Notes under the pieces: model-generated
What the model saw: the letters and a program-made list of their open reading frames with translations, nothing else
What the model was told of the DNA's origin: nothing
The model's database searches: none
DNA from: Trichinella spiralis
Taxonomy: Eukaryota > Nematoda > Enoplea > Trichinellida > Trichinellidae
Assembly (NCBI GenBank): GCA_000181795.3
Contig: CM012955.1
Coordinates: 13,987,108-14,051,107 of the forward strand
DNA length: 64,000 nucleotides
Reading direction: 5' to 3'
Program-made: the position numbers and the translations under genes
Shown here: positions 1-64,000 of the stretch, in pieces
How the letters are laid out: each line of letters starts with the position of its first letter
Numbering within the stretch: the first letter of the stretch is position 1

Positions 1-3000
1 TTTTGATTTTCCTTGAGCTAAAGTACATGCAAAATTAATTTTACATACACTATTTCTATTATATTTCTAATTTCATACCCACTGGCTGCTTCGGAATCTG
101 ATGATCGAACCGATAATTTACTCCATATTCGAAATTTTCCAAAATGCACCTCCTGCCTTAAATACATGTAAAATGAGGCACAGTGAGCATAATTCGTATG
201 ATTTGTAATTTCTTACCCAACGGCAGAGCTGCTCGACTTCTGTGTTGTACCTTTTTCATTACCAAATTTATGTTTAGCATCGTATTGAGCAATCACAGCT
301 CTTCTCTTTCTACAATAAACGTAGAATAAAATTTATAAGCATTATTCCAATGATTTGTAAGTTTTTACTCTAGCCCTGTTCTAAGCACTCTTTCAAAAGA
401 AGTTTCTTTGCGGATATGATGCCCACGAATAGCCTGCAATGCCAAATAATCACAATAAACGTTAAGTTTAATAAAAATGTATAGTTTAAGATATATACAA
501 AATTACTATAAATACGGGTTTACATTCATCTGCTTAATAAATTGAAAACTGTTCAAGAAATTCAGAAAATCATGTAAAAAGAAGCAAAGTTTATGAATTA
601 TTAACAGAATGAAACATGCAAGACACCTTTTCGATTTATAAATTTTCAGCTAAAACGGATATTACAATGAAATTGCTAAATGCAGTCCGCTTCGCAAAAA
701 TCTAATAAATAGAACAGAAATATTACCATAATTAATAAGGAGCAGCCAAACACAATTATTATCAGCACAATGATAATTAGGGCCATTTGGAAAGCAAGGC
801 TATTTGTTATTAGCCGAATATAAATCTCCACAGTAGACAATTCTGAAATTGAATAATATTTGCAAATTCCCTTGGTTTTGCATGAATTAAACTTACTTTT
901 TTCACAAAACGTTCCTTCGTATTTATAGGAGCAATCACATTTATATGCATTGTTCGTGACTTGAAGACATGCTGCATCATTTTGACAAAGTGCTTTTTCA
1001 CAGCTGCCAATTTCTGTAAATGTCAAAAAAAATGCACAAATTACACTTACTATTAAACACTTCCTTTAAATATAATGATCAGAAAACAATTTATGAAAGA
1101 AATAAAAATATACTGCTCAATCAAGTAACTTACTCAGTTCGCAGTTAGTACCAAAAAACTGATCATCACATTCACATACATTGCCTGATTGAAGCAAAAC
1201 GCAAACTCCTTCATTTAGGCACTGCTCATTTGATTGACACACTTCGACAACTGAAATATAGGTTTGAAATCAATGTAAACAGCATATTCAGAGGGATGTA
1301 CAGTGTAGAAAGGAAGTGCATATTCGCTCATTGCTGATATTAATTACAATAAAAAGTAAAATAAAAAATGACGTAATTACCATCGGTGCAGTTCATTCCT
1401 GAAAAACCGTTGGTACAATGACATCTATAATTCCCTCTGTAGTTGCGGCAGGTGCCTCCATTTAGACACCATTTGCGCTCACTGCATAAATCTGCAGCTG
1501 AAATATTAAATTACAGATTAAACTCGCTACTTTAACAACAGTCAAAATAAAAATTACTTCAAAACTTAAAATCCTCCATTAAAAACTTTACACTGATAAT
1601 ATATGCAATTTTTTTTAAAGTATTACTTTCTTCACAAAATTCGCCAAACTGCTCACTACGCAAACAAACGCATACAAGCTCAATTTCTGTCGCTTTCACC
1701 TGTCCCTTTTGCCGTTCGCATTTCTCTTTGAACGTTTCATATTCAATCCTAATATACTTGGAGAGATCGCAAACTACAAAGTCCTCTTTGGTCTCCTTGC
1801 AACATGAATCTTCCGCTCCATCGCAACTTTTATTTTCTGATACCATATCCAGCGTAGGACGATACCTATTGGAAACAACTTTACCACACGTTTGTGATAC
1901 AATGGACCACTCAGTCCATGTTCCTGCGCAAGGGCACAAGCATGATTCTCCGTAATTTCGTTCTTCACAGTCCCTTCCATAGGGATGTTCTTTTTCAGAT
2001 ATCACTTCGTAAGTGAATTCTTTACAATCTCCGGCTTCCAATAAATAAGTACAGTTTTCAACTCTAGTTTCGTTGCAATCCGTGTATTCGTCGTTCTGAC
2101 AAATAAATACATCACATTTCATGTCATCACAGTCGTATATATGGTCGTTTGATAAATTCCATGTTAAGAATGTTGAATTTAAAAGTAAACATCGGCAATA
2201 ACTGCCGTGCGACAAGTCAGGAAAATTAGCAAGAAGTGTGCTTTCATATGTGAGCACGGAAACTCTTTCATCACAATCAGTATTATTACAACACCCCTTC
2301 TCCGCACATTTAAACAACATACCGTCAACTGTACCATTTCCGTTAGATATGTATTCATACGGATAACCATCACATGATAGTCTCTCGGTTTGCCCGCACT
2401 TTTCAACGTGAACATTTTGCTTCACTGTAATATTGTTTTCAAAGATTCGGACCCCAGGATGTATTAGAATATTCGATGCTACAGCTTGTTTAAAATTGAC
2501 ACCATCAAGCATTTGCAATTTCTGAGAATCAGTGAAAGACAGTAGTTTTCCGCCTTTGAAGGATCTCGAACAGAATCGATGTAAATCCTCGATAGTGACT
2601 TGTCCATAAACTTTTTTGACTTCGAACATATCGACTACTGTTAGGCATCCGCCATCATCTAATTTTCTTCCTCCATAATTATCCCACGTGCTGGAAACCG
2701 GGCAACCTCCATCAGCACTTCCTCCCATAAGTAACCAGATTACTGACACGACCAGTGAAACTTTAGTCACCGCCATCAGCACAGTCTAAAAATATTCTGT
2801 TTAAATATCAAATATGTGATGATTTCTAGATGAATAAAATAAACTGCATCAGAAACTGATGAAAGTATTAACGGGACTTTATTAAACAATAAATGTTTCC
2901 CTTCTAATCAAATAAAAGTTTACCATCAGAAATTCAACTGAAGTAAAGCTTTAGAAAAATATAAATATTCAGCGGTTTTGAAAAAAAGCCTAGTTTATTA

Positions 3001-3184
3001 TAAGTACATTTATAGAAAAATTGCACTGTAGAACAAATTCAGGTCAATCAACAAAGAAATTAATAAATTAGAAATGGAATAATTTCTTTCTCTCAGTAAC
3101 CATGATTATTTATTCATCAAAATATCTAAAAATACTACTTACCAAATTTGATCGGAGAGAACTTAGGCAAAAAAGACACTTCAT
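1..3184 (-). CDS. Single-pass membrane protein with TSP1-like segment and EGF modules (3' end beyond window)
   Basis: Exons, transcript order: 3143-3184, 1627-2785, 1381-1497, 1134-1250, 897-1013, 727-842, 369-433, 217-309, 79-156, then from 17 leftwards off the window. All junctions are GT/AG and in phase. The first ATG at 3184 reads in frame into a second ATG at 2776, which starts a good signal peptide (MAVTKVSLVVSVIWLLMGGS), so either start could be used. The large exon encodes a Cys-rich ectodomain of about 385 residues, with a TSP1-like stretch (WTEWSIVSQTCG, then R-x-R) and an EGF-like C-terminal end. Three EGF modules follow, each on one 117-nt phase 1-1 exon. The 116-nt exon encodes the transmembrane helix (ALIIIVLIIIVFGCSLLIM). 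A basic, Ser-rich cytoplasmic tail follows. Likely a cell-surface adhesion or receptor protein; I do not recognise an orthologue. Confidence 0.8.
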
Positions 3185-3226
3185 CGCAGTCAAAACGAGA
3201 AAATAATGAAATCTTCTTATATCATG

Positions 3227-3235
3227 CCATTTATA
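3227..3235 (-). promoter_or_regulatory. Possible TATA element
   Basis: TATAAATGG on the minus strand lies about 43-51 nt upstream of the first candidate ATG (3184) of the EGF/TSP1-like gene. The position suits a core promoter with a very short 5' UTR. AT-rich background makes a chance match easy. Confidence 0.25.
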
Positions 3236-3835
3236 ATGAAGACACTTTAAAATGTAAGATACATTTTAAAGAGCCTTTTAAAGTTCATTGTTTAAAGTTC
3301 CTTTCACAAGTTTAAACATTTTTGTTAAATTCAAATTACATGATTTTGAAAAAATATGATTTGTCTTCAATGTTTATTGGTATAAAAAAATAAAAACAAC
3401 AGTGTTCAAAATTATTTGCAAATTTTTCGAATTACCAACCTATATTTAAAAAAATCAAGTTCAATTGAAAATTGAAGATCGTGTCGATTGACGATCGCAA
3501 AAACTGTGCAAATATTGTTATTCACAACAACTCATATTGTAGCGTTTTCCTAAAAAATAAAAAACACAGAAAATTGTAAGATCTAGGTCACTTCTAAATC
3601 AAGTACGTTACTACAACAGACAGACATACATACACACACACACCAAAGAAGCACAACAAGATCCCTACTGTATTTATCGGATATTCATGGGAAGTTCTTA
3701 TTTTTTTAACAGATTAAGTACCTATGCTACATCTTCTTTTTCGCTTCACCTTTTCTTGAGTTGGCAATATTATGTATTCTTGCCATTTTTCCGGAGTATA
3801 GCGCTTGCAACTGCTGCGGCTCAGACTTTCTTCGT

Positions 3836-4249
3836 TTAAAGTGCTACTTTGCTGCCTGTGTCATTCTCCTCGGATCGGTTTGGCTCATCCATAGCGCCAT
3901 TCCGCTTCGTTAGTTGATCCGCATGCTTCCGGTTTCTTTCTCCTGCCACGAGTACTTCATAAGACAATTCTGCTGTCTGATGATCTATGATTCCTGGGCT
4001 CCATCCTTTATTCAGCTCATTCTTTACCCACAATTCTTCTCCTATCCTGAATTCTCTGCTCTTGCTCTTCCTATCGTGATACATTTTCTGCTTCCATATT
4101 TCGATATCTCTTTGGGTGTTCAAATCCGGCTTAGTTCGGTCTAACAGTGCCGGTAATCTTTTTCCCACCTGTAATTCTGCCGGAGATCGTCCTGTTGTCT
4201 TGTGTGGTGTATTTCTATATGATAATAATAATTTCTGAACTCGCCACTT
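3836..4249 (-). mobile_element. Ty3/gypsy-type integrase C-terminal fragment (decayed retrotransposon)
   Basis: An open frame of 137 codons shows the end of a gypsy-class integrase: SYRNTPHKTTGRSPAEL near the N-terminal end, then GKRLPALLD, a K-x-HD motif, a G-E-x-W-V-K strand, and a C-terminal W-S-P-G-I-I ... S-Y-E-V ... H-A-D-Q-L block. This is the family's 'W.PG.I...SY.V...R.H.DQL' pattern. Upstream of 4249 the frame meets stops and no reverse transcriptase, RNase H or gag region follows, so the element is 5'-truncated. No convincing LTR pair was seen. Base composition is clearly richer in G+C than the flanks. It lies between two host genes and should not be annotated as one. Confidence 0.8.
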
Positions 4250-4307
4250 ATCTTAACTTCATCTTTTTTCGATGCACGCATTCTTCTTGTATATGCTCTT
4301 ATAAATC

Positions 4308-4496
4308 AGTGTCTAACTCACTCTCTGTCTAACTCTGTCTAACTCTCTCTTTGTATTTCTCTCTATCTAACTCACTCACTCTCTCTCTCTCTCTCTATCT
4401 AACTCACTTTGTCTAACTCTCTCTCTGTCTCTCTCTGTCTAACTCTCTCTATCAAACTCACTCTCTGCCTAACTCTCTCTAGTCTAACTCACTCTC
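4308..4496. repeat. CT-rich satellite-like repeat (TCTAACTC / CTCTCTGT units)
   Basis: Imperfect tandem repetition of the octamer TCTAACTC interleaved with CTCT and CTGT tracts over about 190 bases. It lies directly beside the decayed integrase fragment and could derive from an element's non-coding end or from an expanded microsatellite. No coding sense. Confidence 0.75.
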
Positions 4497-4499
4497 CTG

Positions 4500-6215
4500 A
4501 AACGCCTCTTCTTCTACTATCACTGTTATGTGAACCATTTATAGTGATTTAGTGAACCAATAATCAAATCACTGATTTGCATAGTCAATAAATAACCCTC
4601 TGGTAACGTTATTCGGTTACCTGAAGTGTAGTACACTTCGATGTTGAGGCAGCTCTCTCTCTCTCTTCTCTAGAAATGTAGTTTATGATGGGCAGGAAAC
4701 TAAAATATCGAAGCCTCTTGCATATATCTCATTCATTACAGATTGCTGTTAACTTATGAAACATCTTGTAAAATAATTCCTGATAAATCTCAAGTTAAAT
4801 TAGAAATGAAATTCTATATGTTATACGTGCAGCATAAATAAGATGTAAGACTAAATTACCGTTTGAATTTCTATTCTCAGCTGTATTTTGAGGTCAATTA
4901 CGAAGTATTTCAAAAAAACGGAACTTATAATTGTAATCCAGCTTTCATCGTTGTGGTCTACTTTATTTTTCTGTTTTTCTAAATTACGAGAAATTGATTT
5001 CGATAAAATGAAATGAAATACGTTTGCAAGCCACACACCGTTAGCCTAAGGCGCATTCGCACACAGAACAACTCCCTTTTATACCTTTGTGCTTTTAATT
5101 AGGAATAGCATCTGTTTTTAATTTGCATTTCAATCGCATTATTGGTAGAATGTGACTGAACAAGTATTTACAAAAGAAATACGACATCTAGAAAATGTCC
5201 AACGCAACCCATGATTATTATTTTATAGCAATTACTTTTCATTCAATTCGTTTTATAACTTTTCATTGAAAATAATTTGAATTTTGATGATAAAACATGC
5301 TAAAGTACTGAATCGTTTTAATGGGACAAGTTGTAGAATGATTGTAATACTGTAAGCATGCAAGTCAGTCAAGCAATCCAACGCTCTGTTATTGAAAAGA
5401 GTATTTTGAGAACAAATTAATCTGCATATTCGAGAGAAACAACCCTGGTATAGCGTTATTCGCTCACTTGCTTGATTGTACTAAAATTCCATGCCGAAAC
5501 ACATTTTTGCAGAAAATAAGTTTCAATCTTGTAATCTCGAAAATGTGACTTAAGAAATTCAAATCGAAATAATCACTAATCGAAAATATGAAAACATTTT
5601 AAATATATTTATTTTCAGTTATATATTATTCATGGTTCTGCTATTAAATAATTCATTATCAGCTATAATTTCTCATCTCAGCTACATCTAATTCAAAACC
5701 GTGCAATTTACTTGGACAAACGATTTCTGATGATTAAGGTAGACTTATTTTTATGTGCTTTGAGCAAATTCCATTAAGCAACAAATTACTTGAAATGTGC
5801 ATGAGATTTATCCCAAAATGACCATACATAAGAATATGATTCTTCAGAATTCCACTTAGAATAATTAAGTGAATACAGAAAAAGTGTATCTGATAGGACT
5901 GTATTTATTTAAAAAAAGCAAATATAATTCAAGACAATCAACTAAAATATTTTACATCTACGTAACAATTCATTATGAATGGCAATTATGATAAACGCCG
6001 TTTCCTTCTCATTTTATTATTAAAAACAATACATTTCACCAATCAACTATTTTTAACAATCACACAAACTGTTCTTTAACACTACTATCAACTAGGAAAT
6101 AGCACTGTATAAAAAGAACAATAATGCAAACGTGCAGGAAAAACTAATTAACAAGAAATTAAATTTTATATTGTAAAGCCTGGAATAAAAAATGTAAAAA
6201 TGAATAAAAGAAGAG
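4500..6215. other. AT-rich intergenic stretch
   Basis: Apart from a short inverted palindrome-like GTGTAGTACAC at about 4626-4636, I see no coding exon, RNA gene or repeat I can support here. A 61-codon minus-strand ORF at 4851-5036 has no recognisable motif. Confidence 0.4.
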
Positions 6216-6304
6216 CTTACTTGATGGATGTACTGAAATAAACGTGGTTCACGGCCATTCTGTTTTCTGATCACCAATTTCGATGTACCTTTATTTGATT
6301 TTTC
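6216..6304 (-). CDS. Possible initial coding exon, unassigned
   Basis: An ATG near 6304 opens a 29-codon minus-strand segment (MEKSNKGTSKLVIRKQNGRE...) that ends at a good donor (CAA|GTAAGC) in phase 0. Composition is less AT-biased than the surroundings. I could not find a matching downstream exon before the EGF gene, and the peptide matches no family I know. It may be a genuine 5' exon of a small gene or a chance ORF. Confidence 0.25.
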
Positions 6305-6850
6305 CATTTCTGTCCTGTGCAAATCTTCTCGAGATTGTAGGATCTTCCTTGTTCATCCTGTTGTCTCATAATTTGAACTTATTGCATGTGATTGATTGCA
6401 TTGCATTTCAGCAACTGTTGCGTACATCATTGAAAACGACCAAAAGCTGACAGTTCATCAGTAGCTTTGAACAGTATTGAATTAAAATTCCAAAAATTCA
6501 CAAATCATTATGGTCGATTATCACTGGATGGAGGGTAGCATTTCATTGCGCAATGCAACTTCATCATCGACGTTATCGTTGGCAGTTAAGCTGAGCACAA
6601 AACGCTGTAAAATTAATTTTCAAATTCTACCGTTATCAACTAAAAATTTATAAAATAATACCCTACAGATTAAGGGAAGAAAAAAACATTTGTACAAAAA
6701 GCTAGAAGAAGAACAAGCAATACAGTATTGATTAAATTTTCAAGTATTAATTTATGAACAGCAAAAGTCGACGGATGAATTATTAAATTTTATTAGATAT
6801 TGTTCAATTTGATACATCATAAAATTGAAGCCCAAATAAAATGCATTTGA

Positions 6851-7279
6851 TTAAAAGAAAATGTTCAATAACAGCCGATACTGCTTTTCAAATGGACAAA
6901 TAAAATACTGATCAAATAAATTTCTTCCTCCTGCTCCGTCAACAGCATTAGCGAGCGTATGATATAAAGCGTTTATTGAGCCGAATAGCAGAGCAGAATA
7001 ATTGTAAAGAGCAACTGTAAAATGACGCACAAACAAAATTATTATACAGCATTGTTCAGATAACGACCGAAGTTGAGCTGAACGCTCAGAACAAATTGAC
7101 CATTCTTTTCCTTTGCCGATGATGTTGTCTAAGCTTTCTTGCTGTATGTTGGTTGGCTTGTCTCTCTCTCTCTCTTTCTGTTCACCAAACAGTTTTCGAT
7201 GACCACCGATAACAAACATTTTTGGTATCAATCTTATCCATATCTGCTCACGCTTCAACACATCCATCACAACAATCAT
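6851..7279 (-). CDS. Unassigned 142-codon ORF in a G+C-richer patch
   Basis: One open frame of 142 codons, the longest uninterrupted frame between the integrase remnant and the PAN-module gene. It contains a Lys/Arg/Glu-rich middle and a hydrophobic second half (HFTVALYNYSALLFGS), but no domain I recognise, and part of it overlaps a GA microsatellite (GAGAGAGAGA). It may be non-coding sequence from a promoter region. No function is proposed. Confidence 0.2.
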   Translation of the reverse strand: MIVVMDVLKREQIWIRLIPKMFVIGGHRKLFGEQKERERDKPTNIQQESLDNIIGKGKEWSICSERSAQLRSLSEQCCIIILFVRHFTVALYNYSALLFGSINALYHTLANAVDGAGGRNLFDQYFICPFEKQYRLLLNIFF

Positions 7280-8639
7280 TCACAGTTGAACAACATAACA
7301 TTTGTGAAATAAAGTGAAAAAAATAGCAAAAGTACAGTTTTTCAAATAAACAGTCAAAAGTTTTGAAAAAATATTTTTCTATATTGCAATAATTTCCAGT
7401 AGAAACATTTTCACAAAAATGACATGCTTAAATATGACTTTTTTGTCACTACTAAATGATTACCTATTCGTTGAGAGAATCGCATAATTGTAAATTGTAT
7501 GCATATATATGCAACAATCAACTACTGCCATATCGGTTGCTATTTTTCAAATGTTCAACAATTTTTCCAAAAATGAACAACATTGAACTGAAAAAGTTGA
7601 AAAGTTTCATTTCTGCACAAATAATTAGCCATCAGTGAACAGAAAAAGCGAATGATTCATTCTCATCATCTTGAAATAGTTGTTTCAAAAATGCGTGAAT
7701 AAATGTTTAAAAAAATTAAAAGTTCATTCAAAGAGTGTTTTTAATTGCTTAATTCATCATGTTAATTATTCAAAAGATTGCTATAATTGATTTCGATTTG
7801 ATGAACAATTGGTGTGTCCTTGCGCTTGTCATGGAGAAAATATTTTCCAACGTATTGACCAATTTACAGCTCCAAAAATTACCAATAATAAATTATTTTA
7901 TTGAAAAAAAAATTACAAAATCACTTTCTTATTTGTTCTTATTATTGTTTTATTTCCGTATATTTCATTTACTGTTTTCAAATAGCGTGCTTTTCAGCTT
8001 TCAATAGCAATACAGTCATTATTGTTCAGATAAATAAATACCATTGTAAATTTGAATAATTTCAGTGTAAATCTTTCAGGATTTGTTCAATTAACAAGCA
8101 TAAAATGAATGTGACTAATGGAAAATGGAAGAATAATGCTTAACAATGGAAAAAATGAAATGCAGCGACAAAAAATATTAAATATTTTCATGAGGAACAA
8201 AATAAAAAAAAGGAAATTTAATATAATTTTTTCAATACATACACTCTTAGTACAGCGTAAAAATGATAAGGTTTGGTGCTATTGTTTGGATATTTTGATT
8301 TAATAGCATCAAAATAATGGTCATTTGAAATGTAGTTTGTTGCTGAAGCAAATGTACAAATTGCAACAACATGTTTTGAAATTAAAATTTCACGAAAATA
8401 CACACATTCATTCATTCATTCATTCAGTGAATATACGGCTATGAATATGTACATATATACATATATATGGCTTGATAAAAATGCAATCTTACACAAGTGC
8501 AGTGGCAAATTTCACTTATCAGAGCAACCGCAGAATTGGAAGAAGAATTATACGAATGCAAAATTAGCATTATTTGTATATTTTGTGTTATTTTTCAATT
8601 GATCACCTGTCATCAGTTTGTAGTGGAAGTTCGAAATTT

Positions 8640-9574
8640 AGTCAAGTTCACTGACTGATCTGACCAAGTAGCACAAGCAGTACGTGCACTGGTTGATCGT
8701 CGGTCCGAGAAATCTTCTCGAAATGAACTAATAATAATGATAATAATTATTAATTGCTTGATGAACAAACACCAACGAACCCGCACGCTATTTTCTGGCT
8801 TGTCGTGGCGGAAAATTCTCTCACGTGTGCTTCGAGCGTGCGTTCGAGTTGTCGTCGTCCTTGTGTGGCAGAAAAAAGTAGTAATAATTTCACGTCAGCG
8901 TCCTTGTGACGACTGGAGTCGGCAGAACAACAAAAAGCCAACAGTGGAAAAGAACCAAGCACCCGCTGAGGGTGCCCATTTGAACAACGTCCTCTGGATA
9001 TTCTTATGGAAATCGTTCGCTTCGCTCAAGGACCTCGACAAGGCGAAAAAGTGATAAAACGACAAAAAGTATGCTTTGAGTGTAGCGGAGATGCGCACAG
9101 ATGAAAGCACCGAAAAAATGCCAATATATCGAACAAACGGGGCTAACAACAAGGTGGTATTGGCCACCAACAAGGTGAGCAGAAGTATTTCGATACTCGA
9201 GGGCGTGCGGGCACGAAAAGAGGAAAGAGGCTGCGACGCTCCAATTTCTCAACCCCACCAACAAAAAGCCCCCCCCCCTTTTCCCCCATGGACTGGTCCA
9301 TGTCGGGAAATGAAAAAAATCCCGTCTAGATTTCCGCTCACTTCAACCTCTGTTCGAAGAACTTTGTCACAAATGATTGTTCTTGTCATCTATGCCCTTC
9401 AAAAGTAGGGCCATCAATTTTCAAATTAAACCGGACAAATGACGCTGTTGCATTGAGGTGGCAATAATCGTCGCTTTCTCCAATGATTTGTCATTTGAAT
9501 TTATTTTCGGCGGACCGCTGCTTATAAAGAGTCTATTCGCCGACTTTCTCCCCAGTTTCAAGCGTGTTGCCGCC
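8640..9574 (+). promoter_or_regulatory. G+C-richer upstream region of the PAN-module gene
   Basis: About 900 bases with many CG dinucleotides, in sharp contrast to the AT-rich flanks, ending at the signal-peptide exon of the PAN-module gene. Several overlapping frames are open on both strands here, as expected for a stop-poor G+C-rich patch, but none has a recognisable protein pattern. A candidate 5' UTR donor, AAG|GTGAGC, lies at 9173-9178. I read the region as promoter plus 5' UTR. A C-tract (CCCCCCCC) lies at about 9270-9277. Confidence 0.45.
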
Positions 9575-9578
9575 ATGG
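9569..9578 (+). promoter_or_regulatory. Strong translation-start context (GCCGCCATGG)
   Basis: The ATG at 9575 sits in GCCGCCATGG, a perfect match to the animal Kozak consensus, and opens a signal peptide. This decides the start of the PAN-module gene. Confidence 0.7.
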
Positions 9579-12500
9579 TTCACCTTCTGTCGTTGTTTTT
9601 CCCTTTCGTTGGCCTGTCGATAGTTGCCCAAGCAGCCAAAGGTAGAACATCCGCGTGGCATTTGAATGAAAATTAGTAACATTTTTTTTCTTCATCTTTC
9701 ATGTAGATTGTGATGGCACTTTGCGCTTCGATGTATTGAACACCGTCGACGACAGGGAAATATTCTCTCACCGACTAACTGATTCTCTGGAAGACTGTGT
9801 CAAAACGTGCTATTCAAAAAGTGATTTCTGTTTCTCAGTTTTGTTCATGCCGTCCAAAACCGGGAAGCACCAGTGTCTTTTGTCATATCATGCAGCTTAC
9901 ATGTGCTCCAAGCGCAAACTCATCTCAGAATATCCGCCCGTTCAAGAACCAACACTAGTTGAATGCATCCGTTGCGTAGGATCAGCCGAAACAAAAGGTA
10001 CGACAAATCCTTTACGGACTATTTTGGTTTTACCTTTGGATTTTGTAAATTGAAAAATATGCACTGTTGCATATTTTTTATACGACCCAATATAATAAGC
10101 AAAATGCAGAAACGCATATGACTTGTTGAAAAATATTTAAAATTTGAGTTCCAATATGCGTATATATATACATAATTGAAAAGTTACACGTGCATTTTGC
10201 AACAATGCAAGCATGATGCCGTGCATTGTATTTGTGCTTTGGTGGAATCGGTGAAATTTGAGATACATTTAAAAACTTTGTTATAATGAAAATAATGTTT
10301 CAAAAAATCAGCATTGTCATAGTTTCATTTGTAGGAAAAGAAGCAAAAAAAGTTACAACCATGAGTACACCAAGACCAACAGTGACTGAATCAGAAGAGA
10401 GTGAAATAATTGAAATTAAAACTGAAACTGCCGAAGCAACTACAGAAGCAACCACTACAGTAGAAGAAGAAGAAGAAGAAGAAACAACAGTAGCAGAAGA
10501 GCTGGAAACAACTACAACAGAAAAGTCGACAATGACTACAGAACAAGAAACTGAAACAGCGGCTACAACGGCTGAACTTGTAACAGAAACGGAAGAAGAA
10601 TCTGAAATTACACCTGAACTTGAAACGATCCCAACACAAGATGCTAATTTCAGTACAACATTAGAAATTACAACTGAAGAAGAGACCAAATTCACACCAG
10701 AATCCAGCACTGCTGCTGCTGCTGCTGCTGCTGCTAACACGACCACTTCAGTTAAAGCAGCAACAGATCAGAGTGAAGAAGAAAGTGGAGAAATGATTGG
10801 AGAAAGTGAAAAGTCGGATGAAAATCCAGAAAACAACAACAACAATACTGTTGTTGATGAAATTGTCGAATCAAGCGCCGAATCTGAAACTAAATCTGAA
10901 GAAACGATCGAGAAATTTACACCGGAAATTGCATTAGAAGGTTCTGCAGAAGGAACGACAGAAGATTTGATCGGCAGTTCAGGAATGAAGATCGACGAAA
11001 ATGAACGTATGTGCCCGTTTTGTTTTCAAACTGTATAGTTTTATCATTAGCAACAAATGCACACATTAATTAATACGATGATTTAGCTGTTGAGTGATTT
11101 TTGAAAATAAGTTTTAACCAACTAATAGTTAAGAGGTACTTTATAGCGTTTTTTGAGATTTTTTTTGCATGTTTGCACAATTGCAAAACTGCGGTAGACT
11201 TTTACCGTTGAACGACGATGTTTGCAGAGCGATGTAGCATAGCATGTTTAAAAGTTCTCTAGGACAAGGCCGTAATCATGGTACAGCAGACCAGTTAGTG
11301 TTGGTTTTATTGATTAACATCAGTATTTCGTCAAATGAGAAATCATGCATGCATGCATTCATGCGAAATTTGCTTATCAAGATTATTACTTGATTAGAAT
11401 TTTGATAACTTTTCCCCATTTCAAAAGAAAAAAGATCATCGTAATTTTTCCCCAATTGTATAAATAAATATACAATCAGTGAACAAGCAATCAGCCGTAG
11501 CAATACAAATTGTGCTGAAATCTTTTACGCTACGCTATTTGCAACGACTTGAATTTGCATATATATTAATTTTTAATTTCAATTTTAAATTGCACTGAAA
11601 CAACAACAAAGTTCGTTCAATTTAAAATAAGCAAAATGAAAAAAAACAATAATTTTTGTACAATCTAGATTGAAAGATAATAAAATTTACATTAACCCTA
11701 TTCTACTATTACCGTGCAATTTGTAGAAAGTTTATTATTATTATTTGTTTTGCATACTTTTAGGTGCTAACAGTACAACTGACGACCACACCTTGAAAGA
11801 AATAATGGAATCAGAAATTGCATTTGTTACAGAAGAATTGGAATACGAAGGTTAGTTAATTAATTAACCCATAATTCTATTTTCTTTTTCATCTTACTGT
11901 TATTAATTAGTTGTAAATTTCCACTAAGAGTAATAGTACAAAAGTTTGGATCCATTTTTAAGAATTAGCACTACAGGTAGCTTTAACGTGTTAGCTTGTT
12001 GGATGTTGGATTATTAAAGACTGAATAATAATAATTCGAAAGTTTTGGCTAATGAAGAGAAGAAATTAATCTTACTTTCACAAAAATGCATAGCAAATTT
12101 CCCTGACCTTAATTTTAAAATGGAAAGTGATTTTTGGATAAAAATCTAGTTACAAACAAGGCTAGCTGGCCGCCTGCCTGCCTGCTGGTGTTTCATATCA
12201 TCCCAATGCATTGGGTCGAAACACCAACTCCGTTACATTGGAATGTTACGGTCATTTGTAGGCAATATAATGGAGCTCCAATTTTCATCATCCCATACTG
12301 GAAAATTTTTATTTATCTGTGTGAAGACTTTTTGAAATATTTATTCAACACGCTTCATCTTTCTTACCAACCACTTTTCACTGATAAAGATTTGTCTGAC
12401 ACTTCAGACGACAGAAAGCATGACACAGAAATAAGTGACATTGATTTATGGTTGTTTGTACACAGTGAACAGAATTCCACGAAAAAAGCATAGTTAATCG

Positions 12501-15500
12501 AATCTGCAAATTTAATAATATTTTGAGAAACATTTATTTCTAATTTAATTTAATTTAATTCTTTAATTTTAACCAAATTTTTAATTAAATTAAATTTCTC
12601 ATGTTTTACTTTTTGCAGAATTTAAAGAGCCAGCCAAAGGCAAAGAAACTACCAGTGCTCTAGGATCTGACGAGTTAGAGGTCGATGAACTATTGAGAAC
12701 CAGTAACAGAAAACAATGAATATTGATTGCCGTTAATGTTTTGCTTTAAACTGATGTTTTTTTAGCTGTTCAAAAAATTTCAAAAAAACCTGACGATCAT
12801 GATTTTACCGACAGCGACGAAAACGTAGACGAAATATTCGCCGACAACAGTACCGCTACAATCCCAAGTACGAACAAAGAGTGTAAGTTCACCAATGCTT
12901 TTGAAACTTGCTACCACCAAAATGAGATAATAAGAAAAACTAATTTACGTTTGTTGCTTTCATTTTTGATGATTCATTTGTTAATCAGTATCATGCAGCA
13001 GTTTAATTTCGAAAAAATAGAATGAGACAAAAAAGTTGAAAATGCTCAATTTAGTTAGCCTGATTTTAAAAAAATGATTTGTTTAAGCATTGCGCAAAAA
13101 GGAAGATCGTGATTTTGTTGATTCGATTGAAAGAGCGATGGCCTTTGAGCACGATGCATCACCTGAGACAGTCCAAACTGCCGTTTCAAACGGTTAGTAA
13201 TGCACAGTATTATTTGCATCTTGAACAAACTAACTAACTAATTGGGCACAACAATTCTGCTTAAATTAAATTAAATTAAATATTTTCTCGCTAGTTATTT
13301 TTTTCCATTTCTCGAAACCAACCCAACAAGTAGATCAATGTAAAAAGTATATAATGTGAAAAAGGATTTCGAAATTTTTGAAAAGTATCCATTTGTATAA
13401 TATGTAATATAGTCGGTTGTTTGTTGATAAATTAGGATCAGACGAATCTGGCGATGCGGGGCATAATGAACAGAAAGAAGTGGAAATTATCGACAACGAA
13501 GACGACGACAATGACAACGAAGAAGAATTAAACAATGAACAATCGTCCTCTTTGATTATTCATGATAAAAAGCCAAATTTTGATCTGAAATCAAATTTCG
13601 ACCAACAAACTGCCGTTTCAAATCAACCGAAAGCTTTGTGCACTGATGGATTGAGCTTTCAGACCAAATTGGCCAGCTCACATTCCGGTATTGTTTATTC
13701 ACAAGAAGCCCCGGCTAATAGTACTCAGGACTGTGTTGAAATCTGCCATGCACGACGTTGTTCGTCGGGTGTGTTTTTGAAGCCTGTCTTGTCTGGTGAA
13801 GCTGGCAGCTGTTTGATGGCTTTTGGAGGAGAAACTTGCGATGAGGATCTCGAAAGGATCACTCGTTACGACGGTCCATCTCCAGTGGAAATCCACTGCA
13901 TTCGATGTGGTATGGTGTTCATCAGTTGACAATTGAATGACAAATAACATTAGTTGGTTTTGTTGTTTTTTGTGCAGGATCTTACTCGCTAGATTCGAAA
14001 CCACAGATAAGCAAAATTCCCGACAAAACAATTTCCAGTGAAATTAAAAGTATTGGTGAATTCAATTTGAAACTGCATATAGCTATGTTTCATTTTGATT
14101 TTTTCAGATCTTGCAAAAGAAGATAAGCAAATCACTACTGTTCCAGATGTGAAAACCAAATTACAATCCAAAGCGCAACAAAGTGAGCAAAATTGTTGTA
14201 TATTATTATTATTATTATCTGAAGCAATACTGAAAAACTTTAAAATGAAAATTCAAAACTATCTAAAGCAACTATTTCATTTTGATTATCCAATTGAACA
14301 GAATATCCAATTTCTTCACACACACACACACACTACATATAATATTTTCGAAATTCAATTTCTCATTGTTGTTAAGGTTGTGCCGGTAGAATAACTTTCG
14401 AAGTGGTAGAACCGAATCGACACAGAAAAGGTGACTTTGTTACACATGAACTGGCAAGATCCGTAGCCGACTGTGCTCGCATTTGCTTTGAACGTGGATG
14501 CACAGTAGCCGGCTTTAGTCAAGCGTCAGTCGAAACCGACCCAAGCTTCTGTTTGCTTTCATTCAAAACTGACACGTGCTCAGGATTGAGCCGCGTTGAT
14601 CAACTGAAATCTGCCGAACATTCCGTACAAATACAGTGCATTCGATGTGGTAAGTGGAAATTGATTTTTGCGGTACAAACTGACCGATTGATTGATTGAT
14701 TGATTGATTTTAATCGATTGTTGATGGGTATATTTTTGAATTTTCAAGAAACAGCGTCAACATCTGCTGAAAAATCTGACAAACAACCAGAAACTGCAGC
14801 AAAAGAGAGCACCATTGTAGCAGTGACAACAGAATCTGCGAAAATTGTTACCGAATGTGAGGGTGAAAATTGTACACCTGCCTCTTCCAGTAGTACATCA
14901 AGTGAAGAAACAACAAGCAGCGAATTGATCAAAAAAGAACGATCTAGGGTTCCTGAAAAGGAAAGTAAGACTTTTGCAATTATAATCGATCCCATCATAA
15001 TGTTGATTTCACAGAAAAAAAACGCAAGTTCCACAGCGTTTGTTGTTGTCGGCACGAGTTGATTGATTTTGAATATTTTCTTAGAATGTTCCAACGATTT
15101 GTCCTTCCAAGTTTTCCAACCTGGTGAACGACAAACAGTCAATTTCACGTCAGATCGTCGCAGTGAATCTGCTGCCCACTGTGCCCGTCTTTGCTACGAA
15201 TCCGAAACTTGTGAACTGGCCGCATACATCGCAGCCCCGAAAGGTTTGTCATCAGGAGTTTGTCTGTTGTCCGAAGATGCCGGCTATTGTGAATCGAATG
15301 CTGAACACGTTGTCCAGCACAGCAGCGTTTCTCCGTTCCTCATCACATGCATCACTTGTTCCAGTAGGTTGAGCACGAGCAAGTCTCAGAATGAACAGTT
15401 GTCAGTATGCGCAATTTTAACGACGTTATTCAATTGCAGAATGCACTTTCAACGTCAAAAATTACGTCCCGGTGAAACAAGACGATGCTGCTTGGGATAC

Positions 15501-15735
15501 GTTTTTTGACGACTTTGAAATGCAAGTGGACGCGAAAAATGTGCACGAATGCGCTGAAAAGTGCGCCAGCCGACGATGCACTTTAGCCGTCTACAGTGGT
15601 CAAACGAAGCACGGAAACTGTCTGATGACAATAAAAGCGAATCGATCCTGTGGAACCGAAAAATCCCACGAAATTGTCGATACAAGCGGCAAGTTGCCGG
15701 TGCTCATCGACTGTGTCCAATGTGCCGCCGCCTAG
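9575..15735 (+). CDS. Secreted protein with five 8-Cys PAN/Apple-like modules and acidic Ser/Thr-rich linkers
   Basis: Fourteen exons: 9575-9641, 9707-9997, 10335-11006, 11764-11850, 12619-12702, 12766-12882, 13088-13192, 13436-13909, 13978-14049, 14108-14182, 14377-14649, 14749-14964, 15085-15363, 15440-15735. They total 3108 nt, 1035 aa, and every intron is phase 1. Residues 1-22 are a signal peptide (MVHLLSLFFPFVGLSIVAQA). Modules lie at about 24-112, 545-632, 682-772, 845-937 and 938-1032. Each has eight Cys in the pattern C..C-x3-C-x(4-6)-C-x(13-16)-C-x(8-9)-C..C-x2-C, usually ending CIRC or similar. Residues 120-343 are a Thr/Glu-rich linker with an Ala8 run, likely heavily O-glycosylated; further acidic linkers follow. 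No transmembrane segment was seen. The pattern resembles nematode PAN/Apple domains but has extra Cys. Likely an extracellular-matrix or cuticle scaffold (inference). Confidence 0.85.
12390..12434 (+). CDS. Possible cassette exon of the PAN-module gene
   Basis: Inside the intron between 11850 and 12619, a 45-nt segment is bounded by AAAG and A|GTGACA and is phase 1-1 like every other exon of the gene. It encodes DLSDTSDDRKHDTEI, whose acidic Ser/Asp composition matches the neighbouring linkers. The donor is weaker than the others, so this could be coincidence or an optional exon. Confidence 0.3.
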   Translation: MCLTLQTTESMTQK

Positions 15736-18061
15736 TTGTGCCCCACGGGCAACAACACCGCGCTACTGCATCCCCACGGCATGACTCCCCCCGCTGGCTA
15801 ACAGAATCGCTCAACAGCTTTAGCATTAAGCTTTTGTTTTGTTCAATTGATAAGTTTTATCATTTTCCTTTGCTGCCAATATATACATATATATATATAT
15901 ATATATATTAATTTCTTACTACATCCACTAATGCTGTTCTAAAAGCAAAATTTTTTTCAAAATGGTTATCGGTTTCTATTAGGAAGCGCTCTCTAACAAA
16001 CTAGCTGCTGTTATGCTACAATATTCAACATGTTACAAATAAATAAATATTCACTAGCCAAAGTTGTTCGTTGTCGCTTGTGTGCTTTCGAAAAATTTCC
16101 AAATCCTTCACCAGTGGTACATTTATTTGCTTTTTGTTTTACACTACAGTATGGTTGGTTATCACTGAGAGAAATGGAATTTTTTGGTTCTTTTTTGAAT
16201 AACAATCAAATCAAAACTGTGTTTATGGAAATTGAAGAATCGGAAAGAAATGAAATGCAAAACTGAGCTCGTCTAAAATCTAATTCTCAACTTCTGCTTG
16301 AACAAGCTAATGAAGAGAACAAAATTTTTTTTTTCTGAAATTTTCATCCTGCTAAACAATGCTCGTTTGCAATATTTTATCGTCCCATTTATTATAACCA
16401 AAAATTCACGGCTCTTCGAGTTGCACGTCAATATGTTTACACTGGTGGAATATTTATTATATTTGCTGTGCTCGATATTTAAAGTTTTCCAAACAAACAA
16501 CGATCATTTTTCAATTAGAGCCGCACCGAATGCGCTTGAAAACTTGAAAACCCTTGACGAAAAAGAAACTCAAACATTTGACAAAAAACTTAGCAAATGA
16601 TAACTTGGCTTATGTTGCTACACAATGCCAGTGACACCTGTCACTGTGTGAAAGCTAATTATAAGCAGCTTTTGCGGCAATAAATCTTTCAATATCACTG
16701 TACAATATGCAAATAAATATGCACATTTATATCAATGTGATTGATAAATTGTTTTAGATAATAAAAAATGAAAATATTTTGTACATGTTGTATATTTAAA
16801 ATCACTATTTGAAATGGAATAATACTGCGTAAAATTATCGACAGACAACGTTGTTCACTATTATTTTTCTTCCATGAAAAAGATTCGTTTTATTGTTCGT
16901 GAATTTTAATATATTCTCACGTGAGCAACGTGTAGCATTTGAAAATAACTTCTCCTTGTAAAAATAAATGTTCTCAAGCATGTTTTCAATTTAAAATGAT
17001 AACTTTTTGCATGGTGCAAAAAAGAAAGGTTGTAAATTTTGATATTTCAAAGCTTTCTCCTCATAGCATCTGAATCAAACTGGACATGCAACGAGCACAC
17101 AGTCGATGACAAGCAGTCAGTTAGTTGCTCATTCATGCTTCACGACTGAGAAAATGTTTTCATACAAATGCAAACAAATACTTTGAAAAATTAAAATAAT
17201 TGTGCAAATTTAGCCACATATAACAGAAAAGAATTTTGAAAATAATAAAAACAAAAACAAGCATTCTAAAATTAACTAGCAAGCGGTGAAAACAATGTTA
17301 TGCCACATACAAACATATATATATATGCCCATGCAGAGATGAAAGACAAAAACTTTACATATTATTTGCATAAGTAATAGTAATTGTGAAAATATTTTCA
17401 GTGAAATAATTTTCCAGTGCTTTTGCTCTAGAGTGTTCTAATTCGTTTTATATGAGCTATAATATTCAATGAATAGTTTTCACAATTAAATAAACAATAG
17501 ACAATTAATTATAATAATCAGTCAAAACAAGTAAGAATAATCGATCGCTGTGCACACTACTAAAATTCATCATATTGCACATCACAATGCGGTTCACTTC
17601 TTTGCACAATATATATGCATACGCATAACGTTAGTTAGTTCACAAGCAAATATTACTACTACTACTACTACTACTACTCATTGTTCCCCCCCCCCCAAGT
17701 TTCAGAAAGCACACGTAATAAACATTTATTTTTACACTGATTTATGTGGAAAGAAGCATTAACTTGTTATCGATGTTGTGAAAATGAAACTTCAAGTTAA
17801 TTTATTTTTGATAAAATGACAAATTAAATAAACCTGACACAAATGTATGGGATTGATGATCACTTTGCAGTTGTAGAAGATTGTTTGCCGCTTGTATTTC
17901 TTGTCATGCCATCAATCTGCGTTGTTCTTTTTGCCATCGCCGTGTCACTTTTGCTGATAACATTCAGCAATAAAATGTCATCACGGCGTGGAATCTGCGA
18001 CATTACCGTTGAAAACTGTGAATTCAAACTGTGAGCTGAGACTGCTTCCACAAAAGCTGTC
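15736..18061. other. Intergenic region with simple repeats
   Basis: Contains the 3' UTR of the PAN-module gene, an AT dinucleotide tract (15879-15909), an ACT triplet repeat followed by a C-tract (17654-17696) and short chance ORFs. A hydrophobic 63-codon ORF at 17843-18034 just upstream of the lipase start lacks exon signals and I do not call it. Confidence 0.5.
15879..15909. repeat. (AT)n tract
   Basis: TA/AT dinucleotide tract 145 nt downstream of the PAN-module gene stop. Similar tracts occur near 23618, 31508 and 45168. Confidence 0.85.
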
Positions 18062-20340
18062 ATGGCAATGTCTGCTGTTGTGTCAAGTTGGCTTTTTCCT
18101 GTTATTTTCACGACGACGTTAGCCGCACTGGTACAAAATTATCAAACGAATAAACCCGGCCAAGAACTCGAACGAGCCTGCTACAACGATGTCGGCTGTT
18201 TCGACAATGTCGGAAGCTTCAAACACATGAAAGTGCTACCCCAATCGCCGAACGAGATCAACACCACATTTCTACTTTTCACCCCAGAAAGCAAAACCAA
18301 CGGTACCATTCTGACGAAAACGTTGCTACTGAGCAATGCAAAAACTGAACAAGTCAATTGGAAAAACGACATGTTCGTATTGGTGCACGGATTTGGTCAG
18401 TTTCCATTCTGGATGGCACCAATGAAAGATGCCCTTGTTGACCAGGTTTGAATAATTTGGTGAAAAGTCGAAAAGTTAATTAAAGCGTTTCTGCTTTACT
18501 GTATTGTGCAATTTCAGAATAACAATGTCATTATTGTGAACTGGACTAGCGGATCAGTTGGACCCAATTATTATCAAGCTGCCAGCAATACACGTGTTGT
18601 GGGAGCTGTATTGGCAGATTTTGTCAGCACTTTGGTGAAGTCGTTGAAAATTTCATTAAATCGCCTAACTCTTGTTGGCTTCAGTCTCGGAGCCCACGCA
18701 TGTGGGTTTGCAGGCAAAAATTTAAGCGGACTCAGTCGCATAGTTGGCAAGTGGATGAATGCTTTAACATTTAGAGAAAAAAAAGAAAAACATGCTGTTC
18801 AATGAAGAATTTTCTTTTCACAGGTCTTGATCCAGCGGGTCCACTGTTCTCTGGAAAAGAATCTGAGGCTCGCCTTGACTCCAGCGATGCAGAATTTGTT
18901 CAGTGCATTCATACAAATGGTCAGAGTTTCTTCAGAGGGGGTTTGGGCTCTGTTCAGCCTATGGGTCATGTGGACTTTTACGCCAACGGAGGTCTTGTAC
19001 AAAGTGGATGTGCTGACGGTTTGGAAGAAATCATTCTCGACCTTTTCCACCTCAATGGTAAAACTTACAAAACCGAATTCATGCAAAATATTTACTTTTC
19101 TTGGCAATTATCCGCTCATGTTTAGGAACTATTCTCGAAGAGCTCACCTGCAGTCACAGTCAAGCACCTGTACTGTACATCGAAACAATCAAGTCTTCCA
19201 GTTTTTCACAAGCATGCCAATTCACTTCAGTGAGCTGTGACTCACCGAACAGTTGGTTTCAAGGCAAATGTTTCAACTGCATAGCTAACGGTGATTTACC
19301 TGCCTTTGGTTATAAATTAACAGAGCAAAAACAGTTCAAAGGACAGTACTATTTTACAACGTTGCCAAAAAATAAGCACCACGAAACCTACTGTGGTATG
19401 TGTGTCGTTTGCTTGCAAATGCTTCACCACGTACACCGAACAACAATACATTAAAACACTTGTAGGGAAACAATATGGCTTCAACATTATACCCGATCAA
19501 GCGGTCAAAGGTTCAATAACGCTCACATTAATGTTCAGCAATTTGCATTCCATGAATTTCACCTTCCAACAGTAAGCCTATCTACCACGCATGCATACAC
19601 ATTCTGACACTACACGACAAGTATAACTGTTAAATTTCCTTTTCAGCATCGATGAAACTCTCGAAGAAAACAGTCATGCAATTAAAATTAGTGCCGTTCC
19701 AGAATTTTATCCGGAAATAACAAACATTACCATTATTTACGAAAAATATTCCAGCTGGATTTGGAAAAATGGACCTGACGAATGGGTATTGAAATCGCTC
19801 AGCTTGTTGGACATGGAATGCAACATGTAAGTTTGCGGTATAATTTTTCCTTTTTACCTTTTGCTCTTTTGAATTGCACAATTGTACCCATTCGATATAT
19901 ATACATATATACACGATTAAGCGAACAGAAAAAAAACAGAATATTAGCTCGTTAATTGAACAATTGACGCATTTTTCGATATCTGACTGAAAAACTTAAA
20001 AAAAAGTACTTGATACTTGCTTCCCTCTTCAAAATCACTTATACACCGTAAAATTAATGCTAGTATTTTTCACTTTTTGATATGTTCGTTCGTATTTAAA
20101 AACATTTCAATAAACGTGAAATATAAATTTAAATCAATCATAAGTTTCAAGTTGTCAACATTGTTTTCGATTTTATTATTATGTAGTTGAATGGTATAAT
20201 GTACAACGTGCAAATTTAGTCAGTCCTAATGTTCAAAAATTATCGAAAAGAGGAAAAAACGTTTTTCTCCCTATTTTAGACACGAAGTGAATCCGAACGT
20301 ACTGGTCATCAACAAAATGGCTACAACAGTGGACATGTGA
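18062..20340 (+). CDS. Secreted triacylglycerol/phospholipase of the pancreatic lipase family
   Basis: Seven exons: 18062-18445, 18518-18746, 18824-19057, 19126-19395, 19466-19571, 19647-19826, 20280-20340; 487 aa. The first 20 or so residues form a signal peptide ([17 protein letters not shown]). The alpha/beta-hydrolase triad is visible: Ser about 184 in GFSLGAH, Asp about 207 in GLDPAGP, His about 293 in CSHSQAP. The family's oxyanion/beta-5 loop segment ([11 protein letters not shown]) and the [10 protein letters not shown] strand are also present. A short lid is bracketed by Cys in SGCADGL and LTCSH, about pancreatic-lipase length. The C-terminal 130 residues fit a PLAT/LH2-like beta domain. 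It should hydrolyse lipid esters outside the cell or in the gut (family knowledge). Intron 2 uses a GC donor. It converges on the synaptotagmin-like gene, with 393 bases between the two stops. Confidence 0.9.
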
Positions 20341-20733
20341 GACAGATGTTGTGCAACAACATGTCTGGTAAAAAATAAAAAATCAAAATATCGCCAAATG
20401 TCATAAATGGAGAAAAATGAAAAGCCAAAATATATAGTCCGTGTCAATGTGTGTTCCTTATTTTCAGTTTCACGTTCATGTACTGTTGTTAGTTTGCTAT
20501 TCATTTATGTCATGCGAAACAAACACGAACAGTAGTAATTGTTCATCTCTCAGTTGAAACTTCCTTTAAAATGGGTAAACAATTACACATGTGTATGTAC
20601 GATATATGCATAATAAAATGAATAAATAAATAAATATGCAGTACGAATCAGTAATGTTCAGCATGGCAAAATATGCACCATATGGGCACATTAAAAATGA
20701 AGGAAAGAAAAGGAAAAACAAAAGCACAACTAT

Positions 20734-23700
20734 TTATTGACTATAGCGTCGTTCGGGTACGGGAAGAGTGTTTAGTATAGGGTGCCAAGATGTCATCTCA
20801 TTTCCATAAAAAATTGCAGATTTCCAGTGCATCTGGGCTGCGCTGTTTGGTGCATTTTCTCCTATTAAAACCTGAAACACTCGTGCATTGCATAAATTGA
20901 TGGCCCAGTTTGGCTTTTAAAGACATTTTTTACTTGCTTTTTTTAATGCAAATTTGTGAAAATATTAAAAAATACATTTTCACTATAGGTGCAAATACTG
21001 CATTACACTGAAGCATATTCCTTTTTTTTAAATATATTCCATTCTCTGATATACATACATGCTTTCCTTTGAAAGTGACACAACTTTTGCAAATGCAATT
21101 TAAGAGCTAAGAATTTCCTTCTAATTAAAAGCATACCCCTTTCTACTATGCTTCATATTTTGCAATTTTCTCCAATTCCCATTTTTCCAAGATTTAATTT
21201 ATGCATAATTCATTGTAGAATGACACGACAGCAACCACAGCCAAAGCCGGCTATCAACAGGAACTAAATGTGACTTTCGTCTAATAGCTGGTATCTTACA
21301 AAAACTGCCTATGATGAGTTGATAAGCATCTATGCGACACAGTCTGATTATTTGCCATTTTTGGAAGCATATGATTATTCGTCAGTCAGTTTCAATTCAA
21401 AAAGAATTCAAATTAGAAGAAACAATTGAACAACAACACTCAGTAGTGGAAAAAAACTGAAAACCAGCTATTATATTACATGTAAAGTACATTTAGCAGA
21501 AAATTAGAATATTTCAAATGTTCATGTACACTTGGGAAGCATTCCATTGAATGTAGAAAAGCAAACGCGCCATTTTGAGAAAAAGCTTAGCTTACCGCAT
21601 TGAGAAAAGATAATTAATTTCATAAAAAGAAAGCAACTCAAACAAATATAGCGATTTCACTGTTTTTCCAGTTGCTGAACAAGCAATTATTCTACAACAG
21701 CTATATTTTTAACCACTGTTTTTTGAAGTATGCTAGCGGGATGAGCTTATTTTCAATAATCACCAAACTAGTTTTATAATATTAGCTTTGCATGCAAAAC
21801 TGATTCAGTTGATTCAGCGGAATGAAAAAGATTTGCACATATTGCATTATGAAATACAAAAAAAGAATCGTACGATGCTGACAATGATGAAACTGTATTA
21901 TCCGAATATGCATAATTGTCCTTGGGCCATCATAAGAGATTTAAATTTGCATATTGCTCCAACAAATAACAAATCATAATTTGAAAGACTTACCCGTCCT
22001 ATCAAGTTGTTTGTCATTTTCCACTGGTGACCATGGAAGAGCACAATTTCGACGGCCAACGATTGCACACTTTGTTCACAGAGATTGAAAGTGAGCGCTT
22101 GATTAAGAACCAACGGATTTGAAAACCGAACTGCTGCGGTTTTCTTCTTTTTTAAAACTCTATCCCCTTGCCAAACTTTCACTTTTATCCAAACTTCCGC
22201 TAAACAGCAATGCACAATTATATTTCATCTTCATATTTGAAAAATAATACAAATAAAATGCGGATTATTCCTTTCACGCTAAACGTCTATTTATTCTTCT
22301 CATTTTTGGTTGTACAAAATGTCACTTGGCACGTTAAAAATAACAATTGCACAACAAATTCGCAAAACACATTAAAGTCTATGTATAGATCAGAATTGAA
22401 AGCACAGAATGCATTTTTTTAACTTTGATAAATTAATCAATTATACATAACACATGCAAATTGTAAACACGCACTCCTATTGTAAAATATTACCTGCTGA
22501 AGCGTCTTTGTCACAAATCATATTTTTTGCTTGGAGTAAAGTGACTATTAATCGATTGATCGATGACATGTATTTCAATCGAACTTCCAATTCACCATTG
22601 TTGCCTTGCTACAAAAGAAAAAGTACAATTATTAATTTGAATAAAACAATTCGTTTTTTTCTCTCAGAAAAGCTATCCATCCACAATCATGTAGTCGTCT
22701 ACCTCAGCACTTGTGATAACAGCCGCGTCTGGCCTCCGCTCTATTTCAGCGGTCACTTCAATATCAGCCGAAGGGTCGTTTACAAGCAAATCCAGCTCGA
22801 CGATTCCAATGAAAATTTTCTGCGGTTCCAGGCCGAAAATTTCCAACCTCAGTTTGCGCCTCATCAATTCATCAATTGGGATTGGGAATTTCAGCGGCTC
22901 TTCGAATATAAAATTCCCTTTTGCGGCTGCTGTTTCGATGAATCGCGGCGCCGTCTGGGCGGCACCATTCAGCAGACACGCCCCCACTCGGCATTTGGTC
23001 ACAGTGGACGATTCGAGGCTTATTTCAATTATGCGGACAACAAAATCAGAACGACTGTTGTCATAGCTCAATTTCAAACGTATTGTACCGACCGCATAAT
23101 CAGAGCCAGAAATCTGAGTCAACACTGACCCGCGTCGTAAGTACAACTCTGGTTGTATGTTTCCTAAGAAAAAAAATATCAGATTCAGAATTGTTCTTTT
23201 CTTTTCATGCAAATTTAGATTACCTATATTGTTGTAAAGCCCACTGCTTTGTCGACGCACAGTCGAAAGCACTGTACTGGACGCTTGACGGGCTGATTGA
23301 CGTTGCACTTCATCACTTGTACTCGGCTCTGTGCTAGGTGTTTTTTCCATCGCTTTTGGGGCAGAAATTTTTTGGTGCTGCAATAATGGCGTGACTTCTG
23401 TCTTCACCTTCGGTGGATCTTTCTTAAACATTATTTATTGAACGGTCATTCAAAAGAAACCCTTCGTCAGTAAGAGAAAGAATTTAGCAAATATTTTCCG
23501 CATCGTTGTGCAACAACCAAACAAAAAAAATTAAAATTAAAATAACATCTTACTGTAAAATGTCATTTCAACATTTATGAATAAATTTAGAAGCAATTTA
23601 AATTGAATTTCATCAGATATATATATATATATATATCAATATATATAAGGCTGTCAGTCAGTCAGTTAATGCTATAATAAAATGTATTCTGCGCATTTTG

Positions 23701-25731
23701 TATAACATGACATAAACTTACATTTACGGGAAGCACGACAGAAGCAAAGAATGCTTTCTTGAATTGAAATGAATTGAATTGTAGTGAAGTGAAATAAATC
23801 AAAGCTAGAGCTCTGTTTAATTTTCACAAACTTTTTACAGCCAGTGCAATCTAGACGTAGATTATTGATAGAAGCCGTAGTTGAAATTAATTGAAAAATT
23901 AACAGAACAAAAAGGTTTTAGCACAGTGTAAGCTGTTGGGCAAAGTCGTGGTATTCGATGATTGATTGAACTACAAAATGTAAAACACTCGAGGTGAAAG
24001 GACAGCAACGACTAGATTTGCTACAACGGCTTCGTTTTGCATGCTCGTGCTCATGCTTCCTGCCTGCCTGCCTGCCTGCCTGCTTGCTGCCATTGGCTGT
24101 GTACGAGATTTGACCAATGGTCGGCGAAGTGTGGGAAGCAAAAAATTTTTTTCATTGGCATAGTTATTCTGCTTATTTTTCATTTCAACTAAACTAAACA
24201 GTTCACTAATTAACTCCACCATAAACAGACAATAAATAATTCAACATTTGAAAGCGTATTTTCAAAATAAAACCGACGAATAAAAGAGAGGCAATTGGAA
24301 ATGAAACTTTGTCGTTAAATCCGTTAATAGAAATAACCATACGTAATTTTGCAATGCAAATGTTCAGATGCACAAACAGAGTGAGCAAAATGCACATGCT
24401 AAATTATTAAAATGAAATTTTAATTATAATAATTAATTTGTTAATATAATCAATGGGTGAATTCGTGCAGTTTTTAAAATTGTTAGTGTTGGTAAAACAA
24501 AAAGCCAATAAATCACTCGAGTAAATCCGTTATATTTGGTCGAGATATTTTACGTGCTATATGGAAATTTGAATACATTTTTGCCCGACAATTCAAATGC
24601 TTTACATGCATGCATGTTGATTAAAGTTGACCGATTTTTGCATAAATTGTGTGCACATTATTCGATTGAATTTTACGATTCAAGCAGAACAGTTCGAATA
24701 GTTCGATTTTATGTAAGCGGAATATGCCCAAGATTGAACATAATAAATCATGAAAGTTTGCAGAAAGTTTAAAAAATATTCATACTCATGAACTGAAAGT
24801 TCAGAACAGTAAGTAAAAAACAGATTTTTAAAAACGGATACTATTGCAAATGCACTATGCAAATGAGCAAATAAATGAACTTTCTTTTTTCAAATCAACC
24901 CGCAACTACTACTGATGCAATCGGTGTCTATTTTCCAATTCCGAATCAATCATACGAACAGTTAATTCCCTTTTTACACAAAGTCAATGAATTATAATTA
25001 TTATTTGAAAAAAAAAATTTATTTTTATTTTTTGAAAAACGTTTCTCTATGCTGAACCTGTATTGTGTTTTTACAGCTGCATGGCTTTCGTCGGATACAA
25101 ATGTTTGTTTGCCATGCTCAAGATTTGCACACAGTTTGTGATTACAAGGTATGTTTGCAGTTTATCAATATCTGACAAAAACTGCATAAGTAAATTATTT
25201 TACAATATCCACGATGCTCTATTATAAAAATTGTCAACTTTATAAGGACAACATTATTAGATATTTAAAATAGACTACCGTGTGGCGTCAGTGGAATTGT
25301 TTGTACCTTTGAAAAAGAGAAGGAAATGATTTGTGCAAAATTTGGTGAAAATGAACAATAGCAATGATAATTGCAATGCAAAAAGTACAGAGAAGAATAA
25401 AAATAAAAAAACAAATAAACAAAGCAATGAAACTTTTTACAACACAACAACTTAAAAGAGGAATAATAAGTTTGTTAGCTGTAAAACCGTACGTACGTAC
25501 CGTTTCAGTTTTGTCAGCAGAATCTTTGCACAACGAAGATACTATGGTCAGATTGGCATCCTTGGCAGTAGAATGCAACTGACCAGCTTTTGAAACAATT
25601 CCCGCTCTTTGATTGGCTCGTTTGGCACACTTTTGGTTAATTGAATGACGCGCTACACAGCCAAGACAAACAAGCAAAACCAACAAAACGAACAGCACAC
25701 AACCAATGGTCACTGCTACTTCCATAGTCAT
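20734..25731 (-). CDS. Synaptotagmin-like protein (TM + C2A + C2B), calcium ligands missing
   Basis: Exons in order: 25501-25731, 23224-23422, 22703-23163, 22494-22608, 21994-22199, 20734-20871; 449 aa, all junctions in phase. Residues about 6-27 form a transmembrane helix (VTIGCVLFVLLVLLVCLGCV) with juxtamembrane Cys that could be palmitoylated. A Ser/Thr-rich linker follows. C2A starts at GTIRLKLSYD and C2B at GELEVRLKYM. C2B has the polybasic strand (RVLKKKKTAAV) and the synaptotagmin C-terminal W-x9-W-H pattern (HWKSAIFYGNEMTSWHPIL). The five loop Asp residues of calcium-binding C2 domains are largely replaced: SDPYVK becomes AEVWIKV in C2B, and the loop-3 Asp cluster is absent in both domains. 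It therefore probably acts in calcium-independent membrane trafficking or tethering. The 23203-region intron is stop-free (see findings). The 2.1-kb first intron contains simple repeats and one odd exon-like block. Confidence 0.87.
24060..24083. repeat. (CTGC)6 microsatellite
   Basis: Six tandem CTGC units inside the first intron of the synaptotagmin-like gene. No coding role. Confidence 0.9.
25077..25148 (+). CDS. Orphan exon-like block opposite the synaptotagmin-like intron
   Basis: A 72-nt segment flanked by TTTTTACAG and AAG|GTATGT on the plus strand. It is open in phase 0 over 24 codons (LHGFRRIQMFVCHAQDLHTV...) and less AT-rich than its surroundings. No partner exons were found on this strand nearby, and the peptide matches no family I can name. 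It could be an exon of a nested gene, a relic, or chance. Confidence 0.3.
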
Positions 25732-25788
25732 ATTTTCACAGAAGATCAGCTAATATAGACTCTCAACTAAGGTAGAGAATAAGAAAAT

Positions 25789-25808
25789 AGAGAGAGAGAG
25801 AGAGAGAG
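25789..25808. repeat. (AG)10 microsatellite
   Basis: AG dinucleotide run about 60 nt upstream of the synaptotagmin-like start codon, within its probable promoter or 5' UTR. Confidence 0.85.
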
Positions 25809-26190
25809 AAAGAAAAATATACACCTTACCGTGATAAGGTTGAATTTTGAAAGATATTCAATTCTACTAAGAACTGCTTTTTAAACTGTTCAGTCCGATC
25901 AGCTTGGACTGTAAAAAGCATCCACTTGACGTTTCCTTCGCTAATCAGCCGTTTGACAATTCGCTAAAATTACGCTTCCCGTCAGCTCGCTGCTGCATAT
26001 TCAATGGAAAACCGTCAATCATCCCTGAACAATGTGCTAATCTGGCTAGTGTAATTTTAGCTGCCTTTCGCATTGTTATCAACCAGATCGTCTCCAAACG
26101 GCAGCTAAGATAATCGCGTGCATAACCCAAACGTTTATTCTCCCTCTCTCCCCCTCCCTCTCGCTCGCTCGCTTCTCTCTCCCTCCTGTA

Positions 26191-26270
26191 CACAATACAA
26201 TACAATACAATGCAATACAATACAAAACAATTCAATTCAATTCAATACAACAGAATACAATACAATAAAC
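26191..26270. repeat. ACAAT/ATTCA pentanucleotide tandem array
   Basis: About sixteen imperfect 5-nt units, first ACAAT then TTCAA/ACAAT variants, directly after a CT-rich tract (26140-26185). Non-coding. Confidence 0.85.
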
Positions 26271-26479
26271 AGAACAAAATACAACTAAATAAAATGCAAA
26301 TTACTTTATCTTGACTTTCCAAAATATATTGGAAAATATAAATGTAAAATACAAAATATATAAAAGCCAAAATACTTATAAGGATGATAAATTCGGATGT
26401 ATTTCTTGATTTGTAAAATTTATTTTTTCTTATTATTCTTTTAAAAACTGATGAATTAATTTTATACTTCAAAACGATG

Positions 26480-26731
26480 CCATGTTCTAAGCAATAGCAA
26501 TTTTTCCCGCAAAAAATTCAAAATTACGTAAACATCACCATCATAAAAGATTTGCATATGAAATAGCAGCGCATTTTGATTAAGCTAGAAATAATGTTTG
26601 CACAGCTGCTCGTCTGCAGGATAAGTACAGCTAGTCTGTCAGAGTTCTTTCTGTTTTAGATGAGAAAAATCAAAACATATTTACTACTATAACTACAACT
26701 TCAACTTCATATACAACAACAATAACAACAG

Positions 26732-26764
<33 letters not shown>

Positions 26765-29700
26765 TGGCTACTAATATTGGAGGAATAATCGAATATGTTA
26801 TACAGAAGTCTTCCTCATATTAAAACTTGATCAATCCGTTTCAGGATTAATTGATTCAACAAAGTGTGACCTTCTATCATGTGCATAAAATATAATATTA
26901 AATGTTCATCGAGTTTTCAGTATAACTGAAGCGCTGCTATTGGTATAATAAACAAAGAAATCGAATGAAAAGAATTGAAGTTGAATGAAAAATATTCATA
27001 AATAAAATAAAATTAAATAAAATAAATAAATATATATTATATGTATATATGAATATAGTATGTATGGTCATGTATGTGTGTATATATGAAGTGGTATGAA
27101 ATTAAAGGCTCTTTCTTATAATTGCCGAAAATTGCCACTCAAATGTGCGATATTAAATGCCTCGAAGCTAATCAATGTAATAAATGTTGCCATGAAATTC
27201 ACACATGATGACACCGCTTGCCATCAGTAGAATAATTAAATAATATTGATATATTTTCCAAGCAGAATTGCAAGCAAACTGTGTCGTTCAGTTACTTTTG
27301 TTTCTGTATGTTGATTAATATTAATTGATTATATTATTCTTTGTTTATTATTCTTTTTTATTTTTAATTGTATAAAATTTTACAATGAATATCAGCAAAA
27401 GAATATCCTCACACTAAATGAAGAACTAATATAATAAATAATGTCCATGTTATTTTTTTAAGATCAACGACAAGAAACGTCCATTCATTGATATTCATTC
27501 ATTCACAGACTTAATGTGTTTTATTCAGATAGTGGAAATTTGAACAAACAACACAACACTACCATGACAATTGCTGAAACATCACGTCACGTGTATGCGG
27601 GTGCGTCTGTGTTATTTTAACAAAGCTTTCCAAATACAACTACAAACTGCACAATGTATGCTTTAACTGTATGGTTTTCATGTCCACCTTTAAGCATTAT
27701 AAAAAAAGCTCTCTGTCAATTAATTTACCCAAGGTACCATCACTCTGCCCTGAAGCACACATCCTACATTTAAAAAACCAAACAAACGAAAATATAGCAT
27801 ATATTTTTCTACAGTATTCAATTGATAAAATTTGATAATCATTTTTTTAATATTGATCAACTTTTATAATGCGATTTTCAAGATAAAAATTTTTAGTCCA
27901 AAATAATTTACTCAATAAGAAGTGGAAATATTTGTCATATTAAGTTATATTTCTGGCATTTAAAAATATAATAAATAAGACGATGATGAAACACAGCATA
28001 ATAGTAGTGCCCTTACAATTTTATTATTATACACAAAATTACCCAGAATATACAATTATAAAATAAAATGCTCATAGCTCAAAAGAAGAACATTAATTTG
28101 TGAGGTTGATATGTATAATTTAAAAAATTACTATTTATCAGGCATAAAGTGTAAGCCAAAGAAAGAGAATCATCAGTCGATGATTTGCAATTTGATTGAA
28201 TTATTAAACAAAAAATAATAAATTAATAAATAAAAATAGATAATTAATTAATAATGCTATGAAAATACTTCAATTTACCTCTAAAAGTTTATTTTCATGA
28301 AATGCACAAAATAACAAATCTTGATTTGAAACCAACAGAAAGGAAGGAAAATACAGCAAGCTTAAATATAAGAAATACTTCACCACTTCATTTCATCCAT
28401 TTATATAGTGGAAAATTTTCAATGTGAAAAGTGTAAAACGTGGAATGTAATTCATCAGATGTAATAAATGTGCTTTGAAAGACGAATTTTATTGCTACTG
28501 TTAGTCAGTCATATTGTTGTTATTGTTATAAATTGCATTTAATGGCAGACAATTCCTACTGACATTGTTCTCATTCAAGCAGCATTCAAACAAAGCTTTT
28601 TAATGTTTTTTGAAAAATATCAAACTTATTCTTCATTTGTGTGATATCACTTTACATTAATGTTTATACTGTATAACAGAATAGAATATAAAATAAAATA
28701 AAATATACTAACGCGTAAAAGAATAATATGCAAATACGTAATACAGTTTTTATTTGTTACTATAAAATTTACGTCACTGCTTTTGTAAAAAAAATTAAAA
28801 CTTTCAATTATTCCAAATTGAAAAAGCTCATTAAGTCGGTAGAACTGTTATGCAAATCAGAATAAATGAATAATTAATTGAAAAATAAGTTCAAAGAATT
28901 TGATCTATCGAACACTAACTTTTCACAAATATAAAATCTATTATTGAAGATCTGAGAAAAGACATTGTCATTTGTATATTGAAAATTAAAATAACATAAT
29001 AAAATTTCGATTATTTGCTGAGTAAATGTAACTGGAACATCAAGCAACTTTTGTACATTCGATTGAATTAGAATACAGAAAAAACATTAAAGACATTTTT
29101 ATTAATACGGACAAAAAGCAACTTCCGCTTCCATTTGTTTTTGCTTTCTTCCATATATGCAAATTTTTCATAATAACAACATTGAATATGCCTATTTTGT
29201 GCTAATTCGATTAGTTAATTCTGCCGAACGCTTGAACAAACAAAACAGTAATACTAGAAGGATGAAAATTCCAAGTTATCATTGCTATTTATGTTACTTG
29301 AATTACTTGAATGTTACCTGAAACTATGCGTGATGCCTAGTAAAATGCAAATAATATACAGTTTAATAAAGTAAAAATGTTGTAAAATCAGCTATATTAA
29401 AAAAAGATATACAGTTTTATGTTTTTGATGATTTGAATTGAAAAAACGTGACAAAAGAAAAGCATTGTTGTTCAAATGTTGATCACGAAGAGAAGAACGT
29501 TGATTATTGAAGTATCGCATTGAAAAAAAATTCAAATAAATATTGAACAATATTAGAATTTGTCTATTCACAATGAAATAAGAATATATTCAAATATACT
29601 TTTCATTTAAAAAAAACTGTTCTTCAACTCAAATTGGAAAAAAACTGAAATCATGTACAAAATATCCTCCATTCAATTATCACATTGCATTTGTGAGAAA

Positions 29701-30080
29701 TGAAAAAAAATTTTAAGAAAAAACATTATTATCAAAGAATAAAAAATATAAAATTAATAAATTGAAAATAATAATTTATAATTAAAATTAAAAAAAAAAC
29801 TTACCTTACAACAACAACAGATGAAAAGAAAGCCGCAACTGTTGATGTAATAATAATATTCAATGAACCAAAAGTGGCTGATCATGATTATAGCTTGTCG
29901 TAAAGTGAACGTGACTAATCACTTTGACGTCACTTAGTAAATCTTGCGGGTACAAGTTGCTTTTGGAATTGTTCATTGTAAAGCATCGAACGTGGATTAT
30001 CAAAGCCCAAATGGGCATCTCATTGGCCATCTCCGTGCCTAATTTTTCTCCCGTCATATAATTACTTAACATCCCGGAGC
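26480..30080. other. Gene-poor AT-rich stretch
   Basis: Dense stops in all frames, homopolymer runs and short A/T repeats. A CTA/ACT triplet run lies at 26736-26764. I see no supported exon, RNA gene or mobile element. It probably holds regulatory sequence for the synaptotagmin-like gene. Confidence 0.5.
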
Positions 30081-30084
30081 GTGA

Positions 30085-30720
30085 TTATTTCCCCAAAGCT
30101 GGCCTGTTTCGATTTTTCTGGCGTCGCTAAAGAAATAAAAAGCATCCCGTTAGCGTCCAGGATATGAAATTTCCAGAAATTAAGAACTGCAAATGAGAGG
30201 AGAAACTCACTTTCAGTTTGGCGAAAGCAGTGATGAAAATTGGCTAAAATTGCCACCAAGCTTGAATTGCTGTTCAATACACAATCATACATGCTTGCAT
30301 GCATGCATGCCTACATACATGCATACATAATACATATGCATATATATATATATATACAGTTGAACAGAATCAATAGTGAAAAATTCACTTTTCAATCAGA
30401 GAAGAAAACACGTACGATTTCGAAAATTCTAATAATTTATATCACCGTCCGTCCCTCAGCGTGCAACACTTCCCTTCTAATTTGTTCTTCCGTTCTTAAT
30501 ACCATTTGTTGACCAACCAAATCCAATAAACAAAGCAAACAAAAGTAAGCGCATTTTAATATGCAAATAATCACTTGTTCTTTCACGTGGACGTCGGTGT
30601 GCAATTTCAAACTGAAGCAAAAAGACAGACAACTTATGCAAATTATGCCAAATATACGGTGGTGCTTTCGATTTGGATATTTGCGCATTAGGCATGGCAA
30701 ACGACAATCCTATTTGTCCT
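30085..30720 (-). CDS. Cluster of possible exons, unassigned
   Basis: A locally less AT-rich block inside a long gene desert. On the minus strand a 33-nt segment (30211-30243: AG|CCAATTTTC...AAA|GTGAGT, reading PIFITAFAKLK) is followed after a short intron by an AG-bounded segment (30085-30126) reading RRQKNRNRPALGK then stop, phase-compatible. Further upstream, about 30630-30715 is open and reads QIGLSFAMPNAQISK. I recognise no family. These may be the end of an undetected small gene or conserved non-coding DNA. Confidence 0.25.
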
Positions 30721-30749
30721 AGTGTTTGTTATTTGAAAAAGGCAAAACT

Positions 30750-33700
30750 GGCGTTCACCTTACAAATATGAGCATGATAATTGCATAAATACAGCATATA
30801 TTATATACATGTGTGTTGAGAATATGAAAAATGAATACAATTTAATGAATATATTATTACCATTAATGTTATTTAAAATGAAAATTTTCATTTCGGTTGT
30901 TGAAACCAGTAAAATTTTCAGCTTGAAGAAAGCTAGCTTCTATGTGGAATGTTCCACAATGGACTAATCTGTTGAACTAGAAGCGATAAAATAGATATTT
31001 TCAAATACGAGGCAAGGTAGTTTTAAAATGGCTGATGCAGCAGTCTTCATCAGTGATGAGCAAGCTGTAAAAAATCAAATTTTCTTAAATGGAAACTGAT
31101 TGAAAAGCAAATGCGATTATTAACAAATGGAAAGGTGTGCAAAGCAAGCAACTGTTGGTTTATAAATAACTTTTCAAAACCAAAACAAAAAATATATCAA
31201 TAGTTATATGCCAGTATTTACCATAGCAACGGCATAAAATTGCAAAAAAAAACAAAACAAGCGTTATTAAAAGTGAAAGTGTTAGGAAAAGTTTATTCAG
31301 AACTGCTTTTCTACAAGATGGAAAATAATCATCAGAATATGCAGTGCAGCGTGAGCAGTAGTTGAAAAGAAAAAGAAATTTCTTTTAATGTTCTAAAATA
31401 ATACATAAAGTACATGTAAAATTAAGATCGATGTCATTGACAACAAAGCAGTTTGTTAAAATAAATTATGCCATTAACGTGATAAATAACGTAAAACATT
31501 TCAACAGTATATATATATATATATATATGTATATTGTTTCATTATTAAAATCCATATTTTCACTATTTGGGATATATATTATTCAAATGTCAGTTTACGC
31601 ATTTCATTTCTTTTCAATTGTCAGAATTGGAAATTGATTTCAAAAAATGCCCATAAATGTTATATAACACATAATAAAATGCAAGTTAACTTGGTATTTT
31701 ATTGTTTCCGCGTTGCAAAGTATAGTATAGTATAATATAATATAGTATATAGTTGTTTTGTGTTGATTTCATTTGATCAAGCTTTTGCTAGCTCAATTCC
31801 CGACGGCAAAATCAACATTTTCATTATTACTTTATTCAAAATGGAATGCTGAATTTTGAATTCTCTTTTCGAATCATAATTCATCTCATGGCGCACACAT
31901 TCATAATCGTCATATGGAAGAAGATAATCGGCTCACCTAATTAACTAACGGTCAATTAAACTGCCGGAGATGATACTTCGATTCTATTCTACCAGTGAAC
32001 ATTTCCATCTGTGATTATATTATACAGCCGTAATAAACAGCTTTTGAAAATGAATGACACTACATACAGCCTTGAAGAAAACGACTAAACAGATGCTAAA
32101 TAAATAATTTTTGGACAAATCTGTTGTCTACATGTCAAAGGGATCACTTTTGAAATAAACAGTCACAAAATGTTGAACAAGCAGTGAACAGGCGAGCTTT
32201 TTGTTTTATTAAAATTTCAACCGCCACGTTGAGGCAACAATAATAACAAACTAATTCGATGCTTTGAAGATTTTCTCTTCTTCAACAAAGCCGACCACTT
32301 TCACTTTGTCCTCCCTCTGAATCGGCACTGCTCAAAGTAATTATTTGCTCAATCTGCTCTATTGAAAGTAACTTGAATCAGATTTCAAGCTCACTGATAT
32401 GACAGGCAGGCAGTGTTTTCACGATAATTGCTTTTGAAAATGTGATCAACAGTTGCATTCAGAAAAAAACAGAATATTTCTATTACATTAATTCAAAACA
32501 CTTCCTCATTTTCATGAAGTATGAAAATTAAAAAAAAATAATAATCTGTTCACAATATTGATCTAGTTATCACGAGAAAACGAATCACAGACGTGTGCAA
32601 ATGTGAAAATGCAAAAATAAATGAGCTGTTGTTGTAAAATTTTATCCCAAAGTAAAACCATCGTATCATTTAAAATTAAATACAATACATTGACGTAATG
32701 TGAAAAACATTTCGCATTTATGCTAATTTATACATTGCCACAGTTTTGTTCGAATTGAAAACATTTCAATTAACATGCATGATATAGATATATTTAGAAA
32801 ATGTCGAAGAAAAAGTTTTATATCCTAATTAAATATATTCATATGAGTGAATAAAAATGAATAGTTTTTTAATCAGGAACGATTTAATTGAACCATTCAC
32901 AGAAATGCAAAGCATAGAAGTTAAGAAAAAAAGTAATAAATAATACTGTTGGTTGATAAAAGTGAAAAATAAAAGTCCGTTCGAAAATTTGCATAAAACA
33001 AAAAAGCTCACAACTACTTACAACAAAATTACAAAATGGCATTCTGCTTTACAAATTGTTCTCGTTTCATTTGGTGGTGGTAAATTTTGTGCAAATGGAT
33101 TATTTCGATTGAGAAAGTGAAATCTATTGACGCTGAGTTGTGTTGTTGCTTTGAAGAGAAAAGATGATGCAAAATGATGATGATGATGATGAGCAGCAAG
33201 CAGTGTTTACGCAATAATAATTGAAAGCAAAAGATTGGAAATATATTTTGATATAATCGAATGTGAACAGAAATTTCCCCCCAATCAAATCATCCATGAA
33301 TAAATAATAAATCGAATTTACTATTACTATTTATTTATTCGTAAATGTCAGTTTTTCTCATTTGTAGTCTTTTCTTTTTTTTTGTTTTACAAAATACAAA
33401 AGAGGAAAAGTAATATTATGAATATATTTATATATGTCTGCTTTGTACCGGTAAGAATATTTTGAAATTTATTAAATTATACTTTTCTCTTGTCAGAAAT
33501 GTTTATCATGAATAAAAATCAAATGGATGAAAACTGTTGAATGAAGCTATGAATGTGGATATGTTCTGTCATATATAATGAGTTGTATTTTGCATTTTGA
33601 AACATACGAACAGAAACAAAAGCAATTCATAAATTTGTAAAAAAATTTTTTCCTCGTATGCATAGAAAGCCTCTATCCTGGGAAAGTGTACGATGAACTG

Positions 33701-34700
33701 TTTGCTCTGTTAGGCATTTCTGATTGAATGAAACTTTGCCATTGAACATGATTCACAAATGGGCAAATGACGACGTATTAAAATATCAATCCACGCACAG
33801 CTTCACTGCAAGCAGGATGATTCTGCTAAGAATGAATGAATGAATGGAACTTTGCATACATATTGTTGCAGATCCACTGTTGCTATTGCCGCGGTGACGA
33901 TGGTGCTTTTAAATAAATTACTTTTTCACTTTCTGCCAACAGCAATCAGTCTTTCGGAAATAATTGCCCATAAAGCTCTCCCGTACAAAAAAAAGTCCCA
34001 CGCTGTGCAACTTGCATAACTTTGAACAATAAATCTGCAACAATTCTTTTTCTACTTATTACTCTCATCAAATATCCCACATGTCATGTCAATCAATCAA
34101 CTAACTGTTTGATGAGCAAAAGAAACGAAAAACAAAATTCATCCTATTCAATGTGTAAAATTCTTTTAAAAAAAATTTTTCCCATTTTTCAATAGCAGAA
34201 ATGGAAAAAAAACTGCATTTCAACATTATCCATTATATAAATCTCTTTTTTGTACGATCGATTATTCTGTATTTATAATTTATTTATTTAATTTTCAAAT
34301 GAAAAAACTATTTTCAATAAAATTGTCCCAAAATGAGAAGATGATGATGACAAAAAAATAATAAACTTAATATACAAATTTTCTGTCCATCATTGTGTCA
34401 TATGATTTGATTATTCACAATTACTGTATTTATGTTATATTGTGCATTATTGATGTAAAATTGAAATCAAATCGGTCGAATTAAGCTTACTTGAACAGAA
34501 AAAAGCAATGGCAAAAATTTCAGTTGCAATACAATGCAATCATCACAGAGACAAACAGACGGACGGAGATGCTTTTTTTGAAAAACAATATCCAACCAAC
34601 TTCGTTTATCCCTCTCAAAACACTGCTTCGTCTCGACTTTCAAAACAGCTCTCTACTAGGATAACGCACAACAATCTATGCATAATAAATACATACAATC
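30750..34700. other. Gene-poor AT-rich stretch
   Basis: Contains an AT tract (31508-31528), many homopolymers and ATG-poor frames. I see no supported gene or mobile element. Confidence 0.5.
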
Positions 34701-34900
34701 AATTTTGATGAGTTGGAAACAAAATAATTAAACTAATTAAAGAGCTGCAAGATGTTCTGAGCTTGTAGGTTTGGTTGCCTGTATTCAACCGATTGCATTA
34801 CAATGCAAAGATATACTGATTGTTTCAGTTGTTGGAAAACTGTGTTCGATTGCATCGAATTATTCTGAAACCGAATATCGCCGAACGAACGTACAAACCT

Positions 34901-34910
34901 TTTATTTATT
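34901..34910 (-). terminator. Likely poly(A) signal of the PTB gene
   Basis: AATAAATAAA on the minus strand, 334 nt downstream of the PTB stop codon; the first AATAAA-type element I see in the 3' UTR direction. Confidence 0.45.
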
Positions 34911-35243
34911 TCACAATAGAAAATTTGAATAAATACATACTTTCCAAAACAGTAGTGATGAACAAAACGAATGTTATTTTCAAAATGAATAAATGCTGCA
35001 TACAAAATTGCAAAACCAAAATCGCAAATCAACGGATGATGATTCCATAATCTGTGGGATATTGTTTTTCATCCGGAAAAACTATGAGTAAAAAAATATA
35101 CAGCAAAAATTATCATTGCAGTTATTGACAACAACTGTACTATTGCATTGAAGATAATACAAAGAGAAAAGAAGAAAAATATACAAGCCACAAACTGTAC
35201 GTGAAAACTAGCCAAGAAGCAACAGCAATTGTGATGATGATGA

Positions 35244-38200
35244 TTAAATTTCCGGTTTCGAGAATGCCACACGCAGATTACCATTTTCAGTCAGAGGATA
35301 GTTGTGCATTTTCTAAAGCATGCATACGATAGATAACATATTATATAAATCTGATATCACAAACTGATAAACTGATAAGCTGTATCAAAAAAAAATCATA
35401 CAATTAATGCTTCTACTGCCTGTTCCAATGACTCGAGATGAACAGTGGCCATTTTTCTGTTGGTTGCAAAAAATCTGAAATATTTGACTTCAAATCCAGC
35501 TTGCTCGAAAATATTTTTTATAAATTCTCCGCTAACAGAATGTCTAAAAAAATGAACAAAAAAATATACATATAATAATACGAATGTAATAAAGGAAAAA
35601 GAAATGTTGTTACGGAATATTGGACAAATGTAAGCGGAAAGAAGGTGGATAAATGTTCGTGTAATTTTTGCTTCCGGGTGTTTTAAATCGGTGCAGAGTA
35701 GAATTGGAATAATCTTTGGTTAAACCATAATCCTGTGAACAGAACAAATGTGAGAACATCAACAAGTGACAAATATTAATTATTATTACCGATTGGCCTT
35801 CTTTCAGCAGTTGAACAGAGGTATGTTTAGAAAGTGATACATGCATCGGTTTTCCCCACAAACATACACCGTCCAAATTGTGTATTGCTTAATGATTTTA
35901 ATATATTGCGCATTAAACAAAAAATTAAAATATACAAATTATTAGTTTACCTTGCTGAGCTTGACAAGGTTCGGTGTATTGAATAAGTGCAACTGTTTTG
36001 TTGTAGCAAAGTATTTTCACTCTTTGCACGTCACCATAAACTCCTGAATTTCAATAACGATAATAATAATAATAATAATTTGTTAACAGAAAAGAGCAAG
36101 CAACCAAATAATTATTTTTTTTTGAATAAAAGCAACAAAAATACATGAAAAATTAGTAATAAAAATTAAATACAGCATATAAAATAATTGGACGTTCTTT
36201 TTCTTCAACCGTTCGTGCACAATTTTCAACTGCATAACTTGCCAAACAAAAAAGAGAATTTGCATAATTTCCATAACAAAACTAAAAATATAAACGTAAA
36301 AAGCATAAAATAAAAAAAGCGTTTAAAATGAGCCAAAAAACCCATGTTTGATATTGGAATGATGCTGTTCAATGCATTCTGGTCAAAAGAAAAAAATCAG
36401 CATACGCTGCTTACTGATAAGCTTTAAAACAGACTGTATTCTCGACAAGAAGAAGAAGAAGAAATGAAAAGGAAATAATTCAATATGCTTATATATATAT
36501 ATATATCAGTGCTCCGAGTTTACATTTTTCAACAATTATAATAAAATATGCCATCCGTCTTTGTTCGCTCGATTGAAAAGTACATTTTGAACGGAAAGAA
36601 TTTGCTTCTTGATTATTTGCTTTTTCAACTTTGAAATACAATAAGCATATGCAGATCTATTTCATCATTAATAAACAAATAAATAAAATCTGAAAAAACA
36701 CATGTCAAATCATTATCATGCGTAAATTTGACAAACAATTTGATCACTGGTTGGTCAACAACTGCCACCGTTCTATGAAATATGAAATCTGAAAATGTGT
36801 TCTGTCTCCTTATTCATTTTTCTTTTTCCCTTTTGCACATGCCTTTTTGAACAACAAGCATCATGCATGGAACGTGCAAAAAATTAATATAAACAAAATT
36901 TAGGAAATCATAAATTAGCACACATTATAGTTAGTGATCAACATTTACAATAGAAAAGACAACAGAAAAAAACAGCCAAAATTAAAAAAAAATAAATAAA
37001 TATGTATATTTATTTGTTTATTTCATAAGGCAAGACATACCAAAGAGAGTGAACAGAGCGTCGGGCGTGACTTTCTAAAAAAAGAGTCACAATGAATAAC
37101 AGTAGCACAGGAAGTGAAAGCAAAAAAAAACTGATAATATTCTTAATAAAAGTATTAAAAAATGAGCTTAAAAGCAGCAGTGTAGGTTGCAGAAAAGCAA
37201 TGCCAAAATATGTATATAGAAAAGATAATATATATATAAATAAATTTGTAGAATGTAATAGAATAGAATAGAGTAGAAGAGAAGAGAAGATTAATAAATC
37301 ACCGATGCTGATTGTTCGAATCAAAATGGATAAAGTATAGAAAAAAAATAAAAAAATTAAAACTAAGCCTTGCAAATTAGATGATCATAAACAATTAATT
37401 GCAAATAAATAAAATTTAGAACAGTTCGTTCAATTTTTACACAACATTTTTCGACAAAACACCGCCTAATCATCTCGAAACAACGCCCACTAACTAAACA
37501 TGTAATAAGTTTGTTCAAAGACGTCTGCTTTATTATTATTATTATTATTATTATTTGTTTTCAAATTAATTTTACAATTTATTACAGTATACAAATAATG
37601 AAGCTTCATCAATTAATTCTCTTCAAAACAATTTGCTTTTTTCACAATTTGCTTCAAAACAATTTGTAACAAATAACACGCGTCAAAATACAACTAGTAG
37701 AATTGAAAAAAAAATTTTTTTTTCTTTTTCCTTCAAAATTTCAATTATCAATAATAATAAAAATTATATGATGCAACATGAATTTTTAGTCAAAAATGAA
37801 GATAAAAATTATCAAATTGTCACTTACTTCCGCCTCCAGATTGGACACCGTTACAACAGAGCTTAACGGTGGTGGAGGTTTGGAAAATCTTTGCGGCATT
37901 TGCAGCGCCGATATGCGACCATGCTGAAGCGCAGTATTGGTTGGAGTATTGAAGCTGACAGCCGATATTGGCAAATTGGTTGGCGAAATTCCACCTCCTG
38001 TGTCATAGAAAATGTAATTATTTCTGCAAATGAATACACCTTTTCAACTTGTTCTCAATTTTGTATAAAAGTGTAAAATTGGAATCTGATCTGAGAAAAT
38101 AATAATAACAATGTGCATGAACATGCTCGTGAAATTAATTTTAAACGGATTTTTAATCCTAGCAATTACTTGCAATGTGAACAGCAGCAGGGGCGAATGG

Positions 38201-38881
38201 ATTCGCAATAGCCACAGAAGGTGACAAACTTGCGTGCAATGGTGAAAACGCAGGCACAGCTGGCATCACAGTTGCTGAAATAACAATATTTCAACGATGA
38301 TGACAAGAGAATTAAATTAAAGAAAAAAAAAGATATCCATGATGCGTTGCAATGAAATTTGCTCCTCATCTCACCCAAACGTAATCCTTGGCCAGTTACT
38401 TCACCGGAAGGAAGATTTGGATTCGTAAAATCACGAGACTTTTCATTGTTGTACTTCACGTTCAGTGTTGCCAGTTTACTGAATTCAATTTTCAACGTAC
38501 AACAGCCGTTGATCAATGGTTTCCCATCTAATGCCTACATTAATTTAAAAAAAAATTCATTCTGACTTTTTTATTTCACAAATTCATCGCCATCATTTAT
38601 TTCTTTATTTATTTACTCATTCCACCGTAATTGATTATTCAAAAAAATAATGAATTACAAATTTTACCATTTTTGCTGCATAAGCAGATATAGGATCTAA
38701 AAACTGAATCAACGCTTGGAAGTTGTCTAAAAAATAAAAAATAAGAAAAAAAAATCAACGCTTCTGCTAGTTGTATGTGGAGAAAAAATAATGCGATTCA
38801 CAAATTATTACTTACTATTCTTATGGAAAATAATAATACGCAGGACGGTACCAAATGTCACGAAAACCTAAAAGAAACCAA

Positions 38882-38915
<34 letters not shown>

Positions 38916-41900
38916 ATAAATTTTCAAAATTCACTTCCCCCAGACAAGTGAAAATTCAAATATTACGCTACTGTTTATTTATGCTAACGAAATTAACAAA
39001 TTTAGATGAACCAAATGGCGCACAAAATCAAGTCGCTAAGATGCAGTTGATGATATTTTATGATAAAGTGTGTGAAAATCTTCGCGAACAATGTCTAACA
39101 AGAAAACAAGAAAAGAATTTTGTCAAGAAGCTTTGAAAATAGCATAGATTAATTTAAAAATGCAATTATAATTGGAAGTTTTTTTGAGAATTATGTGTTC
39201 CAACTGTAATAAAATGGAATTTGATGGTCGAATTCGAATTTTCGCTTCTATTCATACACCCCACCCCTCCCAGTGCTTTTTATAATCCTACGCAATTGTC
39301 TGCAAGCTACAAGGATCAGTGTGTTCTTGCATGCAAGCTTAGCAGAAGTTAATAGACTGTCCGGTGCATTTTTTTTAAATAAAACATTGTGACTATAGCA
39401 GTGGATTCATGCATTACGAATTTACTCAAATTCTGCCTTATTCACACGCTGTGTTGGACTATGCTAGCATGAAAGCAAAAATACTGCGCTTCCAGACATG
39501 CCTGGACTAGTTGAACCGTCTGTGGAGCAAGCGTCAATCGTGGGACCGTTGCTGACGTAAGCTAACCTGCCGTTCGCAGCGCGCTTCCTTTCCCTTCACT
39601 CTAATATTCATATCTCTTTCATCTAAGCATCAGTAGCAGTTATTTAGCTTCGGGGTTTGGTTAAGTCGTTATCACTACTGTTATTGTGTGGAAGCTCATA
39701 TGCGGAAACAACCTCTGCATTGAATCTGCAGATCCACAGCTACACACACAAACACCAGTACCTAAAAGTAGGATTTATCTTTTTGGCGATTTTGAAATCG
39801 ACGAATGTTGACGGCCGACTCTATAAACCCACGAATTGAATAAAATTACTCTATCAGCATGTTCAAAGTTCTTTTGCGCAAGTCGTCTGTTTTACACGTC
39901 TTATATTTATACAAATTGATAATTGTACCCAAATGACTGCTTTTATAAATTTCTAAAGGGAAAATTTGAAATAATAAATTCTATAAATTTGTACAAATGT
40001 GCAAATTGAAGAGAAGAAAAATAATTTAAAAAATACATATTTTAACCAAATATTACTCGAAATGCAATAATTTTGAGAAATCAACGTTCATGTAAATTAT
40101 GTTCATTATTTAGTTATATTTAAAAGAATTCCACCATACCTGATGAAGTACTTCCAAAGTGACTGCATAAAAAATATTCGTAACCACCACAAGAAGCACA
40201 GTACCTCCTGTTTCTCTTTTTGGAACTGCAGCAGTATTATTAATACCCCTGAGGATTCCACGATTCTGTTCTGTAACTAATGATGCTTCTTGATCGGATA
40301 AATTCTAAATAAATAAAAAATAGTACAACACGAAAAATGCAATAAGAGAAAAAAATACCAAGCCAGAGAAATGTTTCTTGTTTTCAGAGAATCGACTCTG
40401 AGAATCCAAAACTGTATGATAGGAATACTGACAAAAAATAGTTTTGCCACGGATGACGACCGGATTCTCGTCCACAGCGCTGATCAAAGCTCTGGCGCTG
40501 GTTATGGTCGCAAATTGTAAAAACCCCTGTAAAGAAATGACAAAATTTGAATATTTTTTTCAAAAAAAAAACAGATTAACAGATTACTTGATTCTTGCCC
40601 TTCAACAGGAGCACTTTTTCAATTTTACCATACGAGATGAAATGTTGAACAAGTTCAACTTCTGTAAGATTTGAAGGCAAATTGCGCAAATGCACCACAC
40701 GGCTGATGCTACAGCTATCGAAGATGCTTTCCTGATTGGAAGAAACTGTAACTTCCTCGGATACAGCTTCTTCCTCGTCCTGTTCGTGCTCATCGTTGTC
40801 GTCGTCGTCCTCGTCATCTTCTTCATCTCCTACTACTCGTGCTTCTTCTTCTTCTTGTTGTTGTTGCTCACCAAATCGAGGCTATAAAAAATTAACAACT
40901 ATCATTTTGGCTGGTCGACAAGAAAATTTCTTCAATTGAAATGAAAATTCAAACATAAACGCCTACTCACCTTCTTAGCGTCAGTGTTCGAACGAACTAC
41001 AGTGCCCTCGAACTTGACGCTCATTTCCAACTCATCACTCGAAGCTGTTAAATCGTCCGGAGGTGCTCGCTTAAAAAATATTTCAAAATACATAATTTTT
41101 TAATACAAAAAAAAATTAATCATTAATAATTTATGCAAGTATGGATTTAAAATATTAAAGAAAAAAAGAACAATAAAGTTTGTATTTTCACAAAATTGTT
41201 TGTAAAATTTTGCATTTTTCGAGTAGAAAAATAATTCGAAACAGTTCAAATTGAAAACCAAATATTTCCAACAGCAAGCACACATCGAAACCCCTCCGAA
41301 TATAGCCCGGGATCATTTTTTCAACAACACAAATTTGAAAAATGCTTTTGCTTTTGCTGCTGTTGATGTTCAAAATAAATAATTGAATTCGATTGAAAAG
41401 TTGAACAATTTTAAAACTTTTCAATTTATCATTTTCTTTTTTTTGTTTTGTTCTATCGCTCGTCATTCATCCGTAACGAAAAAAAAACACTTGATTTGCA
41501 GTAAGTTTCATTTTGTTGTTCCCCGATGGCAAAAAATCAGTGAAACGAAAGAAGAATAAAGCAAGCAACGGATGATCAGTAAGCAAATCTACAGTACTTT
41601 CACAACGAATAACACGTCATCCAGATTTTTGAAGTGATAAAATTGAAAGTAACATCTGCAGCGTTTGCTTGAAACAAATCAATTGTAATTTGAAATTTAC
41701 AAAACTGTTGTTGTTGTTGAATTTTGATCGATCAATCGACTAATTAACATTTCCACGCATATGATGAAGAAATTAAACTTCAGCTGAAATGAAAATAATA
41801 CTAATAATAAAATGATGAACAGAGCAATACACCATGATAGATGTGATTTTGAACTCGGCATCGGATTTTTATTCATAATCAATGAATGAGAATGATAACA

Positions 41901-44900
41901 AGTACAATTAGCAGAATTTGATCAACAAAAGTCATTTTTTGTTTTTCAATTTAAAAATGCTGTTCATATTTCAACTCGCACAACCCACCTTTGCTATTAG
42001 AATACAATTTTCTCTTCAATTAAACTATTCCTTCGTCAAAAACAAACGCTGCTCCACTAATTAATTGAAACGCTTTCAACATGGCACTTAATGGATCACA
42101 AAGCAAAGCAAATCTCAGATTTACTTTTAAAAATAAAAATTCCATCAACTTGTAAAACAAGCCAACATCTATGAGTCATCATGGTGAAATTGAATGATAA
42201 CAGCAATGGAAGGGACAATTTGCAAATTCACACACGTAAATATATTAATACCACATTTTCAGTTTAGATTACAGTATGATATATTTAGTGTAATTTCTTT
42301 TTTTTTGTCAATGAGCAGAGTAAAAAGAGTTTGAAAAAAGAATAAAATAATAAAATAATAAAATAATAATAGACATACCACTGTTTGAACAAAATTTAGA
42401 CAATCGATAAGTGTTCGTTTGAGATTCAGTGCATTTGAATTGAGTGAAACTACAGTTGCAGATGTACTGTGCATGGTGAAATGTAGATATGTATATATTT
42501 TTTTTCTACCTCTCTTATCTAGGAGATCCAACTCAATCACTAGTAAAACAAAATTGAACAAAACTGAGAAAATAAATCCTTTGAACTAGGAGAAAAAGCA
42601 GCGGTTGGTTGAGAAACAGTTGCTGAAAACAGCTACAATCGATTCCCAACAGCCAGCCTAGAGGAAAATATTCTCGAACAAATAAATAAATATATGACGC
42701 AAATGCCGACCGTTGTTTTCATCACTGTCCATCCAAGTCACCGCCTTTTGGCAGGCAATTAATTGCACTTTTGGGTTGTGTTCATTAAAATTCAATACCT
42801 AGACGTCAGCGTGAATAAAAATCAACAATTTTTTGAACCGCTAAAGTAAATTTTACTACAAAATACACCTGAGCGGTAGTGTGAACGTTGAAAAATAAAA
42901 TAAAATTATCCAAATGATCATTTGTACAACACTGACAATTGACGTGTGATCTTGTCGTGCAATAAATGACATTGATGAAAAAAAAGTGAAGTAACATTCA
43001 TTGCTTGCTACTTTTTAAAATACCCCCAATTGATTAATCTGTTGATTAAAAATATATATATATAAATAGGAATTTAAAAAAATAAAATTCAAACTCTGGA
43101 TTAGAAAAAAAAAAGAGCTTCTGCTCAAATGAAATATATATATATATACATACGTACATGCGTTGTTGTTGTTGTTGTTGATGATGATTTGACAAATGTT
43201 TTAAGCAACAAGACAACAAAAAAGATTAATTGATGAAGCATGGCTCGAACTTCGATGGCTTCGAAAAACAAATGATCTCTGCAAATGGCAGCAGTAAAAA
43301 TGGAAGCTTATTTGAAATACAGGCGTAAAAAGTGGCTACAAATCGACAGTAATATATATCTAAACGATAGTTGAAGAGAAAAAAGCAACAAAAAAGAAAA
43401 GCGCAAGTGCAACCATCTGGCAAGCACACATTCGATGCGTATGATAATGTTGGGGAAAAATCGATACGGCCGACCCGGCCGCGCTCCATTGAAAACCATT
43501 TAATTATTCGATTATGACCGTTTTCAACATTACACCACAAGATGGTCAGCGAAAATAAAAGCTCCATTCAGTTTTTCACCAATTCCAATTATATATACTG
43601 GTCAACTTGTGCAACGATAAATTTACAGTATCGGCTACAATAATTGCCCAAAACAATACTTGCCACTGCATACAATAAAAATCTCGATACAGCTTCTTCA
43701 TGAAAGAGTAATTGTGAATTAAATTGAAAAAAAAACATAAATTTTCCACAATTTTTTTTCATTTAATTGATCAATTTGATCAACAAACACATACAGTAAA
43801 CATCCATTGTAGAAGGGATCATTTCCATTATAAACAGCAAGCAGTTTGATGAAATGGGATACTATTTGAGTGGAAAAAAAAATCATCAATGGGAAACAAA
43901 AATGATTTTATTCTGCCGACTGTAATGAGTTGATTTTGTTATTGGATTTTTACAGGAATAAATTGAACAATTAATAATTAATACAAGCAATAAATTGAAC
44001 TGACTTGAAATGCTCCTCAATTATAACTCTTGTAATGGTATAAATTTGAAAAGAGAAGAAAAATAAAATGAAACTTTCCAACAAAAAAAATGATAAAAAT
44101 TAAAATTGTTTTGTTGTTGTTGTTGTGTATTTATTGTAATGAAATTTTACATTCAGTAAATTGAAAATATTACAACACGTTTTTTTTCCTTGTTCAAAAA
44201 ATCGCATGCGAAAATTGCAAAGCGAAATTGAAACAACCACCGAACGTGGAAAATATAGTATGCAAAAAAAAATCCAAGTTGTTGTTGCTTTTAAATTGAA
44301 AAATTTCACAATTGTGAAAGTAATAGAAAAATATTTTAAAAAATAACAACTAAAACCTGCACAGTAAATAAATAAATAAATGAAATGGACAAATTCGCTC
44401 GAATTGTTTTCTTCGATCGGGATATGGAATTGAAAATTAAAAGAAAATACAACTTCGTGGTCGTAATTTGAATAAAATCAAACAAACAAAAATTATTCAA
44501 AATAAAAAATTTGTTTTTTTTCTTTTCATTTTCATGCAAATGTCATTCTTTCACGTGGAATGGAAAAAAATTACCATATTGAAAAAACACTGACCAATAG
44601 AAAGAATGTGAATTCGCGCGCGTGGAAATTTGAATGGCAAACAAAATTTAAAGTTGAAAAAAACTAAAGCAACAACAAATATGACAAAAGCGATACGAAC
44701 AATCGAATGTTTGTTGTTCAATACGTGTGAAATTTATTTTTTTTAATATATTCTTTATGCATAATCAACAACAACAACAACAACAGTAGCAATAATTTTA
44801 AAAAAGATTTAAATTTCAATTGAAAATGAAAAGATTGAAAATAAAATCTACAATGCTTTCAGTTATTTTAATTTTTGCCACTTTTACTGGTTGAATAATT

Positions 44901-45163
44901 AATTACTGCGTCGAGGAAAATTTAATTTCATTTAAAGAAACCAATAATACACGGACCGACCATTATATTTATTCTATTCTACTTTCTGAACGATTGTTGT
45001 TCAATAATAAATCACATATTTTCACTGGAACATTTCCAGTTGTCTGATAATATTTTAAAATATTTTGTCAAATAAAATTATTCACCCAACTTAACCGACC
45101 ATTCGAAACACTATTCCATCCCATGAACAGCAATTTATTTTCAATTCTACACATTCTACACTT

Positions 45164-45199
<36 letters not shown>

Positions 45200-46258
45200 T
45201 GTATAATAATATGTTGAAAATGATACTACTGTTCGATAATGAAAACAGTTTCGATCCATCCATTCAATGGGATATTGAAAACGAAATAAAATGTGATGAT
45301 GAAAAACAATAACAGCAGTAATTGATAGTAGGAAAAGTTCACTTCAAACGTACATATTAGCTGATACTCTGCAAAATGGAAATTTCTCCTAATCAATATT
45401 TCAAAAAAAAATAATAACTGTTACCATTCAATTTCAATATATACAGTAAATAATTATTCACAAGTCGATATATTAAAATAGATTCCAATTTTTCAGTATT
45501 TGAAATTTTGATTAAAACAAATTCATCAATCATTTACAAATTGTTAAATACACTCCAAATACGCTGAAATTCATACGATAATTACTTTGATGCTTGTGAA
45601 ATGAAATCAGAGTAAAAAAATCAATTAATGCTAACAAATAAATAAAAATAATGAAAAATAATGAATATTCTATTTCTCTTTATGGTTCACTTGAAAATTT
45701 TGGAAAACCAACTCTACAAGTGTAGAAAAAGAAAAAGAAGAAAGTTCTGAATCTCAGTACCTCTCAATTTGAATCATATATATACATATGCTTTGGAATT
45801 CTAAGCAAAATCACGTAGAAAAAATGAATCCATCCACATCATTTAACGACGAAAATGTCGCTTGATCGAAAAGTTCAAATTTCATAAAAACAAACAAACA
45901 AGAAAAGGTAATAATAAATGATGACTTCAGGGAAATGGAAAAATTCAATTTAATTCAATCCTCGGATCGTATGTATCAAACAATTTTATCATTACTCGAT
46001 GGTGAATAGATAAAAATTTAAATAATCAATTGGTGCGAATAGATTTTGTCAGTTGTTGGAGTTGGGGGATTTTTTTTCCACAACAGTGAAATGATAAAAG
46101 GAAAAAAAACAATGGAAAAATCAAATCCAAAAATTACTACCATAAAATCCTGCTATTTTGAATTATCATAAAAATGATTAATCATTATGAGATGAAAATA
46201 AAAATGTAGAAATTTTTACCTTGTTAGTGGCTGTTCGACTGCACGTAGCTGTAGTCAT
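35244..46258 (-). CDS. ptb-1: Polypyrimidine tract-binding protein (hnRNP I family), four RRMs
   Basis: Sixteen coding exons: 46220-46258, 40971-41069, 40588-40881, 40359-40526, 40140-40304, 38816-38867, 38668-38726, 38375-38534, 38170-38274, 37828-37997, 37041-37074, 35951-36043, 35790-35887, 35614-35732, 35402-35543, 35244-35312; 1866 nt, 621 aa. It regulates alternative splicing and mRNA fate by binding UCUU/CUCUCU RNA in the nucleus. RRM1 (about 106-180; [18 protein letters not shown]), RRM2 (about 234-330; [16 protein letters not shown], then [19 protein letters not shown]), RRM3 (about 428-505; [13 protein letters not shown]) and RRM4 (about 546-620; LHLSNIP, ending [10 protein letters not shown]) follow the family order, including the conserved DYGLTKDY...HRF linker between RRM3 and RRM4. 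An acidic Glu/Asp-rich stretch before RRM1 (about residues 56-86) is longer than in vertebrate PTBs. The gene symbol is given by family; direct orthology was not tested. Confidence 0.95.
36447..36463 (-). promoter_or_regulatory. Pyrimidine tract downstream of the 34-nt exon, candidate PTB-binding site
   Basis: On the transcribed strand this is a (TTC)5-type run, about 580 nt downstream of the 34-nt exon in the next intron. Together with the upstream tract it brackets the exon, as expected for a loop-out or exon-repression arrangement. Confidence 0.5.
37041..37074 (-). promoter_or_regulatory. ptb-1: 34-nt PTB exon in RRM3, probable autoregulatory (skipping) exon
   Basis: This exon encodes [11 protein letters not shown] plus one base and is exactly 34 nt, so skipping shifts the frame. 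Joining 37828 to 36043 reads eight codons and then TGA, upstream of four further exon junctions, which would predict nonsense-mediated decay. It occupies the position of the mammalian PTB/nPTB autoregulatory exon of the same length (family knowledge). Confidence 0.75.
37271..37290 (-). promoter_or_regulatory. Pyrimidine tract upstream of the 34-nt exon, candidate PTB-binding site
   Basis: On the transcribed (minus) strand this reads TCTTCTCTTCTCTTCTACTC, three tandem UCUUC pentamers, about 200 nt upstream of the 34-nt exon. UCUU-type motifs are the known PTB target; binding here is inferred. Confidence 0.55.
39240..39860. other. G+C-richer island inside a PTB intron
   Basis: Within the 1.27-kb intron separating RRM2 halves (38868-40139) lies a block with many CG and GC steps, unlike other introns here. 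On the plus strand it has an exon-like segment (CCAG|ACATGCC...GAC|GTAAGC, about 39498-39555, open in one frame), a leader-like frame at 39657 reading [16 protein letters not shown] but starting with TTG, and AATAAA near 39838. No family was recognised. It may be a nested-gene relic or an inserted element. Confidence 0.35.
41070..46219. other. Long first intron of the PTB gene
   Basis: AT-rich with many short repeats (TTG/GTT triplet runs near 43160-43178, AT tracts, A-runs and an AT tract at 45168-45195). ORFs present, such as 43226-43567 minus, show no protein pattern. I see no supported nested gene. Confidence 0.5.
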
Positions 46259-47611
46259 CTTGTGCAGTAGAATGAATGAAGTTGAACGAAAATGGCACTA
46301 AACTAAAGGTTGTTGTCGTCGTGAAAATCAATTGTATATTTCAACCGACGCCAATGACATCATCAATTGTTCGAAAAATGATGCCCATTGAAAATGAACA
46401 AACAAACAAATAAACAAACAAACAAAACGATTTCATGAAAAAGTAGGGGAAAATTGTCGAGAAAAGCGCGCGAAAAGAAGAAGATGATGAAAAACTCGCT
46501 GTTGCTATTATTATAATTATAACAATAATAGTCCACTGGTCAGTCTATTGTCGACGCAACGTATAAAATGCATTGTGGTATTTCTACATTGACATTACAA
46601 TTACAACACAGTCATCTGTAGCAGTGTACGTTGTTGGGAAAAAAAAATATTGATGACCACGACCATTGGCTATTCATCCAAGCATCAAACATCACTGCAC
46701 GATATACACCAGGAAGTCCAGAATAGCGACCAGCAGATGCCATTTCACGTGCATCTTTCAATTCTGTTTGATTAGCAAATAATTAACAACCTGCATCTTC
46801 TATTTCAAAATTACAGTACGCCGCTGATCATTGTTACATTTTTCTTTTTTTTGCAAATTTCGACCGATTTTCCATTTTCTCTTCTGCTTCCTTATATTTG
46901 AAATGAAATAACTCCCATCATTTTAAAATCAACACCTATTAAAACTATATTACACTATTTTTTAACCCCCAAAAAGAAACTTATCAAACATACTTACCTG
47001 TACAATACACGCACACATAGATATACATATAGAGCGCAAGCAGGTGAACAAGCATAGCTAAAATAATACGATGATCCTATCTGTAGGCCAGAAAAGTTTG
47101 CTATGCATTAACGCTACACTTGTGCAAGCGAATTAAGCAAATCTGAACGACAAACAAAAAACGGTAAATTCACACACAGTGATGCACATACAACATGTAC
47201 ACGTAATGAATAGTTCAATTGTAATTTCTGTTTAAAATAATAATTGCTCATCAATGAACTGTTTTTGACTTGTTTTTTTCTTTAAATTTCCATCATCATG
47301 ATAATCAACGTTGATACAACAATAATAATCAACATGCAAATTTTGTTCGATAAATTTCAATGGAACAACGCACACAAATCATTGTTCCATTACAACAATA
47401 ACAACATCAAAAAAACATATACATTACTGCAACTTATTTATTAATAATTATAAATATGCATCTGTTTTTTTTTGGGGGGGGGGGAGATGAAATTTCATCT
47501 ACTTGTCTTTTACATTAAAATAATTTCACCAGTGTAATGTTGCAATGTCAATATCAATACCGGTAATAAAAAGGATTTTTAAAGCGGAATCAAAAATCTA
47601 ATGTTCCTTCT

Positions 47612-47668
47612 ACAACAACAACAACAACCACTACTACTACTACTACTACTATTATTATTATTATTATA
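47612..47668. repeat. Compound (ACA)/(CTA)/(TTA) triplet repeat
   Basis: Successive AAC, ACT and ATT triplet runs about 190 bases downstream (in transcription sense) of alternative PTB exon 1. A T9G11 homopolymer junction lies nearby at 47465-47484. Confidence 0.85.
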
Positions 47669-47859
47669 TTTGAAATATGAAAATTATTCACATTCATTTC
47701 AATATCAACTGCTCGACTGTTTCAATTGTAAGCGAATTCTATTTTCTAATAACACTTCTTGCTTACACAAATTAGATATGTATATTTTGTAAAAAAAATA
47801 CAAGAAAACTATATAGCAAAATATGATTAATAAATAAACATATAGATATAGATATTTAC

Positions 47860-47904
47860 CTTTCGCAGTGATTGATGATACATTGAAGTCACTTCAACAG
47901 ACAT
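47860..47904 (-). CDS. ptb-1: Alternative first coding exon of the PTB gene
   Basis: ATG at 47904 opens 15 codons (MSVEVTSMYHQSLRK) ending at AAG|GTAAAT in phase 0. That is the same phase as the first exon at 46220-46258 ([13 protein letters not shown]), and both would join the exon at 41069. Use of this exon would give a 623-residue PTB. It could instead be a chance ORF; no downstream partner other than PTB was found on this strand. Confidence 0.5.
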
Positions 47905-48299
47905 CGTTCCAAAATGAAACAAGCTAAAAACTAGAAAAGGAAATTGTAAACAAATAAACAAATAAAGTATCCGATGCTTTGAAAATATTGGTAAATAATT
48001 TTAATAGAGAAATTTGGAAATTTGAAATCGATCGATCAGCTTGATTTACAATTTAAAAGCTTTTTCAAGCAAATGTTCAGTAAAATTAACGTCACCGTTT
48101 TTCGCCATTCAAACGAAATTGAATAATTTGATTAACAATGCCGTAAAAAGAAACAAATTGATGCACTGCAATTCTCTGCACTTCTTCACAAAATGTATTC
48201 AACTGTTTATTATTCTTATAAGGAAATACGAAGAAAAAAACAATATGAAGTAGAATACTTTAAATATGAAATTGTATTTTTCATAAATTAATAATAATA

Positions 48300-50857
48300 A
48301 ATGAAAAAAATCAACTCACAATAAAGAAAAATGAACAACAACAAGTCGAATAACAGTAATATATTATAAATTGAAATTGTTGGACAATGTGATTATAAAA
48401 TTTTTCTGATCATAGTAAAAATTTCAAATTTATGAATATCAAGAAATTGCAAATTCAAAAAGTCCCACTACATCCATAGCAACAACATCAAAGTATATTA
48501 AATAAGAAAATTAAACACTGTACACTTATTAACGCGCGTGTAACACTGGCGGTGCTTGTTCAATGTTTTCCATTTCAAATTGAACATTATGATAATTTCA
48601 CGTCAAATTATACATTCATTCAATTGCTGATATGTTGATTTATTATTATTATTATTATTACAAACAAATATTTACTCGCAACCGGTCGTTAACGTTTCAT
48701 CTGAAGTATTATTATTTCTGTCTCCATTATTATTACTATTTTCTCTTGTTATTTTATAACAAATTTAACAATAAATATTTATTATTGATTTTTTTTCTTA
48801 AAGTTTCATTTCATTTGTCATAATAGTAGCAAAAAAAACTTGACAAATTATTCATCGCAGGTAGACAGGAAAGGATTTTTTTTTATTTTGAATTTCATAT
48901 TAAATATTTATAAATTGTTATAATTGAACAAAAGAAAAGGAAAACGAGAAAAAAAAGCTTATCCTTGATTTGGATTTAAAAAATGCAAACCACTACTAAT
49001 TACTAGAATTAAACGACGTTACACTGAAATGTGCACAGATGGACGAGAAATGAATAAATGTACACAGACGATTTGAATGCTCATGGAAAATATTAATAAC
49101 AATTGTTGACCATTGGGAATTTTTGCTGATCGCTTTGAGTGAAATGAATGAAAAGTCGAAAATGGATATATTTAAATTTGCATATCTCATAATTACCGAC
49201 GTTGAAAAAAAATATATATAAATAAAGAATAAATCTTGTGCAAAGAAATGTCGTTTCTTTTCATTGAATTGTGTTGTTCATTTGTTGCAATCAAAATCTC
49301 CTACCAATGGGAAAAAGTAATTTGTAATTAGTTAGTTAATTGAAAAAGAAGCGAGGAAAATGCAATAAAATCAATGTAATCTTGTACTATCCTATTGGAA
49401 GAGGAGTACTGGTGACTATAGAAAAGATAGTGGGGAATTTGATTAAGGTGGATTATTTTTCAAAGGGGCAAAAATGTGGAAAAAAAGTGAAAAAACACTT
49501 TTTCAATTTGTCCCAGTGATACAGCTACGATTGATTAACACTGCATTCAGTTGCAGACATGAGAAAAATTGTTTTGTCTCATGAATTGTACTATCGCCGA
49601 TGCAAATAATGTTCTTGAAAATTAATTTCATTCAAAATTTGCATATCATTCCTGGAACGTGTAAAGATGAATTTATTGTTTGTCTTTTTTTTCAATTTTT
49701 ATCAACATAAAAAATATATATGTGTGTTATTTTGTCAAAATTGTAAACAGTCAGTCTGTAGCATTTGTTCGACGGGTTTTTTCCACTGAATGATTCCAGT
49801 TGTCTTGACTACCGTCAGGTGATAATCAAGTACGTTTGAAAAAGTTCACCCGGAAAAAAAGTCAACTTTTTAGAAAGCTGATTGGTTGATTTTGTTGACA
49901 ATTTATAGCTTGTTGATTGATTGAATTGTAAAATTTACATTTTCATTTAATCAGTGTCCGTCTCAGTCGGTCGGTGTTTATTTTCGACTTTGTGCAAACT
50001 GCAGCAAATGAGAAGCTATTCGTCAAAGAACAAACCAACTTGAACAAATATAGAACTGATAAATGGCTAATCAGATACCAAAAGAAAAAAAACCAAAGAT
50101 ATTGTTCCAGTGTTTCTTCTTGCCGTATCATGATTGTAGATGATCAATCAATAGAATGAATAAATTTACATTTTACGTCGTCGTTGAAACGTCAGTTTGC
50201 TCGGTTTTGATTACAATTTTTACAGACATGTCAACTTGTTACAAGCACGGTACGGCAAATGGTATATATAACAAATACGACGATCATCACACATCTGTCA
50301 AAAATGTACACCGTGCAAACTTTCAGTGAAACATTACACGTTAACAAATTGCAAGCTTATTTGTATTGTTTTCTACTATTAAACTGATCGAGTGAAAATT
50401 ACAATGAAAAAAAAATAAATATATGTATAGATAAAGGAACAATTTGTATGCATATTAGATTTATTCCATTTATCAGCAGCAAAATAAGCGAACAACTTTT
50501 TTCTTGCTACTTTTTACTTTAATCAATCAATACCGGTAAGTTGTGGAAATAAAAAATTTCATCAAACAAATACATTAAATTTTTTTTCAAATTGAAAAAG
50601 TATCGAAATAATGGCAACAATTTTCAATTTTATCACTGCTGCAGTGATGCAGGGTTTTGAAAAAGTAAGTTTCCAAAAGAGAGAGAAAAACAAAAGTTCC
50701 ATTCCACCGCTCCATTTCGACGAAGAAGCAGCGTCGAATCAATTATTCCAACAGTTAATTGATCCCTGAACATTCATTCACTGAAACAGCAGCATGAAGC
50801 AGAACAACAACATGCATAGTTCGACAAAATACGAGTCGAATTTTCGACCAATAATTA
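48300..50857. other. AT-rich intergenic stretch
   Basis: Upstream region of the PTB gene and 3' flank of the next minus-strand gene. I see only simple sequence (TTA runs near 48641-48661) and chance ORFs. Confidence 0.45.
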
Positions 50858-51940
50858 TCATATTCGTATTTTCGAATACAAATTGGAATGTCGAGCTGAA
50901 TCATCCAAACTGGCAGTCAGTCCTGTAAAAGCGATCATCGTCTCTACGTCACGGTCGTAACTGTCCACGCGCGGGCTATTCGAAGCCATTTCGGTTTGAT
51001 TGATTTTCTCAGGCTCTAGAAACGTTTTCGAATTTTCCGCATCCACTGGAAGAGCCCAAGAGCGGTGCCGTGGTTTTTTCAACTGGCAAAACGTAGCAAC
51101 AATCATACCAATACTGACGACGGTCAAGATGCCGAATACCGCTCCGACTGCAATCAAAACCGTCTCGACCAAGTATCGGTGATCGGTTTTGGATTTTTTG
51201 GACAACTGGTGACTGCTGGGGACAAAATCCGCCTGTTCGATTAGCCTGATCGGCTTGTTGTTGTGTTTTCGATTATCCGACTGGCCGTGACCACCGCCCA
51301 CCAGTGTGGGAACAACGGTGGACGTGCTGCTGTTGAATTTGATCTGCTGCAAAATCAATTCCATCGGCACTTCGACCACCGTGGCAGGTCTGGAAGATGC
51401 GGTGGTCGGTTGCAACGTCGACGTAGCTGGTGTCACAGTTCCCAATTCCAACGAGCCGGATGTCGGACCACGACTGCTGATCATGTTCAACAATGAGAAC
51501 AGACCGTCCACCAATCGGCTATCGTCCATTTCGGCTTTTTCGACTCTTCTCCCACTGTATCTGGTCATGTTCAACGGTGCAGCTTGGTTCGGCGTCGATT
51601 CCACTTTCGGCTGAAATTTGTCGATGATCGTTTTCAACGATTCGGACAATTTCAAAAGCATATCATTCATCGAATTGTGAACCACTTCAGAAAGAAGATC
51701 ATCTATAACTGCCGACGCATTTTTCGAGTCGGTATGCAAATCAGTATCCGTATCGTTCGGTTGTTGATGTCGTTGATTGGTCGTGATGGAAACTTGACCA
51801 TCGTACAGTTGAACTTGGAATCCATCGCCGGCCGAAATTTCCAACGGTCCGGTGGATTTTTTCATCACCAATGCCCACGTCAAAACTGTCGTCAACTGGA
51901 CCCAGCAGCCGATGACCAACAACATGGACGACATCATCAT
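50858..51940 (-). CDS. Unrecognised single-pass (type I) membrane protein
   Basis: An intronless 360-codon frame if started at the ATG at 51940. I chose that start because it opens a signal peptide (MMMSSMLLVIGCWVQLTTVL). The frame is open further to an ATG at 52246, giving an extra Arg-rich, poly-Val N-terminus that looks like translated 5' UTR. The mature ectodomain is Ser/Thr-rich with several N-glycosylation sequons (NAS, NMT, NSS) and an amphipathic helix (SMNDMLLKLSESLKTIIDKF). A transmembrane helix follows (TVLIAVGAVFGILTVVSIGM), then a cytoplasmic tail of about 75 residues ending KIRI, which fits a class II PDZ ligand. No Cys-rich or known domain is seen. The region is much richer in G+C than its neighbours. 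I do not recognise the family. Confidence 0.7.
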   Translation of the reverse strand: MMMSSMLLVIGCWVQLTTVLTWALVMKKSTGPLEISAGDGFQVQLYDGQVSITTNQRHQQPNDTDTDLHTDSKNASAVIDDLLSEVVHNSMNDMLLKLSESLKTIIDKFQPKVESTPNQAAPLNMTRYSGRRVEKAEMDDSRLVDGLFSLLNMISSRGPTSGSLELGTVTPATSTLQPTTASSRPATVVEVPMELILQQIKFNSSTSTVVPTLVGGGHGQSDNRKHNNKPIRLIEQADFVPSSHQLSKKSKTDHRYLVETVLIAVGAVFGILTVVSIGMIVATFCQLKKPRHRSWALPVDAENSKTFLEPEKINQTEMASNSPRVDSYDRDVETMIAFTGLTASLDDSARHSNLYSKIRI

Positions 51941-53024
51941 CACCACGACGACCACCACCACCACCACAGAATTTGCAGTTCTGTTCCTTGTTGGTCGACC
52001 AACGTGACCAAATACAAACACACCGCTCTTGCTTGAACAGCTGTCCCGAGACTTTCTTGGGCAAACATTTCGGGCGATCCAGCAACGGTGCAACAGCTGA
52101 CCTGACCTTCGGTCGACAATGCGGATCTCGGCCTTCACTTGTTCTGGGATGCGCCAACCACCGGTGAACAGTATCCATTGTATGGAAATTGCAAGCACAT
52201 TTTCGCTTCTTTTTTCTTGTCCCCGTCTCTCCGCTCTCCCAGACATATTTCTATATTCACGGTCGACCTCCAACTATAATCAAACCAACGGAGGAACCAT
52301 TGTCATCCAAGTCCCAACGCCGAACACATTTCTCCACAACAATGCTTGGTTTTATTGGTATCAACCAACCACTGCACCGACCACCGATCGCTTCTAATCA
52401 ACTGATTGTTCACGGTCAAATTTCTCGTACAACAACATCCGGCCGATAAGGGAAGAAAAATTGGACATATTCCCTCCAAAACCTACACACTTTTAACCAG
52501 ATAACGCGCCTATTTATTCCATCCATACACTTGTTTGTGTGTGTGAAGAAATTACACAAAAGCACCGCTCGAATGAATTATGCATTTTAATATTCAACAA
52601 ATTTTTAAGGTGTTTTCTTTTTCGACACCACATTGCAAAATTGTCCACTCCAATGTTGACAATACCAACAGTATCCATCGAAGAAATTATTGATCTTACT
52701 GTTTTTGAAAGGGTTACAATTTCTACCAACATTTCAAAAATAGAACAAATCATACATGCATCAGTGTTTGCATTTTTTTTTAAATTACATTAATAAATTG
52801 CACAAGTCATTTGCGTTCCATAAACTGTACTACTTACTTTTCAACAAACTAGTGATAAACAATAAACAACAAGCATGTAATAAAATAACACGTACAAACT
52901 TAGCTCAGAGCAAACGATAAGAAAAAAAATGAAAATTAAAATAAAACGTTTTCCCGTAGAAATGACGCATCGGATTCTTTTCTGCGAATGTCTTTCTTCG
53001 CTGTGCAACGAGACAACTTTATCA

Positions 53025-56000
53025 TCAACATGCTCTTCTTTTCTTTCCCCAACTACCAATCAAACGACTAATAAAATTATGCCGCTTAAAAAATATGCTT
53101 CGATGTTCTGTTTTCTCGTTTGAAGTTTCACTGTGATGCTGTGAACTCTGAATTCATTCAACAATTCATAATTCAACATTACACATGATAATTTATCGCA
53201 ATTGTTACTATTAAAATTTGAACAATTGATTGGATAAACATTTTCACGCTTTTTGCGTATTTGTAAATTATGAACAATCGCTTAATTAAAGTAGAAAACA
53301 AAATTAAATTAATTTCGTAGTATACAAATACCAAGCATTGAAATCATCTTAATTATTTATGCTTCAATATTTGTCCATTTTCATGAACTGCAGTAACTTT
53401 GAATAATACTACGTGATGATCTTTTGGATACTGTAATCGTTGATAATTATTCCGTTTTGTAATTGGAACTTAACTAATAATTGTATAGTCTACGCTGAAC
53501 AGTCTGTAAACTGAGCAAAACATAACAAACATGATAAAAGAGAAACGCATTCATTATTCCAGTTTAGAAAATAAAAACAAAATTACATCTTTTCTGTATA
53601 AATTGCACCTTAAACGAACAAATAAACACAACTCTGCTATTACAATAATAATAATTATTATTATTCAATTACTCAAAACGGTCAACAGTGCTGATTAATA
53701 GCGTTAATTTATTCCATTTGTAAAAAAATTACATCTGAATTAATTCAAAAGAAACAATACGTACTTCATTTGAATTTTTCTGCTTGTTTGAATTTTTCAA
53801 CAACACGCATTGATCAGTGTTTTTTGTATCATCAAAATTTCCATCCCCATGATCATTACGTGAAATCAGTGATAAGCTCGAAGTGACACTTATTCCTTCT
53901 TCAATCGAACCTTCTTCATCAAAAATGAGCTAAATTGCAAAAATAAAAAAACTATATGAATAGATGCGCATATTTTTATTTCAATTACGAACAGTTAAAT
54001 CGAACAACAGTCGTTCTTACTTGACTGATGCGAGCATTGACGTCGTGTTCAAGTCGTTTTGAAGGAGCAAAAATTTCCAACTGATGATGCAAGAGAAATT
54101 TCAGCAATTCCACAGCTCTGCGTTTTTCTTCGTTTAAACAAAAGCAAGAACTGAATGCATCAACCACCTACAAAAGAGCAACGTATTGGAAATAAATTTA
54201 AAAAATTATTCGTGAAAGAGAAATATCTTCTGTACACAACTTTCTGGTACAGTGTAATTGTAAAAATTGTAATAAATCAAATCCAGTAAATTTTACCAGA
54301 ACTCGGTTACTAGTGGTTCCGTATTTGTCCAATTGAAGACGATGGTTCGTAGAAACGCGAGCCATAAATCGGAGAAGAAGTTGCAACCAACGTCGACGTT
54401 TGACATCCAGCATGAAGAAACAGTTGCGCACGGTTTCAATTGTCAACTCTTTGACGTGGGAAAGTCGAAAAGTGATGGGAAAAAGCGTGGAAAAAGTACG
54501 ACGCTCCAGGGACTGTTCTACTGCATCACCGGCGTTGAACTGACCTGCCAGATGTCTGGGTCTTTGTTTGGGTGTGGACAGTGTAGCGGCTCGTTGAACT
54601 TTGACGAAAGATTTCAAAGAGACTGGACATTCGAGCAATTCAGTATTCTCTTCCAATGTTTTCACCAATGTCGGGCTTTTCACCAGACCAGGCAATCCGC
54701 TGAGTGCTTCAAGTTTATCTTTTGGAGAATTAGAAGAAGCCAAACAATATCTGTTCATCATCACCGGCTTTTCGTCAGTAGCAATAGCTGAATATTTTTT
54801 CAAAGATGCTCCATCAGTTTGATTCGACTGAAACAACGGTGCGACATTTTTCGAAACACGATGCACAGGAGCCAAATAATCACAAGATAAATCCGAATGG
54901 GATAAAAATGCAGAATTACGAGCACAGTAATGCATATGATTTGATAATTTGCCATCCAACTGACGCGCACGTTCTATATGGATAAATAAAATATTGATAA
55001 AATTTAATGTGAAGTATGTGAGAAAATAAAAATACAAAACATACCCATTATGGTAAAGCTAAGCATAAGCAAACCTTTTGGAATTAGCTTTTGATTTCTG
55101 AAAAAAGTTGCAAGCGTTTGGAGAATGTCCATTTCAAAGCCAATGTGCACGCCTTCGTTACGTCTTGGCCCTACGAAAACGTACAATAAGATTCATCTAA
55201 AAAACAAAGAAAGCACAATTTGACAAACTTACAATTTGCCAGACAATTCATCGATTGCACAATTTGTGGTGGAGGTTCATCTTAAAAGCTCAATCATTAA
55301 AAATGAATCATAACAATTATTACATTTCAATTATTAATATAATATTTACAACTGTCGACCGTGAGAAGAATATTCCACTCACCTATGTTGCTGTTCACTT
55401 TTGAAGCAATTTCAAATTGATTGGCATTGTAAAAGACAAGACTAGCATCAATGGCACTTTCTTCAATAAAATTTTTCAAATTGTCAACAGCCAAAAATGA
55501 TTTAATGCTGAAAAAATTGCTTGATTCAAGATTTCAATATAAAAAAACAAAATAAAACTGAACATTGTGTCATTTTATTCGCCGCAAGTATTTATTGTTA
55601 ATACGATTGATTATAAATTTGTATATTCTAAAAGTGAAATTGCTGATTTTTCTTACAAAAATTTAAATTTATAAAATATTTTTATCAGAAAAAGAAAAAA
55701 AAGCAACCGAACCTATCTAGACAACACGTTTTCCACAAATTATCAATATCAGACGATGAAAATCTTTTACACGTCTTCTGCGAATGATCTAGCGAAGTGG
55801 ATTTTCAGGCGAATGTGGAAAATGAATCATTATGCAAATTTACTTTCAAATGGTATGTTTTCCATGCTGACAGATCGGTTGGTGTTGCGTAGAATTTTTT
55901 CACGTTCCAACAAATTGGATGGCAAGCCTGCCGAGTGACGTTTTTCCGGGCACATTGCGTGCACTTCTTTCTTGATGCGATTCATTTTCAAAGCCAGTGG

Positions 56001-56826
56001 AGTTTGGACCAGTGCAGATAACGGTGCATCTGTAAATCTGAACTGAAATTTAATGAAATTTCGAATTTTTTTCAACGTTTTGAAAATTAATTTCAAAACA
56101 AAATTTATCTCATATACAACAAGAGCAACTAAATTTAATCATTTCTGAAAATAAATTCCAAACGTAAAGTATTAAAATTTATTATTATTATTATTATTAA
56201 TAAATAATTTCACAATAATATCATTGTTGATTTGTTGCTGAACAAAAATTTCATTACCTATACAATGAACGGCCATCTTTAATTATCTCGTCTTTGGATT
56301 TTTTGCTGTGTATAACTTCTACAAAAACTTCACGTTCGTAAAACTTTTTCAATAATATTTTCACTTTTTCTCTGCAAAAAAAACAAACAATTGCACTTTA
56401 TTGTACGATGAAATAACTGAAATTAAATTCTATTATAAATCAGATAATGCAATACAGACACAGAGAGAGAGAGAGATAATAAATCACACGTGCAAAATTG
56501 CATCCATTCCACCATTTATGTAAATTTCCACGCGTGAAGCTCATTCAGCTTACTTTGTTATCTTGGATTTTGATTTCGTTTTCGAAATTAAATAATTGTA
56601 AAGCCAATCCGTGGCTTCTTGACCAGTGAACGTGTTCGGGTAGATGGTAAAATAACGCCAGTGATTTTTCAATACCATTTTTGAACGAAAATTCCTCACC
56701 ACGTCGTTCCACTGAGCAATGGATTATTTATTTTATTATATTATTAGTAAAAATTTGAAATTTCAAATTTTTTACTATAAGTGTTGCGGAATATTTCGCG
56801 TCTTGTTCTACTTCTGCACTTGACAT
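53025..56826 (-). CDS. DEP-domain protein of the DEPDC1/LET-99 type
   Basis: Exons: 56776-56826, 56554-56711, 56258-56371, 55844-56037, 55713-55788, 55383-55507, 55233-55280, 55045-55170, 54297-54973, 54021-54167, 53765-53929, all in phase (627 codons), plus a probable last exon at 53025-53084 (RHNFISRLIGSWGKKRRAC then stop), giving 646 aa. The N-terminal DEP domain is clear: WNDVVRNF, HWRYFTIYPNTFTGQEATDW, KILLKKFYEREVF, SLYRF. A RhoGAP-like middle follows (SMNCLANWPR, HIGFEMDILQTLATFF). A C-terminal block (RWLQLLLRFMARVS) matches the DEPDC1 C-terminal region. Family members act in spindle positioning, cortical polarity and cell-cycle progression. The catalytic Arg finger of true RhoGAPs is not evident. 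An alternative end at about 53690 (CAG|CAC TGT TGA) is possible. Confidence 0.85.
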
Positions 56827-57994
56827 ACGGCGGTCCGTTCGGTGGGGAAAACGACGATCGATTTCACGTCACTTGTATATTGTTCAGTACTGTAGAATTG
56901 AAAATTATACTCTGCAAATCTTTAAACAGTAACCAAAATGTTGACCCAATTTTTAGTTGTAATTCTGTTTGTTAATTGAACAATTCCAATGCAAAAAATT
57001 ATAATATTTTACTTTCACATTTCTTCACAAGTACTATACTGGAAAATATCACATGATAGCAATGTTTGCTGCGGTTCGAAAATGGAAATTTTTATCATTT
57101 TCAAAATCTGTGCACGTTTGATGGAATAACATCAAGAATAAGATCATGAACAAGTACAACACCAACTTCTTTTGGTTGTCAATTTGCTTACATTTCCATC
57201 ACATTTTGAAAATTGTTCATTACCAGAATTAAAATTCCATTAAATAAATATGAAACATGATGCAATGACGGTTTCAAATTTTAAAGAGAAAAAAAAATTC
57301 GACATGTTCGTCCATTTGTGAACCAATAAAGCTGCAAGTGGGTGAAAATTCCTTAAAATCAAAATAATTCAAATATGCATAATAAACAAATGTACCGTCT
57401 AGAGTAAAATAATTTAAAAATTCCAAAGCGAGAAAAGTTGAATAATTCCTGCATTATATTATTAATGATGGAAAAGTGTTATTGTGTTTACGATTTGGAT
57501 TGGAGAAATAATGGGAAAAGCATGCTTTGCTAAACCAGTGTCAAACGTTGATCAAATAGTGAATCATTTCAATTCTCACGATCGCTTTGAAAATGTCGTG
57601 ACAAATGATAACATTGCTCTTCAGAGATGATTGGATCACTTTTTCAATAACTGTCTGTCCACAAACAAGGTCGCGAAAGCGAAGCGAAAATTAGTGTCCA
57701 GCTTTATTATTATTATTATTATTACAATTATTATTAGTATTCTTATCATTAATAATTATTATGGTCAGTTTGCACTTGGCATTATGACCGATTTCCACAG
57801 CCGGACGTTTCAATAACCGCGTTGTCGCATTCTGCCGTCTCATTTCAGTGTCAAACGAAAAGCAGCATATCTTCAATTTTCAAGTCCAACAGTGCAAACA
57901 AGCTAGTTAGCTTTATTCTCGTTGCGGCATCTTGCCGCGGTCTCCTTCTTCAATAATTGCTAGTTGGTCAGTAGAAATTTGCCTAAGCAGACAG

Positions 57995-60439
57995 ATGAAT
58001 TTCAACACGCCCCCAGGCGTTGTGATATTTCTGTTCACTTCATTTCTGCTTCCAACTGCTCATTACACTAACGCTGAATGTAAAAAATGCTTTTCTAAAT
58101 TCAATTTCGATAAATTAATTATACATTCTGCATATTCTTTTCTATTTCTTTCAGTATGTTCAGATGATTCGAACGCTACTTCAATGTGTCGTGTTGATGC
58201 TGACTGTATCAGAAAATTTCATTGCGTCAATGGACAATGCTGTTCAAGTCAGTATGCTGTGCAATAGATTCTTTTCCTTAAACATTTCCATAAATTTACA
58301 TTTCTTCAAATCGACTATTCTCTTTCACTTTTCCGTCATTTCAATTCAATCTTTCAACAAAATATATCCATTAAACAAACTAATTTTAAAATCCATTCAT
58401 TCATTTAATACTTACTAATAACTCGTCCAACAAACAACATCTCTTCGAATATTTCAGATTTCTATTCAATTCACTTGAAAATTTATAACAATCAGTATTC
58501 GATGCATTAATCAATCGAATTTTTCAAATTTCATACGTTTTTCTAATCATTCTAATTTTCCCAAATTTCTTCTTTTTACTATTCGCGAAATAATACTTAC
58601 TTGGTCATAAAAGGGAAGGGCTCTTTTACTACTTTAGAAAAATTTACATTACTCTGCTGAACAGAAGAAAACTTAAACAACAAAAATGTCCAAAATAAAT
58701 GAAAATTAAAATTGCGGCAATAACTTTTCAGAAGTTCCATTGCTCCAACTTTAATATGTATAATAATTCGAAGAAAAATCAGCCTGATTTAGATTTAATT
58801 GAAGATGAAATACACCAACGATTAAATGCTATTGTAATACTGCATAAAGTATTAATTGCATACATACAATCAACATAAACTGTATAAATTATGAAATGTT
58901 CATTAATATTTTCAAAACAAACGTTTATTATTATAAAATGGAAAAATTTATGTATTTCTTATATTTTTATACATTTAGAAATATTTATTATTAAATTATT
59001 ATCAAAAAAATATATTTATTAATGAAAGCTACCTAAAGGAAATTGTGCTGATGGCACACCTTCGCCTGCAAAATGTTCAGAAATGAAAAACTGTCCACCA
59101 AACCATGCATGCCATCGTGGTCAATGCTGCTCATTGTTTACAAACAAGCGTAAAACAAGCCTTTGTCCAGATGGAACAACCACAAGTGTCCGATGCAATG
59201 AAAAAAACAGGTATCTCGGCATAAGTATTTCTAAAAATTAATATCACATAAAACATCACTTTCTACATCAATTTTTAAATCTGCATTTAATACGCTACAT
59301 ATAAAAAGCATGTAGTTCATCAAACAGCACAACAATATTTATGAAATATATGTTGGCAAGGAGAAAAGAATGTACGTTTTCCATTAAAGATGTCATACTG
59401 GAGCAGAGTGTGTGCACGGCTTTTGCTGCAGCAAAGTACACGCACCGCCAGCAAAACAAGGGCGCTGTCCCATTTTGCTGGTTAATCTACGAATAGGATC
59501 TACTACTGTTCAGCCGGAAGATCAATGCTATTCAGACGATCACTGTGAAAGTGTTCGAAAATGTTGCCTCACTGTTGCTGGAAAAAGATGTCTTCTCCCT
59601 GAGACAGGTATATATCAAAAATCTGCAAACTTTCAAACAAATGGTCTATCTACACAGCTTGGTTTGCAAAATTGTTAATTTTCTATAAAAGCATTTTCAT
59701 GTTCAATTAAGCAATATAAATATCAATATTAATAAGGGAAAGCAATTATTGATAGATTAATTTTACACATATCATAGCAGATATATATTAACATTTTTCC
59801 AGTTATCTGTTACAAAGTTTACTTTGAATATGAAGTACTTGAATATTTCATGTCCAAACAATAAAATATTTTCACCACCGTGTGTGGACATGATATATAC
59901 CGTTATGATAATACTTTTCTCAAAAGGAAAAATTATTTCAGATTTTGGACGATGTGCTGACGGGTTGCCGGCGGAAAGCGTTTGCAACAGAAAAGAGCAA
60001 TGCGGGAAAGCATCACAGAGCTGCGTACGCGGCCTTTGCTGCAATACGGCAGCACATGCTAATGCAAAAACAAAAAGACCAACAGATACAGAATCTTCAT
60101 GTCCCCGTTCAGTACATCCCAGGCAGATTCAATTTTCCAGGAGATGTTCAGTGGACACTGACTGCCACTTTCAAAAAAAATGCTGTCCAACATATATTGG
60201 CCGGAGATGCTTAATATTACCAGGTGAATATGACAATTTCTTCAAAGTTGCATCATTTGTGTTAAATTCTCACTCTTTAATTTCCTATATTAGTGACAAA
60301 AGCAGGCTCGTGTCCAAAAATTAAAGTGTCGGGTGAACGAAAACGACGTCAACATCGATGCTACAATGATGGCCACTGTCCTGGAGAGATGAAATGTTGC
60401 AGCTTACCGTTAGGAAAAGCATGCCTCTTTCCTTCTTGA
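57995..60439 (+). CDS. Secreted multi-WAP-domain protein (probable protease inhibitor)
   Basis: Six exons: 57995-58079, 58155-58247, 59039-59210, 59390-59607, 59942-60223, 60294-60439; 996 nt, 331 aa, all junctions in phase. The ATG at 57995 opens a signal peptide (NFNTPPGVVIFLFTSFLLPT); an upstream in-frame ATG at 57932 would bury it. Short Cys-rich units with C-x-C-C ends (VNGQCCS, HRGQCCS, VHGFCCS, VRGLCC) precede or alternate with three WAP/four-disulfide-core domains. These begin CPILLV, CPRSVH and CPKIKV and carry the core pattern C-x5-C-x5-CC-x5-C (for example CYSDDHCESVRKCC). WAP proteins are usually serine-protease inhibitors or antimicrobial peptides; which applies here is unknown. 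It is divergent from the DEPDC1-type gene and convergent with uS15m. Confidence 0.88.
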
Positions 60440-60444
60440 ATAAA
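60439..60444 (+). terminator. Poly(A) signal overlapping the WAP-gene stop codon
   Basis: AATAAA starts on the last base of the TGA stop (TGAATAAA). If used, the 3' UTR would be only about 10-30 nt, which fits the tight spacing to the convergent uS15m gene. A second AATAAA lies near 60496. Confidence 0.55.
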
Positions 60445-60566
60445 ACTTGTCAAATGCTAAATTTGATACACTTTTTCATATTATTACTATTATTAAATAA
60501 ATAAATTTAAATATATTAGAAAATGACACATGAAAACAAACACAACGATCAAAGTACAAATTAAAA

Positions 60567-61484
60567 TTAAAATCGTAGGAGCGATAAAATTAACTGATTT
60601 ACAATTAACTCGCTAAGCAAATTATTCGCCACAGCATTTTGTAACCAAAAAGCATAAACTGAATTGTCAGTTAAAAACTGTAGAATTTCATAAATCTCAT
60701 ATTCATTATTCATGAAAAGTTTCAACAAATGTGAAAATTAATCTCAACAATAAAATGAACAAATAAAACGCACATACGCTTTTCATTTCAGATAAAAGTT
60801 TGCTCCAGTGGCGAATAAGAGCTGTGTGCTTCGCAACTGAAAATAGCAAACAACAACAAACAAGCAAATGATATTCCAAGAAATTAATTCAATCAATTTT
60901 TTACTTCGAACTTCTAACGAAGAGGTATCTAATTCATTTTGTCTCACTTTATTCATTAGTGCTCGTTTCCATTGGAAGGTCAGATCCTTTCGACGGCCGA
61001 ATTCAATGCTGAATAATTTTTTTACCGAATCAGGAGCACTAAAATATGGTAATCCATTAAACTGCAAATCATTTCATACACCCAATAATACAACATACGT
61101 TTCGAGAGCTTTCACCGATTCATACTCCGCTTTTGACTGTTTGATGTCAACATGTGGCAGCCAGTGTGTGGAATCGTGCTTTATTAAACTTTATGACATC
61201 TAGTTTCATCTAGTTTATGAACAGCTTTATTTCATCTAGGACAATTTACGAATTAAAATATACTTTCGGTACAATTTCAATCATGCACGTCCTACCTCTC
61301 TTAAAATTAACGTCACGGCTAACTGAAACCATTTCAAACCAAATTTCACCCAACCTGTCAATATATCCCTGAGCTAGAGGAACACTAAGAGCAAGGTTTT
61401 CATAATAAGTAGGGTCGGCCTGTTTTGGATCAACAGCGGGTCTTCGAATATTATACCATTTGAATCGATTATACCATGAAACAG
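60567..61484 (-). CDS. mrps-15: Mitochondrial ribosomal protein uS15m (MRPS15)
   Basis: Three well-supported exons: 61355-61484 (N-terminal part, SWYNRFKWYN, RRPAVDPKQ), 60905-61038 (SAPDSVKKLFSIEFGRRKDL ... NELDTSSLEVR), 60778-60836 (IAKHTALIRHWSKLLSEMKS). A less certain last exon is 60567-60677 (FLTDNSVYAFWLQ..., stop). The order VKKL.S.E...K then DT.SLE.R and the I..HW..L.E block matches mitochondrial S15 (human VKRLLSLE..., DTRSLEARI). It is a small-subunit mitoribosomal protein that binds 12S rRNA. The 5' end is unresolved: a start-like ATG at 61528, directly after TTTTTTTCAGC, encodes MSCSWFVQSRFLSFSC, a plausible mitochondrial presequence, but in a different frame from the 61355-61484 exon. 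Confidence 0.75.
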
Positions 61485-61528
61485 CTGAAGCTCAGAAATC
61501 TAGACTGAACAAACCATGAGCAAGACAT

Positions 61529-62379
61529 GCTGAAAAAAATAAAACAAATTTAAAGTTGGTAAAAGCAAATTGAAACAAAAACAAATTAAAATAAAATATT
61601 TGAAGTGGTTGATTAGCAGAATTTCACTAGTATCAACAGATCATACTAAAAGAAGGGGAATGCAAAAATCTGAAAAAATAACTAAAGTTTAAAATTTTCA
61701 TTTCCAAATCAAATTACTGAATAAATAACCATTTTTTAAAAGAATTATTGTTTCGTTGAAATGTAAATGCTATCACAGAGAAATATTAAAATATTTACAA
61801 TATTGTATTACAAAATAATTATCATCACTAAGTGATTTTCAAGTATAATTCAAAATTTCGAACACAATTTCAATTTGAATTTAACTGTCAAATTTTGATT
61901 ACAATTTTTAAAGTAACAACAAAATACGTTTCAAAAATTTATTACGAGAGTCAAATTTATTTTAAATTTATTTTAAAATACGAGAAATTCAAATTTAAAA
62001 AGTTCAACACAATATTTAAAAATTACAATACATTGAATTTTTGGTGACACTTTAAAATAATGACTTAAAAATTTACGTTTAAAGTTTAAAATTTTAAAAA
62101 TGCAGTGAACAAGTTCTATTTTATCACAGTTATTTTCACGAGATACAGTCAAGTGTGCGCCATCTTTTTTTGCTCTGGTTCGTAAGTGCAACTGCAATTT
62201 AACTTTTAGTTTAATTATTAATTAATCATATATGCTTAAGTGACAGCTTAATCGAATATATTTTTGCAGTTTATGTGTGATCAAATTTTACTTTTAAAAT
62301 AAGTGAAAACGAGAATAAGTCGTGTGTAGTTAAGCAAATTATTAAAATTTCGTCTGGAAAGTTGTATCTGTTGTAGAAG
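61529..62379. other. Divergent promoter interval
   Basis: AT-rich sequence between the divergently transcribed uS15m and phosphatase genes. It has long runs of A/T with AAATTT motifs and no supported exon. Confidence 0.45.
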
Positions 62380-63396
62380 ATGGATGAATCAAATGCAAGC
62401 AAATTGCAGCAAAAGAAACCTGAAGAGGAGGCTGGAACATCGACAGAAAAGAAAGGTAAGCTGAATCGCTTGAAAAAGATGTGGGACGGGCTCATTCAGC
62501 ACCTTTGTCCCAGAAGAACACGGAATGGCGTTAATTCAGATTCATCGTCAAATGATATTCCAAAATTGACAGTCGTTTTTGATTTGGTGAATTAATCTCA
62601 TTGGCAATAATTTAAAAATTTTAAATTCGTATTAAACTTCAATCTTTTTAAGGATTCGACGTTGATTTATTCCACAAGAGAAAAACTGTTTAGTAATCAG
62701 GAAAAAATTGATTCAATAAGAGTAAATATTTAAAATTTATTATTCATAATTGCTTTAATTGAAAATTATGTTTTCAGTATTTCGTGGCAATCAGACCGCA
62801 TTGCCGCGAAGTATTACAAGCCGTCCGAGAAGTCGCCAATATGATGGTGTATAGCGCTGGTACTCCTAAATACGTCCGTTATATTGTTCAGCTTCTCGAT
62901 CCAGAAGGAAAGCTTTTCGAGTAATAAACTGATTTGATATATTAGGAGCTATTTAAAAACCATACCTGTGAATAAATTTTATAATATTATTTTTCTTATA
63001 CCTTTTTAGCAAGGTACTGAACAGGAATAACTGTAAAATTAAAAATGATATCTATATAAAAGATCTTAAAAAAACGGGATGCATGTTAAAAAGGACGGTT
63101 TGGATAGATGATTTACCTGACTCTTTTCCGTTTCAAGTAACCAAATCACGCACAACATAAAATTCTACTGATTCAATTAATTTTTTTCACCGCTTTAGCC
63201 TTACAATGGGATAGTAATAAAGCACTGGACAGGGGATCCAGAAGATAATGAATTAATGGACGTGTTGAAAGTGATAATGCAGTTGACAAAAGAAGTATAT
63301 TTCAACATTTTACTAAAATTCGTATATTACTTATCCAATTTTAATTTTATTTAGAAAAATGTATGCTCATTCTTCAAGAAAAATTATAAACGATAA
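62380..63396 (+). CDS. FCP1/SCP-type (CTD small phosphatase-like) HAD protein
   Basis: Six exons: 62380-62586, 62653-62721, 62778-62920, 63010-63136, 63199-63294, 63355-63396; 684 nt, 227 aa, all in phase. A charged N-terminal 60 residues precede an FCP1-homology domain. Motif I is VVFDLDST (the DxDx(T/V) nucleophile/acid pair); motif II is MVYSAGTPKYV; motif III lies around KRTVWIDDLPDSF, matching the SCP/Dullard pattern 'IDNSP.SF'; the C-terminal W-x-G-D-P-E-D-N-E-L segment matches the family's 'D..D.EL'. Catalytic residues appear intact, so it is probably an active Ser/Thr phosphatase, though the 170-residue core is divergent (DST in place of DET). Substrate is unknown; relatives dephosphorylate the RNA polymerase II CTD or lipin. 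Confidence 0.88.
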
Positions 63397-63507
63397 TTAA
63401 CAAAGACCAAGTCATTAACGTTGTGCAAAACCATAGATATAATTCAATCCAATTATTTTTTTCATTTTTTTTATGAATTATGTGTAATAAACGTAATGCA
63501 ACTTACT

Positions 63508-63657
63508 TTAATAAATTGCACTAATGGTATTCCTTAGAATGGAAAATATTCAGAAATAACTGATCACAAAACCATCAGGGTCATTATTGCTCACTGTTTA
63601 CAAATTAGCTCAACACTAGCTGTTTTCTAGTTTGAACAGCCACAATTGTAGTGAAAA
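63508..63657 (+). pseudogene. Decayed duplicate of WAP-gene exon 3
   Basis: The segment from AAATTGCACTAATGGT to about 63657 aligns along its length with exon 3 of the WAP gene (59039-59210). Shared blocks include TTCAGAAAT, AAACCAT, GGTCA, TTGCTCA and CTGTTTACAAA, with scattered substitutions and small gaps. Several of the key Cys codons are altered (for example TGT to TAT) and in-frame stops are present. It lies 4.4 kb from the source and 112 nt beyond the phosphatase stop. No other WAP exons were found around it. Confidence 0.7.
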
Positions 63658-64000
63658 ATATTTTCTTTTCTGGAAGCTACATCATTTTCTATTTTTGTTT
63701 GTATGATTTTGCTTGATGCTTATAGAATATTTCATTTATTTTTTTCTATCTTTCTGCTTTCATATTTTCCCTTTACCTTTTTTCAGTTTTATAATTTTAC
63801 AAAATTACACTTAAAAAATTTTTTTCATCTTTTTTTCCATAATATCATTTCCTTTTATTCTGATTTTTCTTTAAATTTTCTTTTATTACTATTTTTCATT
63901 TTTATTTGCATATGTAAGTGACTGAAAGCATCTTCATTGCATGAACACAATAAATAAGATCTGTTACAATTCTTCCAGACATAACAAAAGCATAACACAG

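What the first reader, a model, noticed from the sequence alone, without database searches (positions are those of the whole stretch)
36044..37827. PTB carries a deeply conserved 34-nt autoregulatory exon with a built-in stop
The exon at 37041-37074 is exactly 34 nt and encodes the RRM3 segment KVTPDALFTLF. That is the same size and position as the mammalian PTB exon whose skipping drives nonsense-mediated decay and autoregulation. Here, direct joining of the flanking exons reads eight codons then TGA, with four more junctions downstream. The transcribed strand has three tandem UCUUC pentamers upstream (37271-37290) and a UUC repeat downstream (36447-36463), both ideal PTB targets. This suggests the feedback loop predates the nematode/vertebrate split.
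Basis: partly seen in the sequence, partly recalled or inferred. Interest (0 to 1): 0.75.

Follow-up and report, generated by a model that had tools for sequence, protein, structure and literature searches.

The report
PTB self-limiting exon in Trichinella
A parasitic roundworm's gene for the RNA-binding protein PTB carries the same tiny 34-letter exon that mammals and C. elegans skip to limit their own PTB, so this is most likely one more example of a feedback loop already reported in worms.

Summary
The gene is a Trichinella spiralis PTB gene. Exon 37074-37041 is 34 nt and encodes KVTPDALFTLF; skipping it reads EFMVTCKE then TGA, with four junctions downstream.

Tomioka et al. 2016 (PMC4876481) showed the same exon in C. 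elegans ptb-1: 34 nt, exon 11, skipped forms degraded by NMD and absent in the ptb-1 mutant, conservation with mammals noted.

Some supports are weak. All 8 of 8 frame-shifting internal exons give a stop when skipped. Total UC-motif content of the flanking introns is ordinary, while unrelated intron 5 is enriched. The UUC repeat is common (1182 matches). Only the longest UC run per flank is unusual (12 of 858 and 9 of 650 tiles), a measure chosen afterwards.

Added here: the only CUCUCU in this gene model lies inside the exon; the conserved V-K codons set the stop; four other nematode protein models lack just this segment; and an SMG1-like kinase, reported missing from T. spiralis, appears present. 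Regulation in Trichinella is inferred.

The parts
35244..42474 (-). PTB gene, my 16-exon coding model (640 residues; other first exons are likely)
   Evidence: exon joining; TIGR01649 hnRNP-L_PTB 525.3 bits against a cut-off of 287.4; database protein P0001 100% identical over 95% of the query
37828..37997 (-). exon 10 (170 nt), ends GAA|gtaagt in phase 0
37075..37827 (-). intron 10 (753 nt) upstream of the 34-nt exon
   Evidence: total UC coverage ordinary
37275..37290 (-). UC run TCTTCTCTTCTCTTCT, candidate PTB site about 200 nt upstream of the exon
   Evidence: a run this long in 12 of 858 background tiles; its 15-nt core has 16 matches at 11 places in the genome
37041..37074 (-). exon 11, the 34-nt exon, KVTPDALFTLF plus the first base of glycine
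   Evidence: same size and place in C. elegans ptb-1
37042..37049 (-). CTCTCTTT at the exon's own 3' end, candidate PTB site; the only CTCTCT in the 16 coding exons and introns 1-15
   Evidence: core motifs UCUU and CUCUCU named in PMC1940037
36044..37040 (-). intron 11 (997 nt) downstream of the exon
   Evidence: total UC coverage ordinary
36447..36463 (-). TTC repeat, weaker candidate PTB site
   Evidence: the 17-mer has 1182 matches in the genome, overlaps counted
35951..36043 (-). exon 12 (93 nt), begins with the rest of the glycine and VYGDVQRVK
36017..36019 (-). TGA read after skipping, made of the last bases of the valine codon GTG and the first base of lysine

Best explanation
The exon is the Trichinella spiralis copy of the autoregulatory 34-nt exon of the animal PTB gene. 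When PTB is plentiful it binds pyrimidine-rich sites around and inside the exon and represses its splicing. Exon 10 is then joined to exon 12, the frame shifts, translation stops at the TGA formed by the V-K codons, and the mRNA is degraded by NMD. When PTB is scarce the exon is included and full-length protein is made. Shown here: gene identity, exon size, phase and place, the stop and the downstream junctions, candidate sites, and several NMD genes in the genome. Shown elsewhere, in C. elegans: NMD-sensitive skipping that depends on PTB-1. Inferred for Trichinella: that skipping occurs, that PTB causes it, and through which sites.
For: Exon size, phase, place and stop. Tested homologous exon in C. 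elegans and in mammalian PTB and nPTB. Long introns on both sides, while 11 of 15 introns are 172 nt or shorter. A long UC run in each flank. The gene model's only CTCTCT lies inside the exon. UPF1, UPF3, an EST1-family frame, tandem MIF4G domains and an SMG1-like kinase segment in the genome.
Against: No RNA evidence in Trichinella. Total UC content of the flanking introns is ordinary and intron 5 is the enriched one. The TTC repeat is common. No extended AG-exclusion zone. A stop on skipping is generic in this gene. [quoted passage not shown] No truncated isoform among the Trichinella proteins returned.
Confidence: 0.76

Rival explanations
1. Ancient but constitutive exon: both intron positions are inherited, the exon is always included in Trichinella, and the stop on skipping is an idle consequence of its length.
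For: [quoted passage not shown] Every non-triplet internal exon of this gene gives a stop when skipped (8 of 8). Total UC content of the flanks is ordinary.
Against: The homologous exon is regulated in C. elegans, a closer relative than mammals. Both flanks are long introns and carry unusual UC runs.
Confidence: 0.18
2. Skipping occurs but makes a functional truncated protein with RRM1 and RRM2, ending EFMVTCKE, rather than an NMD target.
For: The skipped reading keeps 464 residues. In mammalian PTBP3, skipping of a different 34-nt exon (exon 2) is not NMD-sensitive (PMC4477659 passages).
Against: The stop lies upstream of four junctions. The C. elegans skipped forms are destabilised by NMD. 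No such truncated protein was returned.
Confidence: 0.04
3. The exon is skipped in a regulated way, but a factor other than PTB (for example an RBFOX-type protein) controls it.
For: A TGCATG lies in the downstream intron at 36867-36862 (read; that it is the RBFOX-type motif is recalled). Total UC content is ordinary.
Against: PTB dependence is shown for the homologous exon in C. elegans and mammals. One TGCATG in about 1 kb is unremarkable.
Confidence: 0.02

Closest known systems
C. elegans ptb-1 exon 11, autoregulatory cassette exon (Tomioka et al. 2016, PMC4876481; passages, one section)
   Same: Size (34 nt), place in RRM3, exon number, frameshift with premature stop on skipping
   Different: In C. 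elegans, skipping, NMD sensitivity and PTB-1 dependence are shown by experiment; here they are inferred
Mammalian PTBP1 exon 11 and PTBP2 exon 10 (PMC1940037; passages)
   Same: Counterpart exon whose skipping shifts the frame; candidate PTB sites around it
   Different: Mammalian exons have a distant branchpoint and an extended AG-exclusion zone; here only 54 AG-free nt precede the exon
Mammalian ROD1/PTBP3 exon 10 (PMC1940037)
   Same: Named there as the exon compared with the regulated exons of PTB and nPTB, with a conventional branchpoint
   Different: [quoted passage not shown] shows that the counterpart exon can be constitutive

Membership tests
PTB/hnRNP-L protein family | Matches the family model over its curated cut-off | tested here: met
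   TIGR01649 525.3 bits, cut-off 287.4; best PDB matches are PTB RRM3-4
PTB-family autoregulatory 34-nt exon (AS-NMD) | 34-nt exon at the start of RRM3, phase 0 to 1 | tested here: met
PTB-family autoregulatory 34-nt exon (AS-NMD) | Skipping gives a premature stop upstream of further junctions | tested here: met
   8 codons then TGA, four junctions; not specific, 8 of 8 non-triplet internal exons do so
PTB-family autoregulatory 34-nt exon (AS-NMD) | PTB-binding pyrimidine motifs around the exon beyond chance | tested here: inconclusive
   Total coverage ordinary and intron 5 enriched instead; longest run rare in both flanks; CTCTCT in the exon
PTB-family autoregulatory 34-nt exon (AS-NMD) | Distant branchpoint with extended AG-exclusion zone (mammalian sub-feature) | tested here: not met
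   54 AG-free nt before the 3' splice site AG; I hold this as a mammalian trait, and no call shows whether C. elegans has it
PTB-family autoregulatory 34-nt exon (AS-NMD) | NMD machinery in the species | tested here: met
   UPF1, UPF3, SMG1-like kinase segment, EST1 family; the Upf2 and SMG1 models themselves gave no match (controls silent), two adjacent MIF4G domains are a UPF2 candidate
PTB-family autoregulatory 34-nt exon (AS-NMD) | Exon is skipped in vivo, skipped mRNA is an NMD target, and PTB causes the skipping | not testable with these tools
   No RNA data; no truncated Trichinella isoform returned

The most novel reading that the evidence does not exclude
The switch is hard-wired in the RRM3 peptide itself: the ALFTLF codons place a CUCUCUUU PTB site against the 5' splice site, and the V-K codons place the out-of-frame stop, so the loop could persist from the common ancestor of nematodes and vertebrates without conserved intronic elements.
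Probability: 0.15. Interest if true: 0.5.

Novelty: new member of a known kind. Interest (0 to 1): 0.22.

Why it matters
It extends a known self-limiting circuit of a splicing regulator to Trichinella, an early nematode branch (placement recalled), which favours PTB autoregulation being an old animal trait rather than two inventions. It also separates what is shared with mammals (exon, frame, stop) from what is not evident here (distant branchpoint). The headline claim is already in print for C. elegans.

Tried and rejected
Tried. Whole-intron PTB-motif enrichment gave nothing for the two flanking introns and flagged intron 5 instead. UC runs gave a modest, post hoc signal. A search of this genome with the RRM3-4 segment gave 5 matches, all in this gene's own exons, so no internal paralogue could serve as a control. 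A search aimed at truncated Trichinella isoforms returned 3 full-length proteins. The Upf2 and SMG1 Pfam models gave no match and their controls rang nowhere, so they show nothing; the kinase model then led to an SMG1-like segment. Paper searches for Drosophila or wider animal evidence (all 6 papers listed; 15 of 44; 10 of 105; 10 of 43) listed no title about this exon outside mammals and C. elegans. Passages seen in PMC4379411 and PMC13247117 name PTB only in reference lists. PMC2265522 Table 3 (passage) lists a ptb-1 cassette event in C. elegans marked 'no' for PTC and hardly changed in smg-1 (0.06); the passage does not say which exon it is, so it is neither counted for nor against. The sigma-70 promoter scan was irrelevant.

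Rejected: chance origin of the exon, because size, phase and place match a tested homologue.

Full report
What is there. The window lies in a 53-Mb genome. Its minus-strand gene at 42474-35244 encodes a PTB protein: TIGR01649 scores 525.3 bits against a cut-off of 287.4, and the closest database protein is a Trichinella spiralis PTB, 100% identical over 95% of the query. My model has 16 coding exons and 640 residues. Exon 11 is 37074-37041, 34 nt, phase 0 to phase 1, encoding KVTPDALFTLF plus the first base of the next glycine. Its flanking introns are 753 and 997 nt, while 11 of the 15 introns are 172 nt or shorter; the two other long ones are introns 1 and 5. Without exon 11 the frame reads EFMVTCKE then TGA, with four junctions 66, 164, 283 and 425 nt further on.

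How special is the stop? It is generic. Of the 14 internal exons 8 are not multiples of three, and all 8 give a stop when skipped, 7 of them with at least one junction after it. Its place follows from the protein: of 200,000 random synonymous codings of VYGDVQRVKIL, half stop exactly at the V-K pair and the rest have no stop in that stretch, which depends only on the valine codon being GTA or GTG. That human PTBP1 has the same eight-codon spacing is my recollection and comes from no call.

Cis elements. PTB core motifs are UCUU, CUCUCU or related (PMC1940037 passage). I scored coverage by seven UC pentamers of my own choosing. Intron 10 has 26 covered bases against 38.1 +/- 11.5 in 300 dinucleotide shuffles; intron 11 has 39 against 29.4 +/- 10.2. 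Intron 1 scores z -0.64, and intron 5, which does not flank the exon, z +2.60 with no shuffle reaching it. Against tiles from 20 random 10-kb stretches of the same genome (25,242 of 200,000 bases masked, tiles with N dropped, one stretch wholly masked), 35% of 858 and 27% of 650 tiles reach the values of introns 10 and 11. Total content is therefore ordinary. The longest uninterrupted run (16 and 17 nt) is reached in 12 of 858 and 9 of 650 tiles, or in 3.9% of 462 and 3.5% of 849 pyrimidine-matched overlapping tiles. In sliding windows the fractions are 2.7% and 2.3% at 20 nt, 7.3% and 7.7% at 40 nt, 17.1% and 5.1% at 80 nt. The 15-nt core of the upstream run has 16 matches at 11 places in the genome (its reversed control, which is the same period-5 repeat in another register, has 19). 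The TTC 17-mer has 1182 matches, overlaps counted. UCUU density is 9.3 and 11.0 per kb in introns 10 and 11 against 5.3 and 7.1 in introns 1 and 5; the short introns range from 0 to 30. One feature was not noted before: exon 11 itself ends in CTCTCTTT (37049-37042) and then the final G. This is the only CTCTCT in the 16 coding exons and introns 1-15. Random synonymous codings of the peptide have CTCTCT in 7-8% of cases and TCTT in 30-38%, so it is mildly unusual, not striking. The AG-free stretch before exon 11 is 54 nt, against 222 nt in intron 1 and 151 nt in intron 11, so the mammalian distant-branchpoint arrangement is not evident.

What is known. Tomioka et al. 2016 (PMC4876481; passages, one whole section) describe in C. 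elegans ptb-1 a 34-nt cassette exon 11 encoding part of the third RRM. Skipping shifts the frame; [quoted passage not shown] elegans. The novel claim of the finding is thus already in print. Spellman et al. 2007 (PMC1940037; [quoted passage not shown] A second caution is PTBP3 exon 2, also 34 nt and PTB-regulated but elsewhere in the gene and not NMD-sensitive when skipped (PMC4477659 passages). For Trichinella, a search for Trichinella, nonsense-mediated and alternative splicing gave 4 papers, none with PTB in title or shown abstract. The other searches (partial lists except 6, 16 and 27) listed no Trichinella paper on this exon.

Other nematodes. No other eukaryote DNA was reachable, so I used protein models. 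In hand were 227 proteins: those listed, which show 120 each of 1924 and 1589 hits. One search used a query lacking the segment and so favours such models. Of the 227, 12 lack the segment while keeping both neighbours: P0006, P0122, P0123, P0124, P0136, P0140, P0165, P0187, P0189, P0192, P0205 and P0221. Set aside: P0121 and P0181 (larger gaps), P0158 (segment kept, extra residues after it), P0218 (one residue short), P0129 (the pattern fell elsewhere in the protein; not resolved). Four of the 12 are nematodes: Trichuris trichiura, Acanthocheilonema viteae, Litomosoides sigmodontis and Thelazia callipaeda. In the last three the replacement begins V, VS and VKK, as expected if a gene predictor missed the small exon and read through the GT of the preceding 5' splice site. 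All four Trichinella proteins and Trichuris muris contain the segment. This is indirect, but it suggests a separate exon with the same borders in several nematode lineages.

NMD in this species. UPF1 and UPF3 models match and an EST1-family open frame is present. The Upf2 model gave nothing, but two adjacent MIF4G domains lie in one open frame, an unconfirmed UPF2 candidate. SMG1 was not found in T. spiralis, one of three such cases among 121 animal genomes in a survey (PMC5709506 passage), and the SMG1 Pfam model also found nothing here (control silent). A kinase segment at C1:6283574-6284107, read, nevertheless matches SMG1 best: 68.6 bits against 51.2 for the best TOR, 45.7 for MEC1 and 37.5 for ATR. 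Another locus is clearly ATR (152.6 bits). An SMG1-like kinase is therefore probably present.

Conclusion. The sequence observation is confirmed. The reading as an autoregulatory exon is the most likely one (0.76), by homology to a tested worm exon. Regulation in Trichinella is inferred, and a constitutive relic is the main rival (0.18). As a discovery it is a new member of a known kind.

Noticed in passing
L031 (G000:C1:6283574-6284107, minus strand): Kinase segment that matches SMG1 best (68.6 bits), although a published survey failed to find SMG1 in T. spiralis (PMC5709506 passage).
   Followed up: partly
47904-47860, 46258-46220 and 42474-42379 (minus strand): Possible alternative first coding exons of the PTB gene, read. 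The first is used by database protein P0001; C. elegans ptb-1 also has alternative promoters.
   Followed up: partly
intron 5, 40139-38868 (minus strand): The one long intron of the gene enriched in UC pentamers over shuffles (57 covered bases, z +2.60), with a cluster near 39119-39100. Not explained; it might serve another regulated event.
   Followed up: no
36867-36862 (minus strand): TGCATG in the intron downstream of exon 11 (read); resembles the RBFOX-type motif (recalled), unremarkable by chance.
   Followed up: no
L035 and L036 (G000:C3:12101926-12102711 and C3:10211291-10212076): Two PI3/PI4-kinase matches with equally long open frames (431 aa) and nearly equal scores (71.8 and 71.4 bits), perhaps a recent duplicate or an assembly copy.
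   Followed up: no
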